Assembly: GCA_947630755.1 (NCBI GenBank)
Contig: CANRIU010000009.1
Coordinates: 1 to 62,301 of the forward strand
Direction: 5' to 3'
Length of the DNA: 62,301 nucleotides
DNA from: an uncultured Oscillospiraceae bacterium
Lineage (GTDB): Bacteria; Bacillota; Clostridia; Oscillospirales; Oscillospiraceae
Below, piece by piece: positions 1 through 62,301 of the stretch. Both the position numbers and the translations under genes were made by a program. Position 1 is the stretch's first letter. The number at the start of each line of letters is the position of its first letter. The notes beneath the pieces were generated by a model. That model saw only the letters and a list, made by a program, of their open reading frames with translations, was not told the origin of the DNA and ran no database searches.

Positions 1-705
1 ATGGTGGAGAAGGCCCGCCGGGAGGTGGACGCCACCATCAAGGCCGAGGGCGAGCGCGCCGTCTTTGAGACGGGCGTCCGGGGCCTGCACCCGGAGCTTG
101 TGAAGCTTCTGGGACGCATGAAGTACCGCACAAGCTACGGTCAGAACGTCCTCAATCACTCCAAGGAGGTCGCCTACATCGTCGGCCTTCTCGCCTCGGA
201 GCTGGGCGTGGACGTCGCCACCGCAAAGCGCGCCGGACTTCTCCACGACCTTGGAAAATCCGTTGACCACGAGATGGAGGGCAGCCACGTCCAGCTCGGC
301 GTGGAGCTGGCCCGCCGCTACCGTGAGTCGGAGGAGGTCATCCACGCCATCGAGGCCCACCACGGCGACGTGGAGCCTCACACCATAATCGCCTGTCTTG
401 TCCAGGCCGCGGACACCATCTCCGCCGCCCGCCCGGGAGCTCGCCGGGAGAATATCGAGAGCTACATCAAGCGCCTTGAGAAGCTTGAGGAGCTGACCTC
501 CTCCTTCAAGGGTGTGGAGACCAGCTACGCCATTCAGGCCGGCCGGGAGATACGCATCATGGTCAAGCCCGAGGAGGTGTCCGAGGACGAAATGGTCCTC
601 CTCGCCCGGGAGATTGCCAGAAAAATCGAGCAGGAGCTTGAGTACCCCGGCCAGATAAAGGTCAACCTCTTCCGGGAGACCAAGGCCGTCGAGTACGCGA
701 AATAA
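1..705 (+). CDS. rny: Ribonuclease Y, C-terminal part (5' end outside window)
   Basis: Membrane-associated endoribonuclease that starts mRNA decay in Firmicutes. The visible 234 residues carry the HD phosphohydrolase domain: His53, the HD pair in LLHDLGK (residues 80-86), His120/His121 and Asp138, all expected metal ligands. It ends with the family-typical tail [10 protein letters not shown]. RNase Y is normally about 510-520 residues, so the membrane anchor, coiled coil and KH domain lie upstream of the window; the ATG at position 1 is an internal methionine and not the start. It is followed by a convergent terminator region and gapA on the other strand. Confidence 0.95.
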
Positions 706-726
706 TAAAAATAAAATAGTGATAAA

Positions 727-758
727 AGATTTCCCGGTACAAAAGTGCCGGGAAATCT
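727..758. terminator. Bidirectional hairpin between rny and gapA
   Basis: Arms 727-740 and 745-758 pair over 14 bp (one G-U) with an AAAA loop. On the minus strand the hairpin is followed by a T-rich run, on the plus strand by no clear T run, so it fits best as a second terminator for gapA with some effect on rny. Confidence 0.65.
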
Positions 759-787
759 TCCTGTCAAAATACTTACAGAGCAAAATA

Positions 788-816
788 AATCCCCGCCGGA
801 TGATCCGGCGGGGATT
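788..816. terminator. Bidirectional terminator hairpin after gapA
   Basis: A GC-rich stem (CCCCGCCGG, 791-799, with CCGGCGGGG, 805-813), extended by AAT/ATT on the outside. It is followed by ATTTTAT on the plus strand and ATTTATTTTG on the minus strand. It lies 19 nt after the gapA stop and can end transcripts from both sides. Confidence 0.8.
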
Positions 817-832
817 TTATCAGCCGATAAAA

Positions 833-1969
<1,137 letters not shown>

Positions 1970-2029
1970 TCATGTTTTATCATTATTTTTTTGCTGAATG
2001 AGCAAATTCATTATCTTGTCGTAAATTCA

Positions 2030-2058
2030 TTGAAAAAAATCGATTTTACTGTTATAAT
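2030..2058 (+). promoter_or_regulatory. Sigma-A type promoter for the kinase-like gene
   Basis: TTGAAA (2030-2035), a 17-nt spacer and a perfect TATAAT (2053-2058). The transcript would have a leader of about 125 nt before the ATG at 2193. Confidence 0.7.
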
Positions 2059-2192
2059 AACAAAAACACAGTGAAAATGCGTTAACGCGGCGGGCGTAAC
2101 CCTCCGCCGCCGTGGAAAAATGACTTTGACAATGCCGGCCAGGCTCCGGCGCAGATTTTTTGAGAGGAGGCCCCAGGGGGGCGCTGCCGGAA

Positions 2193-3260
2193 ATGATTAT
2201 AGAAGATAAGGATATTTTTACCCTGCTGGGCGCGCAGAGCGACCCCGCCGCCGCCGTGAGAGACGGCGTCGTGGTGTACTCAAACCACTCCGCCGAGAGC
2301 CTTATAATGCCGAAAATGACGGGCCGCCCCGCCGCGGCGCTCCTCCCGCCGGAGCTTCTCGGCCTCATCTCCGGCCCCTGCCGCATGGACGCAAGGCTCT
2401 TCGACGAGGACATGTCAGTATTCGTGATGGACCTCGACGGGCTTCGGATATTTATTTTTGACCCGCCCCTTACTGGGCTGGACGCCGCCGGGGCCGTGGC
2501 GGGCGCCATCGGCAGGGGCATTCGGGAGCAGCTCGCCGTGAGCGGGGCGAACCTCTCCCTCCTCGTCCGCCGGGCGATAGAGTCCTCCGATGTCGCCGCC
2601 ATCAACAACGCCTCAAAGCTCACCCGCTCCCTCACAAGGCTGGAGCGCCAGACGGATAATTCCGACAGGTACTTCCAGGACTACAAAATGACACCAAGCA
2701 GGAAGAAGATAGACCTTCTGCAGCTCATCGGTGATTTGGTGGCGGAGGTAAACACCCTCCCGCTGGAGCCGAAGATAAGCTTTGTGTCCCGCGTCGCCTC
2801 CATGCCCTTCCTCGCCGACGCGGACCTGATGCGCGTCGCCGTTTTGAATCTCCTGTCAAACAGCTTCAAGGCCGTCCGCTCCGGCGGCTCCATAACCGTG
2901 GAGTTCGGCAGCGCCTCCTCCCGGGTCATAACCGTGTCGGACACCGGCTCCGGCATCGAGGGCCTCGCCGGGGTGTTCACCGCCTTTGAGCGCCCCGCCG
3001 GGCTGTCCGCCCCGGGAGCCGGCACGGGCTTCGGGCTCTCCGTGGTGAGGAAGATAATGTCCCTCCACGGCGGCTGGGTGATGCTGGAGGCCCGCCCCGG
3101 CGGCGGGACCTGCGTCTCCCTGCGCTTCCCGTCCCCGGACCCCGCCCTGGACTCGATGCCCCTCAGTATGCCAGGGCCCAGCGAACCGCGCCTCTTCCTT
3201 CTGGAGCTGTCCGACGTCCTCCCGTCGGAGGCCTTCCGCGCGGCGCTGCTTGAGTCCTGA
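2193..3260 (+). CDS. Histidine-kinase-like ATPase, no obvious phosphoacceptor His
   Basis: Soluble protein of about 355 residues with a PAS-like N-terminal third and a clear C-terminal GHKL ATPase domain: N box (NLLSNSFKAV), G1 box (VSDTGSGI) and G2 box (GTGFGLSVVRK). No transmembrane segment is visible. Only two histidines occur in the whole protein, one in the PAS-like part (NHS) and one after the G2 box (LHGG), so the helical region before the N box lacks the usual H-box histidine. There is no response regulator next to it. Start choice is uncertain: a TTG at 2160 extends the frame, and AGGAGG at 2165-2170 is too far from the ATG at 2193. Function unknown; a sensor pseudokinase or non-classical kinase. 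Confidence 0.75.
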   Translation: MIIEDKDIFTLLGAQSDPAAAVRDGVVVYSNHSAESLIMPKMTGRPAAALLPPELLGLISGPCRMDARLFDEDMSVFVMDLDGLRIFIFDPPLTGLDAAGAVAGAIGRGIREQLAVSGANLSLLVRRAIESSDVAAINNASKLTRSLTRLERQTDNSDRYFQDYKMTPSRKKIDLLQLIGDLVAEVNTLPLEPKISFVSRVASMPFLADADLMRVAVLNLLSNSFKAVRSGGSITVEFGSASSRVITVSDTGSGIEGLAGVFTAFERPAGLSAPGAGTGFGLSVVRKIMSLHGGWVMLEARPGGGTCVSLRFPSPDPALDSMPLSMPGPSEPRLFLLELSDVLPSEAFRAALLES

Positions 3261-3340
3261 CCCCGGACCTCTCCCGCCTTGCCGCGCGGTCAGTCCGCGG
3301 ACTTGAAACCTGCAAAAAATATGATATGGTTTTTTACATG

Positions 3341-3373
3341 CAAAAATCCTCCGGCCCTGCCGGAGGATTTTTG
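3341..3373. terminator. Strong bidirectional terminator
   Basis: Arms 3341-3354 and 3360-3373 form a perfect 14-bp stem with a CCCTG loop, with A and T runs at the stem base. It serves the convergent kinase-like and HtrA genes. Confidence 0.85.
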
Positions 3374-3439
3374 CTTTGGACTGTCAAGGCCCTTTTGCCT
3401 TTTTTATCAGCTCTTTAATCGGGTTTTTTATCAGCTCTA

Positions 3440-5119
3440 TTACCATCCGAAGCCGTTGCCCCAGGGCCATGTATCCACGTCCTGCTGCTGGGTGACGGTG
3501 GGTTCCTCGATGAACTCCTGGAAGGTGATGGTGAGGTCAATGTACTCGCCCTGATTAATCTTCGCCCCGGTGCGGCGGTAGACGGTTATGGTGCTTGTCT
3601 CGCCGGGGGAGAAGCGGCGGAGGGCCATCTTCAGCTCATCCATGGTGGAGACGGTCTTGTCGTCAAGGGCGGTGATGATGTCGCCCTCCTGGATGCCCGC
3701 CTTGTCGGCGGCCTCGCCGGAGTTGACGGTGTCAACATAAACGCCCTCGGGGATGTTGTAGCGCTCCATCGCCGCCTGATTGAACACCTGGTCGGCGTTC
3801 ATGCCTGTGATGCCAAGGCCCGCGCTGGCGACGTGGCCCGTCTCCACAAGCTGCTTCGCGATGGTGATGGCGTCGTTTATCGGGATGGCAAAGCCGAGCC
3901 CCTCGATGCCGCTGTCCGCATCGGCGTACTTTGCGGCGACAACGCCGATAACCTCGCCGCGGGTGTTATACACCGGGCCGCCGGAGTTTCCGTGGTTCAC
4001 CGCCGCGGAGATCTGGAACATATTGATTGATGTCTGGGACCCGGTTATGTCGTCCTGAGTCGTTATGACCCGGTCCTGGGCGCTGACTATGCCCGGGGTC
4101 ATTGTGTACTCAAGCTCCCCGAGGGGGTTGCCCACGGCGTAGACCCACTCGCCAACGAGCATCTTGTCGGAGTCGCCGAGCTTCACGGGGCTCAGGCCCT
4201 CGGCGTCGATCTTTATTACGGCGATGTCGTTGGACTCCACATAGCCGATTATCTCCGCCGGGTACTTTGTGCCGTCCTGGGTGAGGACGGTGAGCTCTCC
4301 GCCGTAGACGACGGCGTAGCTTATGACGTGGTAGTTTGTGAGGATGTAGCCGTCCTCACTGATAATGAAGCCGGAGCCGGACACGGCCCGGGTGGAGGTC
4401 TGACCGAACACGTTGGTGGTGAGGCTGGTGTTCACGCCCACGACCTGCTGGCAGGCGAGCTTGTATATCTCATTGCCTGTGAGCTCGCTGCCTGTGACGG
4501 GGGGGAGGGTGGCGGAGTCCTCGCCGCTGCTGATGGGCTCGCTGCTGCCGACGGTCTCGCTGCCGAACACGACCTGCTTGCCGCCGATGTCTTCGGTGTG
4601 GTGGTCGAACATATAGTCAACTACCAGCCAGCTCGCAGCTCCGGCGGCGAGGGCGCAGACGAGGACGAGGCAGGCGGCTCTCAAAAAGCCGTGGCGCTTG
4701 TGGGCCTTCTTTTTCTTCTTGGGCGGCTCCTCCGGCTCCGGGGGCACGTTGGGCGTGCCGTAGGCGTAGCGGCCCGGGGTGTAGGCGTCCGGGTCGATGC
4801 CGGAGGCGCGCTCATACACGGGGTCGCTCCAGCTCTGGCGCTCGTCCTCCACGCTGTAGGGCTGGACGGGCTGGGGTGTCGGCTGGGGGGCAGCCTCGGG
4901 CTGAGGCGCCGGCTGGACCACAGGCTGAGCTGCCTGCTGGACCTCCGGCTGGGGCTGGGGCGTCGGCTGGGCCACAGGCTGAGCTGCCTGCTGGACCTCC
5001 GGCTGGGGCTGGGGGATCGGCTGCTCCGCCGCGGCGGGGGATTGGACAACGTCCTCCGGCGCTCCGTTCACGGGGAGGGAGCCGTTGGACATGGGATCAC
5101 AGTTTTCATCATAGCTCAT
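3440..5119 (-). CDS. HtrA/DegP-type membrane-anchored serine protease
   Basis: Quality-control protease acting on misfolded exported proteins at the outer face of the membrane. The 559 residues comprise a Pro/Gln-rich cytoplasmic N-terminal region with an 18-residue repeat (about 37-90), a lysine-rich stretch, one membrane segment (about 146-168), a trypsin-like domain with His264 (TNYHV), Asp298 (SNDIAV) and Ser379 (HGNSGGPV), and a C-terminal PDZ domain (about 450-545). The ATG at 5119 follows AAGGAGCG. The layout matches HtrA/YyxA-type proteases of Firmicutes, though the long repeat-bearing cytoplasmic tail is unusual. Confidence 0.93.
   Translation of the reverse strand: MSYDENCDPMSNGSLPVNGAPEDVVQSPAAAEQPIPQPQPEVQQAAQPVAQPTPQPQPEVQQAAQPVVQPAPQPEAAPQPTPQPVQPYSVEDERQSWSDPVYERASGIDPDAYTPGRYAYGTPNVPPEPEEPPKKKKKAHKRHGFLRAACLVLVCALAAGAASWLVVDYMFDHHTEDIGGKQVVFGSETVGSSEPISSGEDSATLPPVTGSELTGNEIYKLACQQVVGVNTSLTTNVFGQTSTRAVSGSGFIISEDGYILTNYHVISYAVVYGGELTVLTQDGTKYPAEIIGYVESNDIAVIKIDAEGLSPVKLGDSDKMLVGEWVYAVGNPLGELEYTMTPGIVSAQDRVITTQDDITGSQTSINMFQISAAVNHGNSGGPVYNTRGEVIGVVAAKYADADSGIEGLGFAIPINDAITIAKQLVETGHVASAGLGITGMNADQVFNQAAMERYNIPEGVYVDTVNSGEAADKAGIQEGDIITALDDKTVSTMDELKMALRRFSPGETSTITVYRRTGAKINQGEYIDLTITFQEFIEEPTVTQQQDVDTWPWGNGFGW
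4921..5028. repeat. 54-bp tandem repeat inside the HtrA gene
   Basis: Two near-identical 54-bp units (from 4921 and 4975) encode the 18-residue unit QPQPEVQQAAQPVAQPTP in the cytoplasmic tail of the protease. Partial Pro/Gln copies follow. Such a unit can change copy number by slippage. Confidence 0.8.
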
Positions 5120-5225
5120 GGAAATCGCTCCTTTTCGGGGCCTTTCGCCCCCTGGAATGGTTATATACTACCCCCATTTTATGTCTAATTCGTGTACAAA
5201 GTAAAAATAATCTTAAAATAGGGGA

Positions 5226-5254
5226 TTTAATTTTTATGAACCGGGTGATATACT
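5226..5254 (+). promoter_or_regulatory. Probable uvrA promoter
   Basis: TTTAAT (5226-5231), 17-nt spacer, and an extended -10 TGATATACT (hexamer 5249-5254). It lies about 37 nt upstream of the uvrA ATG. No SOS box was recognised with confidence. Confidence 0.55.
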
Positions 5255-5290
5255 TAGTAGGCAATTTTCGCACCGAGTGAGGTCATAGTC

Positions 5291-8158
5291 ATGCGCGACA
5301 GTATATTCATAAAGGGCGCCAGAGAGAACAACCTTAAAAATATTGACCTTGAACTGCCACGGGACAAGCTCGTTGTCCTGACGGGGCTCTCTGGCTCCGG
5401 CAAGTCGAGCCTCGCCTTCGACACCATATACGCCGAGGGGCAGAGACGGTATGTGGAGTCCCTCTCCGCCTACGCGAGGCAGTTTTTGGGGCAGAAGGAG
5501 AAGCCGGATGTGGACTCCATCGACGGGCTCTCCCCCGCCATATCCATAGATCAGAAAACGACCAACAATAATCCCCGGTCCACCGTGGGGACGGTGACGG
5601 AGATTTACGACTACTTAAGACTTCTGTACGCGAATGTGGGCATACCCCACTGCCCCAAATGCGGCAAGGAGATACGCCAGCAGACCGTGGACCAGGTGGT
5701 GGACCAGATAATGGCAATGCCGGAGGGCACGCGGATAATGGTGATGGCCCCGGTGATACGCGACCGCAAGGGCGAGCACGCGAAGGTGCTGGAGGACGCC
5801 AAAAAAAGCGGCTACGTCCGCGTCAGGGTGGACGGGCAGATATACGATCTGTCGGAGGAGATAAAGCTTGAGAAGAACAAAAAGCACAAAATAGCCGTGG
5901 TGGTGGACCGCCTTGTGGTGCGGGAGGGGATCCAGCAGCGCCTCACCGACTCCGTGGAGACGGCCTCGGCCCTCGCCGGGGGGATAGTTGTGGTGAACAT
6001 CCCGGAGGAGGACCGGGACGTTACCTTCTCCCAGAACTACGCCTGCGAGGACTGCGGGATCTCCATAGAGGAGATGTCGCCCCGGTTTTTCTCCTTCAAC
6101 GCGCCGCTGGGCGCCTGCCCGGAGTGCTCCGGCCTTGGCGTGCAGAGGCAGGTGGACCCGAGCATAATCATGCCGAATATGACGCTGTCCATTCTGGATG
6201 GAGGGATCCAGGCCAGCGGCTGGGGAAACATTAAAAACGACTCCATCGCCATGATGTATTTCAGCGCCCTCTCAAAGCGGTACAACTTCCGGCTGGACGC
6301 GCCGCTGCGGGACCTGCCTGACGAGGTCATCGACGTGCTGCTCTACGGCACCAGGGGCGAGGCGCTGACGCTGACATACACCACCGACCGGGGAAAGACG
6401 ACGATGACCCGGCCCTTCGAGGGGATAATCTCAAACCTTGAGCGGCGGTACAGGGAGTCAAACTCCATATACGCCAAGTGGGACCTGGAGCAGTACATGA
6501 CCGACCACGACTGCCCGGCCTGCCACGGAAAGCGGCTGCGGCCCGAGGTGCTGGCGGTAACGGTGGGGGGAAAGAACATATCCGAGCTGTGCGAGATGTC
6601 CGTCACCGACGCCCTTAAATTTCTGGACGAGACCCAGGTGACCTTCACCGAAAAGGAGCACATGATAGCCGACAGGATCCTCAAGGAGATACGGGACAGG
6701 CTGGGATTTCTGGAGAGCGTGGGCTTACAGTACCTGACCATGTCCCGCTCCGCCGGGACCCTCTCCGGCGGGGAGAGCCAGAGGATAAGGCTGGCGACCC
6801 AGATAGGTTCCAGCCTCATGGGGGTGCTCTACATTCTGGACGAGCCCTCCATCGGCCTTCACCAGCGGGACAACGCCAAGCTCATCGCCACGCTGGAGCG
6901 GCTGCGGGATCTGGGCAACACGCTTTTGGTGGTGGAGCACGACGAGGACACCATGCTGGCATCCGACTACATCGTGGACATCGGCCCGGGGGCGGGGGTC
7001 CACGGGGGCGAGGTGGTGTTCGCCGGGACGCCGGAGGAGATAAAACGGAGCGAGAGGTCCATCACAGGCCAGTACCTCTCCGGCAGGAAATTCATCCCCA
7101 TCCCGGAAAAGCGCCGCAAAGGCAGCGGGAAGCTGCTGCGGATAACTGGCGCCGGGGAGAACAACCTTAAAAACATCGACGTGGACATACCTCTTGGGAC
7201 AATGACGGCGGTGACGGGGGTGTCCGGCTCCGGGAAGTCCAGCCTTGTCACCGAGGTCATATACAAGACCCTCGCGGCGGAGCTGAACCGGGCGCGGATA
7301 CGCCCGGGAAAGCACACGGGCATATTCGGGCTTGAGCACCTCGACAAGGTGATAGACATCGACCAGTCCCCCATAGGCCGCTCCCCGCGGTCAAACCCCG
7401 CCACCTACACCGGGGTGTTCAACGACATCCGCGCCCTCTTCGCCCAGACGCCGGATGCCCGGGCCAGAGGCTACGGCGCGGGGCGGTTCAGCTTCAACGT
7501 TCGGGGCGGCAGGTGCGAGGCCTGCCAGGGAGACGGGCTTATCAAAATCGAGATGCACTTTCTGCCGGATATATACGTTCCCTGCGAGGTCTGCAAGGGC
7601 AGGCGCTACAACAGGGAGACGCTGGAGGTCAGGTACAAGGGCAAAAATATAAACGAGGTCCTCAACATGACCGTGGACGAGGCGGCGGAGTTTTTCGAGA
7701 ACGTGCCGAAGATAGCGGACCGCCTCCGGACCCTCCAGGACGTGGGGCTGGGGTATGTGAAGCTGGGCCAGCCCAGCACCACCCTCTCCGGCGGCGAGGC
7801 GCAGAGGGTGAAGCTCGCCACGGAGCTTTCAAAGCGCTCCACGGGGGCGACCTTCTATGTCCTTGACGAGCCCACCACGGGCCTCCACACCGACGACGTG
7901 CGAAAGCTCATCGACGTGTTGAACCGCCTTGTGGACGCGGGCAACACGGTGGTGGTGATTGAGCACAATCTGGATGTGATAAAGGTCGCGGACCACATAA
8001 TCGACCTCGGCCCCGAGGGCGGGGACGGCGGCGGGCAGGTGGTTTTCACCGGGACGCCTGACGAGTGCGCCCTGTGCGGGGAGAGCTACACGGGACAGGA
8101 GCTGAAAAAATACTTCGACTCCCACCCAAACCAGCGCGGGAAAAAGAGCGGAGAGTAA
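5291..8158 (+). CDS. uvrA: UvrABC excinuclease subunit A
   Basis: DNA-damage recognition ATPase of nucleotide excision repair; it loads UvrB (encoded at 52799-54766). The 955 residues match the usual length. Two ABC modules are visible: Walker [10 protein letters not shown] near residue 33 and GVSGSGKSS near 640, two signature stretches ([18 protein letters not shown]) and Walker B segments ([18 protein letters not shown]). Zinc-binding CxxC pairs are present (CPKC, CEDC with CPEC, CEAC with CEVC). The gene is separate from uvrB here, whereas many Firmicutes carry them as uvrBA. Confidence 0.98.
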
Positions 8159-8164
8159 AAAAGG

Positions 8165-8190
8165 ACCCGTCGGCAATCATGCCGACGGGT
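8165..8190 (+). terminator. Hairpin after uvrA
   Basis: ACCCGTCGGCA (8165-8175) pairs perfectly with TGCCGACGGGT (8180-8190). No T run follows on the plus strand, but A-rich DNA precedes it, so it would terminate better from the minus strand. Confidence 0.5.
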
Positions 8191-8284
8191 GATAATGCAA
8201 AAAACCATGCCTGACCCAATTTGATGAAGCCGGGGCTGCATGACAGCTCATGAGGCATACATCGTCCTGACAAGCGGGGATCGA

Positions 8285-8461
8285 TCAGTCCCGCTTATCC
8301 CTGTTTTCCCTGATACTGCGCAATATGCAAAGTCCCATCGCCAATATGGGCAGCAGCAGTCTAAAGCACAAAAAACCCTCTGGACTGAAACCGATATTCG
8401 CGTCTAAAAGCAGGCCGACAACCCATGCTGTCAATGTAGAGACTACCGCTATAATATACAT
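8285..8461 (-). CDS. Small two-helix membrane protein
   Basis: A 58-residue protein starting MYIIAVVST, with two hydrophobic segments (about residues 2-20 and 30-48) and a charged C-terminal tail (RSIRENRDKRD). The ATG at 8461 has AAGGA about 10 nt upstream. A longer in-frame version would read through the palindromic module at 8524-8674 and is unlikely to be real. No family was recognised; coding status rests on the frame, start signal and membrane-like pattern. Confidence 0.45.
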   Translation of the reverse strand: MYIIAVVSTLTAWVVGLLLDANIGFSPEGFLCFRLLLPILAMGLCILRSIRENRDKRD

Positions 8462-8523
8462 AAAACCACATCCTTCATAAACAGCGATTCGTCGAGCGGC
8501 CGCCCGCCCGGCATTTAATACTA

Positions 8524-8674
8524 TTCTCCAATAAAAAGTAGACTTTTTATTGGAGAAGCGCCGCTTACGCGTCGCTCTTTTTGGAGGCAAAGCCGCCAAA
8601 AAGTCGTCTCATACGATCTTCTACGCGCTTCGCGCTATAAAAAGTAGACATTTTAATATGTCTACTTTTTATAG
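8524..8674. repeat. Palindromic intergenic module (three hairpins)
   Basis: The non-coding stretch 8462-8885 is dominated by inverted repeats. A 15-bp perfect hairpin (8524-8538 with 8543-8557) and a 17-bp perfect hairpin (8635-8651 with 8658-8674) flank a central hairpin (about 8577-8602, TTTTTGGAGGC with its near complement). Both end hairpins contain the same 13-mer ATAAAAAGTAGAC (8531-8543 and 8637-8649), a direct repeat bracketing about 93 bp. It resembles a miniature mobile element. Confidence 0.6.
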
Positions 8675-8729
8675 AAGACCAGTATAACATTGTACCACCC
8701 AAATGAGCAGAAATCTACCGTCCGTTAAG

Positions 8730-8757
8730 GTGACCGTCCACTTTTGTGGGCGGTCAC
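8730..8757. other. Isolated hairpin in the 8.5-8.9 kb intergenic region
   Basis: GTGACCGTCCAC (8730-8741) and GTGGGCGGTCAC (8746-8757) pair around a TTTT loop with one wobble or mismatch. No T run follows; role unknown. Confidence 0.5.
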
Positions 8758-8788
8758 TCAGCTTTGTGCCATTTTTCCCCCGCGCCCC

Positions 8789-8823
8789 CTGTCGGAAAAG
8801 CCCGTCAGGGATTTTTCGGGCAG
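8789..8823. repeat. Structured repeat family, head hairpin (degenerate copy)
   Basis: CTGTCGGAAAAGCCC ... GGGATTTTTCGGGCAG forms an imperfect stem that shares the head motif of the element at 31885-32088. It lies downstream of the CBS-domain gene. Confidence 0.55.
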
Positions 8824-8885
8824 TCTAACGCCCTGGATGGGCCCTTCGGCCCTTCCGGGGCGCTTCTCTCTCTGTTTTGGGCTCG

Positions 8886-9314
8886 TCAGCCCTCCTTGAA
8901 GCTCTCCTCCAGTACCACCTCACGGCCCGCCAGCTCCGCGATAATCGCCCGGCGGGTGACGATGCCGCAAAGGCACCCCCTGTCGTCCACAATGGGCACG
9001 AAGTTCTGCTTCAGAGCGGAGTCTATAAGGTCGTCCTCACTGGCGGTTATGGGTATGGGCGGGCAGAAGTCCCGGCGCATGATCTCCCCCACCGTGACGC
9101 CCCTCCCCCCGTCGGCGTCTATGCCCCCGGCGGAGACTATGTACCTCAAAAAGTCCCTGTCGTTGACGCATCCCATGAATTTGCCCGAGCTGTCCAGCAC
9201 CGGAATGGCCGTGTAGCCGTGGCGGTGCATGACCTCCACCCCCTGCCGGACAGAATCCTTCTCGTCAAGGCATACCGTCAGGGCCTTGGGCACCATGATT
9301 TTGGCGATGTTCAC
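8886..9314 (-). CDS. Protein with two CBS domains
   Basis: A 142-residue cytosolic protein made of a tandem CBS (Bateman) pair, about residues 7-60 and 80-135, the fold that senses adenine nucleotides. Typical motifs are present (GYTAIPVLDSSGKFMG; FVPIVDDRGCLCGIVT). The frame can begin at a GTG at 9332, but the GTG at 9314 (VNIAKIM) has GGAGGA 6-7 nt upstream and is preferred. The bound ligand and partner cannot be told from sequence; nothing else is fused to it. Confidence 0.88.
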   Translation of the reverse strand: MNIAKIMVPKALTVCLDEKDSVRQGVEVMHRHGYTAIPVLDSSGKFMGCVNDRDFLRYIVSAGGIDADGGRGVTVGEIMRRDFCPPIPITASEDDLIDSALKQNFVPIVDDRGCLCGIVTRRAIIAELAGREVVLEESFKEG

Positions 9315-9341
9315 TTTCGCTCCTCCGTTCACATTGTTGTG

Positions 9342-9369
9342 CTTATATTAAACCACCAAATTGTTACAA
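9342..9369 (-). promoter_or_regulatory. Probable promoter of the CBS-domain gene
   Basis: On the minus strand TTGTAA (9364-9369), 16-nt spacer and TATAAG (9342-9347), about 28 nt before the chosen start codon. Confidence 0.55.
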
Positions 9370-9410
9370 GGTCATGTCTAATTTACGTTATTCACAAATT
9401 GTTTAAAAGC

Positions 9411-9439
9411 TTGACGCCGGACCGCCCGGGTATTAAAAT
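9411..9439 (+). promoter_or_regulatory. mnmG promoter
   Basis: TTGACG (9411-9416), 17-nt spacer, TAAAAT (9434-9439). The transcript would start near 9446 and give a leader of about 50 nt. Confidence 0.65.
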
Positions 9440-9496
9440 GATAAAAAATTCATCTGTCTATGCCGCCGGGCGGCGCATTCTGGAGGAGATATTGAA

Positions 9497-11359
9497 ATGG
9501 AGTACAGCGCGGGTATATGCGATGTGGCGGTAATTGGCGCGGGCCACGCCGGGATAGAGGCCGCCCTCGCCTCGGCGAGGCTGGGGCTGGATACGGTGAT
9601 TTTCACCATGAATCTCGACAGCCTCGGTAATATGCCCTGCAACCCGGCCATCGGCGGCACGGCGAAGGGGCACCTGGTGCGGGAGCTGTCCGCCCTCGGT
9701 GGGGAGATGCCCGCCGCCGCGGACAGGGCCTGCATACAGTACAGGATGCTGAATCTCGGCAAGGGCCCCGCCGTCTGGTCCCTCCGGGCCCAGGCCGACA
9801 GGCGTGAGTACCAGCGGGTGATGAAGGGGACCCTTGAGCGTCAGGAGCGCCTGCGCCTCGTCCAGGCGGAGATTTGCTCCGTCCGCACCGTGGACGGGCG
9901 CGTCAGCGCCGTGGTGACCCGCTCCGGCGCCGTCTGGAGCTGCTCCGCAGCCGTCATATGCACAGGCACATACCTCCACGGCAGGACCATCGTTGGCGAC
10001 GTCACCGAGGAGAGCGGCCCCGACGGTATGCACGCCTCCGGCCCTCTGGCGGACTGCCTGCGCCGTCTGGGCTTAAGCCTTCGCCGATTCAAGACGGGCA
10101 CCCCGCCCAGAATAAACGCCCGGAGTGTGGACTTTTCAAAAATGGAGCTCCAGCCCGGGGACTCAGAGCCGGAGCCCTTCACCTTTGACGGGGAGACGCC
10201 GCCGGAGAACAGGGCCGTGTGCTGGCTCACCTGGACAAACGAGCGCACCCATGAGATAATCCGGGCGAATATGCACCGCTCCCCCCTCTACAACGGCACC
10301 ATTGACGGCGTGGGGCCCAGGTACTGCCCCTCCATCGAGACCAAGCTTGTGGCCTTCCCGGACAAAAAGCGCCACCAGCTCTTCATAGAGCCCATGGGCC
10401 TTGGCACGGAGGAGCTCTACATCCAGGGGCTCTCCTCCTCCCTGCCGGAGGATGTGCAGACGGACATGGTCCACTCCATCGCCGGCCTTGAGCACGCGGT
10501 GATACAGCGCTACGCCTACGCCATCGAGTACGACTGCGTGGACCCCACCCAGCTCCGCCCCACCCTTGAGGTAAAAAAGGTTCCCGGCCTTTACGGCGCG
10601 GGGCAGTTCAACGGAAGCTCCGGCTACGAGGAGGCCGCCGTACAGGGCTTTGTCGCCGGGGTGAACGCGGCGCTGAAGATCCTCGGCAGGGACCCCCTCA
10701 TCCTCGACCGCGCCGGGAGCTACATCGGCACCCTCATCGACGACCTTGTCACCCTGGGCACAAACGAGCCCTACCGGATGATGACCTCCCGCTCGGAATA
10801 CAGGCTCTGTCTCAGGCAGGACAACGCGGACATACGCCTCGTCCCCACGGGCCACGCCCTGGGGCTTATTTCCGACGAGCGTTACGAACGTGTGTTGAAA
10901 AAATACGACCTCGTAAAGGGCGAGATCGCCCGGCTGGAGGGGATCTTCGTCCCGCCCACGGCGGAGCTCAACGCATTTCTCGAGAGCCACGGGCAGCCGC
11001 CCATTTCCACAGGCGTCAGCCTTGCCTCCCTCATACGCCGCCCGAGGCTCGGCTACGCCATGACCGCCCCCTTCGACCTCGACCGCCCCGCCCTCTCCCG
11101 GGCGGCGGCTCAGGAGGTGGAGCTGGAACTCAAGTACGCCGGGTACATCGAAAAGCAGCAGCGGCAGATAAACGAGTTTCGCCGTATGGAGTCCCGGCGC
11201 ATCCCGCCGGACATAGACTACGGCTCCATTCAGGGTCTGCGGCTGGAGGCCCGGGAGAAGCTCTCCGCCCTCCGCCCGGAGACTCTGGGCCAGGCCACCC
11301 GGATCTCCGGCGTCTCCCCCTCCGACGCCGCAGCGCTGATGATTTACCTCGGAAAGTGA
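9497..11359 (+). CDS. mnmG: tRNA uridine-5-carboxymethylaminomethyl modification enzyme MnmG
   Basis: FAD-dependent enzyme that, with MnmE, installs the cmnm5 group at U34 of tRNAs. 620 residues, normal length. The N-terminal dinucleotide-binding motif is VIGAGHAG (residues 12-19), followed by NMPCNPAIGG and GPAVWSLRAQ, and a C-terminal helical tRNA-binding domain ending GVSPSDAAALMIYLGK. The ATG at 9497 follows a GGAGGAGAT site. The usual partners mnmE, rsmG, jag and yidC do not flank it; it stands as a single-gene unit. Confidence 0.97.
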   Translation: MEYSAGICDVAVIGAGHAGIEAALASARLGLDTVIFTMNLDSLGNMPCNPAIGGTAKGHLVRELSALGGEMPAAADRACIQYRMLNLGKGPAVWSLRAQADRREYQRVMKGTLERQERLRLVQAEICSVRTVDGRVSAVVTRSGAVWSCSAAVICTGTYLHGRTIVGDVTEESGPDGMHASGPLADCLRRLGLSLRRFKTGTPPRINARSVDFSKMELQPGDSEPEPFTFDGETPPENRAVCWLTWTNERTHEIIRANMHRSPLYNGTIDGVGPRYCPSIETKLVAFPDKKRHQLFIEPMGLGTEELYIQGLSSSLPEDVQTDMVHSIAGLEHAVIQRYAYAIEYDCVDPTQLRPTLEVKKVPGLYGAGQFNGSSGYEEAAVQGFVAGVNAALKILGRDPLILDRAGSYIGTLIDDLVTLGTNEPYRMMTSRSEYRLCLRQDNADIRLVPTGHALGLISDERYERVLKKYDLVKGEIARLEGIFVPPTAELNAFLESHGQPPISTGVSLASLIRRPRLGYAMTAPFDLDRPALSRAAAQEVELELKYAGYIEKQQRQINEFRRMESRRIPPDIDYGSIQGLRLEAREKLSALRPETLGQATRISGVSPSDAAALMIYLGK

Positions 11360-11478
11360 CCGAAAACCCCCACATGGCTCTCGATCCGGCCTGTCGCAAC
11401 CTGCGGTTGCGGAATTGGTGGGCCTGATTGGTTGTCATTTCCGCCGCATTACAGTATCATTGTGGCGAGGTGAGAGAT

Positions 11479-12900
11479 ATGAAAATAAGTGAGAGACTAT
11501 ACGAGCTCCGCCGAAAGGCGGGGCTTTCGCAGGAGGAGCTCGCGGAGAAGATAGGCGTCTCCCGTCAGGCCGTGGGCAAGTGGGAGAACGGCGCCAGCGT
11601 CCCGGAGCTTGAAAAGCTCCTGTCCCTGTCGGAGTTTTACGGCATCGGCATCGGCGAGCTCATTGGCGCGGAGCCCCCCTCCGCCGTCCCCCCTCCCCCC
11701 TCCGAGCCGGAGGACGCACCCGTTCAGGAAAGCTCCGGGCCGGACCCTGCGGCTCTGGAGGATCTGCTCCAGAGCCTTGGGGAGAACCAGCGCGCCGGCA
11801 ATCTTCGGGCAAAGAAGCAGCGCAAATACCTCTGGTGTGCCCTCGCCGCCGTCCTCGGGGCGACGATAGTTGTGACAGTGGTCCTCTTTGTGAGGCTCGC
11901 CGACCTGCAGTCCCGGCTTTCAAGCCTCAACAGCCTTCTCGTATTCACCCAAAACTCCCTCAGCGACAGCATCACCAGGATGCAGTCCAGCGTCGCGGGC
12001 CTTTTGGAGGAGCAGTACTCCCTCTTCACCTCTCTGGACTACACTCTGAGCCTGGACGAGGACAGCGGCAGCATCCTTGTCACCATCACCGCCGTCCCCA
12101 AGACTCTGACCGATACCACGGACATACGCTTCACCGTCCACCGCGGCAAGGAGAGCTTCTCCGCTGAGGGCATAATTGAGGACGGCGTCTGCAAGGCCGA
12201 GCTCCTCATCCCCCCGAGCACCCTTGCCCCCGGCAGCGGCACGGACCTCACCCTCGCCCTCAGGCTCTACGAGAGCTCCGGCAACGGCGGCATCCCGGAG
12301 TACAACCTCGATTACAGCGCCTACGGAAGCTGGCTTACCCCGGCGACCGACGCCCTGCCCCTCACCGTCTATTTCACCGACGGCGGCGCCGTCACCCAGC
12401 GCGATGTGGGCTCCATCGTCGTCGGCCTTGACGAGATCCTCCCCTCCCGGAGGCTGAACTGGTACTCCGGCTCCGCCCAGGACGGCTCCGTCACCGGACT
12501 TCTGGTAATGAAGGGCGACAGCGGCTCCGTCACCTCCGCCCGGGTCATAGTCTACTCCGGCCTCCAAAAGCTTTACGACCAGGACCTCGCCTTGAGCTGG
12601 GACGAGCACTTCGCCCTCCCGGAAGAGTACCTGCACGGCCCCACGTTCAGCACCGCCGACGGCCAGGCCGCCCTCGTAAGGCCCGCCGGGGACCTGGGCG
12701 GGGCATATTCTCAGGAGCTGACCCTTGACTTCTCCGACGCCGCGGAGGGCGACCGCCTTCTGGCGTTTTTGGAGCTCACCGACGAGCACGGCATAAAATA
12801 CCTCGGCATCCTCTTTACCGGGCGTCCCCGCGAGGAGAGCGATCTCACCCTTCGCGACTTCACCCACGTCCTCCGCCCGGTGCTGGACGCAGAAAACTGA
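11479..12900 (+). CDS. Xre-type regulator with membrane anchor and extracellular region
   Basis: A 473-residue protein with an N-terminal HTH_3 domain (residues 3-57, SQEELAEKIGVSRQAVGKWENG), a Pro/Ser-rich linker, one transmembrane segment (about 117-139) and about 330 residues outside the membrane, probably beta-rich. This layout suggests DNA binding in the cytoplasm controlled by an extracellular sensing part. The ATG at 11479 follows a GAGGTGAGA site; an upstream in-frame start at 11428 is less likely. The extracellular part is not recognised. Confidence 0.8.
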   Translation: MKISERLYELRRKAGLSQEELAEKIGVSRQAVGKWENGASVPELEKLLSLSEFYGIGIGELIGAEPPSAVPPPPSEPEDAPVQESSGPDPAALEDLLQSLGENQRAGNLRAKKQRKYLWCALAAVLGATIVVTVVLFVRLADLQSRLSSLNSLLVFTQNSLSDSITRMQSSVAGLLEEQYSLFTSLDYTLSLDEDSGSILVTITAVPKTLTDTTDIRFTVHRGKESFSAEGIIEDGVCKAELLIPPSTLAPGSGTDLTLALRLYESSGNGGIPEYNLDYSAYGSWLTPATDALPLTVYFTDGGAVTQRDVGSIVVGLDEILPSRRLNWYSGSAQDGSVTGLLVMKGDSGSVTSARVIVYSGLQKLYDQDLALSWDEHFALPEEYLHGPTFSTADGQAALVRPAGDLGGAYSQELTLDFSDAAEGDRLLAFLELTDEHGIKYLGILFTGRPREESDLTLRDFTHVLRPVLDAEN

Positions 12901-12923
12901 CATTTAATTTAATTTATAAAAAA

Positions 12924-12949
12924 ATGGCTGGAATTTTAATTCCAGCCAT
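12924..12949. terminator. Bidirectional terminator between regulator and tldE
   Basis: ATGGCTGGAATT (12924-12935) and its exact complement (12938-12949), flanked by an A run on the left and ATTTTAT on the right. It sits between two convergent stops. Confidence 0.85.
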
Positions 12950-13000
12950 ATTTTATACTGCCAAACTGTCAAAAGCCCGGCGAAGCTTTCACCAAAGCGT

Positions 13001-14278
13001 TTACTCCACTCCCGCGACTCTGACTCCCTTAAGCGCCACGGCGTAGGGTCCGTGGTAGGAGGCCGAGGTGAAGCGCTCCTTTGAAAAGCGCATCGTCTTC
13101 TGCGCCTCAAATAGGCTCCCGTTTATCGACCCCCCGGTGACCGGGGTGACCTTCTCCCCGTCAAAGAGATACCCTAAACGTATCTCCCCGGCGAAGTGCC
13201 CCGTCATGGGGTTCATCTGGAAATCCGAGAAAATGGCCGTCTCCAGGTACGGCTCTGCCTTAAGCTGCGCCAAGGGCGTCTCCCCGGTGGGTACGACTAT
13301 CCCGGTATATTTCCCGGTGGGCTCCACCCCCAGGTATCTTGAAAAGCGCACCCCGCCGTGTACGCACCTGAGTACGCCGTCCTCCATGAGCCGCCTGTCT
13401 GTAAGGCGCACGCCCTCGCTGTCGTATGGCACCGTCGCGGAGAGGTCAATAGTCAGCCTGTCGCCTGTGGCGTCCTGCCCCTGAATGTCCATCCCGGGCG
13501 CGTAGTCCGAGTAGTGCTGGTAAATGAGCGACGCGTCGGAGCGGCTCAGATAGCAGCTCAGCACCTCCTCAAGCTGTTCCCCGGTGAGTATCACGGTGTA
13601 CTCCCCGGATTTCGGGGGCTGGGCCGCCGCGGCCCTGTCCCGGGTGGTGGAGAGGGCCTGCCGGACCTTCTCCGTGAGGGCCCCGGCGTCCGGGTCCCGG
13701 TAGGCGAAGCTGTGGTAAGTCTCCACGTCCCTCGGCGCGGGGCACTGTATCACGAACTCCCCCCGGACCTGATCCGTGTTCCAGCTCACGTCCACTCCCC
13801 GGGAGTTTATCACCCGGTTCCGGCGGCGGAGGACAAACAGCTCCGCGGAGTTCACAAAAACGTCCTCCTCCACATCCGCCGCGAAGAGCGCGTCGCCCAT
13901 AAGCTTCGCCGCCTCCTCCGGCTCCATGGATGCAAAGCCGCTCTTTGATGGCTCCTCCGGCTCCTTTGTGCCCTCAAGCAGCTCATAATACTGGTTCCCC
14001 GCCAGCGACGCGGCGTAGTAGGCGTCCCGCAGGGCCGCTCTCAGCTCCCCCTCGCCCATTCCCGGGTAGACCGGGAGGGATGAGGACCCGAGAAGCCTCT
14101 CGCCGGAGCGCTCTATCTCCCGGTATACAGTGACGGTCCACTCCATAATGTCCGTCCGGCGCTTCAGGTCCATGTTCCTTCTCACAAAGAAGCACTCCAC
14201 CGACCTGGAGCTCACCTCGTTGATTGCGTAAGCGTCTATCCCCTCGGCTCTGAGCGCGTCAAGTATTTTGTCTGTCAT
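13001..14278 (-). CDS. TldE/PmbA-like subunit of the TldD-TldE metalloprotease
   Basis: A 425-residue member of the TldD/PmbA family (peptidase family U62/M103). It lacks an HExxxH motif, as expected of the non-catalytic TldE partner. The ATG at 14278 has GAGAGGTGA upstream; a longer in-frame version from 14563 would overlap tldD and is rejected. It lies 11 nt after tldD in the same operon, matching the obligate TldD-TldE heterodimer. These proteases trim unfolded peptides and mature some RiPP precursors; no RiPP gene is seen nearby. Confidence 0.9.
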   Translation of the reverse strand: MTDKILDALRAEGIDAYAINEVSSRSVECFFVRRNMDLKRRTDIMEWTVTVYREIERSGERLLGSSSLPVYPGMGEGELRAALRDAYYAASLAGNQYYELLEGTKEPEEPSKSGFASMEPEEAAKLMGDALFAADVEEDVFVNSAELFVLRRRNRVINSRGVDVSWNTDQVRGEFVIQCPAPRDVETYHSFAYRDPDAGALTEKVRQALSTTRDRAAAAQPPKSGEYTVILTGEQLEEVLSCYLSRSDASLIYQHYSDYAPGMDIQGQDATGDRLTIDLSATVPYDSEGVRLTDRRLMEDGVLRCVHGGVRFSRYLGVEPTGKYTGIVVPTGETPLAQLKAEPYLETAIFSDFQMNPMTGHFAGEIRLGYLFDGEKVTPVTGGSINGSLFEAQKTMRFSKERFTSASYHGPYAVALKGVRVAGVE

Positions 14279-14289
14279 TTTATCACCTC

Positions 14290-15720
14290 TCAGCCAAGCC
14301 TGATGCGGGCCTTTATCCATGGCCCTCCGTCGGACACCTTCACCCACTCCTTGTAGCCCTTGCCGCACATACCGCTGCCGCCCAGCTCCGTGGTGTCGCT
14401 CATCATGGTGATGGACTTGAGAAGATCCGGCACATAGCCCGTGAGCACAATGGGAGAAAAGATGCGCCCGGTGAGCTTCCCGTCCTTTATCTCCCTGGCA
14501 TAGCTCACCATGCACTGGATGCCCCAGTTTTTCGGGTCCTCCATGCCGCTGGTGGGCTCGCACAGCATAAGCCCGTCCTTGACGGAGGCTATCATGTCCT
14601 CCACCTTGTCCGTCCCCGGCTCAAAATATGTATTCGTCATGCGGGTGTAGGCCTTGCGCCGGAAGCTCTCGCGCCTGCCGTTTCCGGTGGGCTCGGTTCC
14701 GAGGGTCAGGGCCGACAGATAGTCGGAGATCCCACGCTTCAGCACGCCCTTCTCGATTATCACCGTGTCGTGGGCCGGCGTCCCCTCGTCGTCAAAGAAG
14801 TAACTGCCCGTCTGGGGCGCCACCGCCGCGCCGTCGTGCATCGTCACCAGCGGCGACGCCACATACTCCCCGACGCACTTCTCCGCCAGGGCGCGCTTTT
14901 TCACGAACATATCCATCTCCACCCCGTGGCCGAAGGCCTCGTGGACTATCATGCCCGTGACCTCCGGGGTGCAGACGCACTCATACTCTCCGGGTCTCAG
15001 GGGGACGGCGTCAAGAAGCTCCAGCACGTTCTTAACGGCGCTCTCAACTCCCCCCTCGTACTCGTCCAGCAGCTCCGCCCCGCCAAGGCGCGAGAAGGCC
15101 GTGCCGCTGGACTTTATTTCCTGCCCCTTCGCCGCGGAGCAGCGTATGCCGCCGTTTATCCACATCACGTTCTGCTCCAGATCTCTGTCCGGCGCCAGAT
15201 ACAGCTTCGACCCCACGCTCCAGGCGACAGTCACACGGCAGTCTATGAGCCTGTCCGACAGCGAAAGCCCCCTGTCCCTTATGGCGGTGAGGCGCGTCAC
15301 GATGGCCTCCTCCCCGAGCTTTTCCGGGTCTATCTCAAAATCCGTGCTCTCATGGAGCCTGAGCTTCTCCCGCGCCGGGGCCGCGTAGACCCGCTCCCGG
15401 ACGCCCTCCGGCATGACCGCACCGGACATGGCTGCGGTGGCGCATATCCTCTCAAGAGCCTCCCCGACCCCGTCGGGAGTGATGTCGCTCATCGAGTGCT
15501 CCGACCAGTGCTCCCCGTCGAAGACCTTCACCACCAGACCCCTGGCGGATGTTAAGCCGCCCGAGCCTATGCTCGTCAGCCTCCGGGATACGGACAGGCT
15601 CCTCTCCCGGGTGTCCTGCGCCAGAATGGACGCAAATGGATACCGCTTCAAAAGCTCCCCCAGCAGCGCCTCCATGGCGGGGCGGCGGCTTTTCAAGTAT
15701 TCGCTGTCTTTGACCTTCAT
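14290..15720 (-). CDS. tldD: TldD-like catalytic metalloprotease subunit
   Basis: A 476-residue zinc peptidase subunit. The zinc motif HEAFGH is at residues 260-265, followed by the conserved GVEMD. The ATG at 15720 has GGAGGG 5 nt upstream; the reading frame continues back across the neighbouring tRNA gene, but that extension is not translated. It is first gene of the two-gene tldD-tldE operon. It is normally an active heterodimer with TldE that degrades short unfolded peptides through a narrow chamber. Confidence 0.93.
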   Translation of the reverse strand: MKVKDSEYLKSRRPAMEALLGELLKRYPFASILAQDTRERSLSVSRRLTSIGSGGLTSARGLVVKVFDGEHWSEHSMSDITPDGVGEALERICATAAMSGAVMPEGVRERVYAAPAREKLRLHESTDFEIDPEKLGEEAIVTRLTAIRDRGLSLSDRLIDCRVTVAWSVGSKLYLAPDRDLEQNVMWINGGIRCSAAKGQEIKSSGTAFSRLGGAELLDEYEGGVESAVKNVLELLDAVPLRPGEYECVCTPEVTGMIVHEAFGHGVEMDMFVKKRALAEKCVGEYVASPLVTMHDGAAVAPQTGSYFFDDEGTPAHDTVIIEKGVLKRGISDYLSALTLGTEPTGNGRRESFRRKAYTRMTNTYFEPGTDKVEDMIASVKDGLMLCEPTSGMEDPKNWGIQCMVSYAREIKDGKLTGRIFSPIVLTGYVPDLLKSITMMSDTTELGGSGMCGKGYKEWVKVSDGGPWIKARIRLG

Positions 15721-15780
15721 TGTCGCCCTCCACAATATATAATATAAAATTGGGGCGCGCCAGAGGCGTGCCCCAATATC

Positions 15781-15857
15781 TGGTGGACGATGTAGGACTC
15801 GAACCTGCGACCCTCCGCACGTCAAGCGGATGCTCATACCAGCTGAGCTAATCGTCC
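15781..15857 (-). tRNA. tRNA-Val (anticodon GAC)
   Basis: On the minus strand the 7-bp acceptor GGACGAT/ATCGTCC, D arm, anticodon stem TCCGC/GCGGA with loop TTGACGT (anticodon GAC) and T arm with TTCGAGT are all present. The 3' CCA is encoded (15781-15783). It lies 60 nt upstream of tldD on the same strand and could be co-transcribed with it. Confidence 0.97.
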
Positions 15858-15929
15858 GTCAGCGTCCCTTATTTTAACGCATGAAAAGGTGGTTGTCAAC
15901 ACTTTTTTTAAAAAACCCGAAAAAAATGC

Positions 15930-15958
15930 TTGCATTTTTCTATTGCGGGTGTTATTAT
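15930..15958 (+). promoter_or_regulatory. tRNA-Arg promoter
   Basis: TTGCAT (15930-15935), 17-nt spacer, TATTAT (15953-15958). Start would be near 15965, 24 nt before the mature tRNA. Confidence 0.75.
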
Positions 15959-15988
15959 AGTAGGGCGCTTGAGAGAGCGCGTGGAAAT

Positions 15989-16065
15989 GCGCCTGTAGCT
16001 CAGCTGGATAGAGTGCGCGGCTACGAACCGTGAGACCGGGGGTTCGAGTCCCTTCAGGCGTACCA
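15989..16065 (+). tRNA. tRNA-Arg (anticodon ACG)
   Basis: 77 nt with encoded CCA. The anticodon loop CTACGAA gives ACG, read as inosine after TadA deamination, so it serves CGU/CGC/CGA. All arms fold, but there are several G-U pairs: the first acceptor pair (G1-U72), one in the D stem, one in the anticodon stem and two in the T stem. Confidence 0.95.
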
Positions 16066-16069
16066 CCCT

Positions 16070-16101
16070 GGAAGCAGCCCATTTGGGCTGCTTCCTTTTT
16101 T
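16070..16101 (+). terminator. tRNA-Arg terminator
   Basis: GGAAGCAGCCC (16070-16080) pairs exactly with GGGCTGCTTCC (16085-16095) and is followed by TTTTTT. Confidence 0.92.
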
Positions 16102-16242
16102 GCTTTTTTGCCCATTTTCCTTCAATTTTCGGGCCGTTCCCCGGGAGGCTTCAGATTTTTGCGAAAATCTGACGGTTTATATTGCATTTTCGGCGCATCG
16201 GAATTATAATTCCATTACTCCGAATGACAGGGGGAGATTAAA

Positions 16243-17103
16243 ATGGTCAAAAAAACTCCCGCCCAGTGGGCGGCTTGGTTTCTCATTTTAAACGCCGGGC
16301 TCTTGGCCACCGCGGCGGGGATAGCCCTCTTCAAGTCCCCGAACCACTTCGCCATGGGCGGCACGTCGGGGATCGCCGTTATAATGTCCGCCCTCTGGCC
16401 CGGGATGAACGTCTCCGGGGCGATGTTCATCATAAACATAGCCCTCATCATCGTGGGCTTCATCTTTCTCGGGCGGAGCTTCGGCTGGGCCACCATATAT
16501 GCCTCCCTGGCCCTCTCCGTCTACGTCGCCATGTTTGAGTGGCTCGTCCCTCTGGACGCCCCCCTGACTGACGACGCGCTTCTGGAGGTCATCTGGGCCG
16601 TCATACTCCCCGGCGTGGGCTCCGGCCTTGTGTTCAACATCGGCGCGTCCACCGGCGGCACGGACATCGTCGCGATGATCCTCTCGAAGCACACCTCCCT
16701 TGAGGTGGGCAAGGCCCTGCTGGTGCCCGACTTCGTCATCACCGCCTGCACCTTCTTCATCTTCGACATAAAGACCGCTCTGTACAGCCTCACCGGGCTT
16801 TTGATGAAGACCTTCCTTGTGGACATCGTCATCGACGGCATAAACTCCCGGAAGTACTGCACCATCATCTCCTCCCACCCCCAGGAGGTGAAGGAGTTTA
16901 TCCTCACAAAGCTCCGCCGGGGCGCCACCATCACGAAAGCCGAGGGCGCCTTCACCGGTAAGGCGGAGGTCATGATAACCACCGTCCTCACCCGCCGTCA
17001 GGCGGTGTACCTGAGAAACTTCATCCGCAGCATCGACGCCCACGCCTTCATCACCATGGTCAACTCCTCCCAGATAATCGGCAAGGGCTTCCGGGAGATA
17101 TGA
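16243..17103 (+). CDS. YitT-family membrane protein
   Basis: A 286-residue membrane protein with about five hydrophobic segments in the first 190 residues (YitT_membrane) and a C-terminal soluble DUF2179 domain (about 200-280, RKYCTIISSHPQEV...). Gly-rich loops GGTSGIAVIM and GASTGGTDIVAM are family features. Start ATG at 16243 follows GGGGGAGAT. Function of the family is not established; a transport or sensing role has been proposed. A paralogue with different base composition lies at 23135-24040. Confidence 0.9.
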   Translation: MVKKTPAQWAAWFLILNAGLLATAAGIALFKSPNHFAMGGTSGIAVIMSALWPGMNVSGAMFIINIALIIVGFIFLGRSFGWATIYASLALSVYVAMFEWLVPLDAPLTDDALLEVIWAVILPGVGSGLVFNIGASTGGTDIVAMILSKHTSLEVGKALLVPDFVITACTFFIFDIKTALYSLTGLLMKTFLVDIVIDGINSRKYCTIISSHPQEVKEFILTKLRRGATITKAEGAFTGKAEVMITTVLTRRQAVYLRNFIRSIDAHAFITMVNSSQIIGKGFREI

Positions 17104-17121
17104 TTTTCGCGAGGGAAAGGA

Positions 17122-17598
17122 ATGGACATCACTTATATTTCCGGAAACGAAAAGTTTAACTATCGGGTTTGCGCCGTCATTATCTCGAACGATAAAATTC
17201 TGGCAATGCACGACGAGCGTTCTCCATACTTTTACCTGCCCGGGGGCAGAGTTCATATGGGAGAGACCGCCGAGCACGCAGTTGTCAGAGAGGTGGAGGA
17301 AGAGCTTAATATCACGCCTGAAATCATCCGTCTTTTATGGCTGGCTCAGAGCTTTTTCACCGAAGATGTCGACAGGCTCGATTATCATGAGATCTGCATT
17401 TATTATCTGATGGACATCTCGGCAACAGAGCTGTTGGACCGTGGTGAGCGTTTTACGCTCCATGAGGGCTGCCACACGCATGACTTTGAATGGCTTGCAT
17501 TTGAACGGCTGCGGGATGAATACTTCTATCCCGTTTTCCTGAAAACAGACATTTTCAACCTTCCCGAGCATTTTACCATCAGAACAGAGCGTGAGTGA
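17122..17598 (+). CDS. Nudix hydrolase
   Basis: A 158-residue protein with a Nudix box at residues 42-64: G-x5-E-x7-REVEEEL is complete, with Asn in place of the last conserved glycine. Such enzymes hydrolyse nucleoside diphosphates linked to another group, using Mg. The substrate cannot be predicted. Codon use is AT-richer than neighbours (many AAT, TAT, GAT, TTT codons), hinting at recent acquisition. It follows the YitT gene by 18 nt. Confidence 0.9.
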   Translation: MDITYISGNEKFNYRVCAVIISNDKILAMHDERSPYFYLPGGRVHMGETAEHAVVREVEEELNITPEIIRLLWLAQSFFTEDVDRLDYHEICIYYLMDISATELLDRGERFTLHEGCHTHDFEWLAFERLRDEYFYPVFLKTDIFNLPEHFTIRTERE

Positions 17599-17717
17599 CC
17601 GGGGGCAATACGTTCTCAAATGGGCTTTGAGCATCGGGGGATAGAATGCCGAGCAAAAACGCCTGAGCTTCTGCAATATGCGAAGGAACACAGAAACTGG
17701 ATCTCTGCTTTTAAAGA

Positions 17718-17753
17718 AACAGGGCGGTATGGTCAACTCCATACCGCCCTGTT
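17718..17753. terminator. Terminator between Nudix gene and thiZ
   Basis: A perfect 15-bp stem (17718-17732 with 17739-17753), loop TCAACT; TTTTTT occurs about 10 nt downstream on the plus strand. It separates convergent genes. Confidence 0.75.
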
Positions 17754-17801
17754 AATACGGCGCGTTTTTTCATAAAATCCCCGCCCGGCGTCCCGGTGAG
17801 C

Positions 17802-18536
17802 TTATCCGCCGATAGCCGCCTTTATGGTCCGCTTGTACTCCAAAAACTCCGGCGACAGCGGGAAGTCCTCCCCCCGGGGCCGGGGCGGCTCCACGGTTAT
17901 GACCTTCGTTATTGTCCCGGGCTTTCCCGTGAGAAGGCATATCCTGTCCGACAGGAGTATCGCCTCGTCCATGTCGTGGGTTATAAACAGCGTAGACAGG
18001 CGTATCCGGTCCATGATGTCCAGGTACCACCTGTGCATCGCGGACTTTGTTATGGTGTCAAGGGCGGAGAAGGGCTCGTCCAGCAGCGCCACCTCCTGTG
18101 AAAAAAGGTATGTGCGCAGCAGCGCCGCCCGCTGGCGCATCCCGCCGGATAGCTGCGCGGGCCAAAGCCGCCCCGTGCCCTCCAGCCCGAACTCCGCCAG
18201 GTGCTCCCGCACCTGCTCCCGGGCCCTGCTCTTCGGCGTGCCCCGGAGCAGCAGCGGCAGGGCGCAGTTGTCCTCGATGGTCCTGTATGGCAGCAGCATG
18301 TCCTTCTGGAGCATATAGCTTATGCTCCCCGGCTTTCCCGTGACATCCCGCCCCTCGAGGAGCACTCTCCCGTCATCCGGCTTCAGAAGTCCCGAGATCA
18401 CGTTGAAAAGCGTCGTCTTTCCCCCGCCCGAGACCCCCAGGATGGAGACCAGCTCCCCCTTTTTCAGCGTCAGACTCACGTCCCGGAGCACATGGTTGTC
18501 CCCAAAGGAGACGGAGACGTTCTCTACCTCCAGCAT
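17802..18536 (-). CDS. thiZ: ABC transporter ATPase for thiamine precursor (ThiZ-like)
   Basis: ATP-binding subunit of an importer for a thiamine precursor, probably hydroxymethylpyrimidine or a related degradation product. 244 residues with Walker A GVSGGGKTT (34-42), signature LSGGMRQR, Walker B VALLDEPFSALD and the H-loop THDMDEA. It is the last gene of a TPP-riboswitch operon and starts 3 nt after the thiY stop. Substrate assignment rests on the riboswitch and the ThiY partner. Confidence 0.88.
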   Translation of the reverse strand: MLEVENVSVSFGDNHVLRDVSLTLKKGELVSILGVSGGGKTTLFNVISGLLKPDDGRVLLEGRDVTGKPGSISYMLQKDMLLPYRTIEDNCALPLLLRGTPKSRAREQVREHLAEFGLEGTGRLWPAQLSGGMRQRAALLRTYLFSQEVALLDEPFSALDTITKSAMHRWYLDIMDRIRLSTLFITHDMDEAILLSDRICLLTGKPGTITKVITVEPPRPRGEDFPLSPEFLEYKRTIKAAIGG

Positions 18537-18539
18537 GGC

Positions 18540-19541
18540 TTATTCCGGCAGGTAGTCGTTTGTAAATCCGGTGTTCTCGGGGATCGGCGACTCCACAAGG
18601 TCGTTGTCGTTGAGCCATGTGTAGAATCCGTTCCACCGCTCCGGGTCCATGTAGCCCCAGCGCTCCACCTCGGCCTTGTACTGCCCGGCGAGCCACTTCT
18701 GGCTCTCCCGCACGAGCTCCGCGTTGGACTCAAGCTCCGGCACAGCCTCGAGGAGTATGTCGGCCGCCTCCTCCGGGTTCTCTATGGCGTACTCGTAGCC
18801 CCTCTTCGCCGCCTCCAAAAACGCCCTCGCGGCGTCGGGGTCGTCCTTCAAAAAGTCGTTGTTCGCGATAAGGACCGGCGTGTAGTAGTCGAACACCGGG
18901 TCGATGTCCGCGAAGGCGAAGTAGTCCGTGTCGAGCCCCGCCACCTGGCAGGCGACTCCCGCCCAGCCGTAGAAGATCCATATCGAGTCCACCTGATTCG
19001 TGCTCAGCGCCGTGACCTCGTCGGTGACGTTGGAGGGTATGAGCTGCACGTTGTCAAAATTCCCTCCGTCGGCCTCCACCACCCGCCGGAGCGTGGCCTT
19101 CTCCACATCCAGGTCCCAGGTCGCGTAGGTGTGCCCCTCCATTCCCGCGGGGTGGTCGATGCCCTCCCCGGCGCGGCTGACGATGCCGGAGGTGTTGTGC
19201 TGTATCACCGCCGCCACGGCTGTTATGGGCAGCGGCGCGCTCCCGACCAGCGCCGGGGCCATGGTGTCCTGGAAGGACACGCCGAACTGCGCCCTGTTCG
19301 TCGCCACGAGAAGCTCCGTGGAGTCCTCCGAGGGCTGCACGATGGTCACATTCAGCCCCGCCTCCTCAAACCACCCCTTGGCCTTGGCGACGTAGATCCC
19401 CGTGTGGTTCGTGTTGGGCGTCCAGTCCAGGGCGAAGGTCACGTCCTGAAGCTTCTCCTCCTCCCCGTCGGCGGCGGTGCCGCAGGCGGAGATCCCCAGC
19501 ACGAGGGCCAGGGACAGTGCAAGTGCGATTATCTTTTTCAT
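18540..19541 (-). CDS. thiY: Thiamine-precursor binding lipoprotein (ThiY-like, NMT1/THI5 family)
   Basis: Substrate-binding protein of the importer. The 333 residues begin with a lipoprotein signal peptide and lipobox LGISAC (Cys20), so it is tethered outside the membrane. The body fits the NMT1/THI5-like family (FALDWTPNTNHTGIYVAKAKGWF). Start ATG at 19541 has GGAGGT 8 nt upstream; an in-frame ATG at 19556 would overlap that site. Family members bind formyl-aminopyrimidine or HMP-type compounds. Confidence 0.9.
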   Translation of the reverse strand: MKKIIALALSLALVLGISACGTAADGEEEKLQDVTFALDWTPNTNHTGIYVAKAKGWFEEAGLNVTIVQPSEDSTELLVATNRAQFGVSFQDTMAPALVGSAPLPITAVAAVIQHNTSGIVSRAGEGIDHPAGMEGHTYATWDLDVEKATLRRVVEADGGNFDNVQLIPSNVTDEVTALSTNQVDSIWIFYGWAGVACQVAGLDTDYFAFADIDPVFDYYTPVLIANNDFLKDDPDAARAFLEAAKRGYEYAIENPEEAADILLEAVPELESNAELVRESQKWLAGQYKAEVERWGYMDPERWNGFYTWLNDNDLVESPIPENTGFTNDYLPE

Positions 19542-19576
19542 GCTTTTTACCTCCATGCGCTGCTGCGCAGATTTCT

Positions 19577-19618
19577 CCCCGCCCCGGGGCGGGGTCGGTC
19601 CCCCGGTTCCGGGGGGCC
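19577..19618 (-). other. Two tandem GC-rich hairpins between thiX and thiY
   Basis: A perfect 18-bp palindrome CCCCGCCCCGGGGCGGGG (19577-19594) and a 10-bp hairpin (19597-19618) directly follow the thiX stop. No T run follows. They could protect or process the mRNA so that the binding protein is made in excess. Confidence 0.6.
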
Positions 19619-20398
19619 TCAGCTTCTCTCCTGACGGGCCCGCCGCCAGGGGGTCAGCACCCTCTCCGCAAGGCCGATGAGCCCCATCAGCAGCAGAGAG
19701 ATAGCCGAAATAAGTATTATCACCGCGAACATCTTGTCAAAGGCGTAGGCGCTGCGCACCCGGGTCATGTACACCCCCAGCCCCGAGAAGCCCCCCAGCC
19801 ACTCGGCGATGACCGCCCCCACCACGCTGTACGCCGCGGCGATGCGCAGTCCCGAGAAAAACTGCGGTATGGCGGAGGGCAGCTTTATGTACCTGAATAT
19901 CTTCGCCCGCCCCGCGCCCATGGACCTCAAAAGGCTTATGGCGTCCGGGTCCGCCTCCCGAAATCCGTCGGTCAGCCCGACGGTCAGCGGGAAAAATGTG
20001 GTTATGACTATGAGCACCACCTTCGGCATCGTCTCATACCCGAACCACAGCACCAAAAGCGGCGCTATCGCCACCGTCGGTATGGTCTGGGTTATGACCA
20101 GCAGCGGGTAGAACGCCCTTCTCACAATTGGGAATGCGTCCATGGCCACGGCGAACACGAACCCCAGCCCCACGCCGATAAGCAGCCCCAGAAACGCCTC
20201 CTTCAGCGTCGTCACGGAGTTTGACATGAGAAGCCCAAAGTCCGATATGAACGCCCTCACCACCATGACGGGCGAGGGGAGCATGAAAGCCGGCACCAGC
20301 CCCAGGGACGACACCCCCTGCCACACCAGCACCAGCCCCGCCAGGGCCGCGGCCGCCGGGAGCTTATCCCTGATGGTGCTTTGCGGTTTTCTTTTCAA
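19619..20398 (-). CDS. thiX: ABC transporter permease (ThiX-like)
   Basis: A 259-residue inner-membrane permease with six predicted membrane spans and the BPD permease loop (EADPDAISLLRSMGAGRAKIF). It starts with TTG at 20398, inside the end of the preceding thiamine-binding gene (35-nt overlap), with GAGGTG 8 nt upstream, so translation is probably coupled. With ThiY and ThiZ it forms the precursor importer. Confidence 0.9.
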   Translation of the reverse strand: MKRKPQSTIRDKLPAAAALAGLVLVWQGVSSLGLVPAFMLPSPVMVVRAFISDFGLLMSNSVTTLKEAFLGLLIGVGLGFVFAVAMDAFPIVRRAFYPLLVITQTIPTVAIAPLLVLWFGYETMPKVVLIVITTFFPLTVGLTDGFREADPDAISLLRSMGAGRAKIFRYIKLPSAIPQFFSGLRIAAAYSVVGAVIAEWLGGFSGLGVYMTRVRSAYAFDKMFAVIILISAISLLLMGLIGLAERVLTPWRRARQERS

Positions 20399-20666
20399 TG
20401 GTTAGCACCTCGCCCTCGGGACGGTAGGTTATCTTCACATAGGCGGAGACCTCCGGCGCTCCGGCGCGGACGGCGACGTGCTGGCACTCCTTCACTATGT
20501 CCATGAGCTGGTCGTAGCTCTCCCCCTCGATGGCCGTCTCAAAGGGCCCCACATAGTAGTTAAGCCCCGTGGACTTTATATAGTCTATCACCTCGTCCAC
20601 TATCCGCACCAGCTCATCGTCGTTGGGCGCCTTGGGCAGGACCTGAATGGCCACGCTTGCTTTCAT
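20364..20666 (-). CDS. Thiamine-binding protein (MTH1187/YkoF family)
   Basis: A 100-residue single-domain member of the Thiamine_BP family (MTH1187-like), starting MKASVAIQVLPKAP. It is first gene after the TPP riboswitch and has AAGGAGGT upstream. The family binds thiamine or its HMP moiety in the cytoplasm; in this operon it probably holds the imported compound or assists the transporter. Confidence 0.88.
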   Translation of the reverse strand: MKASVAIQVLPKAPNDDELVRIVDEVIDYIKSTGLNYYVGPFETAIEGESYDQLMDIVKECQHVAVRAGAPEVSAYVKITYRPEGEVLTIEKKTAKHHQG

Positions 20667-20694
20667 GAAAATACCTCCTTAAATTAATAAAAAA

Positions 20695-20718
20695 TACGTC
20701 CGGCATATGCCGGACGTA
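20695..20718 (-). terminator. Riboswitch-controlled terminator
   Basis: A perfect 24-bp palindrome TACGTCCGGCAT/ATGCCGGACGTA followed on the minus strand by TTTTTTATT. It lies between the TPP aptamer and the first gene, as in transcription-terminating TPP switches. Confidence 0.88.
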
Positions 20719-20744
20719 AGAAAAAGGGCGCAAAGCTGTCCCCT

Positions 20745-20838
<94 letters not shown>

Positions 20839-20842
20839 TCTG

Positions 20843-20870
20843 ATTATAGCATATTTTTCCCGGTTGTCAA
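20843..20870 (-). promoter_or_regulatory. Promoter of the TPP-riboswitch operon
   Basis: A consensus promoter on the minus strand: TTGACA (20865-20870), 16-nt spacer, TATAAT (20843-20848). The -35 box overlaps the stop codon of the upstream nucleotidyltransferase gene. Confidence 0.88.
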
Positions 20871-21598
20871 CCCCGGGCGCGCAAAATGGCCTCCACCTGC
20901 CTCAACTGCTCCGGGGTGTTGACGCCGATGAGCTCCTCCCCCAGATTCCTGGCACAGACCCGCACCCGCTCCCCCCGGTCCTTCAGGATGCGCGGTATGT
21001 CGGTGAGGTAATATTCCCCCTGGGCGTTGTCCGTGCGAAGCTCCGACAGGGCGGAAACCAGCTTTTTAAAATCCGCGGCGATTATGCCGGAGTTGAGCTC
21101 CCGGCATTTTTTCTCCTCCGGGGTGCAGTCCCTGTCCTCAACTATGCGGTCAAAGTCCCCCCGCTCGTCCCGTATCACCCGCCCGAAGGGCAGCGGCTCC
21201 TCCGAGATCCCGGAGAGCACCGTGCAGGCTGCGCCGCTCCCGGTGTGCTCCCGCACAAGGGCCGCGTAGCTCTCCGCCCGCACAAGAGGCATATCCCCGC
21301 AGCATATGAGCACATCCCCGTCGTAATCCCCGAGGGCCGGGACGGCGCTCATCACCGCGTGCCCGGTGCCAAGCTGCTCCGTCTGCTCCGCGAAGGTCCA
21401 GCCGGGCAGTGCCTCCGTTATCCGCTCCTTTTTGTAGCCCACAACTATGACCGTGTCGCTTTTCCCGGTGGGCAGCGCCTCCAGCACCCAGGCGAGAAGT
21501 GGCCTCCCCAGGGCCGTGCGCATGGCCTTCGGAAGGTCGATGCCCTCCTGGGCAAGCCTCGTCCCCTTCCCCGCCGCCAAAACTATGGATTTTATCAT
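20867..21598 (-). CDS. Stand-alone NTP transferase, GlmU N-domain-like
   Basis: A 243-residue nucleotidyltransferase with SIVLAAGKGTR near the start and the QLGTGHAV motif typical of the uridyltransferase half of GlmU. The left-handed beta-helix acetyltransferase half is absent. It probably activates a sugar-1-phosphate; UDP-GlcNAc formation is possible but not shown. The ATG at 21598 follows GGAGT and lies 5 nt after prmA; an in-frame start at 21634 would overlap prmA. Confidence 0.85.
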   Translation of the reverse strand: MIKSIVLAAGKGTRLAQEGIDLPKAMRTALGRPLLAWVLEALPTGKSDTVIVVGYKKERITEALPGWTFAEQTEQLGTGHAVMSAVPALGDYDGDVLICCGDMPLVRAESYAALVREHTGSGAACTVLSGISEEPLPFGRVIRDERGDFDRIVEDRDCTPEEKKCRELNSGIIAADFKKLVSALSELRTDNAQGEYYLTDIPRILKDRGERVRVCARNLGEELIGVNTPEQLRQVEAILRARG

Positions 21599-21603
21599 AA
21601 TTT

Positions 21604-22548
21604 TTACTCCTTTGTATCGTCTTTCCCCCGGCATATGAAGGCGTGCCAGCCGTCCTTCGTCTTGTGCCCGGTTATCTCAAGCCCCGCGCCCTCAAGGGCC
21701 GCCCTGACCTCCCACTGACGCCCCTCAATGATCCCGGAGCATATGAACACGCCCTCCGGGCTTAAATACCCCGGGACCTTCGGCGACAGGGCGATTATCA
21801 CATCCGCCACTATGTTCATCAGCACAAGGTCAAACCGCTCCCCCCGGAGATACCCGTCAAGCTCCCTGTCGGAGAGCACGTCCCCCGCGAACACCGTGAG
21901 CCTGTCCGGTCCGATGCCGTTAAACCCCGCGTTCTCCATGACCACCTTCGGGGCCTTGTCGTCTATGTCCACCCCCACGGCCCGGCGCGCGCCGAGGAGC
22001 AGCGCCCCAATCGCCAGGATCCCGCTCCCGCACCCCAGGTCCAGCACCGTCCGGCCCCCGGCGTATTTCTCAAGCTCGGCAAGGCACAGCTGGGTGGTGG
22101 CATGGGACCCCGTCCCGAATATGAGCCCCGGGTCCAGTCGCAGCTCCACCCGCCCGGTCTCCGGCGCCCGGAGCCACTGGGGCACGATTATCAGCCTCTC
22201 CCCCACCTCGATGGGCTTGTAGTACTCCCGCCAGTTGTTCTCCCAGTCCTCGTCCCGGACCTGCCTTGGCAAAAGCTCCAGCTCCGGCAGCGCCCCGCCG
22301 AGACGTGAAAGCTCCGCCCTTCCGGCGTCGGAGTCCTCAAGGTAGAATTTCACCCGGCAGACTCCCTCCATGCCGCGCATGAAGTCCTCGTCCACATAGT
22401 CCCAGTATTTTTTGTTGTTTTCCAAAAATTCCTTTACATCCGCCTCGTCCTCGGTGATAAAGCCCTCCACGCCCAGCGCCGTGAGGCGGTCGGTGACGGA
22501 CTCAAGCTTCTCGTGGGAGGTGTTTACGGTTATCTCCAGCCAGTTCAT
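21604..22548 (-). CDS. prmA: Ribosomal protein L11 methyltransferase
   Basis: SAM-dependent methyltransferase that trimethylates ribosomal protein L11. 314 residues. The N-terminal L11-recognition domain is followed by the SAM fold with VLDLGCGSGILAIGA, the acidic VGVDID loop and LMNIVADVI. The FGTGSHATTQLCL segment is diagnostic for PrmA. It is first gene of a two-gene unit with the nucleotidyltransferase. Confidence 0.95.
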   Translation of the reverse strand: MNWLEITVNTSHEKLESVTDRLTALGVEGFITEDEADVKEFLENNKKYWDYVDEDFMRGMEGVCRVKFYLEDSDAGRAELSRLGGALPELELLPRQVRDEDWENNWREYYKPIEVGERLIIVPQWLRAPETGRVELRLDPGLIFGTGSHATTQLCLAELEKYAGGRTVLDLGCGSGILAIGALLLGARRAVGVDIDDKAPKVVMENAGFNGIGPDRLTVFAGDVLSDRELDGYLRGERFDLVLMNIVADVIIALSPKVPGYLSPEGVFICSGIIEGRQWEVRAALEGAGLEITGHKTKDGWHAFICRGKDDTKE

Positions 22549-22627
22549 AATTACCTCTTCAAAAAATGATTATTTGCAGCTATCATATCACAAACTAACG
22601 GCGATTACAACGAAAGGAGCGGAGAAA

Positions 22628-23068
22628 ATGGCTGAAAATAATGTTGACATCGCCGTTTTGAACTCTGTCTACCGCAACGCCCGCACCGGAGCCCAGTCGA
22701 TAACCGACCTTCTGCCCCGGGCCGGGGACAGCTCCTTCGTCTCTGACCTTGAGACCCAGAAGAAGGAGTACGAGTCCATCGGCGGCGAGGCCGCGGCGCG
22801 GATAGTTAGCCTCGGCGGCGAGCCGGAGAGCGTCAGCGAGATGCAAAAGCTGGGCATGAAGATGGGCGTCACCATGAACACCATGATGAACGACGAGACC
22901 GAGCACCTGGCGGAGCTTATGATAAAGGGCTCCAACATGGGCATAATCCAGATGACAAAGGTGATAAACGGCCACCGGGACGCCTCCCCGGAGACACTGG
23001 GCCTCGCCCAGAAGCTCATAACCTGCGAGCACGACAATATAACCCGCCTCAAGACCTACCTCAAATAA
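22628..23068 (+). CDS. Four-helix, ferritin-like small protein
   Basis: A 146-residue, helix-rich soluble protein with acidic and methionine-rich stretches (MQKLGMKMGVTMNTMMNDETEH). The pattern of Glu/His positions (YESIGGEAA, DETEHLAEL, CEHDNITRL) suggests a ferritin-like four-helix bundle, related in style to DUF2383/PA2169-type proteins, but no family can be fixed by eye. The start ATG at 22628 follows AAGGAGCGGAG. Function unknown. Confidence 0.65.
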   Translation: MAENNVDIAVLNSVYRNARTGAQSITDLLPRAGDSSFVSDLETQKKEYESIGGEAAARIVSLGGEPESVSEMQKLGMKMGVTMNTMMNDETEHLAELMIKGSNMGIIQMTKVINGHRDASPETLGLAQKLITCEHDNITRLKTYLK

Positions 23069-23082
23069 AGAAAAAAGCAAAA

Positions 23083-23111
23083 GTCCGCCCACGAATATCC
23101 CGTGGGCGGAC
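23083..23111. terminator. Terminator between convergent genes
   Basis: GTCCGCCCACG (23083-23093) pairs with CGTGGGCGGAC (23101-23111). The A-rich left flank gives a T run on the minus strand, so it best terminates the YitT-2 transcript. Confidence 0.7.
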
Positions 23112-23134
23112 ACAGCTTATCCGGAAACACAGTA

Positions 23135-24040
23135 TCACTCGGATTTTCTCACAATATCCGCAACATTTTGCAGTGAAATAAATGCATTACTGTCAATGCC
23201 TGTAACGATTTTCTTCAGCTTGTTGATTTGAAAGTGATTGACTATAAAATAAATGATCTGTTTTTCGTTTTTGGAATAACCTCCCATTGCGTTGACTATC
23301 GTCCCGCCCGCTTTGAATGTCTCTGACAATTCTGCGGAGATCTTATCGGCTTTATTGGTGACGATCATCGCGCACATTGACCTGTCGAAGCCTTCTACAA
23401 TGAAATCTACCGTTTTTGAGCCGACATAGTATGTAACGATGGAGTAAAGAGGCAGGATCCAGCTGTGGATAACCACGCCGCAGACTATATAGAGGAGTAT
23501 GTTAAAGGCCAGCACAAATGTGCCGATGGAAATGCCGATCCTTTTTGCAAATATAACCGATAATACATCGAGGCCGTCGATAGCTCCGCCAAAACGGATA
23601 GTCAGGCCGCTTCCGATTCCCGAAATAACGCCTCCGAATACCGCGCACAGGAGCAGATCCGATCCCGCCAAAGGAGAGACAAAATCAACATCAATGGGCA
23701 GCACATGCATGATAAGGAATGACGCCAGTGAATATACTCCGATAGCGAATAGCGAATTTATTGTAAAGACCAGTCCCTGCTTTTTTAATCCGAACATAAA
23801 AACCGGGAAATTTAGAATGATGAGGAAAACTGAAAGAGTGAGCATCGGCGGAGTGAGCTGATCGAGAAGCATGGAAAGTCCGGATATTCCGCTGTCGTAC
23901 AGCCTTACCGGAAACAGGAACAGCGAAACTCCAAACGCGTTCACAATTCCGGCAATCGCCAAAAGGAACAGGTTGATCGGCCTTAATTCCTTCAATTCTT
24001 TCCTGAGCTTCATCTTTTGTTCATGCCATTTTGTCTTCAT
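23135..24040 (-). CDS. YitT-family membrane protein, second copy
   Basis: A 301-residue YitT protein (membrane domain to about residue 205, then DUF2179, MCAMIVTNKADKIS...). It is a distant paralogue of the protein at 16243-17103. Base composition is much AT-richer than the surrounding DNA, with codons such as ATA, AAT and GAT common, which suggests a separate origin. The start has AAGGAGAGC upstream. Confidence 0.9.
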   Translation of the reverse strand: MKTKWHEQKMKLRKELKELRPINLFLLAIAGIVNAFGVSLFLFPVRLYDSGISGLSMLLDQLTPPMLTLSVFLIILNFPVFMFGLKKQGLVFTINSLFAIGVYSLASFLIMHVLPIDVDFVSPLAGSDLLLCAVFGGVISGIGSGLTIRFGGAIDGLDVLSVIFAKRIGISIGTFVLAFNILLYIVCGVVIHSWILPLYSIVTYYVGSKTVDFIVEGFDRSMCAMIVTNKADKISAELSETFKAGGTIVNAMGGYSKNEKQIIYFIVNHFQINKLKKIVTGIDSNAFISLQNVADIVRKSE

Positions 24041-24080
24041 GTGCTCTCCTTATTCTTTTCATTGTCTGCCGCTCCGATTA

Positions 24081-24152
24081 TCGGCGGCATGTGCGTCGGA
24101 AAAAATCCGCACGTCCCCCTTGGCATCGAAAGCCCACCGGACTTTCGAGCCA
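24081..24152 (-). repeat. Structured repeat family, shortened copy
   Basis: On the minus strand: a head hairpin with TCGAAAG/CTTTCGA arms (24121-24152), then GGGGGACGTGCGG, then TTTTTTCCGACG and the core CGACGCACATGCCGCCG. It has the order of blocks found in the 31885-32088 element but lacks the central stem-loop. Confidence 0.7.
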
Positions 24153-24156
24153 TCCC

Positions 24157-25431
24157 TTATCCCTCTCCCATCAGGGGGTGGAAATAAGGCGCGGGCTCCG
24201 GACCCACATAGAGCCCGAAGGCGTCGCATATCCAGCACATGTCTATTGGGATGTGGTCAACGGGCAGGTCCACTCTCGCCCACTGGTGGCAGTACTGGTT
24301 CTCGTTGACATGCTCATATGGAAGCCCCAGCATATTGAGGCACAGCCCCACCGCCCTTGTGGCCCCGGCGCAGGAGGCGACGTGGAGCACAAAGAAGCCG
24401 TAGGGGTCGTTGTAGTGCTTCTCCTCCATGGAGTATTCTACATACTTCTCCGTCAGTCTGCGAAGCGCCACGGCAATGCCGCAAAGCTGCGTCTCACAGG
24501 GGAGGTTCGCCAAGGGCGTCACTATCTTCAGCGCCTCGTCGTAGGCGGCCTGGAGCTCCGCGTCAGTCATGCGCTTTTTGATGCTCTTAAGATCAGCCAG
24601 CTCGTCCACCGGGACGATGGACACAGGCCGCCGCTCCAATGTGAAGGTCTTTCTGAGGGCGGGCTCCACCGTTCGGCTTATTATCGCCGCGGCCTCGCTG
24701 CGAAGGATCTCGCTTTTCGGGTTAAAAGTCCCGTACTTGTCGCTGCCCGTAAGGACCCCCGCCCGATAGAGGCGGTACACGGCTGAGTACCTCGCCTCGG
24801 TGTACTCAAACCACCCGGGAACACACATCTCCTCCAGAAAGCTGTACATCACCATGGCGGAGTCCGTCCCCACGTCCACCCCGGCGGCGTCCAGAGCGGT
24901 GAGGGCGTCCTCCATGTAGTTAAAGGGCAGGTTCGGAATAATATTGTCCGGAATCTCGTTTATCCCGGGAAGCGCCCAGTCGGGGACGGCGTTGCTTATG
25001 AGCAGGGCGAATACCTCCCGGCTCACCTCCTCGGAGTAGTCGGTGGATATGTTCGGGTCGTATATCCCCTTCTCGATGGCGTAGTCCACATAGGGCCTGT
25101 ACCATGTCCCCTCGGTGGAGAAGTCGCTCTCAAGACCGTTGTAAAGCTCATAGAGCCGCACGGCGACCTTTATGGTCTGGGCGATGGTCATGTTCCCCCT
25201 GGGGTTGAAGGTGGTGTCCGTTGACCCGTCCATAAGGCCGAACTCATAGACCGACTTCACATTTTCCGCGTACCAGCTGGTGTCATTCACATCGGTGAAC
25301 TGTCCCCCGTACTCCCTGACCCTCTCCGGCGCGGGGCCCGTCTCCCCCTCCGCCGCGAGGGCACAGGGGCAGAGCGGGAGCATCATGATCCCCGCCAGAA
25401 AAGCCGCCAGAGTTTTCTTAAATTTCTTCAT
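24157..25431 (-). CDS. Secreted SLH-domain protein with transglutaminase-like domain
   Basis: A 424-residue exoprotein. A signal peptide (about 1-27) is followed by SLH-like repeats (FTDVNDTSWYAENVKSVYEFG and similar, about 45-270), which anchor proteins to cell-wall polymers. The C-terminal 110 residues look like a transglutaminase-like fold with a Cys (SCAGATRAVGLCL, near residue 357), His (YCHQWARVDL) and Asp (IPIDMCW) in the usual order. It may be a cell-surface protease or amidase. The start ATG at 25431 follows GGGGGGAGA. Confidence 0.8.
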   Translation of the reverse strand: MKKFKKTLAAFLAGIMMLPLCPCALAAEGETGPAPERVREYGGQFTDVNDTSWYAENVKSVYEFGLMDGSTDTTFNPRGNMTIAQTIKVAVRLYELYNGLESDFSTEGTWYRPYVDYAIEKGIYDPNISTDYSEEVSREVFALLISNAVPDWALPGINEIPDNIIPNLPFNYMEDALTALDAAGVDVGTDSAMVMYSFLEEMCVPGWFEYTEARYSAVYRLYRAGVLTGSDKYGTFNPKSEILRSEAAAIISRTVEPALRKTFTLERRPVSIVPVDELADLKSIKKRMTDAELQAAYDEALKIVTPLANLPCETQLCGIAVALRRLTEKYVEYSMEEKHYNDPYGFFVLHVASCAGATRAVGLCLNMLGLPYEHVNENQYCHQWARVDLPVDHIPIDMCWICDAFGLYVGPEPAPYFHPLMGEG

Positions 25432-25547
25432 TTTTCTCCCCCCGATCGTATTTTTTCATGCACGGACATATGAATTTTATCAATTTATCCCAAAGAAATC
25501 AATAAATTTTTTTATCTCTTTTTGCCTGCGTCGATTTTTTCATGGAC

Positions 25548-25900
25548 TTAAAGTATTTTTTTATTATTTTGAGGGAACTTCTTCACACAATGCCTCATGA
25601 ACACGGCTGACGAGTATGTGCTGTGCTCCTTGAAGGCCTCAAGGATGCGGAAGCGGCTGTACTCGTCAAGGAAGGTGTACTGGAAATAGTCGCCGCACTC
25701 CTTCGCCTCCTGAGCCGCCTCACCCACAAGGCAGGAGGCTGGGACGAACTTCACATCTATCTGCACCCTCTGGCCCGAATGGTCCATCTGCTCATAGGGC
25801 TTTGGGATATACTTGGGGTTGGGCGTTTTTAAGGCCATCTGGCCGCGTTTTCGCAGGAACCTGTACAGGCCCGAAGCGAACAGATGTACCCGCCTTTCGG
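25548..25900 (-). pseudogene. IS481/IS3-type transposase fragment
   Basis: The 96-residue frame contains the integrase-core segment PNPKYIPKPYEQMDHSGQ... and EYSRFRILEAFKEHSTYSS, typical of IS481-like transposases. The frame continues upstream without a proper start, and the C-terminal half with the last catalytic residues is missing. It is a dead remnant. Confidence 0.8.
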
Positions 25901-25946
25901 TTTGGTCTCAGCAGCTTTACCTTAACACGGGTACTTCCTGTTCGCT
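25875..25946. repeat. Imperfect inverted repeat beside the IS remnant
   Basis: AGCGAACAGATGTACCCG (25875-25892) and CGGGTACTTCCTGTTCGCT (25928-25946) are near complements about 35 bp apart. It lies at the 5' edge of the transposase fragment. Confidence 0.6.
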
Positions 25947-26020
25947 ACCTTTTTCTTCTTATCTGTTATACATCATTGTAAACCATACAGGGACTAAAAG
26001 TATTTTTTTATAATTTTCTC

Positions 26021-26049
26021 TTGACAATTTATCAGCTCTTTGATATACT
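26021..26049 (+). promoter_or_regulatory. infC operon promoter
   Basis: Perfect TTGACA (26021-26026), 17-nt spacer, TATACT (26044-26049). It gives a leader of about 140 nt before infC. Confidence 0.88.
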
Positions 26050-26148
26050 TTTCTGGCAAAAACAAAGAAGAAACGGCATCGTTTCTCACCGGCTCATGTC
26101 TGAAGTCGGTCAAAAGCGTGATTTCCGGTCCATTTCAGGGCCTTTTGC

Positions 26149-26175
26149 GCGGGTGCCGTTTGGCATCCGCTTTTT
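26149..26175 (+). terminator. Attenuator hairpin in the infC leader
   Basis: GCGGGTGCC (26149-26157) pairs with GGCATCCGC (26162-26170), then TTTTT. It lies just before the infC ribosome binding site. This fits the known L20-dependent leader control of infC-rpmI-rplT in Firmicutes; the full leader fold was not worked out here. Confidence 0.7.
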
Positions 26176-26194
26176 CATTTCGGAGGTGTTCATA

Positions 26195-26713
26195 ATCGCT
26201 AACCTGACTCACCAGATCAATGACGAGATAACCGACGCCGAGGTGCGCCTCATCGGCGAGGACGGCGCGCAGCTTGGTATAATGTCCTCCAGAGCGGCCC
26301 TCGAGGTCGCCGAGGGCAAGGGGATGGACCTTGTGAAAATCTCCCCCAACGCCACGCCCCCGGTGTGCAGGATAATGGACTACGGCAAGTACCGCTTCGA
26401 GCAGACAAAGCGCGAGAAGGAGGCCCGCCGCAACCAGCACATCATTGAGATAAAAGAGATCCGCATGTCCCCGGGCATTGCGGACAATGACTTCAATGTC
26501 AAGCTCAAAAACGGGCAGAAGTTTTTGAAGGACGGCGACCGTCTCAAGGTCTCCGTGCGCTTCCGCGGCCGTGAGATGGCCCACACCTCCATCGGCGAGG
26601 ACCTGCTTCTGCGCTATGCCGCCGAGTGTGCCGAGATGGCGAGCCTTGACAAGCAGCCCAAGCTCGAGGGGCGGAATATGAGCATATTCCTCTCCCCGAA
26701 GCCCAACAAGTGA
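26195..26713 (+). CDS. infC: Translation initiation factor IF-3
   Basis: Binds the 30S subunit and checks the start codon. The 172-residue protein covers both IF-3 domains (NDEITDAEVRLIGEDG; KEIRMSPGIADNDFNVK). There is no ATG, GTG or TTG at the expected place: after GGAGGT (26182-26187) come ATA (26192) and ATC (26195), followed by GCTAACCTG. A rare start codon is the hallmark of infC and supports autoregulation; ATC has the better spacing (7 nt), ATA cannot be excluded. Confidence 0.95.
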   Translation: MANLTHQINDEITDAEVRLIGEDGAQLGIMSSRAALEVAEGKGMDLVKISPNATPPVCRIMDYGKYRFEQTKREKEARRNQHIIEIKEIRMSPGIADNDFNVKLKNGQKFLKDGDRLKVSVRFRGREMAHTSIGEDLLLRYAAECAEMASLDKQPKLEGRNMSIFLSPKPNK

Positions 26714-26825
26714 GCCCATTTTGCCGTGCCGCCCCGCCGCGGCGCAGCGATGGAAGTATATTGCCGCACTTTATCGTGCGTTAATAGGCGGTACACCGCC
26801 AAATTCATGGAAGGAGTAACCAAAG

Positions 26826-27023
26826 ATGCCCAAGATCAAGACCCACAGCGGCGCGAAGAAGAGATTCAATCTCACCAAGACCGGCAAGGTCAAACGCGCC
26901 CACGCATACAAGAGCCACATCCTGAACAAGAAAACCACCAAGCGCAAGAGAGGCCTCCGCAAGGGAACCTACGCCGATGTCACCAACGAAGCGGCGATCA
27001 AGCGCATGATCCTGTATAAATAA
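26826..27023 (+). CDS. rpmI: 50S ribosomal protein L35
   Basis: 65 residues, full length, starting [14 protein letters not shown], with the very basic composition of L35. Second gene of the infC operon; a GGAAGGAG-like site precedes it. It lies 112 nt after infC. Confidence 0.98.
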
Positions 27024-27037
27024 GGAGGTCACATAAG

Positions 27038-27391
27038 ATGGCAAGAATCAAGGGCGCGATGATGACGCGCAAGAGAAGAAATAAAGTCCTCAAGCTCGCG
27101 AAGGGCTACTGGGGCGCCAAGAGCAAGCACTTCAAGATGGCCAACCAGGCCATGATGAAGTCCCTCACCTACGCCTACATCGGACGCAAGCAGAGAAAGC
27201 GCGATTTCCGCCGTCTGTGGATCACCCGCATCTCCGCCGGGTGCAAGGCCAACGGCATGAACTACTCCACCTTTATGCACGGCCTGAAGCTCGCCGGCAT
27301 CGAGATGAACCGCAAGATGCTCTCCGAGACCGCTATCCACAACCCCGAGGCGTTCACTCAGCTCGTAGCCGCCGCCAAGGCCGCACTTTGA
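27038..27391 (+). CDS. rplT: 50S ribosomal protein L20
   Basis: 117 residues, full length, starting [17 protein letters not shown]20 assembles 23S rRNA and in Firmicutes represses its own operon by binding the leader. It follows rpmI by 14 nt with AAGGAGGT. Confidence 0.98.
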
Positions 27392-27394
27392 CTT

Positions 27395-27418
27395 TGTCGA
27401 AAAAGCCCTGCGGGCTTT
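27395..27418. repeat. Structured repeat family, head hairpin only
   Basis: TGTCGAAAAAGCCC, loop TGC, GGGCTTT: the same head motif as the element at 31885-32088, truncated on the right. It sits just after rplT. Confidence 0.6.
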
Positions 27419-27430
27419 ACTGAAAAAAAT

Positions 27431-27460
27431 AAGACGGGTCATGGACCCGTCTTATTTTTT
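27431..27460. terminator. Strong bidirectional terminator after rplT
   Basis: AAGACGGGTC (27431-27440) pairs with GACCCGTCTT (27444-27453), with A run before and T run after. It ends the infC operon and the dusB-sigma operon from the other side. Confidence 0.92.
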
Positions 27461-27467
27461 TAATTTT

Positions 27468-28232
27468 TTACTGTCCCTGCCCGTCAGGGCGCTCAAGGGC
27501 GATGCCCAGAGCTGCCGTGGGGTCGCCGCATGTCTCCACCATCAGCGCCTCGGCCTCATACTGCTCCAGAAGCTCCATCGGCAGGGCGTAGCCCACGGCG
27601 CCGTCGTCAAGGGAGAGTGGCTCCCCGGCCTTTACAAGCTCCTCCGGGATCTCGGCAAAGGTGTACACCGCCGCGTAGCCGTCCAGCGCGTCAATAAGCG
27701 GCAAGCGCTGCTCATCAGGCACATCAGGATCTGCCGGCGCGTCGAAAACGGGCTGCTGGCCGTCAATTATATCGCACACCGCCGGCTCATCAGGCAGCGC
27801 GTCCTCGGGCTGGGCATCCCGCACCTCCGGCATTGCCGGGGACGCGGGCACTGCGGGCGCTTCCGGCGCGGAGTAGAGCACGGGCCGCGAATCCATTTTC
27901 GTGTTTTTCTGCCGGAGCGCACCCGGGATCACCGCCACTGCAAGCACCGCTGCGGCGGCAAAAAGCCCCGCGCCGATGGATATTCGGCGGCGCTTTACAG
28001 CCCTTTTTGCCCGAATATCCCCCCTCACGGCGTCCATGACGGCGTCTGCCAATCCCTCCGGCGGCTCCGCGTCAATATCAAGCGTCTCCCTCACACCTGA
28101 CAGAAGCTCAAGCGTCTCCCGGCAGCCGGGACAGGACTCGAGGTGCTCCTCAAGCTCCCGCTCCTGCTCGTCGGTGAGAAGGCCGTCGAGCCTGAGGCTC
28201 AGAAGCTCCTCATAATACTCGTGGCTGTTCAC
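27468..28232 (-). CDS. Membrane anti-sigma factor with zinc-finger domain
   Basis: 254 residues. The N-terminal anti-sigma zinc motif HLESCPGC (about residues 30-37) binds the sigma factor; a transmembrane segment (about 83-105) and a Pro/Ala-rich extracellular part follow. It starts with GTG that overlaps the sigma stop codon (GTGA), so the two are coupled. It should hold the adjacent ECF sigma factor inactive until an envelope signal arrives. Confidence 0.88.
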   Translation of the reverse strand: MNSHEYYEELLSLRLDGLLTDEQERELEEHLESCPGCRETLELLSGVRETLDIDAEPPEGLADAVMDAVRGDIRAKRAVKRRRISIGAGLFAAAAVLAVAVIPGALRQKNTKMDSRPVLYSAPEAPAVPASPAMPEVRDAQPEDALPDEPAVCDIIDGQQPVFDAPADPDVPDEQRLPLIDALDGYAAVYTFAEIPEELVKAGEPLSLDDGAVGYALPMELLEQYEAEALMVETCGDPTAALGIALERPDGQGQ

Positions 28233-28849
28233 CCCTCGTCCCTCCTTTCGCTGGTCTTCTGACTATTTGACTTCCGGGAGGCGAAGATTGTTCCACGTTT
28301 TTTAAGATTTTCCGCCAGCGCCATCCGCGCCCGGGCGAGCCGCGACTTCACCGTGCCCTCCTCCAGCTTAAGGGCCGAGGCTATGTCGGCGTAGCTCATG
28401 TCCCGGTACTCCCGCATTATTAGTATCTCCCGCTTGTCCGGGTCAAGCTCGCCTATCGCCTCCCGCACGGCCTCCAGCTCCTCCCGGCGCTCGTACACCT
28501 CGTCGGGCCGGGGGGCGGTGTCCGGGACATCGAGCTCCGCGCCCTCCTCGTCCGTGGGCATGGGGACGAGAGTCCCCCGGCGGGAGCGCTTTATTATGTC
28601 CATGCTGGCGTTGTAGGTCAGCCTATAGAGCCACACGGACACGCGGCTGTCCCCCCGGAAGGAGCCAAGGTTCTGGTACGCCCGCAAAAAGGCGTCCTGA
28701 GAGGCGTCCTTGGCGTCCTCGGCGCTGCCCGTGAGCTTATAGGCCAGGCTGTAAACGTTCTTCTGGTGCTCCCGGACGAGCTTCTCAAAGGCCACGGCGT
28801 CGCCCTTTGCCGCCGCCGCGACTGTCTCCTTCTCCTCAAGGGCCGTCAA
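28229..28849 (-). CDS. ECF RNA polymerase sigma factor
   Basis: 206 residues with sigma region 2 (YKLTGSAEDAKDASQDAFLRAYQ) and region 4 (GELDPDKREILIMREY...ALKLEEGTVKSRLARAR), SigW-like group. The start is TTG at 28849 with AGGAGG 8 nt upstream and overlaps the dusB stop (TTGA). Its regulon is unknown. Confidence 0.92.
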   Translation of the reverse strand: MTALEEKETVAAAAKGDAVAFEKLVREHQKNVYSLAYKLTGSAEDAKDASQDAFLRAYQNLGSFRGDSRVSVWLYRLTYNASMDIIKRSRRGTLVPMPTDEEGAELDVPDTAPRPDEVYERREELEAVREAIGELDPDKREILIMREYRDMSYADIASALKLEEGTVKSRLARARMALAENLKKRGTIFASRKSNSQKTSERRDEG

Positions 28850-29832
28850 ACGTCCCGCCTCCTCTCCTCGTCATGTAAAAAGTCAAGAATATCCCGCTCC
28901 ACCAGCTCAAGGTCCGCGAGGGTGGAGACGCTCATTATCCGTGTCCTGAAAAATGCCGCCCTGGGCATACCCCTCAGATACCACGCCAGGTGCTTTCGCG
29001 CCTCGAGGCAGGCGGTCTTCTCCCCAAGGCTCTCCGCCGCCATCCGCGTCTGCCGGACGGCGGTGCCGACGCGCTCAAAGTAGTCCGGCGGGGCGGGGAT
29101 TTCCCTCCCCTCCAGGGCCGCGGCGGCCTCCCGGAAGAGCCAGGGGTAGCCCATGGCGCCGCGGGCTATCATCACGGCGTCCGCCCCGGTGCGGGAGAGT
29201 ATCCTCACCGCGTCCCGGGCCGTGAACACGTCGCCGTTTGCCGCCACGGGCACGCGGACGGCGGCGTTCACCTCTCCTATTATGTCCCAATCTGCGGTCC
29301 CTGAGTATTTCTGGGCCGTGGTCCTGCCGTGGACGGCGATCGCCGCGGCCCCGGCGGCCTCGCAGACCTTCGCAAACTCCACGGCGTTCACATGTCCCGA
29401 GTCCAGCCCCTTGCGGAATTTCACCGTCACCGGGCGGTCGGAGCTCTTCCTCACCGACTCGATGATCCTCCCGGCGAGGTCCGGGTCGCGCATCAGCGCC
29501 GAGCCGTCCCCGGCGCTGACTATCTTGCCCATGGGGCAGCCCATGTTTATGTCTATCCAGTCGCAGCGCGAAACGGAGCAGACCTTCGCCGCCGCCTCGC
29601 CCATGCACACGGGGTCCGAGCCGAAAAGCTGCACCGCCGCGGGGCTCTCATCCGCGCCCAGCTCCATGAGCTTCAGGGACTTTTTGTCCTGCATCATAAG
29701 GGCCCTGGAGCTCACCATCTCCGTCACCGTGGCCTGGGCGCCCTGCTCCCGGCAGATTTTTCGGAAGGCGGCGTCCGTCACGCCCGCCATGGGCGCCAGC
29801 ACAAGGCGTATATTGTTTTTTTCTGTCTCCAC
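28846..29832 (-). CDS. dusB: tRNA-dihydrouridine synthase
   Basis: 328 residues. FMN-dependent TIM barrel that reduces uridines in the tRNA D loop. Motifs: VLAPMAGVTDAAFR at the start, catalytic Cys in INMGCPMGKI, FRKGLDSGHVNAV and the HGRTTAQKYSG loop. It starts with GTG. It is first gene of the dusB-sigma-anti-sigma chain, an unexpected pairing of tRNA modification with envelope stress control. Confidence 0.95.
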   Translation of the reverse strand: METEKNNIRLVLAPMAGVTDAAFRKICREQGAQATVTEMVSSRALMMQDKKSLKLMELGADESPAAVQLFGSDPVCMGEAAAKVCSVSRCDWIDINMGCPMGKIVSAGDGSALMRDPDLAGRIIESVRKSSDRPVTVKFRKGLDSGHVNAVEFAKVCEAAGAAAIAVHGRTTAQKYSGTADWDIIGEVNAAVRVPVAANGDVFTARDAVRILSRTGADAVMIARGAMGYPWLFREAAAALEGREIPAPPDYFERVGTAVRQTRMAAESLGEKTACLEARKHLAWYLRGMPRAAFFRTRIMSVSTLADLELVERDILDFLHDEERRRDV

Positions 29833-29943
29833 TCCGGCGCCCTCCCGTCATTAAATAGTGCGGTAACGACTATTTTAATTGGTTTTCCGGTCAATGTCAA
29901 ATAAAACAGCGGCTTTTTCGGCAGTATTTGTGTAATTCACCAC

Positions 29944-29972
29944 TTGCCCCGGAGGAAAACATGGAGTATTAT
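29944..29972 (+). promoter_or_regulatory. folT promoter
   Basis: TTGCCC (29944-29949), 17-nt spacer, TATTAT (29967-29972), placing the start just before the riboswitch. The region 29833-30148 otherwise contains only the riboswitch and leader. Confidence 0.6.
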
Positions 29973-29987
29973 TTCCATATAAGCTGT

Positions 29988-30083
29988 GCAGAGTAGGTCG
30001 GCGCGCGTTAAGTGCCTCGGGGACGGAGAGTTGCCCCGGGGACGAAGAGTGACCCTCGCGGTGCGCCGTCCGCATCCCGCTGC
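29988..30083 (+). ncRNA. THF (tetrahydrofolate) riboswitch
   Basis: The blocks AGAGTAGG, GCGCGTTAAGTGCC, GGGGACGAAGAG, CGCGGTGCGCCG and CCGCATCCCGCTGC match the folT-type THF riboswitch in order and spacing, with GCAG/CTGC closing the outer stem. TCTCCT at 30105-30110 could pair with the folT ribosome binding site (30131-30139), suggesting control of translation. Confidence 0.93.
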
Positions 30084-30148
30084 GACAGGCGAGGTACGCC
30101 CGTATCTCCTGCTGTGTGGAATTTCTGCATGGAGGGAGGTATTTTTTT

Positions 30149-30724
30149 ATGAAATTTTATATTAAAAGCTCATTGGAAACCCTTAAAAGCTCCGCGCTGG
30201 AGATAAAAAGGCTGCGGGTCCTCACCGCCCTCGCGGTGATGGGCGCTATGGCCATCGCCCTCAAGGCCTTCTCCATCGACATCGGGCCCTTCATCTCCAT
30301 CGGATTTTCGGGTATACCGAATCAGGTGGTGGATATGCTCTTCGGCCCCGTGACGGGGTCACTGTTCGGCGGGGCGATGGATGTGCTCAAATTTTTCATA
30401 AAGCCCACGGGCACCTTCCACTTCGGCTTCACCTTCAACGCCATGCTCGCCGCCTTCATCTACGGGTGCTTCTACTACAAAAGCCCCGTCCGGCTCTGGC
30501 GGGTGCTGGCGGCGAAGGGCGTAGTCGAGGTGGTGGTGAATCTGGGCTTCGGGACGCTCTGGAAAAGCCAGCTCGTGGGAAAGGCTTTTTTCCAGCTCCT
30601 GCCCGCGATTACGGGCTGGAGCCTGCTCAACTGGCTTTTGAATACCGCCGTATTCTACGTCGTCGCCAGGGGTCTGGAGAGGGCCGGGGTGTTCCGGTTT
30701 TTCGACAACGATCACAGGCCGTAA
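30149..30724 (+). CDS. folT: Folate ECF transporter S component
   Basis: 191-residue membrane protein with about six spans and the FolT signatures DIGPFISIGFSGIPNQ and DMLFGPVTGSLFGGAMDVLKF. It captures folate and works with a shared EcfA/A'/T energising module, which is not in this window. The ATG at 30149 has GGAGGGAGG 8 nt upstream. Its last 13 nt overlap the end of tatD on the other strand. Confidence 0.93.
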   Translation: MKFYIKSSLETLKSSALEIKRLRVLTALAVMGAMAIALKAFSIDIGPFISIGFSGIPNQVVDMLFGPVTGSLFGGAMDVLKFFIKPTGTFHFGFTFNAMLAAFIYGCFYYKSPVRLWRVLAAKGVVEVVVNLGFGTLWKSQLVGKAFFQLLPAITGWSLLNWLLNTAVFYVVARGLERAGVFRFFDNDHRP

Positions 30725-31470
30725 AGCCTGCGCCCGTTCTCCATGGTGAGGGCCTCCACGTCCTCATAGTCCATGCCGCGTATTTCCGCTATCTTCTCCG
30801 CCACCAGGCGTACAAAAAGGGAGGAGTTGCGCTCCCCCCGGTGGGGCACCGGGGCCATGTAGGGGCTGTCGGTCTCTATCACCATCCGCTCCAGTGGCAT
30901 ATTTTTTACTACCTCCACGCATTTTCGCGCGTTTTTGAAGGTGACGACCCCGGTAAAGCCCAGGTACAGGCCCATATCCAGCAGTATCCTCGCCGTCTCC
31001 CAGCTCCCGGAGAAGCAGTGCACCACGCCCCGCACCCCGGGGTGGGCGGCGAGGATGTTCAGGTTATCCTGCACGGCCTCCCGCTCGTGGATTATCACGG
31101 GCTTTGAAAGCTCCAGCGACAGCTCCAGCTGCTCGGCAAAGACGCGCCGCTGGACATCCCGGGGGGAGAAGTCGTAGTGGTAGTCAAGGCCGATCTCCCC
31201 AACGGCGACGCACTTCGGGTCCCGGGCGAGGGCGCGTATGTCGTCAAGGTATGTCTCCCCCGCCCCGGCGGCCTCGTGGGGGTGGACCCCGGCTGCGAAA
31301 TACACAAAGTCAAATTCGCGGGATATGTCCCGGGCCTTCATAGCGGAGGCTATGTCCGACGCCGGGTCCACAATGAGCCCAACGCCCCGGGAGGGCATGG
31401 AGGAGAGGAGCTCCTGGCGGTCCTGGTCAAATTTTTCATCGTCGTAGTGGGCGTGAGTGTCGAAAAGCAT
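30712..31470 (-). CDS. tatD: TatD-family metal-dependent DNase
   Basis: 252 residues, amidohydrolase fold: FDTHAHYDD, GVHPHEA, GEIGLDYHYD, HCFSG and ETDSPYMAP all carry expected metal ligands. Acts as a 3'-5' exonuclease in repair in other bacteria. It is convergent with and overlaps folT by 13 nt, with no terminator between them. Confidence 0.95.
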   Translation of the reverse strand: MLFDTHAHYDDEKFDQDRQELLSSMPSRGVGLIVDPASDIASAMKARDISREFDFVYFAAGVHPHEAAGAGETYLDDIRALARDPKCVAVGEIGLDYHYDFSPRDVQRRVFAEQLELSLELSKPVIIHEREAVQDNLNILAAHPGVRGVVHCFSGSWETARILLDMGLYLGFTGVVTFKNARKCVEVVKNMPLERMVIETDSPYMAPVPHRGERNSSLFVRLVAEKIAEIRGMDYEDVEALTMENGRRLYGL

Positions 31471-31511
31471 ATATTTTTCCTCCTGTCTCGCCTCTTTTTT
31501 GAAAAAAACAC

Positions 31512-31540
31512 TTGCAATCGGCTGTGACTTATGATAACAT
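31512..31540 (+). promoter_or_regulatory. secG promoter
   Basis: TTGCAA (31512-31517), 17-nt spacer, TAACAT (31535-31540), about 50 nt before the start. Confidence 0.7.
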
Positions 31541-31589
31541 AAAAGTCCGGCAATTAAAAGACCATACTTTATATAAAGGATTGATTATT

Positions 31590-31835
31590 TTGCAGACATT
31601 AACCATTATCATCACCGTAATTCAGCTCATCTCCTGCGTCGCCCTTGTCACCATCGTTCTCTTCCAGTCCGGCAAGAGCTCCGGTCTCTCCGGCGCCATC
31701 GGCGGCGGCAGCGGCGATACTTTCCTCTCTAAAAACAAGTCCAAGAGCCTTGACGCACGTCTGGCCCGGTTCACGAAGTGGGTCGCCGGCGTGTTCATGC
31801 TGCTGACCCTTGTCCTCAATTTCATCATCAAGTAA
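31590..31835 (+). CDS. secG: Preprotein translocase subunit SecG
   Basis: 81 residues with two membrane helices separated by the conserved loop SGKSSGLSGAIGGG. The start is TTG at 31590 with AAAGGA 9 nt upstream. It is alone here; the usual rnr and smpB neighbours are absent. Confidence 0.93.
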   Translation: MQTLTIIITVIQLISCVALVTIVLFQSGKSSGLSGAIGGGSGDTFLSKNKSKSLDARLARFTKWVAGVFMLLTLVLNFIIK

Positions 31836-31851
31836 TTATCCTTAATAAGTC

Positions 31852-31883
31852 AAAACCCCGGAGGCCGTGGCCTCCGGGGTTTT
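31852..31883. terminator. secG terminator (copy 1 of a duplicated terminator)
   Basis: A perfect 15-bp stem: AAAACCCCGGAGGCC with GGCCTCCGGGGTTTT. The same hairpin is repeated at 32089-32120 on the other side of the inserted repeat element. Confidence 0.9.
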
Positions 31884-31884
31884 A

Positions 31885-32088
31885 GCCTGTCGAAAAAGCC
31901 CTTCGGGCTTTTTCGACAATGGGGACGTGCGGGGAATCCCGCGTGAATTTTGCGAAATTCACGCGAAATTCCCCTGCTGCCGCCCTGCGCGCACGGCCCA
32001 AGGGCCGCGCACTTGGGCGACAAAAAGGGATTTTTTCCGACGCGCATGTCGCCGGAAAAAATATTGAATTTGAGTTTTTGACAAGCTG
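31885..32088. repeat. Structured repeat element, full copy A
   Basis: 204 bp of non-coding DNA folding into consecutive hairpins: head (31888-31901 with 31905-31918, perfect 14 bp), GGGGACGTGCGG box, long stem-loop (GGGGAAT...ATTCCCC around CGCGTGAATTT with its complement), a GGCCC/GGGCC hairpin, and a tail TTTTTTCCGACG...CGCCGGAAAAAA holding the core CGACGCGCATGTCGCCG. Ends GCCTGTCGAAAA and (complement) GCTTGTCAAAA are inverted repeats. Bracketed by a 32-bp direct terminator duplication. Confidence 0.75.
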
Positions 32089-32120
32089 AAACCCCGGAGG
32101 CCGTGGCCTTCGGGGTTTTA
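32089..32120. terminator. hpf-side terminator (copy 2 of duplicated terminator)
   Basis: Identical to 31853-31884 except for one C-to-T change at 32110. It lies 12 nt after the hpf stop on the minus strand. Confidence 0.85.
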
Positions 32121-32132
32121 TTGTATGTTTTC

Positions 32133-32669
32133 TCAGTCGCTCTCGATAAGGCCGTAGCCGCCGTTTTTGCGCTTATAAACAACGGCGAATTTTCCGTCCT
32201 CATCCTGATTCTTGAATACGAAGAACTCATGGTCAAGGAGGTTCATCTGCAAAATCGCCTCCTCCGTGGTCATGGGCTTGATGGAGAAGCGCTTTGTGCG
32301 TATGACCTCGAAGGGTCCCTCCTCATCCTCGTCGGGGGTGACGACGGGGGGCTTGATCTCCCGCTCAAAGGCGCCCTCGCGCAGGCGCTTCTCAAGGCGG
32401 GTCTTGTTCTTGCGTATCTGCCGCTCAATGGAGGCGGCGGCGGAATCGATTGAGGCGTACATATCTCCCGTGATCTCGCTCACCCGGTAGATCATACCGC
32501 CGGCGCGGATGGTTGCCTCGCATATGAAGCGCCCGCGCTCCATGGAGAATGTAACGGAGGCGTCGGCTTCGGTCTTAAAGAGGCGGTCCAGCTTGCCGAG
32601 CTTCTTCTCGGCATAGGCGCGCACATCCTCGGAGACCTGCAGCTTCTTTTCGGCAAAAGTAAACCTCAT
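32133..32669 (-). CDS. hpf: Ribosome hibernation promoting factor, long form
   Basis: 178 residues. The N-terminal S30AE domain (about 1-100) blocks the decoding centre; the C-terminal dimerisation domain (about 118-175, IRTKRFSIKPMTTEEAILQMNLLDHEFFVF) joins two 70S particles into 100S dimers. Two ATGs are possible; that at 32669 has AGGAG at 9 nt, that at 32675 only 3 nt, so the former is chosen. A TATAAT (32717-32722) lies upstream. Confidence 0.95.
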   Translation of the reverse strand: MRFTFAEKKLQVSEDVRAYAEKKLGKLDRLFKTEADASVTFSMERGRFICEATIRAGGMIYRVSEITGDMYASIDSAAASIERQIRKNKTRLEKRLREGAFEREIKPPVVTPDEDEEGPFEVIRTKRFSIKPMTTEEAILQMNLLDHEFFVFKNQDEDGKFAVVYKRKNGGYGLIESD

Positions 32670-32716
32670 TGTCATCAGCTCCTTTCTGTATACGGAGGGG
32701 TGTCCCCCGTAAAGGC

Positions 32717-32722
32717 ATTATA
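32717..32722 (-). promoter_or_regulatory. Probable hpf -10 element
   Basis: Perfect TATAAT on the minus strand about 48 nt upstream of the hpf start; the -35 is weak. Confidence 0.5.
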
Positions 32723-32796
32723 ACATACATTGTGTGAAAAATGAACAAAAATTCAGAAAATAAATAAAAATTTTTTTCTGATATGCCGGAGGCCCC

Positions 32797-33639
32797 TCAC
32801 AGCGTCAGGGACGCGTGGCGGGTGACGTGGCAGCCGATGTTGACGACGCAGGCCGTGCCCGCGATGTGGGCGGCAAAGGCGTTTATGTTTACCGCCAAGG
32901 CTGTATTTCGCCCGCCGAAGCCCTGTGGGCCGATGCCGAGCTTATTTATCTTCTCAAGGACGCGCCTCTCCATATCGGCGTAAAATTCGTCAGCGTTCGG
33001 CTCGTCCACCGGGCGGGTGAGGGCGAGCTTTGCCATCATCGCGGCCTTCTCCACCGTGCCGCCGATGCCAACGCCCACCACCACCGGGGGGCAGGGGTCG
33101 GCTCCCGCCATGCGCACCACGTCCACGATGAAGTCCTCAAACTCATCTATTTTGGCGGAGGGGAGGAACATGCGCATACGGCTCTTGTTCTCGCTGCCGA
33201 AGCCCTTGGGGGCAACGGTGAGGGTGAGCTTATCCCCGGGGACGAGCCTCGTCCATATGACGGGCGGGGTGTTGTCGTTGGTGTTGACCCGGCGGAATGG
33301 GTCGGATACCACGGACTTTCGCAGATAGCCGTTCACATACCCGCGGCGGACGCCCAGGGTGACGGCGTCCTCAAAACAGCCGCCCGTTATATGCACCTCC
33401 TGCCCCAGCTCGGCAAAGACCACCGCCATGCCCGTGTCCTGGCAGATGGGCAGGCCGTCGGCGGCGGCGCAGGCGAAGTTGTCCACCATGTCCCGGAGGG
33501 CCGCCCTGCCGGCCCCCGAGGGCTCGGACGATTCCGCCCGCTCAATGGCGGCGCGAAGGTCCGGTGTGAGCACCGTGGCGGCGCGGATGCAGAGCCGCTC
33601 CACGGCGTCGGTTATTTCGGAACAGGAAATCTCTCTCAT
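32797..33639 (-). CDS. Fumarate hydratase class I, alpha subunit
   Basis: 280 residues, the usual length of the split alpha subunit (TtdA/FumA N-half). Converts fumarate and malate with a 4Fe-4S cluster; cluster cysteines appear in PICQDTGMAVVF, GADPCPPVVVGVGIGG and NIGCHVTRHASL. The ATG at 33639 has GGAGGC upstream; the frame extends to 33816 but that part overlaps the divergent gene's start. The beta subunit, normally next in the operon, is not adjacent. Confidence 0.92.
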   Translation of the reverse strand: MREISCSEITDAVERLCIRAATVLTPDLRAAIERAESSEPSGAGRAALRDMVDNFACAAADGLPICQDTGMAVVFAELGQEVHITGGCFEDAVTLGVRRGYVNGYLRKSVVSDPFRRVNTNDNTPPVIWTRLVPGDKLTLTVAPKGFGSENKSRMRMFLPSAKIDEFEDFIVDVVRMAGADPCPPVVVGVGIGGTVEKAAMMAKLALTRPVDEPNADEFYADMERRVLEKINKLGIGPQGFGGRNTALAVNINAFAAHIAGTACVVNIGCHVTRHASLTL

Positions 33640-33733
33640 ATGTGCCTCCAGAGCGTTTATTTTATAAACAGTATACCATATTATCCGAAGATGTGGTAGA
33701 ATAAAATAAGCTTTTGGGAAAAGAGGCGGCGGG

Positions 33734-34579
33734 ATGTCACGAGAGCTTTTACGGCATGAGCTCATCGAGCGGAGCATCATAAAAAAATACAGGAAGGAGC
33801 TCTGGAACCCCTTCACCTACGCGGTGAACAAATACGAGCTCATAAAGCCCGGGGACAAAATCGCGGTGTGCATCTCCGGGGGGAAGGACTCCATGCTTCT
33901 GGCGAAGCTCATGCAGGAGCTGTGCCGCCACTCGGCATACCCCTTTGAGGTGGAGTACATCGCCATGGACCCGGGGTACAGCGCCGAGAACAGAAGGCGC
34001 CTTGAGGAGAACATCGATATTCTCAGGCTCCCCGTGCACATATTTGAGAGCGACATCTTCGCCGCGGCGGACTCCGCCGCGAAAAGCCCCTGCTACCTGT
34101 GCGCCCGGATGCGCCGTGGGGCGCTCTACGCCGAGGCGCAAAGGCTGGGCTGCGGGAAAATTGCCCTGGGGCACCACTTCAACGATGTCATTGAGACGAC
34201 CCTTATGGCGCTTTTGTACGGGGCGCAGCTCCAGGGGATGATGCCGAAGCTCCACAGCACAAACTTTCCGGGCATGGAGCTCATCCGCCCGCTGTACTGC
34301 GTCCACGAGGAGGACATCAGCGCCTGGGCGCGGTATAACGGCCTTACCTTCCTGCGCTGCGCCTGCCGCCTCACCGAGGGGACCGAGACGGGGGAGCTCG
34401 TCTCCAAGCGCCGGGAGACGAAGGAGCTCATAGCGCGCTTAAAGCTTGAAAGCCCCAATGTGGAGAAGTCCATCTTCAACGCCATCCACGAGGTGAGTCT
34501 TGACACCTTCCCCGCATACAAGACCCGCGGGGTGGAGCACTGGTTTCTGGAGGACTACGACCAGCGGGGAAATAAATAA
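33734..34579 (+). CDS. TtcA/TilS-type PP-loop ATPase, probable tRNA thiolase
   Basis: 281 residues. PP-loop SGGKDS (48-53), CxxC pair Cys120/Cys123 (CYLCARMRR) and a further CAC (209-211), as in TtcA-type proteins that thiolate cytidine 32 of tRNA using an Fe-S cluster. The motif GHHFNDVIETTLMALLYG is typical. Length and features are right for TtcA, but related TtuA/Ctu1-like enzymes cannot be fully excluded. Divergent from the fumarase gene. Confidence 0.85.
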   Translation: MSRELLRHELIERSIIKKYRKELWNPFTYAVNKYELIKPGDKIAVCISGGKDSMLLAKLMQELCRHSAYPFEVEYIAMDPGYSAENRRRLEENIDILRLPVHIFESDIFAAADSAAKSPCYLCARMRRGALYAEAQRLGCGKIALGHHFNDVIETTLMALLYGAQLQGMMPKLHSTNFPGMELIRPLYCVHEEDISAWARYNGLTFLRCACRLTEGTETGELVSKRRETKELIARLKLESPNVEKSIFNAIHEVSLDTFPAYKTRGVEHWFLEDYDQRGNK

Positions 34580-34598
34580 AAAAGCTAAATATAAAAAA

Positions 34599-34621
34599 GC
34601 GGACAGGCGCTGCCTGTCCGT
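34599..34621. terminator. ttcA-side terminator (copy 1 of a duplicated terminator)
   Basis: CGGACAGGC, loop GCT, GCCTGTCCG, preceded by an A run but followed by TCAAGCC with no T run. The identical 23-mer recurs at 34803-34825. Confidence 0.8.
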
Positions 34622-34802
34622 CAAGCCGTCGACAAAGGCTTTGCCTTTGCCGACGGAAGAAATTTGCCGGTCCCCTCCATGCACTTCGTACACTCCGGGG
34701 ACCTAAAATGGGCAAATTTCGACGTACATGCCGCCGAAATTTGCATTGAATTTTTTTCGCGCCTGCGGGCGCGAAATTCTGCGAAGCTTTGTCAACAGTC
34801 TG
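34622..34802. repeat. Structured repeat element, full copy B
   Basis: 181 bp of nested hairpins: head CCGTCGACAAAGGC/GCCTTTGCCGACGG (34626-34656), a large stem GAAATTTGCC...GGCAAATTTC enclosing GGTCCCC/GGGGACC, the core CGACGTACATGCCGCCG between AAATTT arms, and a CGCGCC/GGCGCG hairpin. Its ends are inverted repeats around GTYGACAAAG. Flanked by an identical 23-bp direct repeat of the terminator hairpin. Confidence 0.75.
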
Positions 34803-34828
34803 GCGGACAGGCGCTGCCTGTCCGTTTT
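34803..34828. terminator. Terminator copy 2, with T run
   Basis: Same hairpin as 34599-34621, here followed by TTTTAG but without the A run on its left: the two copies look like halves of one split terminator. Confidence 0.8.
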
Positions 34829-34855
34829 AGACTGTTGAAAAAGGCTTTTCAGACT
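34829..34855. repeat. Structured repeat family, small hairpin
   Basis: AGACTGTTGAAAAAGGC with TTTTCAGACT, a reduced head hairpin directly before the metY stop on the other strand; it may act as the metY terminator. Confidence 0.5.
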
Positions 34856-34857
34856 TT

Positions 34858-36141
34858 TTATATTTTATCCAGCGCCTGGGCGATGTCGGCGATAAGGTCT
34901 GCGGAGTCCTCAAGGCCGCAGCTCATGCGCACCAGGTCCGGGGTTATCCCGGCGGCGACAAGCTCCGCGTCGTTCATCTGGCGGTGGGTGGCCGAGGCCG
35001 GGTGGAGGCAGCAGGTCCGGGCGTCGGCGACGTGGGTCTCTATCGCGCCGAGCTTTAGGTGCCTCATAAACTCCTCCGCGGCGGGCCGTCCCCCGGTGAA
35101 GCCGAAGCTCACCACTCCGCAGGTGCCGTTCGGCATGTACTTCATCGCGAGCTCATGGTACTTGTCCCCCTCAAGGCCCGGATAAATGACAAAGCTTATT
35201 TTCGGGTGGCTCTTGAGGAACCGGGCCACGGCAAGGCCGTTCTCGCAGTGGCGGGGCATACGGACGTGGAGGCTCTCCAGCCCCAGATTCAGGATAAAGG
35301 CGTTCTGGGGGGACTGGATGGAGCCGAAGTCCCGCATGAGCTGTGCCGTGCACTTGGTTATGAACGCCCCGCCCAGGCCGAACTTTTTGGCGTAGGTGAC
35401 GCCGTGGTAGCTGTCGTCGGGGGTGGTGAGGCCGGGGAACTTGTCCGCGTGGGCAAGCCAGTCGAATCTGCCGGAGTCCACGATGGCCCCGCCCACTCCG
35501 GCGCCGTGGCCGTCCATGTACTTTGTGGTGGAGTGGGTGACGATGTCCGCGCCCCACTCAAAGGGCCGGCAGTTTACCGGGGTGGCGAAGGTGTTGTCCA
35601 CAATGAGGGGCACGCCGTGGTCGTGGGCGGCCTTCGCGAATTTCTCTATGTCCAGCACGGTGAGGGCGGGGTTTGCGATAGTCTCGCCGAAAACGGCCTT
35701 TGTGTTGGGGCGGAAGGCGGCGTCAAGCTCCTCGGGGGTGCAGTCCGGGGAGACGAAGGTGAACTCCACGCCCATCCTGCGCATCGTCACATGGAAGAGG
35801 TTGTAGGTCCCGCCGTAAATGGTGGAGCTGGCGACCACATGGTCCCCGGCGGCGGCTATGTTGAACACGGCAAAGAAGTTTGCCGCCTGACCGGAGCTGG
35901 TAAGCATGGCCGCCGTGCCCCCCTCAAGGGCCGCGATCTTCGCCGCAACATGGTCGTTGGTGGGGTTCTGGAGGCGGGTGTAGAAGTACCCGGACTCCTC
36001 CAGGTCAAAGAGCCTGCCCATGTGCTCGCTGGTGTCATATTTAAATGTAGTGGACTGGATTATGGGTATCTGCCGGGGCTCGCCGTTTCCGGGGGTGTAG
36101 CCCGCCTGTACGCATTTTGTGCCGATGCCCTGTTCGCTCAT
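34858..36141 (-). CDS. metY: O-acetylhomoserine sulfhydrylase
   Basis: 427 residues, Cys/Met-metabolism PLP enzyme. It makes homocysteine from O-acetylhomoserine and sulfide. The PLP lysine is in THSTTKYMDGHG (about residue 206), and the long internal loop of MetY (FGLGGAFITKCTAQLMRDFG) separates it from MetB. No SAM or T-box leader is seen; it starts 38 nt from argS. Confidence 0.94.
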   Translation of the reverse strand: MSEQGIGTKCVQAGYTPGNGEPRQIPIIQSTTFKYDTSEHMGRLFDLEESGYFYTRLQNPTNDHVAAKIAALEGGTAAMLTSSGQAANFFAVFNIAAAGDHVVASSTIYGGTYNLFHVTMRRMGVEFTFVSPDCTPEELDAAFRPNTKAVFGETIANPALTVLDIEKFAKAAHDHGVPLIVDNTFATPVNCRPFEWGADIVTHSTTKYMDGHGAGVGGAIVDSGRFDWLAHADKFPGLTTPDDSYHGVTYAKKFGLGGAFITKCTAQLMRDFGSIQSPQNAFILNLGLESLHVRMPRHCENGLAVARFLKSHPKISFVIYPGLEGDKYHELAMKYMPNGTCGVVSFGFTGGRPAAEEFMRHLKLGAIETHVADARTCCLHPASATHRQMNDAELVAAGITPDLVRMSCGLEDSADLIADIAQALDKI

Positions 36142-36179
36142 ATTATCTGCCTCTCTTCCAAAGTTTATTTACTGCTGCT

Positions 36180-37925
36180 TCACATTCTCTCCGGAGCGGA
36201 GACGCCCAGCACTCCGAGGGCGTTTTCCAGCACGGAGCGCACCGCGTCCGCGAGCTTCAGCCTCGCGTCGGCGATGTCCGCCCTTGCGCCCTTTATGCGG
36301 CAGGCGTTGTAGAAGCGGTGGAATTTTGCGGAGAGCTCCACCAGATACTTGTTGACCCGGCTGGGGTCCAGGTCCCTGGCGGCCAGCTTTATCTCCTCCG
36401 GGTAGGCGGAGAGCTGCTTTATGAGGGCCGTCTCCGTATCGTCGGTGAGGAGCGTGAGGTCCACCTCCCCGGCGGGCTTCACCGCCTGTCCCTCGGAGGC
36501 GAGCATGGAGATGAGGTTGCATATCCTGGCGTGGGCGTACTGGACATAGTACACCGGGTTTTCGCTGTCCTGCCGGACAGCCAGGTCCAGATCGAAGTCC
36601 AGAGGGCTTGTGGAGGCGCGGTTATTGAAGTAAAACCGCGCGGCGTCCACGCTTATCTCGTCAAGAAGGTCCGCCAGAGCTATGGCCTTGCCCGTGCGCT
36701 TGGACATCCTCACGGGCTCGCCGTTTTGCAGGAGGTTCACAAGCTGCATTAGGACTATGACTATCCGCTTTGAGCCCTCCAGCCCCAGCCCGTCCACCGC
36801 CGCCTGAAGCCGCGCCACATGGCCGTGGTGGTCCGCGCCCCAGACGTTGATGACCTTTGAGAAGCCCCGCTTTTCTATCTTGTCGCGGTGGTAGGCTATG
36901 TCCGCGGCAAAGTAGGTGTAAAAGCCGTTGGCCCGGCGCAGCACATCGTCCTTAAGGTCCAGCTTCTCCGCCTCCTCTGGGGTCTTGCCCTCGGAGATGT
37001 ACTTTCTGCGCAGAAGCTCCGCCGTCTTTAGCCAGAGGGCGCCCTCCCTCTCGTAGGTCCAGCCGTTTTTGGCAAGTATCTCCACCGTCTCAGCCACATA
37101 GCCGGAGCTGTGGAGGCCGGACTCATAAAACCACTGGTCGTACTCGATGCCGTACTTTTTAAGGTCCGACTTCATTCTGGGGATATTGCGCTCAAGGCCG
37201 AACCGGGCCATATCCTCCTGCCACTCCTCCTCGCTCTTCCCCTCCGGGAATGTGGGGGCTGTCTCCAAAAAGCCCCGGGCCAGCTCCCTTATGTCCTCGC
37301 CGTGGTAGCCGTCCTCCGGGAAGGCGTACTTCTCCTCCCCAAATTTCTCCTGCATCGCCCGGGCGTAGATGGAGGTGGCGAATTTGTGTATCTGGTTGCC
37401 CGCGTCGTTGACGTAGAACTCCCTCCACACATCGTACCCGGCCTTTGCAAGCACGTTTGCCAGTGTGTCGCCCAGAACTCCGCCCCGGGCGTTGCCCATG
37501 TGCATGGGGCCCGTGGGGTTGGCGGAGACAAACTCCACCATGACGCGCTCGCCGCCCCCGGCGTCAGAGCAGCCGTAGCTCTCCCCCTCGCTCTCAACGC
37601 AGCGGATAACGTCGCCGTACCACTTCGCCCCAAGGCGGAAGTTAATGAATCCCGCCCCGGCGACGCTGACGCTTTCAAAATAAGTCCCCGCAAGGTCGAG
37701 GCGGGCCGTGAGGGCGTCGGCTATCTTTCTCGGCGCCATGCGCATCCGGCGGGCCGCCGCCATTGCGGCGGAGGAGGCGTAGTCGCCGAAAACCACGTCC
37801 TTGGGTATCTCCACCGTGCCCCCGAGGGGGCATCCGCCTGGGAGCGTCCCGTCCGCAGCGCACCTTTCATATGCTTCATTTAATAATGTGCCGATCTGCT
37901 CCTTCGCGGCGTCAATAAGGTTCAT
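36180..37925 (-). CDS. argS: Arginyl-tRNA synthetase
   Basis: 581 residues, class I. The HIGH motif is the variant HMGN (NPTGPMHMGNARGG) and KMSKS appears as RMSKR; the C-terminal DALR anticodon-binding domain is present (VQYAHARICNL). The ATG at 37925 lacks a strong ribosome binding site. Charges the tRNA-Arg at 15989 among others. Confidence 0.97.
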   Translation of the reverse strand: MNLIDAAKEQIGTLLNEAYERCAADGTLPGGCPLGGTVEIPKDVVFGDYASSAAMAAARRMRMAPRKIADALTARLDLAGTYFESVSVAGAGFINFRLGAKWYGDVIRCVESEGESYGCSDAGGGERVMVEFVSANPTGPMHMGNARGGVLGDTLANVLAKAGYDVWREFYVNDAGNQIHKFATSIYARAMQEKFGEEKYAFPEDGYHGEDIRELARGFLETAPTFPEGKSEEEWQEDMARFGLERNIPRMKSDLKKYGIEYDQWFYESGLHSSGYVAETVEILAKNGWTYEREGALWLKTAELLRRKYISEGKTPEEAEKLDLKDDVLRRANGFYTYFAADIAYHRDKIEKRGFSKVINVWGADHHGHVARLQAAVDGLGLEGSKRIVIVLMQLVNLLQNGEPVRMSKRTGKAIALADLLDEISVDAARFYFNNRASTSPLDFDLDLAVRQDSENPVYYVQYAHARICNLISMLASEGQAVKPAGEVDLTLLTDDTETALIKQLSAYPEEIKLAARDLDPSRVNKYLVELSAKFHRFYNACRIKGARADIADARLKLADAVRSVLENALGVLGVSAPERM

Positions 37926-37951
37926 CTTCAGTATCCTTTCTATGGCCCGAT

Positions 37952-37985
37952 CTGTGCGGAAAAGCCCGAGGGGCTTTTCCGCCAG
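37952..37985. repeat. Structured repeat family, head hairpin
   Basis: CTGTGCGGAAAAGCCC, loop GAG, GGGCTTTTCCGCCAG: perfect 12-bp core stem with the family head motif, in the gap between DUF1934 and argS. Confidence 0.65.
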
Positions 37986-37989
37986 TCTC

Positions 37990-38421
37990 CTATGGCTTAA
38001 TATTTATCTCTATCTCGTTGCGGCTCTGCATAGTGTTGTCAAGGTCGAGGAGGTAGCTCACGATGAGTCTGCCGCCCTCCTCGCCCAGAGTGCTCCTTAT
38101 GCTCCGGCCCGTGATGCCCATGTTTATATATCCGTAGGGGGTCTGGTAGTTGAAGTAGTGCTTTCGGCCCTCCTCAAAGAGCATCTGCATACTGCAGGTG
38201 CCTGTGCGGGTGAGCATCACCTCCCCGGGGGCTGCCTGAATAAGCGTCTTTGTGCCGCCAAGCCCGGTGAGCTCCGTCTCCATATACTCAAAGGCCGCCC
38301 TGCCCCCCTCGTAGGAGTAGCGCCCGGCGGTGACGAGCTCCAGCGTGTTGCCTTCGTCGTCAAAGCCCGAGAGGCCCTTTATGGAGATCATCACCTCCCG
38401 GCCCTCAAGTTCATTTTCCAT
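37990..38421 (-). CDS. DUF1934 (lipocalin-like) protein
   Basis: 143-residue protein with the beta-barrel pattern of DUF1934 (SIKGLSGFDDEG...LVTAGRYSYEGG...YFNYQTPYGYINMGITG). Commonly found next to murI or argS in Firmicutes, as here. It starts 11 nt inside the murI end, with GGAGGAG upstream. Function unknown. Confidence 0.85.
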   Translation of the reverse strand: MENELEGREVMISIKGLSGFDDEGNTLELVTAGRYSYEGGRAAFEYMETELTGLGGTKTLIQAAPGEVMLTRTGTCSMQMLFEEGRKHYFNYQTPYGYINMGITGRSIRSTLGEEGGRLIVSYLLDLDNTMQSRNEIEINIKP

Positions 38422-39235
38422 TGTATCTCTCCTCCAGTGAAACACGCCTCACATCACCCTCCACATGGGAGTTGAGGAACAGCGACGCCGCGTGCCCGAA
38501 ATCCTCCGCGCTGTCAGTGACAAAGTAGCTCTGCCGGCCCCGCTCCCGCCCGGAGAGGGCGTCGTGCTCCGCCAAATAACGTCTCAGCGCCAGCGCGGTC
38601 TGCGCCCCGGGGTCGATGAGCTTCACCCCCGGGCCCATTATTGACGCCACGGTCCCGGCGATAAGGGGGTAGTGGGTGCAGCCGAGTATGAGAACGTCAA
38701 TGTCCGCCAGCTTGAGCTCCTCAAGGTACTGCTCCGCCACCATGCGCAGGACCGGGTCGTCCTCGCCAACACGGCCCTCCTCCACCAGCGGGACGAAGAG
38801 CGGGCAGGCGCGCTTGAATATTTTTGTCCCCGGACGGCAGCGCAGTATCTTCTCGTCGTAGGCCGTGCTGCGGATGGAGGCGCGGGTGCCGATGAGGCCC
38901 ACCCTGCCGGTCCGTGTCAGCTCCGCCGCCGCCCTTGCCGCGGCGTCGGCAACGCCGAACACCGGGATGGGGTAGTCCCCGGCGATCTCCTCCAGGCCGT
39001 TGGTGCTGACGGTCCCGCAGGCGGCGGCCACGGCCTTTATGTCAAAGGACCGCAGAAAGCCGATGTCCTCTCTGGCGTATTTGATTATGGTCTCCCGGCT
39101 CCTCCCGCCGTAGGGGACGCGCCCGGTGTCGCCGAGGTAAATTATGTCCTCCCCGGGCATGACCTCCATGAGCTTCTTGACGCACGTCAGTCCCCCGAGG
39201 CCGGAGTCAAACACCCCTATGGGTCTTGAGTCCAT
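38411..39235 (-). CDS. murI: Glutamate racemase
   Basis: 274 residues. Makes D-glutamate for peptidoglycan. The two catalytic cysteines are Cys73 in AACGTVST and one in LGCTHYPL; the N-terminal FDSGLGG motif is normal. The first Cys is followed by Gly rather than the usual Asn (CNT). Confidence 0.95.
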   Translation of the reverse strand: MDSRPIGVFDSGLGGLTCVKKLMEVMPGEDIIYLGDTGRVPYGGRSRETIIKYAREDIGFLRSFDIKAVAAACGTVSTNGLEEIAGDYPIPVFGVADAAARAAAELTRTGRVGLIGTRASIRSTAYDEKILRCRPGTKIFKRACPLFVPLVEEGRVGEDDPVLRMVAEQYLEELKLADIDVLILGCTHYPLIAGTVASIMGPGVKLIDPGAQTALALRRYLAEHDALSGRERGRQSYFVTDSAEDFGHAASLFLNSHVEGDVRRVSLEERYNGK

Positions 39236-39327
39236 GTCGCTCCTCCGAAATCCACAAAATCTCCATATAATATATTCTAAAAGCCTGAATAAAACAAGTG
39301 TTTATTGTAGAATTTCTGCGTGTAATT

Positions 39328-39336
39328 TGATATAAT
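39328..39336 (+). promoter_or_regulatory. Extended -10 promoter
   Basis: TGATATAAT (TG + perfect TATAAT at 39331-39336) with no convincing -35, 20 nt before the next start codon. Confidence 0.6.
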
Positions 39337-39355
39337 AGCTTTAGAGGTGAGCTTC

Positions 39356-39769
39356 GTGATACATTTTGACCTTTCAAACAGGGAATTCCGGAGACTTCTG
39401 GACCTTGTGTATATAGGAAACTGGATACTGAACTCCACCCGTGGGGACGACAGGATACGGGACTACGACCATGTGGAGAGCGTCATATTCGCCCAGTGCC
39501 TTCAGGAGCCGGGCACGGAGGAGCTGTACCGGATCTCCCGGGGCGCGGTATACCCCTCCGAGGCCTTCGCCGAGGGGGGCATACATGAGGCGATAATGGA
39601 CTACGAGGACGCGGTGTTCTTCGACATCCTCGCCGAGGAGCTGGCCCGCAGGGACATGGGCTTCACGCCTGTCACGCCCCGGAATTATGACGAGCTCAAC
39701 AGCCGCATAGATGAGTACATCGAGGAATTTGAGGCAAACGGCGTGGACAATCTGATACTTGACAAATGA
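39356..39769 (+). CDS. Uncharacterised acidic protein
   Basis: 137-residue soluble, acidic protein (DYDHVESVIFAQ..., ELNSRIDEYIEEFEANG). No family recognised. GTG at 39356 has GAGGTG 6 nt upstream; the GTG at 39347 overlaps that site. Very short leader. It is followed by the XpaC-like gene 57 nt later and may be co-transcribed. Confidence 0.75.
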   Translation: MIHFDLSNREFRRLLDLVYIGNWILNSTRGDDRIRDYDHVESVIFAQCLQEPGTEELYRISRGAVYPSEAFAEGGIHEAIMDYEDAVFFDILAEELARRDMGFTPVTPRNYDELNSRIDEYIEEFEANGVDNLILDK

Positions 39770-39826
39770 CGTTTTTTGTCATACCATATTTTCATATTGC
39801 GGCAATCGCGGGAAGGGGGCGTGGAT

Positions 39827-41305
39827 ATGGGCGGCAGGCGCAGGGACTCCGGCGGGTTTTTCAATAATTTTATCTTCTTTATCGGACTTATGATAGCCTT
39901 TGAGCTGTTTTGGCCCATTGGCATATTCATGCTCCTTTGGAAATTCGGCGTCATCGGCAGGAAAAAGGGCGGTACGGCCTCGGCCTCCGCCTCCGGGCCC
40001 GAGTCGAAGCAGAGCATCAGGATGGAGAAGTACAGGATAATCTCTCAGGGCAGGAGCGCCGTCACCATAGACTATCTGGCCTCCGCCGTGGGAGTGAGCT
40101 ATGACACCGCCCTCAGGGACCTCCAGAGGATGGTGGCGGAGGGGCAGTTTGGCCCCAACGCATATATAAACTACGTCGACCGGGCGGTGATAATCACCCC
40201 CGCGAGCACCGCCTGCTCCCCGCCCAGGTATGAGGCCCCCCGCAACAGGCCCTCCGGCGGAGCGGAGGGGTCCAACATGATCTCCCGGGACCAGAGCGCC
40301 TCCGGCTCCCGGCAGAGCACCCGGCAGACAAATCAGGGCGCCTCTCAGGGCAGCGCCCAGGGTACCTCTCAGAGCTCCTCCCAGAGCTCATCCTCCGGCG
40401 CCCGGAGCGGCGCCGAGGGGCAGTCCTACGACAAGCTCAAGAAGGTCCTGCTCATTGTGGGCAGCATCCTCCTTATACTTGGCTCCATCAGCACCTTCGG
40501 GCATCTGACGGAACTTTCGTATCTGGAGTTCAGGGACGTGTTTTTTGAGGGTATCCCCAGTCTGGCCATGGCGGGCAGCGGCGTGGGGTGCCTTGCGTAC
40601 CGCTTCTGGCTCAAGCGCCGGGAGCACAGGTTCAAGCTCTACGCCATCGCCGCGGAGGGGCGGGACTTTGTGTCCATAGCGGACCTGGCGTCAAAGGCGG
40701 GCATATCCGAGCGGAAGGTGAAAAAGGACCTGGAGGCCATGCTGGAGCGGGGGCTTCTCCCCTCCACCGCCTATATAGACCAGGGCGACGGGGTGCTGGT
40801 CCTGAAGCCCGGCGCAAACCCCAGCCCCGAGCCTGTCCCCGTCCCCACCCCGGAGGAGGACAGCGAGGACAGGTACAAGGCGATACTCCGGCAGATACGC
40901 GGCCTCAACGACGAGATACCGGACGCGGATGTGTCCCGGCGGATAGACGAGATGGAGGACCTGACGGGCCGCATCTTCCGGGCCGTTCAGGAAAAGCCGG
41001 AGAAGGAGCCCCAGATAAAATCCTTCATGAGCTACTACCTGCCCACAACGCTGAAGCTCCTTCGCTCCTACGCGGACTTTGAGAAGTCCGGCGCCGACGG
41101 GGAGAACATCCGCAGCGCCAAGGCGGAGATCGAGAGCATCCTTGACACGCTGGTGGACGGGTTTAAAAAGCAGCTGGACAAGCTCTATGAGTCCGACGCC
41201 ATTGACATCGCCTCCGACATCGACGTGCTGGAGGCAATGATGCGCCGGGACGGCCTCACCGGGGACGGCAGCGCCTTCAACGTCCAGCAGCAGGGCGGAA
41301 AATAA
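39827..41305 (+). CDS. XpaC-like membrane protein with two winged-helix-like repeats
   Basis: 492 residues. The C-terminal 140 residues match the XpaC (5-bromo-4-chloroindolyl phosphate hydrolysis) family, helical and probably coiled coil. Before it are two copies of a module: hydrophobic helices plus a winged-helix-like domain (YRIISQGRSAVTIDYLASAVGV... and LYAIAAEGRDFVSIADLASKAGI...), separated by a Ser/Gln-rich linker. ATG at 39827 follows AAGGGGG. Partner TelA/YaaN is not adjacent. Function unclear. Confidence 0.75.
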   Translation: MGGRRRDSGGFFNNFIFFIGLMIAFELFWPIGIFMLLWKFGVIGRKKGGTASASASGPESKQSIRMEKYRIISQGRSAVTIDYLASAVGVSYDTALRDLQRMVAEGQFGPNAYINYVDRAVIITPASTACSPPRYEAPRNRPSGGAEGSNMISRDQSASGSRQSTRQTNQGASQGSAQGTSQSSSQSSSSGARSGAEGQSYDKLKKVLLIVGSILLILGSISTFGHLTELSYLEFRDVFFEGIPSLAMAGSGVGCLAYRFWLKRREHRFKLYAIAAEGRDFVSIADLASKAGISERKVKKDLEAMLERGLLPSTAYIDQGDGVLVLKPGANPSPEPVPVPTPEEDSEDRYKAILRQIRGLNDEIPDADVSRRIDEMEDLTGRIFRAVQEKPEKEPQIKSFMSYYLPTTLKLLRSYADFEKSGADGENIRSAKAEIESILDTLVDGFKKQLDKLYESDAIDIASDIDVLEAMMRRDGLTGDGSAFNVQQQGGK

Positions 41306-41308
41306 CGA

Positions 41309-41337
41309 CGTCGACAAAGGCGCAGCCTTTGTCGACG
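41309..41337. repeat. Structured repeat family, head hairpin
   Basis: Perfect 13-bp stem CGTCGACAAAGGC/GCCTTTGTCGACG, followed by GGATCGAAATATCCGGTCC, which aligns with the start of full copy B (34626 onward). Confidence 0.7.
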
Positions 41338-41344
41338 GATCGAA

Positions 41345-41383
41345 ATATCCGGTCCTCCATTGGGGAGGGCCGGGTATTTTTTT
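41345..41383 (+). terminator. Terminator after the XpaC-like gene
   Basis: ATATCCGGTCCTCC pairs with GGAGGGCCGGGTAT (G-U pairs allowed), then a run of T. Confidence 0.85.
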
Positions 41384-41439
41384 CTTGTAACAAAACGGCA
41401 TCAAAAGATTAAATATTTTTTACATTATGTCAACCCCAC

Positions 41440-41468
41440 TTGAAATTAACGGAAGTCTGGTATATACT
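41440..41468 (+). promoter_or_regulatory. Promoter of the MacAB-like operon
   Basis: TTGAAA (41440-41445), 17-nt spacer, TATACT (41463-41468). Confidence 0.75.
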
Positions 41469-41516
41469 TTAGCCCATAACGCACCGCGCAAGCGCGTGGA
41501 GAGAGGAGTTTTATAA

Positions 41517-43355
41517 ATGTCAACTGCACAGGAGCTGGGAAGCCCGGCCTCCCCGGAGGTCACCACCGGGTCCGGCACGCCCAATTCGCCGCGCCGCGGG
41601 TCGGCGCCAAAGAGGAAGAAGAACAAGGCCCTTCGGAGCATCATAACGACGGTGATAGTCCTCGCCGTCATTGCCGCCATCGGCTTTTCCATATGGTATT
41701 TTCTTTTCCGGGAGAAGGCGCCGGAGAGCGACATAATGGCCGCGCCCGTGTCCCGGGGGTCCATCGTCAGCACGGTGGAGGGCTCCGGCAACGCCAAGGC
41801 CGGGGAGAACGCCGCCATTACCCTCACCGCCGCGGGCACCATTCAGGAGGTGTTCGTGGGCGTGGGCGATCAGGTTATGGAGGGCCAGCCCCTCTACACT
41901 GCCATAAGCCCGGAGGCGGAAACACAGGTCGCCAACGCCCAGAAGGCCATTGACGACCAGACAGCCGCCATCGAGACTCTAAGAAAGAACGTCACCACCG
42001 CCCAGAAGGCGCTGGAGAGGGCACAGGAGGAGCTGGCGGATATGCGGGGCCGCGTCTCGGAGCTCACCACCACCGCGCCCTTTGCCGGGAAGATAATCGA
42101 CGCCATCGACCTTGAGGAGGGCGACGAGCTCTCCGCCGGGGAGAAGCTGGCGACCCTTGTCAACGACAAGCGCATGAAGCTCAAGCTCTACTACAGCTAC
42201 GCCTACGAGAGCAGCATCTCCTCGGGTCAGGCCGTCAGCGTGTCCATCCCCGCCCTCATGATCTCCATTGACGGCGTGGTGGAGGACATCGAGAAGGTCA
42301 GCTTCGTCTCCCAGGAGGGCGGCATATTCTTCGAGGTCACCATCGGCCTTGACAACCCCGGCACCCTCACGGAGGGCATGGACGCCTCCGCCGTGGCCTC
42401 CTCCGGAGGCATGGAGATCTACCCCTACGCCAACGGGCAGCTTGAGTACTCCGGGCGTGAGGACATCCTCACCCTCCAGCCCGGCAAGGTCCAGCGCGTG
42501 GGCGCCCTTCGCAGCTACGCCAACGTCTCCGCGGGCGAGACGCTCCTTGTCCAGTCCGCCGAGGCCATGGACGAGCAGATAGAGGTCCTCACCGACGCGG
42601 TGGAGTTCGCTCAGGAGGGCGTCACCGCCGCGGAGCAGGCCGTCATCGACGGCGAGGCGCATTTGACCGAGCTCCAGGAGGCCCTTACCAAGGCCCAGCA
42701 GGGGCTTGACAACTTCAACGCCGTGTCGCCCATCTCCGGGACCATAACCTCCTGCACCATCGGCCCCGGCAGCGAGGTCCCCAGCGGCACCACCGTCATA
42801 ACAATATCCGACACCACCAACATGATAGTTGAGATCACTGTCGATGACCGGAACATCCCCTTCGTCACTCCGGGTATGCAGGTGGAGCTCTCCGACTGGA
42901 ACGGCAACAGCTACATAGGCACAGTCACCAGCATCGACATGACGAATTCGGAGTCCGGCTACAGCGGCATGACCACCTACCCCGTGACTCTCACCGTGGA
43001 GAACTACTCCGGCACCCTTCTCCAGGGCATGTGGCTCGACTACTCCTTCGTCACCAGCCAGTCCGAAAACTGCCTGACGGTGCCCATCCAGTGCGTGAAG
43101 AACATCGTGGACACCGAGGGCAACCCCTGGACGGTGGTGTTCATAGAGGCGGAGGAGCGCCCGGAGAACGCCATAGACTTCGAGCCCCCCGAGGTCAGCT
43201 ACGGCCTGCCCTCCTACCCCACCACCGATGAGGGCTACTGGCCCATCCCCGTGGAGACGGGCCTCAACGACAGGTACAACGTGGAGATAGTCTCCGGCCT
43301 CAACGACGGCGACATAGTGTTCAGCGCCTACATGATGACCGGCGCCTACGGTTGA
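41517..43355 (+). CDS. HlyD/MacA-type efflux adaptor
   Basis: 612 residues: charged N-terminus, one membrane anchor (about 43-63), biotinyl-lipoyl halves (GTIQEVFVGVGDQV, SPISGTITSC), two coiled-coil segments and beta domains. In Gram-positives such adaptors work outside the membrane with MacB-like ABC exporters. First gene of a four-gene operon. Substrate unknown. Confidence 0.9.
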   Translation: MSTAQELGSPASPEVTTGSGTPNSPRRGSAPKRKKNKALRSIITTVIVLAVIAAIGFSIWYFLFREKAPESDIMAAPVSRGSIVSTVEGSGNAKAGENAAITLTAAGTIQEVFVGVGDQVMEGQPLYTAISPEAETQVANAQKAIDDQTAAIETLRKNVTTAQKALERAQEELADMRGRVSELTTTAPFAGKIIDAIDLEEGDELSAGEKLATLVNDKRMKLKLYYSYAYESSISSGQAVSVSIPALMISIDGVVEDIEKVSFVSQEGGIFFEVTIGLDNPGTLTEGMDASAVASSGGMEIYPYANGQLEYSGREDILTLQPGKVQRVGALRSYANVSAGETLLVQSAEAMDEQIEVLTDAVEFAQEGVTAAEQAVIDGEAHLTELQEALTKAQQGLDNFNAVSPISGTITSCTIGPGSEVPSGTTVITISDTTNMIVEITVDDRNIPFVTPGMQVELSDWNGNSYIGTVTSIDMTNSESGYSGMTTYPVTLTVENYSGTLLQGMWLDYSFVTSQSENCLTVPIQCVKNIVDTEGNPWTVVFIEAEERPENAIDFEPPEVSYGLPSYPTTDEGYWPIPVETGLNDRYNVEIVSGLNDGDIVFSAYMMTGAYG

Positions 43356-43367
43356 TGAGGTGGCGTC

Positions 43368-44099
43368 ATGCTCATCGACTTACGGGACGTTTACAAGATT
43401 TATAACGAGGGCCAGGAGAGCGAGGTCCGGGCCCTCGACGGGGTGAGCCTCCAGATAGACCGGGGGGAGTTCGTGGCGATAATCGGCGCCTCCGGCTCCG
43501 GGAAATCGACCCTCATGAACATTCTGGGGTGTCTGGACATACCCACCTACGGCGACTACTCCCTGGACGGGACGGACGTGACAGAGCTCTCTGATAAGCA
43601 GCTTGCCCGGATAAGAAACCGGGAGATCGGCTTTGTTTTCCAGGGCTACAACCTCATATCCGCCCTCAACGCCTACGAGAACGTGGAGCTGCCCCTGATT
43701 TATCAGGGGATAGGCATAATGAAGCGCGAGGACATGGTCATGGAGGCGCTGGAGAGGGTGAAGATGGCGGACAGGTCCGGCCACAAGCCCTCGGAGATGT
43801 CCGGCGGACAGCAGCAGCGCGTCGCCATCGCCCGGGCCATAGCCGCAAAGCCCCCCATAATCATGGCTGACGAGCCCACCGGGGCGCTGGACTCCCGCAC
43901 GGGGCGGCACGTTCTGGAGATTCTCCACGGCCTTCACGAGCAGGAGGGGACGACGGTAATACTCATAACCCACGACAACTCCATCGCCGCCACGGCCCAC
44001 AGGATCGTGCGCATATCCGACGGGAAGATCGTGGCTGACTCAAAGGACGGGACGAGCGTTATGACCGAGCCCGCCCCGGGAAAGGCGGCGGGACAATGA
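43368..44099 (+). CDS. MacB-type ABC exporter ATPase
   Basis: 243 residues. Walker [10 protein letters not shown] (40-48), signature [14 protein letters not shown], Walker [15 protein letters not shown], LolD/MacB subgroup. Lies 12 nt after the adaptor and overlaps the permease by 4 nt (ATGA). Confidence 0.94.
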
Positions 44100-45349
44100 A
44101 AATTACTCAGGCGCTGAAAATGGCGGCAAAGTCCATCTCCGCCAACAAGGGCCGCTCGGCCCTCACCATGCTCGGCGTCATAATCGGCCTCGCGGCGGTG
44201 ATAATCCTGGTCTCCTACGCCCAGGGGCAGAATCTGGCCATGCAGGAGTACTATGAGAGTCTGGGCGAGAACACCATCTCCGTCTACGCCTACTCCTGGG
44301 ACGGCGGGATAGACGTGTGTACGGAGCTTGATAACTACTGCCAGCAGATAAGCGAGTACGTCGAGGGCGTGACGCCGGAGGCGTCTATCTGGAATGAGAT
44401 AAGCATAACCTACGGCGTCACAACCCTTGGCACAAGGATGGACGACTACAACCTCCAGCCCACCTTCTACCTCGCCAACGACCAGTACGGCGTGTGCAAA
44501 AACTACTCCATCGCCAAGGGGCGGGAGCTGAGCTACATGGACGTGGAGCGCTCCAACAAGGTCTGCGTCCTGGGCGCGGCGGTGGCAAACGACCTGTTTG
44601 GGATGATCGAGCCCGTGGGCCAGACCGTCACCATAAACGGTCAGCCCTTCACCGTCATCGGCGTCTACGCCGCCAAGGGTAACGGCGTCACGGAGTACAA
44701 CGAGGAGGGCGACAACTGGCAGGAGGTGGCTATGACCCGGATGGACCGGATAGTTGTCCTCCCCTACACCTTAAACCGCACTCTCAACGACAATCAGGAC
44801 ATCGAGCAGTTCACCGTCAAGGCGAAGGACTCCTCCTCCGCAAAGATGGCGGCCACGCTTATAAAAGCCTTCCTCTCCGGCCTCATAAACGAGAACACCG
44901 GCTGGGTGGACGTGTATAACGAGGGCGTCTATCAGGAGGAGCAGGGCGAGCAGAACCGCCTCCAGCAGATGTTCCTGGGCGGCATAGCGGCAATATCCCT
45001 TCTCGTCGGCGGCGTGGGCATCATGAACATAATGCTCGTCACCGTGACCGAGCGCACCCGGGAGATCGGCATACGCAAGGCCATCGGCGCGGAGAGAAAG
45101 AGCATCATCACCCAATTTCTCATAGAGGCCGCCATGATCTGCGGCATCGGCGGGATACTCGGCATCATAGTGGGGTATCTCGGGACGCTCATTGTGGGTA
45201 AGCTGGCCTTCAACATCGTGCTCATCCCCGGCGTGGGGATAACCATCGGGGCCTTCGCCATCTCCGTGGCGCTGGGGCTCATCTTCGGAATGTACCCCGC
45301 CGCCAAGGCCTCCAGGCTCCAGCCGGTGGAGGCGCTCCGGGCGGACTGA
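44096..45349 (+). CDS. MacB/FtsX-type permease
   Basis: 417 residues: one N-terminal span, an extracellular MacB_PCD domain (about 45-270) and three C-terminal spans with the FtsX motif (GGVGIMNIMLVTVTERTREIGIRKAIGA). It forms a mechanotransmission-type exporter with the two genes upstream. Substrate could be a peptide or drug. Confidence 0.93.
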   Translation: MKITQALKMAAKSISANKGRSALTMLGVIIGLAAVIILVSYAQGQNLAMQEYYESLGENTISVYAYSWDGGIDVCTELDNYCQQISEYVEGVTPEASIWNEISITYGVTTLGTRMDDYNLQPTFYLANDQYGVCKNYSIAKGRELSYMDVERSNKVCVLGAAVANDLFGMIEPVGQTVTINGQPFTVIGVYAAKGNGVTEYNEEGDNWQEVAMTRMDRIVVLPYTLNRTLNDNQDIEQFTVKAKDSSSAKMAATLIKAFLSGLINENTGWVDVYNEGVYQEEQGEQNRLQQMFLGGIAAISLLVGGVGIMNIMLVTVTERTREIGIRKAIGAERKSIITQFLIEAAMICGIGGILGIIVGYLGTLIVGKLAFNIVLIPGVGITIGAFAISVALGLIFGMYPAAKASRLQPVEALRAD

Positions 45350-45366
45350 GTGAAAGGAGAATAGAT

Positions 45367-47688
45367 ATGAAATCAAAAAAGCTGCTTTGCGCGGCGCTGG
45401 CGCTTTGTCTGGCGGCGGGCGCGCTCGTACTCCCCGTTTCGGCGGCGGAGGTGTCCACCTTCAGCGACATCACCGACCCCGCAGTGGGCGAGGCGGTGGA
45501 GGTCCTTCGCACCATGGGGGTGCTCTCCGGCGTGGGGGGCGACAGATTTGACCCCGACGGGACCCTCAGCCGGGCGCAGTTTTGCAAGATGGCCATTTTG
45601 ATCATGGGCAAGGGCGACGAGGTCGCCGCCAATGAGACCCGGACCATCTTCTCCGACGTGGCCTCAAATCACTGGGCCCGGGGGTACATCAACCTCGCCG
45701 TCAGCACCGAGGTGGGGGATTCCCGGCTCATTCTCGGCGTGGGGGACGGGAAATTCGCCCCCTCCAGGGCGATAAAATACTCCGAGGCCGTGACGGTGCT
45801 CCTTCGTGTCCTCGGCTACGGGCAGGAGGCCAACTTAAACTGGCCCTACGGCGCGGTGGGTATAGCCACCTCCATCAGCCTTGACGACGGGCTGGAGGGC
45901 ATAACCCACAATATGCCCATAAAGCGCTCCCAGGCGGCGCTCCTATTCAGGAATATGCTCCTTGCAAAGCCCAATGGCTCCACATCCCCCTACGTCTCCA
46001 CCCTGGGCACGGTGATGGATGGCTCCATACTCCTCTCCCTGGACGAAAAGACGCCCGAGGGCGTCCCCGGGGTGCGCGTCTCCACCATGGAGACAGCGGT
46101 CCGGCCCTCCCAGAACACGCCCGCCAGGTTCTTCCTCGGCAAGCGGGGCATGGCCGTCCTTGACGACAGGGGACTGCTGCTGACCTTCATCCCCGAGCGG
46201 GGCGTCACATCGAAGACTATAACCGTGGAGCTTGCCACACCCACCACCCTATCCAGCGTGGACGGCTCAAAGCTCAATATCCCCTCCTCCGCCAAGGTCC
46301 TCCGGGACGGGGTGGAGACGATCTACGGCGAGGTCTACTCCGGACTCAACAGGCCCGGACTTGTGGTCACTGTCTACTACACCCCCGCGGGGGCGGTGGA
46401 CTACCTCTACGTCGGCGGCACGGCGGCGGTGTCCGGGACGGCGATGATCGCCTCCGCTTCCGGCGCCGGGGCCTTTGACGCCATAACCAACAACTCCCGC
46501 ACCTGCACCATCATCAAAAACGGCGCCGCCGTCACTCAGGCGGACCTGCGGGCACAGGACGTGGGCATTTACTCCGAGGCCTCGGACACCCTCTACGTCT
46601 CCGATTTCCGCCTCACCTGCGTCTACTCCAAGGCAAGCCCCAACGCCTTCGCCCCCACAACCGTGACCCTTATGGGCAGGGCCTATGAGATCCTTGAGTC
46701 CGCCTACGCCGGGCTTGCCGACGTGAAGGTCGGCGGCCTTGTCACCGCCCTCTTCACCCCCGACGGGCGCGTCGCGGCGCTTCTGCCCACCTCCTCCGCC
46801 AGAGCAAACGCCATGGGCATCGTGAGGTCCGGCTCCACAGCCGCGGAGCTCACCATTGACCTTGTCGGCGCGCCCGCTGGCATCGACTCCGTCACCGGGG
46901 CCCTCTCCCCCAACTACCGGGCGGAGAGCTTCATGGGCTCGCTGGTGTCCTTCTCCGGCAGCACCATCCGCTCCGACGGCAGGGATGTGGAGGTCTTATA
47001 CCTCACCCGTGAGAGCTCCTCTGCCTCCGGCTCCCTGAACGTCTCCGCCAGGACCCTGGGCGGGACAAAGCTCTCCGACGCCGCCGTTATCTTCGAGAAG
47101 GTCGGCTCCGGGGACCTCACCCGCATATCCCTCGCGGACATAGCCGTTCCCACCGTGGACGCCTCCCGGGTGAGCTACGCCCACACTAACAGCCTCGGCT
47201 CGGTGGACGTGGTAATACTAAACGATGTCACCGGTGACAGGTACACCTACGGCCTCGTCAGGACGAGCATCGAGGAGACCGACACCTTCGGCGGCGAGCC
47301 CGTTATGAACACCGTCACCACCGTGGTCTACGGCAACGGCGAGGAGGACCGCCTGACAGTCGTCGGCGCGGGTGGCTTTGAGGACGGCTTCGGCGGCGTG
47401 GCCCAGTCCATCGACTCCATCGGCGAATACAGGTCCGCCGCGGGCTTTGCCCAGCTCACAAAGCTCACGGGGCTCACCCAGACAAATTTCAGCTCCTCCT
47501 CCATGCGCCTCACCCAGGGCGTCTACGACCTGCCCATAGCCGCCGACGTCAAGTGCTACGACGCCGCCTCCGGCAGGTGGTTTTCGAGCCTCAATGAGTG
47601 CCTCATCTACACAAACTCCTTCACCGCCTACTTTGACCGCACCCCCGCCTCCGGCGGCAAGGTGAGGATAATCGTGGCAAACACATAA
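45367..47688 (+). CDS. Large secreted SLH-domain protein
   Basis: 773 residues. Signal peptide (about 1-27), three SLH repeats (about 28-200) for cell-wall anchoring, then about 570 residues of repetitive beta-type sequence with no recognised enzyme. It begins 17 nt after the permease with AAAGGAGA, so it is the last gene of the exporter operon, and may be part of the same surface machinery. Confidence 0.85.
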   Translation: MKSKKLLCAALALCLAAGALVLPVSAAEVSTFSDITDPAVGEAVEVLRTMGVLSGVGGDRFDPDGTLSRAQFCKMAILIMGKGDEVAANETRTIFSDVASNHWARGYINLAVSTEVGDSRLILGVGDGKFAPSRAIKYSEAVTVLLRVLGYGQEANLNWPYGAVGIATSISLDDGLEGITHNMPIKRSQAALLFRNMLLAKPNGSTSPYVSTLGTVMDGSILLSLDEKTPEGVPGVRVSTMETAVRPSQNTPARFFLGKRGMAVLDDRGLLLTFIPERGVTSKTITVELATPTTLSSVDGSKLNIPSSAKVLRDGVETIYGEVYSGLNRPGLVVTVYYTPAGAVDYLYVGGTAAVSGTAMIASASGAGAFDAITNNSRTCTIIKNGAAVTQADLRAQDVGIYSEASDTLYVSDFRLTCVYSKASPNAFAPTTVTLMGRAYEILESAYAGLADVKVGGLVTALFTPDGRVAALLPTSSARANAMGIVRSGSTAAELTIDLVGAPAGIDSVTGALSPNYRAESFMGSLVSFSGSTIRSDGRDVEVLYLTRESSSASGSLNVSARTLGGTKLSDAAVIFEKVGSGDLTRISLADIAVPTVDASRVSYAHTNSLGSVDVVILNDVTGDRYTYGLVRTSIEETDTFGGEPVMNTVTTVVYGNGEEDRLTVVGAGGFEDGFGGVAQSIDSIGEYRSAAGFAQLTKLTGLTQTNFSSSSMRLTQGVYDLPIAADVKCYDAASGRWFSSLNECLIYTNSFTAYFDRTPASGGKVRIIVANT

Positions 47689-47701
47689 AACCGGGGATAA
47701 T

Positions 47702-47739
47702 AAAAAATTCGGCAAGGCGCAGCCTTGCCGAATTTTTTT
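47702..47739. terminator. Strong bidirectional terminator
   Basis: AAAAAATTCGGCAAGGC with GCCTTGCCGAATTTTTTT, 17-bp stem. It overlaps the stop codon of the HAD gene on the minus strand. Confidence 0.92.
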
Positions 47740-48364
47740 ATTTTATAAGTCCCGGTATCTCCCTCAAATCTGACACAATGTACGTCTCCCCTCCCGTGGG
47801 GCGGGCGGGGGACGAGGGTGGCAGAAACAAAATGGAGCCCACTCCGGCCCTCTCCGCGCACTCAATGTCCAGCGGGCGGTCGCCTATGTAAAAAATATCA
47901 CGCCTGTCAAATCCGTGACGCCGGATAAGGATATTTATCCCCTCCGGGTCAGGCTTTCGGGGTATGGGCGGGATGGCGGAGAGGATGTCGGCAAAATATT
48001 TACGGATGCCAAGCCGCTCCAGCACCTGCCCCGCGCTTTTTCCCTTGTGGGTGAACACCATGTTCATGGCGCCCATGCCGGAGAGGGTCCTCAGCGTCTC
48101 CTCCGCGCCGTCCATAAGGCGCACCTCCCCGTCCCGGGCCTCGCTGAGCGTCTGGTAGCGCTCCCAGAGCTCCTCCGGGTCCATGTCAAGGCTCCGGGCG
48201 GTGACGGTGAAGAAGGACTTCACCGAGCTTGCTATAAGCGTCCTGTGGAGCTCCGCGGGGTCCGGATACACGCCCCTTTCCCGGAGAGTCTCCAGCGTGC
48301 AGGGGACGATTACGCCGTAGGAGTCGAGGATCGTCCCGTCCAGGTCCCAGATGAGGCCCTTCAT
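47738..48364 (-). CDS. HAD-family hydrolase (phosphoglycolate phosphatase-like)
   Basis: 208 residues. HAD motif I WDLDGTILDS, motif II FTHKG, motif III/IV KPDPEG and YIGDRPLDIE. ATG at 48364 overlaps the mreB stop by 4 nt; a longer frame into mreB is rejected. Substrate cannot be told. Confidence 0.9.
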   Translation of the reverse strand: MKGLIWDLDGTILDSYGVIVPCTLETLRERGVYPDPAELHRTLIASSVKSFFTVTARSLDMDPEELWERYQTLSEARDGEVRLMDGAEETLRTLSGMGAMNMVFTHKGKSAGQVLERLGIRKYFADILSAIPPIPRKPDPEGINILIRRHGFDRRDIFYIGDRPLDIECAERAGVGSILFLPPSSPARPTGGETYIVSDLREIPGLIK

Positions 48365-49386
48365 CGAAGCTGTCTCCTCCGGGAGAGGTTCAGCGGCCCC
48401 TCCTGAAGCTCGCCTATGAGCTCCAGCTGCCTGCCGAGGCCGTAGGCGACGCACATGTCGGAGTCGTCGGCGATGCGCGTCTGGATGCTTGTGGAGCTCT
48501 CTATGAGCCTGTCAAAGCCCCAGATAAGGGCCCCGCCGCCGGTTATGACTATGCCGTTTTCGGATATGTCCGCCACAAGCTCCGGCGGGGTGTTCTCCAG
48601 CACCCGGTGAATAGTCTCCAGTATCTGCTCCGACACCTCGTCAAAGGCCTCTATCATCTCCGTGGAGCTGATGGACACCATTCTGGGAAGTCCCGTCATG
48701 AGGCAGCGGCCCTTGACCTCAAGGCTCATCTCCTCCGGCTTGGGGAAGACGCATCCGATGGATTTTTTCAGCTCCTCGGCGGAGTTTTTGCCGATGAGCA
48801 GGTTGTGCTTTTTGCGGATATATTTGATTATGGCCTCGTCAAAGGCGTCCCCGGCGGTCTTTATGGACTCCGACTGCACCACGCCCGAGAGGGACAGCAC
48901 CGCGATGTCCGTGGTGCCGGCGCCCACGTCCACCACCATGTTCCCCTCGGCCTTTGATATGTCCACCCCCGCCCCCAGGGCGGCGGCGACGGGGGCCTCC
49001 ACAAGGTAGACCTTCCTTGCCCCGGCGCGGATGCCGGCGTCTATGACGGCCCGCTCCTCCACCTCCGTTATGCCGGAGGGGACGGAGATGAGCACCCGGG
49101 GCTTGAAGAGGCTGAAGGATATGACCCGGCGCAGAAGCTCCCGTATCATCCGCTCCGTCATGTCAAAGTCCGATATGACGCCCCCCTGAAGGGGGTGTAT
49201 CGCTACGATGTTCCCCGGGGTCCTGCCCAGCATCCTCTGGGCGGCGGCGCCCACCTTCAGGAGCCTGCCTGTGTTCCTGTCCATGGCGACCACGGAGGGC
49301 TCCCGGGTGACGATGCCCTTTCCCCGCACAGCCACAGCCACGGTAGCGGTACCCAGATCTATTCCGATGTCACGTCCGAAAATCAT
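48361..49386 (-). CDS. mreB: MreB/Mbl actin-like cell-shape protein
   Basis: 341 residues: phosphate-1 DIGIDLGTATV, phosphate-2 VDVGAGTTDIA, adenosine ITGGGALI. It polymerises under the membrane to guide wall synthesis in rods. No mreC or mreD follows, so it could be an Mbl/MreBH-type paralogue. Followed by the HAD gene in one unit. Confidence 0.94.
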   Translation of the reverse strand: MIFGRDIGIDLGTATVAVAVRGKGIVTREPSVVAMDRNTGRLLKVGAAAQRMLGRTPGNIVAIHPLQGGVISDFDMTERMIRELLRRVISFSLFKPRVLISVPSGITEVEERAVIDAGIRAGARKVYLVEAPVAAALGAGVDISKAEGNMVVDVGAGTTDIAVLSLSGVVQSESIKTAGDAFDEAIIKYIRKKHNLLIGKNSAEELKKSIGCVFPKPEEMSLEVKGRCLMTGLPRMVSISSTEMIEAFDEVSEQILETIHRVLENTPPELVADISENGIVITGGGALIWGFDRLIESSTSIQTRIADDSDMCVAYGLGRQLELIGELQEGPLNLSRRRQLR

Positions 49387-49425
49387 ATATGCCCCTCCAG
49401 GTAAGAGAAAATATCAATAATCTAT

Positions 49426-49496
49426 GGCAAATCCCACGCGTGGTTTTCCCGCACGTCTCCCCTTGCCGGAAAAGTCCATATGGCTTTTCCGACAGT
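49426..49496 (-). repeat. Structured repeat family, partial copy
   Basis: On the minus strand: head TGTCGGAAAAGCCATATGG with CTTTTCCGGCA, then GGGGAGACGTGCGGGAAAA and CACGCGTGGGATTTGC. It aligns block by block with the first 70 bp of full copy A. Confidence 0.7.
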
Positions 49497-49538
49497 GTAA
49501 TTATACCACATAAAAGCGGAATTTTTAACCGAAGAACC

Positions 49539-50198
49539 TTAATTTTTCCTGTTTTTTTCGCCGGCGCAGGCGGCGGTGCAGCACACCACGTCCTCCGCCC
49601 CCGCCATGAGGAGTATGCGGGCGCACTCCGCCATTGTGGCTCCGGTGGTGAAGATGTCGTCGATGAGCAGCACCCGTTTTCCGCGAAAGCTCTCCGGCTC
49701 CACCGCCTCGTAGGCACCGAGGATGTTGGCGGACCGGGCGGACCTTCCGGCGATGGAGGAGTTTGCCTTTGTGTGCCGGATCTTTTTAAGGGCGCGCACC
49801 ACCGGGACCTCAAGGAGCTCCGCCGTTGTGCGCGCCAGAAGCTCCGCCTGGTCGTAGCCGCGCTCATGGAGCCGCCGGGCGCTCACCGGGACCCACGCGG
49901 CAACGTCGTACTCGCCGGACAGGTTCTCGCTCACAGTCTTGGCCATGAGCTGGGCGAAAAATGGCGCGTAGCCCCGGCGGCCCGAGAATTTGTAGCGCAA
50001 AAGCGCCTCCCGCACGCCCCCGGTGTAATAAAGAGGCGCGCAGCACTTTGAGAAGAACTCACCCTTCGTCTCCACCCTGCCGCACAGCGGCAGCTTGTCC
50101 CGGCAGCCGGGGCATATGCAGCCCCGGTCAATTATTTTCCGGCATATGACGCACCTTGGCGGGAAGAGCAGGCGCTTTATAAAGCCCGGCGCACCCAT
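49539..50198 (-). CDS. comF: ComF-family phosphoribosyltransferase-like protein
   Basis: 219 residues with a Cys-rich zinc finger (CVICRKIIDRGCICPGC) and a PRPP-binding motif (VLLIDDIFTTGATM). In competent bacteria ComFC helps single-stranded DNA handling during uptake. Starts with TGATG overlap of recD2, the two being coupled. No comFA is nearby. Confidence 0.9.
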   Translation of the reverse strand: MGAPGFIKRLLFPPRCVICRKIIDRGCICPGCRDKLPLCGRVETKGEFFSKCCAPLYYTGGVREALLRYKFSGRRGYAPFFAQLMAKTVSENLSGEYDVAAWVPVSARRLHERGYDQAELLARTTAELLEVPVVRALKKIRHTKANSSIAGRSARSANILGAYEAVEPESFRGKRVLLIDDIFTTGATMAECARILLMAGAEDVVCCTAACAGEKNRKN

Positions 50199-52441
50199 CA
50201 GCCCACCTCTCCGGCGAGCCTCGCCCGAAGGCCGGAGTAGCGCCTCTGGCGGCGGTCGTTCGCCACCATGGCGGAGAACACGTCCGCCCCTCCGGCGACG
50301 ATGAGAAGCTCCCGGGCCCTTGTCACGGCGGTGTAGAGGACGCTTCTCGTCACAAGTCCCGGCGGGCACTTGGGAAGGGCCAAAATAACCGCCCTGTACT
50401 CGCTCCCCTGTGACTTGTGGACGGTGACGGCGTAGGCCAGCTCCAGCTCCGTCATCTGGTCGAAGGGGTATGGCACGAGCCTGTCGTCAAAGCGGATGTA
50501 CGCCGCCCCGGCCCCCTCGTCCATGTCCTCGATGTAGCCCACGTCCCCGTTGTAGATGCCGCTGCCGGCCTCCTGGCGGCGGGGCTCGTCCGCCTCCCTC
50601 CCGGGGAGGGGGGCGTTTTTCACCCACATGATGTCGTAATTGTTCCTCGTCTGCATTACCCGGTCCCCCACGCGAAACACCACTGGGCCCAGATTTCGCT
50701 CCTTCTTCCCCGGGGCGGGGGGGTTGAGCGCCTGCTGGATGGCGGCGTTAAGCTCCCTCGTCCCGCCGCCGTACTTTCTGGAGGGGGAGAGGACCTGTAT
50801 ATCCTCCGGGGCGATGCCCATGTTTCTGGGAAGGCGGGTGGAGACCAGCTCCGTCACCGTCCGGGTAACGCTCTCCGGGTCGCCCCGGCGCAGGAAGAAG
50901 AAGTCGCCCCCGGAGTTTTTAAGCTCCGGCGTCTCCCCGTGGTTTATGAGGTGGGCGTTTTTGACTATGGCGCTCTCCCTGGCCTGACGGAAGATGTCCG
51001 TGAGGGCAATGACGGGCACCCGGCTCGAGCGTATGATGTCCCCGAACACGTTCCCGGGGCCGACGCTGGGCAGCTGGTCCGCGTCGCCCACCATCACGAG
51101 CCGCGACGTCATGGGCATGGCGTCAAGAAGCGCCGCCATGAGGCGCAGGTCCACCATGCTGGTCTCGTCAAGTATCACCGCGTCGCACTCCAGGGGGTCG
51201 GAGGCGCACTTTTCAAACTCCCGCTCCCCGGCCTCCGGCATACCCGCGCCAAGAAGGCGGTGGACCGTCTGGGCCTCCCGCCCGGTTAGCTCCGTCAGGC
51301 GCTTCGCTGCCCGGCCCGTGGGGGCGGTGAGGAGGGTGGTGAGGCCCATCTCGTCATATAATCTCAGTATTCCCCGGACGGTGGTGGTCTTTCCCGTGCC
51401 GGGGCCGCCGGTGAGCACAAGCACCCGGCGTTTCGCCGCCTCGGTCAGGGCCATGCGCTGCTTGTCGGCAAAGCGTATCCCGCCGCAGGCGTACTCCGCC
51501 CGCTCCAGAAGCACCTCGAGGCCCGTGACCTTGTCCACGTCCCACTGGACCATCATGGAGATGCGCCGCGCCACCTCCCGCTCGGCCTCATACATGTCCT
51601 GAAGATACACTGCGTCCACGTTTGCCACCCGCTCCACGGTGAGGACGCCGCCGCTCTCCATGTCCTCCAGCGCCGCCTCCACTGGCTCCGGGTCTATCTT
51701 CAAAAGCTCCGCCGTTGCTGCCCGGAGCTTGTCCCGGGGGAGAAAGACGTGGCCGTTGAGCTCATTGTGCCTGAGCTCAAAGACTATGCCCGCCTCGACG
51801 CGCCTGGCGGAGTCCGGGGCAAAGCCCAGCTTTCCCGCCAGCTCGTCGGCGGTGAAGAAGTCCATGCCGAACTCCTCCTCCGCAAGTATGTAGGGGTTCT
51901 CCGTGACCACGCTCTCCGCCTCGTCCCCGAAGGCGCGGTAAAGTCTGGCGGCGGACACGGGCTTCACCCCGTTGTCCACCAGAAACTCCATGAGCCTGCG
52001 AAGGCCCGTCTGTTCCCGGAAGCGCTCCGATATGTCCCGGGCCTTCTTTTCGGTTATGCCCTTTATGACCGTGAGCTTCTCCGGGGAGTTTTCTATCACG
52101 TCCAAAGTCTGCGCGCCAAATTCGGAGACTATGAGCCTTGCAAGCTTGGCGCCGATGCCCTTTATGGCGCCCCCCGCCAGATAGTCGTATATGGCGGCAC
52201 TGCCCTCCGGCAGGTAGCGCTCCGCGTGCTCGGCCTTGAACTGATGCCCGAAGGAGGCGTGGGAGGTCCAGCTGCCATAGAGCCTCAGCCCCTCCCCCGC
52301 CGCCACGCCGGGAAGCGTCCCCACGGCGGTGACGGTCTCGTCCCCCACCCGAAGGCGCAGGACGGTGTAGCCGTTCTGGGGATTTTGAAAAACTACCGCC
52401 TGCGCGGTGCCCTCTATGACTGTGAGCTCGGTTCCTTCCAT
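50198..52441 (-). CDS. recD2: RecD2 5'-3' DNA helicase
   Basis: 747 residues, SF1B helicase. N-terminal OB fold and HhH region (GAIKGIGAKLARLIV), Walker A GGPGTGKTTT, motif II DETSMVD, motif VI VHKSQGSEY...YTAVTRARELL. It acts without RecB/RecC in repair of stalled forks. Coupled to comF. Confidence 0.95.
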   Translation of the reverse strand: MEGTELTVIEGTAQAVVFQNPQNGYTVLRLRVGDETVTAVGTLPGVAAGEGLRLYGSWTSHASFGHQFKAEHAERYLPEGSAAIYDYLAGGAIKGIGAKLARLIVSEFGAQTLDVIENSPEKLTVIKGITEKKARDISERFREQTGLRRLMEFLVDNGVKPVSAARLYRAFGDEAESVVTENPYILAEEEFGMDFFTADELAGKLGFAPDSARRVEAGIVFELRHNELNGHVFLPRDKLRAATAELLKIDPEPVEAALEDMESGGVLTVERVANVDAVYLQDMYEAEREVARRISMMVQWDVDKVTGLEVLLERAEYACGGIRFADKQRMALTEAAKRRVLVLTGGPGTGKTTTVRGILRLYDEMGLTTLLTAPTGRAAKRLTELTGREAQTVHRLLGAGMPEAGEREFEKCASDPLECDAVILDETSMVDLRLMAALLDAMPMTSRLVMVGDADQLPSVGPGNVFGDIIRSSRVPVIALTDIFRQARESAIVKNAHLINHGETPELKNSGGDFFFLRRGDPESVTRTVTELVSTRLPRNMGIAPEDIQVLSPSRKYGGGTRELNAAIQQALNPPAPGKKERNLGPVVFRVGDRVMQTRNNYDIMWVKNAPLPGREADEPRRQEAGSGIYNGDVGYIEDMDEGAGAAYIRFDDRLVPYPFDQMTELELAYAVTVHKSQGSEYRAVILALPKCPPGLVTRSVLYTAVTRARELLIVAGGADVFSAMVANDRRQRRYSGLRARLAGEVG

Positions 52442-52743
52442 GTCGTTCCCTCGTCAGTAAAAATTCTTCCGCCGTCCCGGACTATCGCGGCTCCCCGGGT
52501 CTGGGCTATCAGCTCCGCCCTGCGGCGGGCCTCCGGCTCCATGCCGCAGTCAAGTATAATGAGGCTCCCCGGGGCGGCGCCTGCCGCCGCCTCCAGCCCC
52601 TCCGCCCCGCCGTAGGCGCGGATCAGGGTGTAGAGCTCCACTCCCCGCCCTCCCGCCGGGAGGCGCAGGGACCTCTTTACAGCCGCCGCGGTCAATATCA
52701 CCGCCGCCGCTATGGCGGCGCCGATCAGGGTCTGAGCTATCAT
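52414..52743 (-). CDS. Small membrane-anchored protein
   Basis: 109 residues with one N-terminal hydrophobic helix (MIAQTLIGAAIAAAVILTAA) and a soluble C-terminal part (LIILDCGMEPEARRRAEL...). Its 3' end overlaps recD2 by 28 nt; it lies 55 nt after uvrB. The ATG at 52743 follows GGGGGTGG. No family was recognised. Confidence 0.65.
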   Translation of the reverse strand: MIAQTLIGAAIAAAVILTAAAVKRSLRLPAGGRGVELYTLIRAYGGAEGLEAAAGAAPGSLIILDCGMEPEARRRAELIAQTRGAAIVRDGGRIFTDEGTTWKEPSSQS

Positions 52744-52798
52744 GTTCCACCCCCGCACTGTGATACTCCACATTATGCGTTCATGGCACGTCCTGACA

Positions 52799-54766
52799 TC
52801 ACTTCTGCCCCCGGAGCTTTATTATCCTGTCCCGCAGCAGCGCCGCGTACTCAAACTCCAGCATCTGGCTGGCCTTGCGCATCTCGCGCTCCAGCTTGGC
52901 GATGGCCTCCTCCCGCTCACGCTTTGTCAGGTACCTGCCGTCCTCGTCCGTCATGCCCCGGGCGGGCTTCTCCTCCTCATGCTCCAGAACAGCGCGGATG
53001 TCCTTGACTATTGTCCTGGGCACTATGCCGTTTGCCTTATTAAAGGCGTCCTGCTTTTGGCGGCGCCTGTCCGTCTCGTCCATAGCGGCGCGCATGGAGG
53101 GGGTCACGGTGTCGGCGTAGAGTATGACAAGCCCCTCCGCGTTTCTGGCGGCACGGCCTATGGTCTGGATGAGGCTGGTCTCGGACCGCAAAAAGCCCTC
53201 CTTGTCCGCGTCGAGAATGGCCACAAGTGACACCTCCGGAAGGTCAAGCCCCTCCCGCAGGAGGTTTATACCCACCAGCACGTCAAATGTGCCCAGCCGC
53301 AGGTCCCGGATTATCTCCATGCGCTCTATGGCGTCGATGTCGTGGTGCATATACCTGACCTTTATCCCCGCCCGGGTGAGGTAGGCCGTCAGATCCTCCG
53401 CCATTCGCTTTGTGAGGGTGGTGACAAGGACCCGCTCCCGCTTTTCCGTGCGGGCGTTTATCTCGCCTATGAGGTCGTCTATCTGCCCCTCCACGGGCCG
53501 GACCTCCACTCTGGGGTCCAAAAGCCCCGTGGGTCGGATTATCTGCTCCGCTATCTGGCCCGCCCGCTCCCTCTCGTAGTCGGCGGGGGTGGCGGAGACA
53601 TATATGGCCTGATTTATCCGCTCGTTAAACTCGTCAAACTTAAGGGGCCTGTTGTCAAAGGCGGATGGCAGGCGAAAGCCGTACTCCACCAGCGACTCCT
53701 TTCTCGCCCGGTCCCCCCGGTACATGGCCCGGACCTGGGGCAGGGTGACGTGGGACTCGTCCACAAAGAGTATGAAGTCCTTGGGGAAGTAATCAAGAAG
53801 CGTCATGGGCGCGCTGCCCGGCGCCCGGCCGGAGATTATCCGAGAGTAGTTCTCTATCCCGGAGCAGTAGCCCAGCTCCTGGAGCATCTCCACATCGTAC
53901 ATGGTGCGCTGGTATATTCTCTGGGCCTCGATGAGCTTGTCGTGGTCCTTAAACCATGCCACTCTCTCGTCCATCTCCCGGAGTATCTCCTGTATGGCCC
54001 TGTCCATCTTGTCCCGGGGGGTGACATAGTGGGTGGCGGGCCATATGGGTATGTTGGTTAGCCGCCGTATCACGGCGCCGGTGACGGTGTTTATCTCGCT
54101 TATCCTGTCTATCTCGTCGCCGAAAAACTCGATGCGCAGCGCCGTGTCCTTCCAGTAGGCGGGCCACACCTCCACAGTGTCCCCCCGGACCCGGAACATG
54201 TTGCGCTCAAAGGCAAGGTCGTTGCGCTCATAGCGTATATCGGCGAATTTTTTCAAGAGCTCCGGTATCTTTATCTCCATCCCCACCCGAAGGGAGACCA
54301 TCATCGCCTCAAAGTCGTCCGGCTCGCCAAGGCCGTAGATGCAGCTCACGGAGCTCACCACGATGACGTCCCGCCGCTCAAGAAGGGACGCCGTGGCGGA
54401 CAGCCTGAGCCTGTCTATCTCGTCGTTAATGGAGCTGTCCTTCTCTATATATGTGTCCGTGTGGGCGATATACGCCTCCGGCTGGTAGTAGTCGTAGTAG
54501 CTCACAAAGTATTCGACGGCGTTTTCCGGGAAAAATTCCTTAAACTCCGCGCAGAGCTGCGCCGCCAGTGTCTTGTTGTGGGCCAGCACCAGCGTGGGCC
54601 GTCCCATCCGGGCAATGACGTTCGCCATGGTGAAGGTCTTTCCCGAGCCCGTGACGCCAAGCAGGACCTGCTCGTCAAGCCCCATCTCCAGCCCCCGGCA
54701 CAGCGTGTCTATGGCCTCCGGCTGGTCGCCCATGGGCTTAAAAGGTGAGTGAAGCTTAAATTCCAT
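52799..54766 (-). CDS. uvrB: UvrABC excinuclease subunit B
   Basis: 655 residues. Walker [11 protein letters not shown], damage-verification hairpin near [14 protein letters not shown]-like DESH, and the C-terminal UVR domain ([20 protein letters not shown]) that binds UvrC. Start ATG at 54766 follows GGAGGTG. Works with uvrA at 5291-8158. Confidence 0.98.
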
Positions 54767-54820
54767 TGGAGTGCACCTCCGGTCAAATGCTCATGTCCCC
54801 CTCGTCGGGGATCAAAAAAA

Positions 54821-55477
54821 TCAGTCTCCCAGCGCCCCGTTGTCCCGGAAGGAGACGAAGTCCCCGTCGGCCACCACAAGGTGGTCGAGAAGCTCCACCC
54901 CGTCCCGCCGCAGCTCCAAAAGCAGCGCCCGGGTGCTGCGCTCGTCGTCGGAGGAGGGTATCGCCATTGCCCCCGGATGGTTGTGGGCGATTATCACCGC
55001 CTGCGCCCCCTGCTCCCGGGCCAGCCTTCGTATCTCCCCGGAGTCGGCGTCCACTCCCCGCTCGTCCCCCCGGCAGAGCACCCGGGCGGATATGACCCGC
55101 CCCTGCCCGTCGAGAAACGCCGCCGCAAGAAGCTCCCTCTCCGCCCCCTCAAAAAGGGGCAGCAGCACCTCCCCGGCGTCGGAGACGCCCCGGATATACC
55201 GCCGCTCCCGGGCGGCAAGCTCCGCGGCCTCCGCCGAGCGCAGAAACTCCGCCGTTCTGGGCCCCACGCCCTTCACGGCCCTGAGCTCCTCCTCCGGCGC
55301 GGACAGCACCGCCTCCAGCGACCCCATCCGCCTGATAAGCTCCCGGGCCAGGGGCAGCACATCCCGGCGCTTTATGGGTCTGCACAAAAGAAGCTCCAGC
55401 ACCTGCTCGTCAGGGAGCACCTCCCCGGCCTCCCTGCGGGCCCGGAGTCTGGACCTGTGTCCGGCGTGTCCTGCCAT
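54821..55477 (-). CDS. radC: RadC-family JAB domain protein
   Basis: 218 residues: HhH segment (KGVGPRTAEFL) and a JAMM-like metal motif AHNHPGAMAIPSSDD. Despite the name a DNA-repair role is not proven. ATG at 55477 with GGAG at 5 nt is preferred to GTG at 55492. Confidence 0.92.
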   Translation of the reverse strand: MAGHAGHRSRLRARREAGEVLPDEQVLELLLCRPIKRRDVLPLARELIRRMGSLEAVLSAPEEELRAVKGVGPRTAEFLRSAEAAELAARERRYIRGVSDAGEVLLPLFEGAERELLAAAFLDGQGRVISARVLCRGDERGVDADSGEIRRLAREQGAQAVIIAHNHPGAMAIPSSDDERSTRALLLELRRDGVELLDHLVVADGDFVSFRDNGALGD

Positions 55478-55928
55478 GGTCTCTCCTTTCACCGCTTCCG
55501 CCCCCGCCTTCCCTCCGCCGGGGCGATATTACAATCTGTAATCATGAATCCCGTTCCTGCATCCCCTGTCAAATTGAGGGCCGCGCCCTTAGGCGGCCCG
55601 GGGACGCCGGGTTTTGTTTTTTCGGCATTTTCCCCTGTTTGCCCCACCGAAGGGCGCGATTTCTTTCCGGTTGCGAAGTCCCCGGGGTTGACGTAAAAAA
55701 GCGCGTAAACTGCCTTTACATATAGTTATGCACATTCTCCACAGAGTTTTCCACAGGCAAAACCCCATGCGCCCCAAGAAAAACCCCGGTTTTTACCAGT
55801 TTATGGCAAATCCCGCAGGGGCACTTTGTGGAAAACCCATAATGTAGCCCTGATTTACATAACACCGTTTTCCGCCCCGCCCCCGGTCCCCGGTCCTTCA
55901 TTTTTGACGACCCGGGTGGACAATAACT
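55478..55928. other. 451-bp non-coding region with DnaA-box cluster
   Basis: No gene. It contains an ATTACA-N3-TGTAAT inverted repeat (55528-55542) near the radC start, GC-rich inverted repeats, a half-site like CTTTACATATA (about 55714) resembling the operator at 60246, and DnaA-type 9-mers at 55726-55835. Confidence 0.6.
55726..55835. promoter_or_regulatory. Cluster of DnaA-box-like 9-mers
   Basis: TTATGCACA (55726-55734), TTTTCCACA (55747-55755) and its complement (55827-55835) match TTWTNCACA; TTCTCCACA (55735-55743) has one mismatch. Four sites within 110 bp. Confidence 0.55.
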
Positions 55929-56945
55929 CTAAAAAAACACCCTGTCTATGTCCATTGTGGCGTAGGCGTTCAGGTCCTGTCCGGCGCGGACACCTGATAA
56001 ATATTCGTAATACCCCTGACAGGCTATCATGGCGGCGTTATCGCCGCAGAGCTTCAGTGGCGGCACAAAGAGCCGCTTTCCCTCCCGGGCGCAGGCGGCC
56101 TCAAAGTCGGCGCGGATGCGCTTATTAGCCGCCACGCCCCCGGCGACCACTACGACGTCCCGGCATAAGTCCCTGGCGGCGTCCATTGTTCTGGGCACAA
56201 GCGTCTCGCTCACCGCCCGCTGGAAGGAGGCGGCGAGGCCCGCACGGTTAAGCTCCTCCCCCTTCTGGGCGGCGTTGTGGACGGTGTTCACGACGGCGGT
56301 CTTGAGGCCCGAGAAGGACATATCGTAGGGGTGCCCGTCGATTTTCGCGTGGGGGAGCCTGAAGGCAGTATCGTCCCCGCCCTCCGCCAGATTCTGGAGG
56401 GGCAGTCCCCCGGGGTAGGGCAGTCCCAGCACCCGGGCGGCCTTGTCGAAGCACTCCCCGGCGGCGTCGTCCCGGGTGGAGCCAATTATTGACATATCCG
56501 TGTAGCCCCGCACGTCCACTATCGCCGTGTTGCCGCCGGATATGGCGAGGCACAAAAAGGGCGGCTCCAGCTCCGGGAAGGCCAGGTAATTCGCCGCGAT
56601 ATGCCCCCGGACGTGGTGCACCGGCACCAGCGGCACATCCAGAGCCATTGCCGCGCCCTTGGCGAAGTTCACCCCCACCAGAAGCGCGCCGATGAGCCCC
56701 GGGGCGGCGGTGACGGCTATGGCGTCAATGTCGGACTTATTAAGCCCCGCCTTTTTCACCGCCTCATCGCACAGGCGTGAGATCACGGTTATGTGGTTCC
56801 GGGAGGCTATCTCCGGCACCACGCCGCCGTAGATGGCGTGCATATCCGCCTGGGAGAATATCTCGTTTGACAGCACCTCCCGCCCGTCCCGGACCACCGC
56901 TGCGGCGGTCTCGTCGCAGGAGGACTCTATCCCCAGTATGTTCAT
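55929..56945 (-). CDS. tsaD: tRNA threonylcarbamoyladenosine synthase TsaD
   Basis: 338 residues. Transfers the threonylcarbamoyl group to A37 of ANN-decoding tRNAs. Metal motif HHVRGH, ASKHA fold (GIESSCDETAAAVV, CLAISGGNTAIV, VVAGGVAANK). Overlaps rimI by 4 nt. TsaB and TsaE are not adjacent. Confidence 0.97.
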   Translation of the reverse strand: MNILGIESSCDETAAAVVRDGREVLSNEIFSQADMHAIYGGVVPEIASRNHITVISRLCDEAVKKAGLNKSDIDAIAVTAAPGLIGALLVGVNFAKGAAMALDVPLVPVHHVRGHIAANYLAFPELEPPFLCLAISGGNTAIVDVRGYTDMSIIGSTRDDAAGECFDKAARVLGLPYPGGLPLQNLAEGGDDTAFRLPHAKIDGHPYDMSFSGLKTAVVNTVHNAAQKGEELNRAGLAASFQRAVSETLVPRTMDAARDLCRDVVVVAGGVAANKRIRADFEAACAREGKRLFVPPLKLCGDNAAMIACQGYYEYLSGVRAGQDLNAYATMDIDRVFF

Positions 56946-57391
56946 TCTCTAAAACCTCCAAGGTCAATATCCATAAGCACGGCGTCCTCCCTCGGGGCGT
57001 CGTAGTAGCCCCGGCGCTCGCCGCAGACGGCAAAGCCGACCCTTTTGTACAGGGCCCGGGCGGCGGCGTTGGACTTTCGCACCTCTAAAAACATCCTCAC
57101 GGCACCCTGCTCCCGGGCGCAGTCCTTAACCCTCTTCAAAATTGCTCCGCCTACTCCCCGCCGCCGGGAGTCCCGGCGCACGGCGATGGTGTACAGCTCC
57201 GCCTCGTCGGCGAGGACGTTGAAGATGGCAAAGCCCTCCACATGCCCGTCCTCCACCGCCGCCAGCACCGAGGCGAATTTTCCCTGAACGCACTGTTCGA
57301 TGCTCCCGCGGCTCCAGGGGTCCGGGAAGCTCTCCCGCTCGATCTCCACTATCTCGTCGAGGTGAGCGCCGCTTGCCCTGATTATCTCCAT
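56942..57391 (-). CDS. rimI: Ribosomal protein N-acetyltransferase RimI
   Basis: 149 residues, GNAT fold; acetyl-CoA loop RRDSRRRGVGGAIL. Acetylates the N-terminus of ribosomal S18 in E. coli. The ATG at 57391 overlaps the polA stop (TGATG); a GTG codon directly before it is an alternative. Sits between polA and tsaD. Confidence 0.93.
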   Translation of the reverse strand: MEIIRASGAHLDEIVEIERESFPDPWSRGSIEQCVQGKFASVLAAVEDGHVEGFAIFNVLADEAELYTIAVRRDSRRRGVGGAILKRVKDCAREQGAVRMFLEVRKSNAAARALYKRVGFAVCGERRGYYDAPREDAVLMDIDLGGFRE

Positions 57392-60057
57392 CACTTCGCC
57401 TCATACCAGTTGCGCCCGGAGTTCACCTCCACAGTCAGCGGCACGGAAAGGCTGGCTGCGGACTCCATCCGGCTCTTCAAAAGCTCCTTCACGGCCTCGG
57501 CGTCCCTCTCGGCGCACTCCACGATGAGCTCATCGTGGACCTGGAGCAGGAGCTTTGCGTCAAGGCCGGAGGCCTTAAGCGCTCTGTCCACGTTCACCAT
57601 GGCTATCTTCATTATGTCCGCCGCGGTGCCCTGAATGGGCATATTCCGGGCCACCCGCTCGCCGAAGGAGCGGACGTTGAAGTTCGACGCCTTGAGCTCC
57701 GGCATCTGGCGGATGCGCCCGTAGAGCGTCCTGACCACGCCCGTCTCCCGGGCGTTTCTCACCACCGTCTCCATGTAGTCGGAGACGCCCCGATAGGTCG
57801 CCATGTAGCTGTTTATATACTCCCGTGCCTCCTGTACGCTGACGCCTATGTCCTCGGAGAGGGAGAAGGCGGATATGCCGTAGACTATGCCGAAGTTCAC
57901 CGCCTTGGCGTGGCTGCGCTGCTGGTGGGTGACCTGCTCCGGGGGTATGCCCAGGACCTTCGCCGCGGTGGAGCGGTGGATGTCCTCCCCCTCGATAAAC
58001 GCCCGCCTCATGTTCTCATCCCCGGAGACGTGGGCGAGGATGCGAAGCTCTATCTGGCTGTAATCCGCGTCCACCAGCACTCTCCCCTCAGGGGCGACGA
58101 ACATCTTCCGTATCTCCCCGCCAAGCTCCCGGCGGATGGGGATGTTCTGGAGGTTTGGCTCCGTGGAGCTCAGGCGCCCCGTGGCGGTGACGGTCATCTG
58201 GAAGCTGGTGTGGATGCGCCCGTCGGGGGCTATGACCTTCTGAAGCCCCTCGGCGTAGGTGGAGTTGAGCTTTGAAAGCTCCCTGTACTCCAGCACCTTC
58301 CCCACGATCGGGTGCTTCGGGCGGAGCTTTTCCAGCACGTCGGCGTTGGTGCTGTACCCGGTTTTCGTCTTTTTCGGCGCGGGGAGAAGGAGCTTGTCAA
58401 AAAGTATCTCTCCAAGCTGCTTCGGGGAGTTTATGTTGAATTTCTGTCCGGCAAGGCCGTATATCTCATCTGTCAGCGCCTCCGTCTGGGCGGAGAGCAC
58501 CCCGGAGAAGCTCCGCAGAGCCTCCCTGTCCACAAGAAAGCCCGCAAGCTCCATCCTCGCCAGCACCTGGCACAGTGGCATCTCCACGTTCTCGAAAAGC
58601 CAGGTGAGGCCCTGCTCCTCAAGACGCCCCGTGAGCCTCTCCCGCAGGCAGGCCACGGCGGCGGCCTCGCTCAAAAGCCGGGCAGCGAGCTTCTCCCCGC
58701 CGTCAAGGAGGGATAGCTGCCCGTCCTCGTCTGCTCCGTCCATGGGGGTAAAGCCGCAGAAGCGCCGGGTTAGCTCCGAAAGCTCATACCGACTGGCGGT
58801 GGGGTCAAGGAGGTAGGCCGCTAACGCCGAGTCAAATACCCACCCCTCCATGGAAAATCCCCGCTCGCCAAGCATCCGGAGGGTGTCCTTGACGTCGTGG
58901 CCCATCTTCCGCACCTCCGGCGCGCACAGGGCCGTGAGCGCCGGGCGGAACGCGGGGGAGCCCTCGCTTAAAATGAACCCCAGTCCCTCCGGGCCGTCGT
59001 TATCCATGTTCACGGCGCAAAGGGCGCCGTCGTCAGAGAACCGCACGCAGGCCGCGCCTGTTTTGAGGGCCCTTTTAAATTCCTCCAGGCTCTCCCCGTC
59101 CGTCACCTCCACGCTGACGCACTCGCCGGAAAATTCCACGGGCTCCTCCGGGGCGGCGGGGCGCGCCGGGGGGACCAGCTTATATGTGTCGATTAGCCTT
59201 CTGAAATCAAGGCGCGCGAAGAGCTCGTAGAGCCTGTCGTTGTCCACAGGCCGCACAAGGTTGTCCTCCGGCGAAAAATCGATGGGCGCGGAGCATCGTA
59301 TGGTGGCAAGGTCCTTGGACATAGCCGCCATCTCCCGCCCCTCCTCCAGCTTCTTCACAAGGCCCGGGGTGGCCTTCTTCTCCGGGGACTGGAGGATGTC
59401 CGGCAGCTTTTCGTAAAGGCTCTCCACCGTGCCGTAGAGCTGAATAAGCCCCATGGCTGTCTTCTCCCCCACTCCCCGGACGCCGGGGATGTTGTCGGAG
59501 GCGTCGCCCATCAGGGCCTTTAAATCTATCATGTGTATGGGGTCAAAGCCGTACTCCTCCCGGAATACCTCCGGCGTCACCCGCTTTGTGTTCGTCTGGC
59601 CCATCCTTGTGGTGATGAGGTCCACGGTGGTGGCGCCGGAGACCAGCTGCAGGCTGTCCCGGTCGCCGGTGCAGACAACGCACTCCCACCCCGCCCCGGC
59701 GCATCTGGCGGCGATGGTCCCCAAAAGGTCGTCGGCCTCCCAGCCCGCGAGCTCATAGCGCCGTATGTTCATGGCGTCAAGCGTCTCCTTGAGTATGGGC
59801 ATCTGGACCGCCAGCTCCTCCGGCATCTTGTGCCGGGTGGCCTTGTAGCCCTCGTACTGCCTGTGCCGGAAGGTTGGCTCCGGCAGGTCGAAGGTCACGC
59901 ACAGCCCATCCGGGTCCTCCTCCCCGATTATCCGCCGGAGGATGTTGATAAACCCGAATATGGCGTTCGTGGGCGTCCCGTCCGGGGCGTTCAGCATCCT
60001 AACCCCGAAAAACGCCCTGTTCACTATGCTGTTGCCGTCAAGCACCACCAGCTTCAT
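57391..60057 (-). CDS. polA: DNA polymerase I
   Basis: 888 residues. N-terminal 5'-nuclease (LVVLDGNSIVNRAFF, GDASDNIPGVRGVGEKTA), a degraded 3'-5' exonuclease-like middle, and the polymerase with motif A VDADYSQIELRILAH, motif B RSHAKAVNFGIVYG and motif C LLQVHDELIVE. The middle domain has no DxE metal motif, so proofreading is probably absent, as in Bacillus and Thermus enzymes. First gene of polA-rimI-tsaD. Confidence 0.97.
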   Translation of the reverse strand: MKLVVLDGNSIVNRAFFGVRMLNAPDGTPTNAIFGFINILRRIIGEEDPDGLCVTFDLPEPTFRHRQYEGYKATRHKMPEELAVQMPILKETLDAMNIRRYELAGWEADDLLGTIAARCAGAGWECVVCTGDRDSLQLVSGATTVDLITTRMGQTNTKRVTPEVFREEYGFDPIHMIDLKALMGDASDNIPGVRGVGEKTAMGLIQLYGTVESLYEKLPDILQSPEKKATPGLVKKLEEGREMAAMSKDLATIRCSAPIDFSPEDNLVRPVDNDRLYELFARLDFRRLIDTYKLVPPARPAAPEEPVEFSGECVSVEVTDGESLEEFKRALKTGAACVRFSDDGALCAVNMDNDGPEGLGFILSEGSPAFRPALTALCAPEVRKMGHDVKDTLRMLGERGFSMEGWVFDSALAAYLLDPTASRYELSELTRRFCGFTPMDGADEDGQLSLLDGGEKLAARLLSEAAAVACLRERLTGRLEEQGLTWLFENVEMPLCQVLARMELAGFLVDREALRSFSGVLSAQTEALTDEIYGLAGQKFNINSPKQLGEILFDKLLLPAPKKTKTGYSTNADVLEKLRPKHPIVGKVLEYRELSKLNSTYAEGLQKVIAPDGRIHTSFQMTVTATGRLSSTEPNLQNIPIRRELGGEIRKMFVAPEGRVLVDADYSQIELRILAHVSGDENMRRAFIEGEDIHRSTAAKVLGIPPEQVTHQQRSHAKAVNFGIVYGISAFSLSEDIGVSVQEAREYINSYMATYRGVSDYMETVVRNARETGVVRTLYGRIRQMPELKASNFNVRSFGERVARNMPIQGTAADIMKIAMVNVDRALKASGLDAKLLLQVHDELIVECAERDAEAVKELLKSRMESAASLSVPLTVEVNSGRNWYEAK

Positions 60058-60218
60058 GGCTGTCCCTCCCGATCCACGCGCTTTTTATCTGACCATTTTG
60101 ATTTATTTTACCACTCAAACCGCCCTTATGCAACCCCTCAAACAGCCCTTATGCAGCCCCGGCAGCATAAAATGCCGCGCCGTCCGAAAGCCCCCTCCGA
60201 AAATAATGTAAAGCCCAC

Positions 60219-60247
60219 TTGACAAATTACACGAGGTGTAGTAACAT
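60219..60247 (+). promoter_or_regulatory. Promoter of the Xre cassette
   Basis: TTGACA (60219-60224), 17-nt spacer, TAACAT (60242-60247). Confidence 0.85.
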
Positions 60248-60273
60248 ATATGTAAAGCCAGCTTTACATATAT
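60246..60273. promoter_or_regulatory. Operator-like palindrome over the -10/+1 region
   Basis: ATATATGTAAAGC (60246-60258), CA, GCTTTACATATAT (60261-60273): perfect 13-bp arms. A further half-site AATGTAAAGCC lies just upstream of the -35 (about 60206). It overlaps the promoter's -10, the expected place for repression by the adjacent Xre protein. Confidence 0.75.
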
Positions 60274-60318
60274 CTTCAATCCGTATACCCCGCCCATGGG
60301 TCGAAAGGAGCGCCAGAC

Positions 60319-60525
60319 GTGATAAACAAAGTCCGCGAGCTTCGGGAGAGCAGGAAGCTCACACAGCAGGAGCTCGGCGAGCTCGTCGGCGTATCGCGGC
60401 AGTCCATCGCCGCCATAGAGAAGGGCAGATTCGACCCCACGATCTGGCTGGCGTACGACCTTGCCAGGGTGTTCGGCATGGGGATCGAGGAGCTTTTTGA
60501 CTTTGAGAGGAGTGAGAGGAAATGA
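60319..60525 (+). CDS. Small Xre-family transcriptional regulator
   Basis: 68-residue stand-alone HTH protein (LTQQELGELVGVSRQSIAAIEKGRFDP). GTG start with AAAGGAG 8 nt upstream. This YozG-like type commonly sits before small membrane proteins. It probably represses its own operon through the palindrome at 60246-60273. Confidence 0.92.
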   Translation: MINKVRELRESRKLTQQELGELVGVSRQSIAAIEKGRFDPTIWLAYDLARVFGMGIEELFDFERSERK

Positions 60526-60917
60526 GCAGGAGACTTCAATTGCACAGCGCGGCGGCCCTGTCGGTGTACTCATCTTCGATGCTTGCGGCGTTCATCCTGA
60601 TGCACGCCCTGGGGACCGAGACGCCGGGCTTTGCCACGGCGGTCTATGTGCTCATCGGCGCCGCCGCGATGGTCCTGTCCGCCGCAGTAACCCTGCTCAC
60701 GGTGCGGGCCGGGATGTACGACGACTACCAGCTCCGATGCGTGGAGCGCGTCAGCGCCGTGACGCGCTGTGCGTCTCTGGTCCTGACGCCCATAATCGCC
60801 ATCGCCGCCGTGGCGCTTGACAGTCTGGGCTTTGCCGTGTGCGTGAGTTTGCTCTTAAACTGGCTCCTTCTCTTCGCAGACGCCGCCGCAGCCGCCGTCA
60901 TCGGAAACAGGAGGTAA
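60522..60917 (+). CDS. Small integral membrane protein
   Basis: 131 residues with four predicted membrane helices. It overlaps the regulator by 4 nt (ATGA), so the two are coupled. No family name is certain; DUF3796/DUF2178-like proteins are common beside such regulators. Confidence 0.8.
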   Translation: MSRRLQLHSAAALSVYSSSMLAAFILMHALGTETPGFATAVYVLIGAAAMVLSAAVTLLTVRAGMYDDYQLRCVERVSAVTRCASLVLTPIIAIAAVALDSLGFAVCVSLLLNWLLLFADAAAAAVIGNRR

Positions 60918-60921
60918 TACA

Positions 60922-61347
60922 ATGAAATTTAAGGGAAAAAACGGGGTTATAGTCTGGCTTACGCTCCTGCTCGTCCTGGGCTTTGCCGTCTGGTTCTGGA
61001 CTCTCAGGGCGGAATTTGAGAGCGCGGCGGCCTTCTGGGCGTTGATGGTCATTTTCGCCGCCATCGCCGCTCTGATCGTCTCTTTTCTTGCGCGAAACCA
61101 CATCACCGTCACCGACACCCATATCACAGCCGCCCTGGGCCCCACCCGCGCCGTGGTGGAGATAGCCTCCATAGTGTCCATGAAAAAGGTCACAAGCCTC
61201 CTCGCCTCCTCCGCCGCCTCATCCCAAAGAGTCGAGATCCTCTACCGCAGGCGAGGCGCCCCCCACCTCCTGTACGTCTCCCCCCAAGACCGGGACGCCT
61301 TCATCGCCGCAGTCCTCACCAAAAACCCAAATATTCAAATATATTGA
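60922..61347 (+). CDS. Membrane protein with PH-like C-terminus
   Basis: 141 residues: two N-terminal helices (about 10-27 and 36-56) and a soluble beta-rich part (ITVTDTHITAALGPTRAVVEIASIVSM...VEILYRRRG...LYVSPQDRDAFIAAV) like a bacterial PH domain. AGGAGG 8 nt upstream. Third gene of the cassette. Confidence 0.78.
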   Translation: MKFKGKNGVIVWLTLLLVLGFAVWFWTLRAEFESAAAFWALMVIFAAIAALIVSFLARNHITVTDTHITAALGPTRAVVEIASIVSMKKVTSLLASSAASSQRVEILYRRRGAPHLLYVSPQDRDAFIAAVLTKNPNIQIY

Positions 61348-61365
61348 CCCACATTGAAAACTGAC

Positions 61366-61387
61366 GCCCCTCTCTTTCGAGAGGGGC
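61366..61387 (+). terminator. Hairpin after the Xre cassette
   Basis: GCCCCTCTC, loop TTTC, GAGAGGGGC, perfect 9 bp. No T run; the transporter coding sequence begins immediately after it. Confidence 0.6.
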
Positions 61388-62301
61388 GCACCCTGTTTGC
61401 CAGCCTTCTCGGCCTTTTTCTGCCGAAGGCGCTGGGCCTTGGTGTCGGCGTGCCCATTGAGATGGCGGAGGCCCAGGTGGAGGCCACACAGTTTACGAGC
61501 CTCCTGGACACCGTGAAAAACCTGATTCCCTCCAATCCCGTTGCGTCCTTTGCCAATGGAAATATGCTCCAGGTGCTGGTCTTTGCCGTAATTGTTGGCA
61601 TCGCCGTGCTGGCGCTGGGGGAAAAGGCGGAGCCCTTTTTAAAGGTAGCGGAGGCTGTCAATGAAATCTCCGTGAAGATCGTCTCTGTGGTCATGTATTT
61701 CACGCCTGTGGGCGTGTTCTGCTCCATCGCCTCGGTGATCTGTGCCAACGGCACCGGAACCGTCCTGGCTCTTGGCGCGGTGCTTCTGGCGCTGTATCTC
61801 ACCATGCTCCTGTATGTGCTCGTCGTTTACGGCGGGATCGTGAAGCTTATTGGCAAGTGTCCCATCTCAAAATTTTTCTCCACGGTCATGCCCGCGGCGC
61901 TGAACGCCTTCGGCACCTGCTCCAGCTCCGCCACACTGCCCCTGAGCAAGAGATGCGCAGATGTCTTGGGTGTCCCCAACGAAATATCCTCCCTGGCCCT
62001 GCCCCTTGGGGCCACCATCAATATGGACGCGGTGTCCATCGTCATGTCCTTTATGATCGTGTTCTTTGCCAACGTCTGCGGGGTGGAAATCAGCTTCGGG
62101 ATGCTGGCGGTGGTGCTTCTCAGCAACGCGCTTCTCAGCATCGGCACCCCCGGAGTACCCGGAGGGGCCATCGCCTCCTTCGCGGCGCTGGCCTCCATCG
62201 CGGGGCTCCCGGCGGGGGTCATGGGCGTGTACATCAGCGTCAACACCCTGTGCGACATGGGCGCCACCTGCGCCAATGTCCTGGGGGACCTGGCCTGCTC
62301 C
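61388..62301 (+). CDS. Dicarboxylate/amino acid:cation symporter (DAACS), 5'-truncated, runs off window
   Basis: An open frame translates to about 304 residues clearly of the GltP/GltT type: NPVASFANGNMLQVLVFAVIVG, CSSSATLPLS (serine-rich hairpin), GATINMDAVSIV (the NMDGT-like loop), and VNTLCDMGATCANVLGD. The first roughly 100-120 residues, with the first membrane helices, are missing: the frame is preceded only by a hairpin and the stop of the upstream gene, and no start with a ribosome binding site is seen. Either a pseudogene created by a rearrangement, or a joint in the assembly. The 3' end lies outside. Confidence 0.85.

Follow-up and report, generated by a model that had tools for sequence, protein, structure and literature searches.

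The window analyzed here is a stretch of 62,301 nucleotides from an uncultured Oscillospiraceae bacterium, corresponding to contig 9 of an assembly of 2.19 Mb in 98 contigs that is 89% complete. Two convergent genes from its list of open reading frames frame the locus of interest: a ttcA-like gene on the plus strand (33734 to 34579), matches to which were present in 39 of the 40 genomes searched (its own included), and a metY-like gene on the minus strand (34858 to 36141). Both names were taken from the initial annotation of this DNA. Beginning 19 nt after the ttcA stop codon, the putative terminator hairpin GCGGACAGGCGCTGCCTGTCCGT occupies positions 34599 to 34621, and it recurs at 34803 to 34825. 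The initial annotation had described an identical 23-bp direct repeat flanking 181 bp between the two genes, with the A run kept on the left copy and the T run on the right copy, and both observations were borne out. The two copies were 100% identical; the left is preceded by AAAAAA and followed by CAAGCC, while the right is preceded by CAGTCTG and followed, after its own last T, by TTTAGAC. With its last base omitted, the repeat occurred twice in the whole window when up to three mismatches were allowed, and this pattern was absent from all 100 shuffles of the window.

The 181-bp insert (34622 to 34802, plus strand) has the properties of a MITE: it is short, lacks a transposase gene, has terminal inverted repeats and is multicopy, with parts of it aligning to other places in the genome at 74 to 100% identity. 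It starts with CAAGCCGTCGACAAAG and finishes with CTTTGTCAACAGTCTG, and its ends matched the terminal consensus at 15 of 15 letters on each side, with the flanking repeat matching at 23 of 23. The left terminal repeat (34622 to 34656, plus strand) was seen by eye to fold with its own inverted copy (CAAGCCGTCGACAAAGGC TTT GCCTTTGCCGACGG), and inverted-repeat analysis placed the right terminal repeat at 34787 to 34802 on the minus strand. Between them, a hairpin at 34712 to 34744 (inverted repeat I4) carries the core of the family, CGACGTACATGCCGCCG, at 34720 to 34736. The inverted-repeat ends and the duplication were by themselves the grounds on which readings of the insert as a REP, an attC-like site or an IS200/IS605 element were dropped. 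A search of this region against Rfam gave no match at the gathering threshold, and the subthreshold matches to isrL (23.8 of 35 bits) and BSnc120 (25.6 of 114 bits) were taken as chance.

The core had been reported to be shared with an element at 31885, and CGACGYRCATGYCGCCG was indeed found in both. That first element is a MITE of 204 bp (31885 to 32088, plus strand), and it is flanked by a 32-nt hairpin repeat with one mismatch, the left copy (AAACCCCGGAGGCCGTGGCCTCCGGGGTTTTA) lying at 31853 to 31884 and the right copy at 32089 to 32120. The left copy follows an open reading frame (31512 to 31835) which we take to be secG-like. Both cases cited in the initial annotation are therefore real and share a core, but they are two among many, since 44 exact copies of the core were counted in this genome. 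Two more partial copies of the family were seen in the window, a core at 24082 to 24098 and an element end at 41309 to 41360. Just beyond the right hairpin of the 181-bp element, positions 34829 to 34855 (AGACTGTTGAAAAAGGCTTTTCAGACT) resemble a leftover element end, as if the terminator had been struck earlier; a comparable stretch (GTCTGTCGAA) lies after the right hairpin at L212, an insertion sequence (IS) locus in a genus relative.

Across the genus the core was found in 21 of 34 genomes, and the pattern read backwards was found neither there nor in the source genome. Two flavours of MITE were distinguished by eye: flavour A, to which the element at 31885 belongs, has the core within TTTTTTCCG...CGGAAAAAA, and flavour B, that of the window element, has it within GCAAAAT.../...ATTTTGC. 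The flanks were analyzed at 83 core-bearing sites comprising 43 of the 44 exact-core sites of the source genome, 20 of 55 in G019 and 20 of 44 in G015. Element ends were picked from the sequence of each element regardless of any repeat, and candidate ends were obtained at 66 of the 83 sites at a loose threshold (at least 11 of 15 letters) under which some are probably false. A repeat abutting the ends (score of at least 10) was present at 24 of the 66 sites, and 23 of the 24 were hairpins, the exception being an 11-nt repeat at L172. When the left flank of one locus was instead compared with the right flank of another, none of 910 pairs had an abutting repeat. The 23 hairpin-duplicated copies measure 164 to 280 bp and have inverted-repeat ends.

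Per site with ends, hairpin duplication was found at 15 of 36 in the source genome, 7 of 19 in G019 and 1 of 11 in G015; no such duplication reached the threshold at the remaining 43 sites, to which G015 contributed 10 of its 11. Weaker repeats, such as those at L068, L179 and L183, fell under this threshold and were uncounted, and hairpin repeats at L021, L027 and L061, visible in other comparisons, were missed by the end-anchored count because the chosen ends differ. The expectation that copies of the family lie beside duplicated terminators thus held for a part of them, namely 15 of 43 core-bearing sites in the source genome, 7 of 20 in G019 and 1 of 20 in G015, the remainder having decayed or undetectable ends. 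An earlier search for repeats not anchored to the ends had given a score of at least 16 at 28 of the 83 sites, compared with 3 of 300 control pairs; the end-anchored count superseded its tally of palindromic repeats (8 to 0), for which the repeat had to be centred.

Several further observations were made on these sites. A plus-strand open reading frame appears to end 33 to 76 nt before the element at 11 of the 15 hairpin sites of the source genome, by a heuristic that gave many spurious frames at a distance of 0 to 2. At some loci the two hairpin copies have equal stems and reverse-complement loops (L019 and L291 by script; L027, L002 and L179 by eye), for example CTCC/GGAG, AGAT/ATCT and, at L179, TAAACG/CGTTTA; among hairpin pairs with at least two differences, 2 of 9 were exact inversions by script. 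Among the G015 copies L186 to L205, found by searching for the core, those without recognisable ends retain the core and near-perfect stems of differing sequence, which may point to a function, or to a process correcting palindromes, that is independent of mobility.

A candidate autonomous partner was present in the source assembly, which contains a single IS1182-family match (NF033551, 436 bits against a cut-off of 270). Its product also scored above cut-off for PF13751 and PF05598, as for an IS1182-type DDE transposase. The ends of this IS (CAGTCTGTCGACAAAC / CAGACTGTAGACAAAC) match those of the MITEs, and the 25-nt hairpin AAGCCCTTGCCGACGGCAAGGGCTT stands in identical copies on either side of it. 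The termini and target behaviour of the window MITE are the same as those of the IS, placing it with the IS1182 family. Of the 21 genomes of the genus that carry the core, 13 had a match to the transposase and 8 had none, and three genomes had a match without the core; many MITE copies may therefore be fossils or be served by another enzyme. A search with the transposase in named genomes returned 12 loci, 10 of them in uncultured Oscillospiraceae MAGs. Among the 12 IS loci first surveyed, clean hairpin duplication was found only in the genus relatives L212 and L213; the exact hairpin repeats seen, in more distant relatives in G001 and G013, measure 31 and 23 nt. A partial case, L207/L154 (one locus), has an imperfect 37-nt repeat extending past the hairpin, and the remaining loci of this survey, in which the search window ended within the reading frame of the source-genome IS, gave no hairpin repeat.

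The comparison was extended to 398 genomes of the phylum, from which 30 IS1182 loci (24 complete, 6 incomplete) were returned, and a hairpin was duplicated foot to foot at 10 of the 30. Another 40 copies from the same search list, 12 of them drawn from genomes already showing duplication, gave 15 with a hairpin duplication. Three relatives of the first survey were added to the set, and L212 and L213 were included because they already showed the duplication. The pooled set held 27 of 73 loci with hairpin duplication, 7 incomplete and 39 without it by rule, which is not an unbiased rate because part of the loci were picked for showing the repeat. Palindromic targets, as reported for some IS1182 members (PMC5678879), were found at the source-genome IS and at other loci. 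Among the 39, L207 has a long repeat (37 nt, the sole other long repeat at complete IS loci), L240 has a one-sided hairpin, and L247 has two different hairpins by eye.

A tree of the transposases (56 rows; quick method, LG+G4, SH-aLRT support, no bootstrap), built after removal of identical proteins, those shorter than 400 aa and L257, for which no protein was read, and subject to a program warning of long branches, grouped 19 hairpin-duplicating rows (L207 labelled by hand) with 3 truncated rows and 1 without duplication (L247) in a clade with an SH-aLRT support of 99. L265 and L277 formed a second, small duplicating lineage, and a separate clade of 18 rows comprised 17 without duplication and 1 truncated. 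We compared the borders of multi-copy families lacking the duplication, leaving out G198 and L281, and found by eye that the left end carries its own inverted repeat in 6 of the 8 with drawable borders, for example AAAGAGGCTGTC...GACAGCCTCTTT. This is as expected if these elements replace the inverted repeat of their target. It also gives some footing to the reading, raised in the initial annotation, that the flanking hairpins are part of the element, which would then bring its own terminator on each side, as is the case for some members of other IS1182 lineages. At the duplicating loci, however, the ends are alike across loci but the hairpins beside them are not, and together with the empty plasmid site described below this makes element-owned hairpins a highly implausible explanation.

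On named plasmids, hairpin duplication was found at 6 of 10 IS1182 loci, those of Acetoanaerobium noterae, Peribacillus R9-11 pB, Sutcliffiella horikoshii, Cetobacterium somerae, Cytobacillus firmus and Lactococcus UCCL626. At further named loci it was found in 2 of 3, both in Enterococcus and one annotated ISEfa7, bringing the records examined to 13 among the 60 matches listed. The third of these, in Thermocaproicibacter melissae and readable on its left side only, abuts a hairpin and begins with CAGCCTGTCGAAAAAG, like MITE flavour A.

Empty sites were then sought for four of the plasmid loci, and among the matches listed only the Lactococcus locus gave any. In pUCCL626B the IS lies between two convergent genes with the hairpin AAAGAACCTCTTGGTTCTTT on both sides, the copies being exact. 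In pUC77B the site is empty and holds a single hairpin, and the joined flanks of pUCCL626B match it over 100 of 100 nt; pNZ4000, pG324 and pUCCL632D have empty sites matching at 99 of 100 nt each. Four of the five Lactococcus matches examined were thus empty sites, and the fifth carries a different insert. In L320 (Lactococcus pIBB109_AgSa_5), a different insert of ~0.7 kb occupies this terminator hairpin; its edges bear a 10-nt repeat, ACCTCTTGGT, and by eye it appears to be a second element using the same target. The search for empty sites yielded an exact one for a relative of the element in Lactococcus. At the ttcA-metY locus itself, where the initial annotation had proposed such a comparison, it yielded none: metY was absent from the 1.2 to 1.5 kb examined after ttcA at all 29 loci from relatives. 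In the Lactococcus case the hairpin exists without the element, which refutes its belonging to the element there.

The same pair bears on a two-step origin, in which the element replaces or opens the hairpin in the manner of IS1272 and gains its second hairpin copy only afterwards, through gene conversion or recombination between copies. The lineages without duplication are compatible with such a sequence of events, as is L247, whose two sides look as if the flanks had been swapped. Against it, the pUCCL626B copies are exact and their flanks agree with the empty site throughout, and the two copies had no difference at all in 25 of the 27 IS duplications; we regard this origin as unlikely.

The geometry of the duplications was examined in 56 repeats (23 MITE, 27 IS and 6 plasmid IS), in which, as for the hairpin label throughout, a hairpin was required by definition. 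The duplications are 17 to 38 nt long, the centre of the repeat lay within 1 nt of the centre of the hairpin in 51 of the 56, and repeat length followed hairpin span with r = 0.906 in this hairpin-selected set. Outside the left copy, A accounted for 2.95 of 5 letters and outside the right copy T accounted for 2.82 of 5, compared with 0.50 T and 0.80 A at the positions immediately within the element. That every counted repeat falls within 17 to 38 nt might suggest an ordinary IS with a fixed long stagger and a preference for the A/T-rich edges of terminators, the hairpins being duplicated through proximity. Such a stagger fits poorly with centres that mostly agree to within 1 nt and a length that tracks the hairpin, in a set selected for hairpins, and with the predominance of hairpins (23 of 24) among the MITE repeats found, and we consider it very unlikely.

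Taken together, it is very probable that the window feature is a MITE with IS1182-family ends which inserted at a bidirectional intrinsic terminator, the whole hairpin becoming the target site duplication. The proposal in the initial annotation that one bidirectional terminator was duplicated on insertion is thus supported by the end-anchored repeats, the flanks of the source-genome IS, the IS loci of other genomes and the Lactococcus empty site. In the genomes compared, hairpins specific to each locus and duplicated from foot to foot border the elements with IS1182 ends as well as the autonomous IS1182 elements. The duplication varies in length with the hairpin, and in the Lactococcus plasmids the corresponding empty site holds a single hairpin.

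We suggest that the transposase recognises an extruded cruciform and that strand transfer would join both element ends to the 5' feet of its two hairpins. Because the feet of the hairpins meet at the four-way junction, points of attack 17 to 38 nt apart on the DNA would lie adjacent, and gap filling would then copy the entire hairpin. Recognition of the folded hairpin is suggested by the foot-to-foot repeats in combination with the lack of a shared target sequence. Attack at the 5' feet of a cruciform would be the simplest geometry and corresponds to pathway b of a published model (PMC5678879); the trace would be no different for a transposase that simply binds linear DNA at inverted repeats. 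Given the sequence and what is generally known of intrinsic terminators, each convergent gene would retain a full hairpin and T run in the copy farther from it, the right one for ttcA and, on the opposite strand, the left one for metY. The insertion should thus be close to neutral for both, in contrast to that of IS1272, which removes the hairpin.

The interior of flavour A was examined for conserved folding in an alignment of 41 copies hand-picked from 62 extracted stretches (7 short, 4 long and 10 others being left out). Because only stretches with the core, an ACGTGCG motif and a T-rich arm were extracted, the constancy of these parts is partly built in; the variable stems were not required. 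Three stems vary widely yet stay paired, with 96.8% of 1,775 cells paired versus 80.1% after shuffling, 316 cells changed on both sides versus 94.9, and a covariation of 0.446 versus 0.141, counts for which the structure was derived from the same alignment. Further pair types showed no excess (60 versus 58.0 shuffled). The first stem, followed in 55 copies, has 49 distinct left arms, and 988 of its 1,040 cells were Watson-Crick, the others being 26 A.C, 10 G.T (strand read) and 16 of other types. The preponderance of A.C over G.T mismatches speaks against an RNA of the strand read as the object of selection and points to folded DNA or an RNA from the other strand; it may also reflect correction of one arm by the other. 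Three flavour-A copies (L134, L144 and L200) carry an extra palindromic insert of ~60 nt inside the second hairpin. A joint reading, in which IS1182 transposases read DNA shape and the flavour-A interior is a selected folded module, is offered tentatively, as we hold it to be somewhat less probable than its negation. On the shape-reading side, one large clade would attack the 5' feet of a cruciform and double the hairpin, with neighbouring lineages giving no duplication; if true, a change in the polarity of attack could switch between sparing and destroying the host terminator.

The system would offer a natural example of a DDE transposase that takes the extent of its target duplication from a DNA structure and not from a constant stagger, and a plasmid of a food bacterium supplies an exact before/after pair. 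It also suggests a route by which a repeat family could reach tens of copies per genome at gene ends with terminators spared, and structure-reading integration could serve as a tool for placing DNA at terminators.

Among known systems, prokaryotic MITEs are described as short elements with inverted-repeat ends, thought to be IS derived (PMC10969869). The window element has the same build, and in the available text of that source none is described with a whole terminator hairpin as its duplication. REPs tagged with GTAG/CGTC are palindromic repeats of 20 to 40 bp with an unpaired tag, located mostly downstream of genes (PMC3733652); the window element is likewise rich in palindromic repeats but, at 181 bp, exceeds this size. 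Within the IS1182 family, ISPse1 has been reported with a 4-bp duplication (PMC3281130), which counts against our main explanation. ISBma2-type transposases were noted behind 5' terminators (PMC2965389), and ISCbo5 was located at gene-end hairpins that probably stop transcription, with a "surrounding hairpin" (PMC3098183). The gene-end position is shared with our elements, and in the available text of PMC3098183 the hairpin is not called a target duplication. No demonstration of a whole terminator hairpin as a target duplication was found in the portions of the literature searched, with ISfinder and supplementary tables outside that search. The closest parallels are IS1272 and TnSha1, IS1182-family elements whose target is an inverted repeat of no fixed sequence, often a terminator hairpin, and which delete or replace it and leave no duplication (PMC5678879, PMC4923244). 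From the available parts of these sources, it is already known that IS1182-family elements strike terminator hairpins and that IS1272 deletes them; duplication of a whole stem-loop is a drawn possibility, given in the legend of the 2017 model figure as pathway b, with IS1272 taking pathway a (PMC5678879). That drawn, unproven pathway now becomes directly testable. The elements described here thus have the hairpin target in common with IS1272 and TnSha1, whereas the outcome differs: the hairpin is deleted or replaced there, and here it is retained and doubled.
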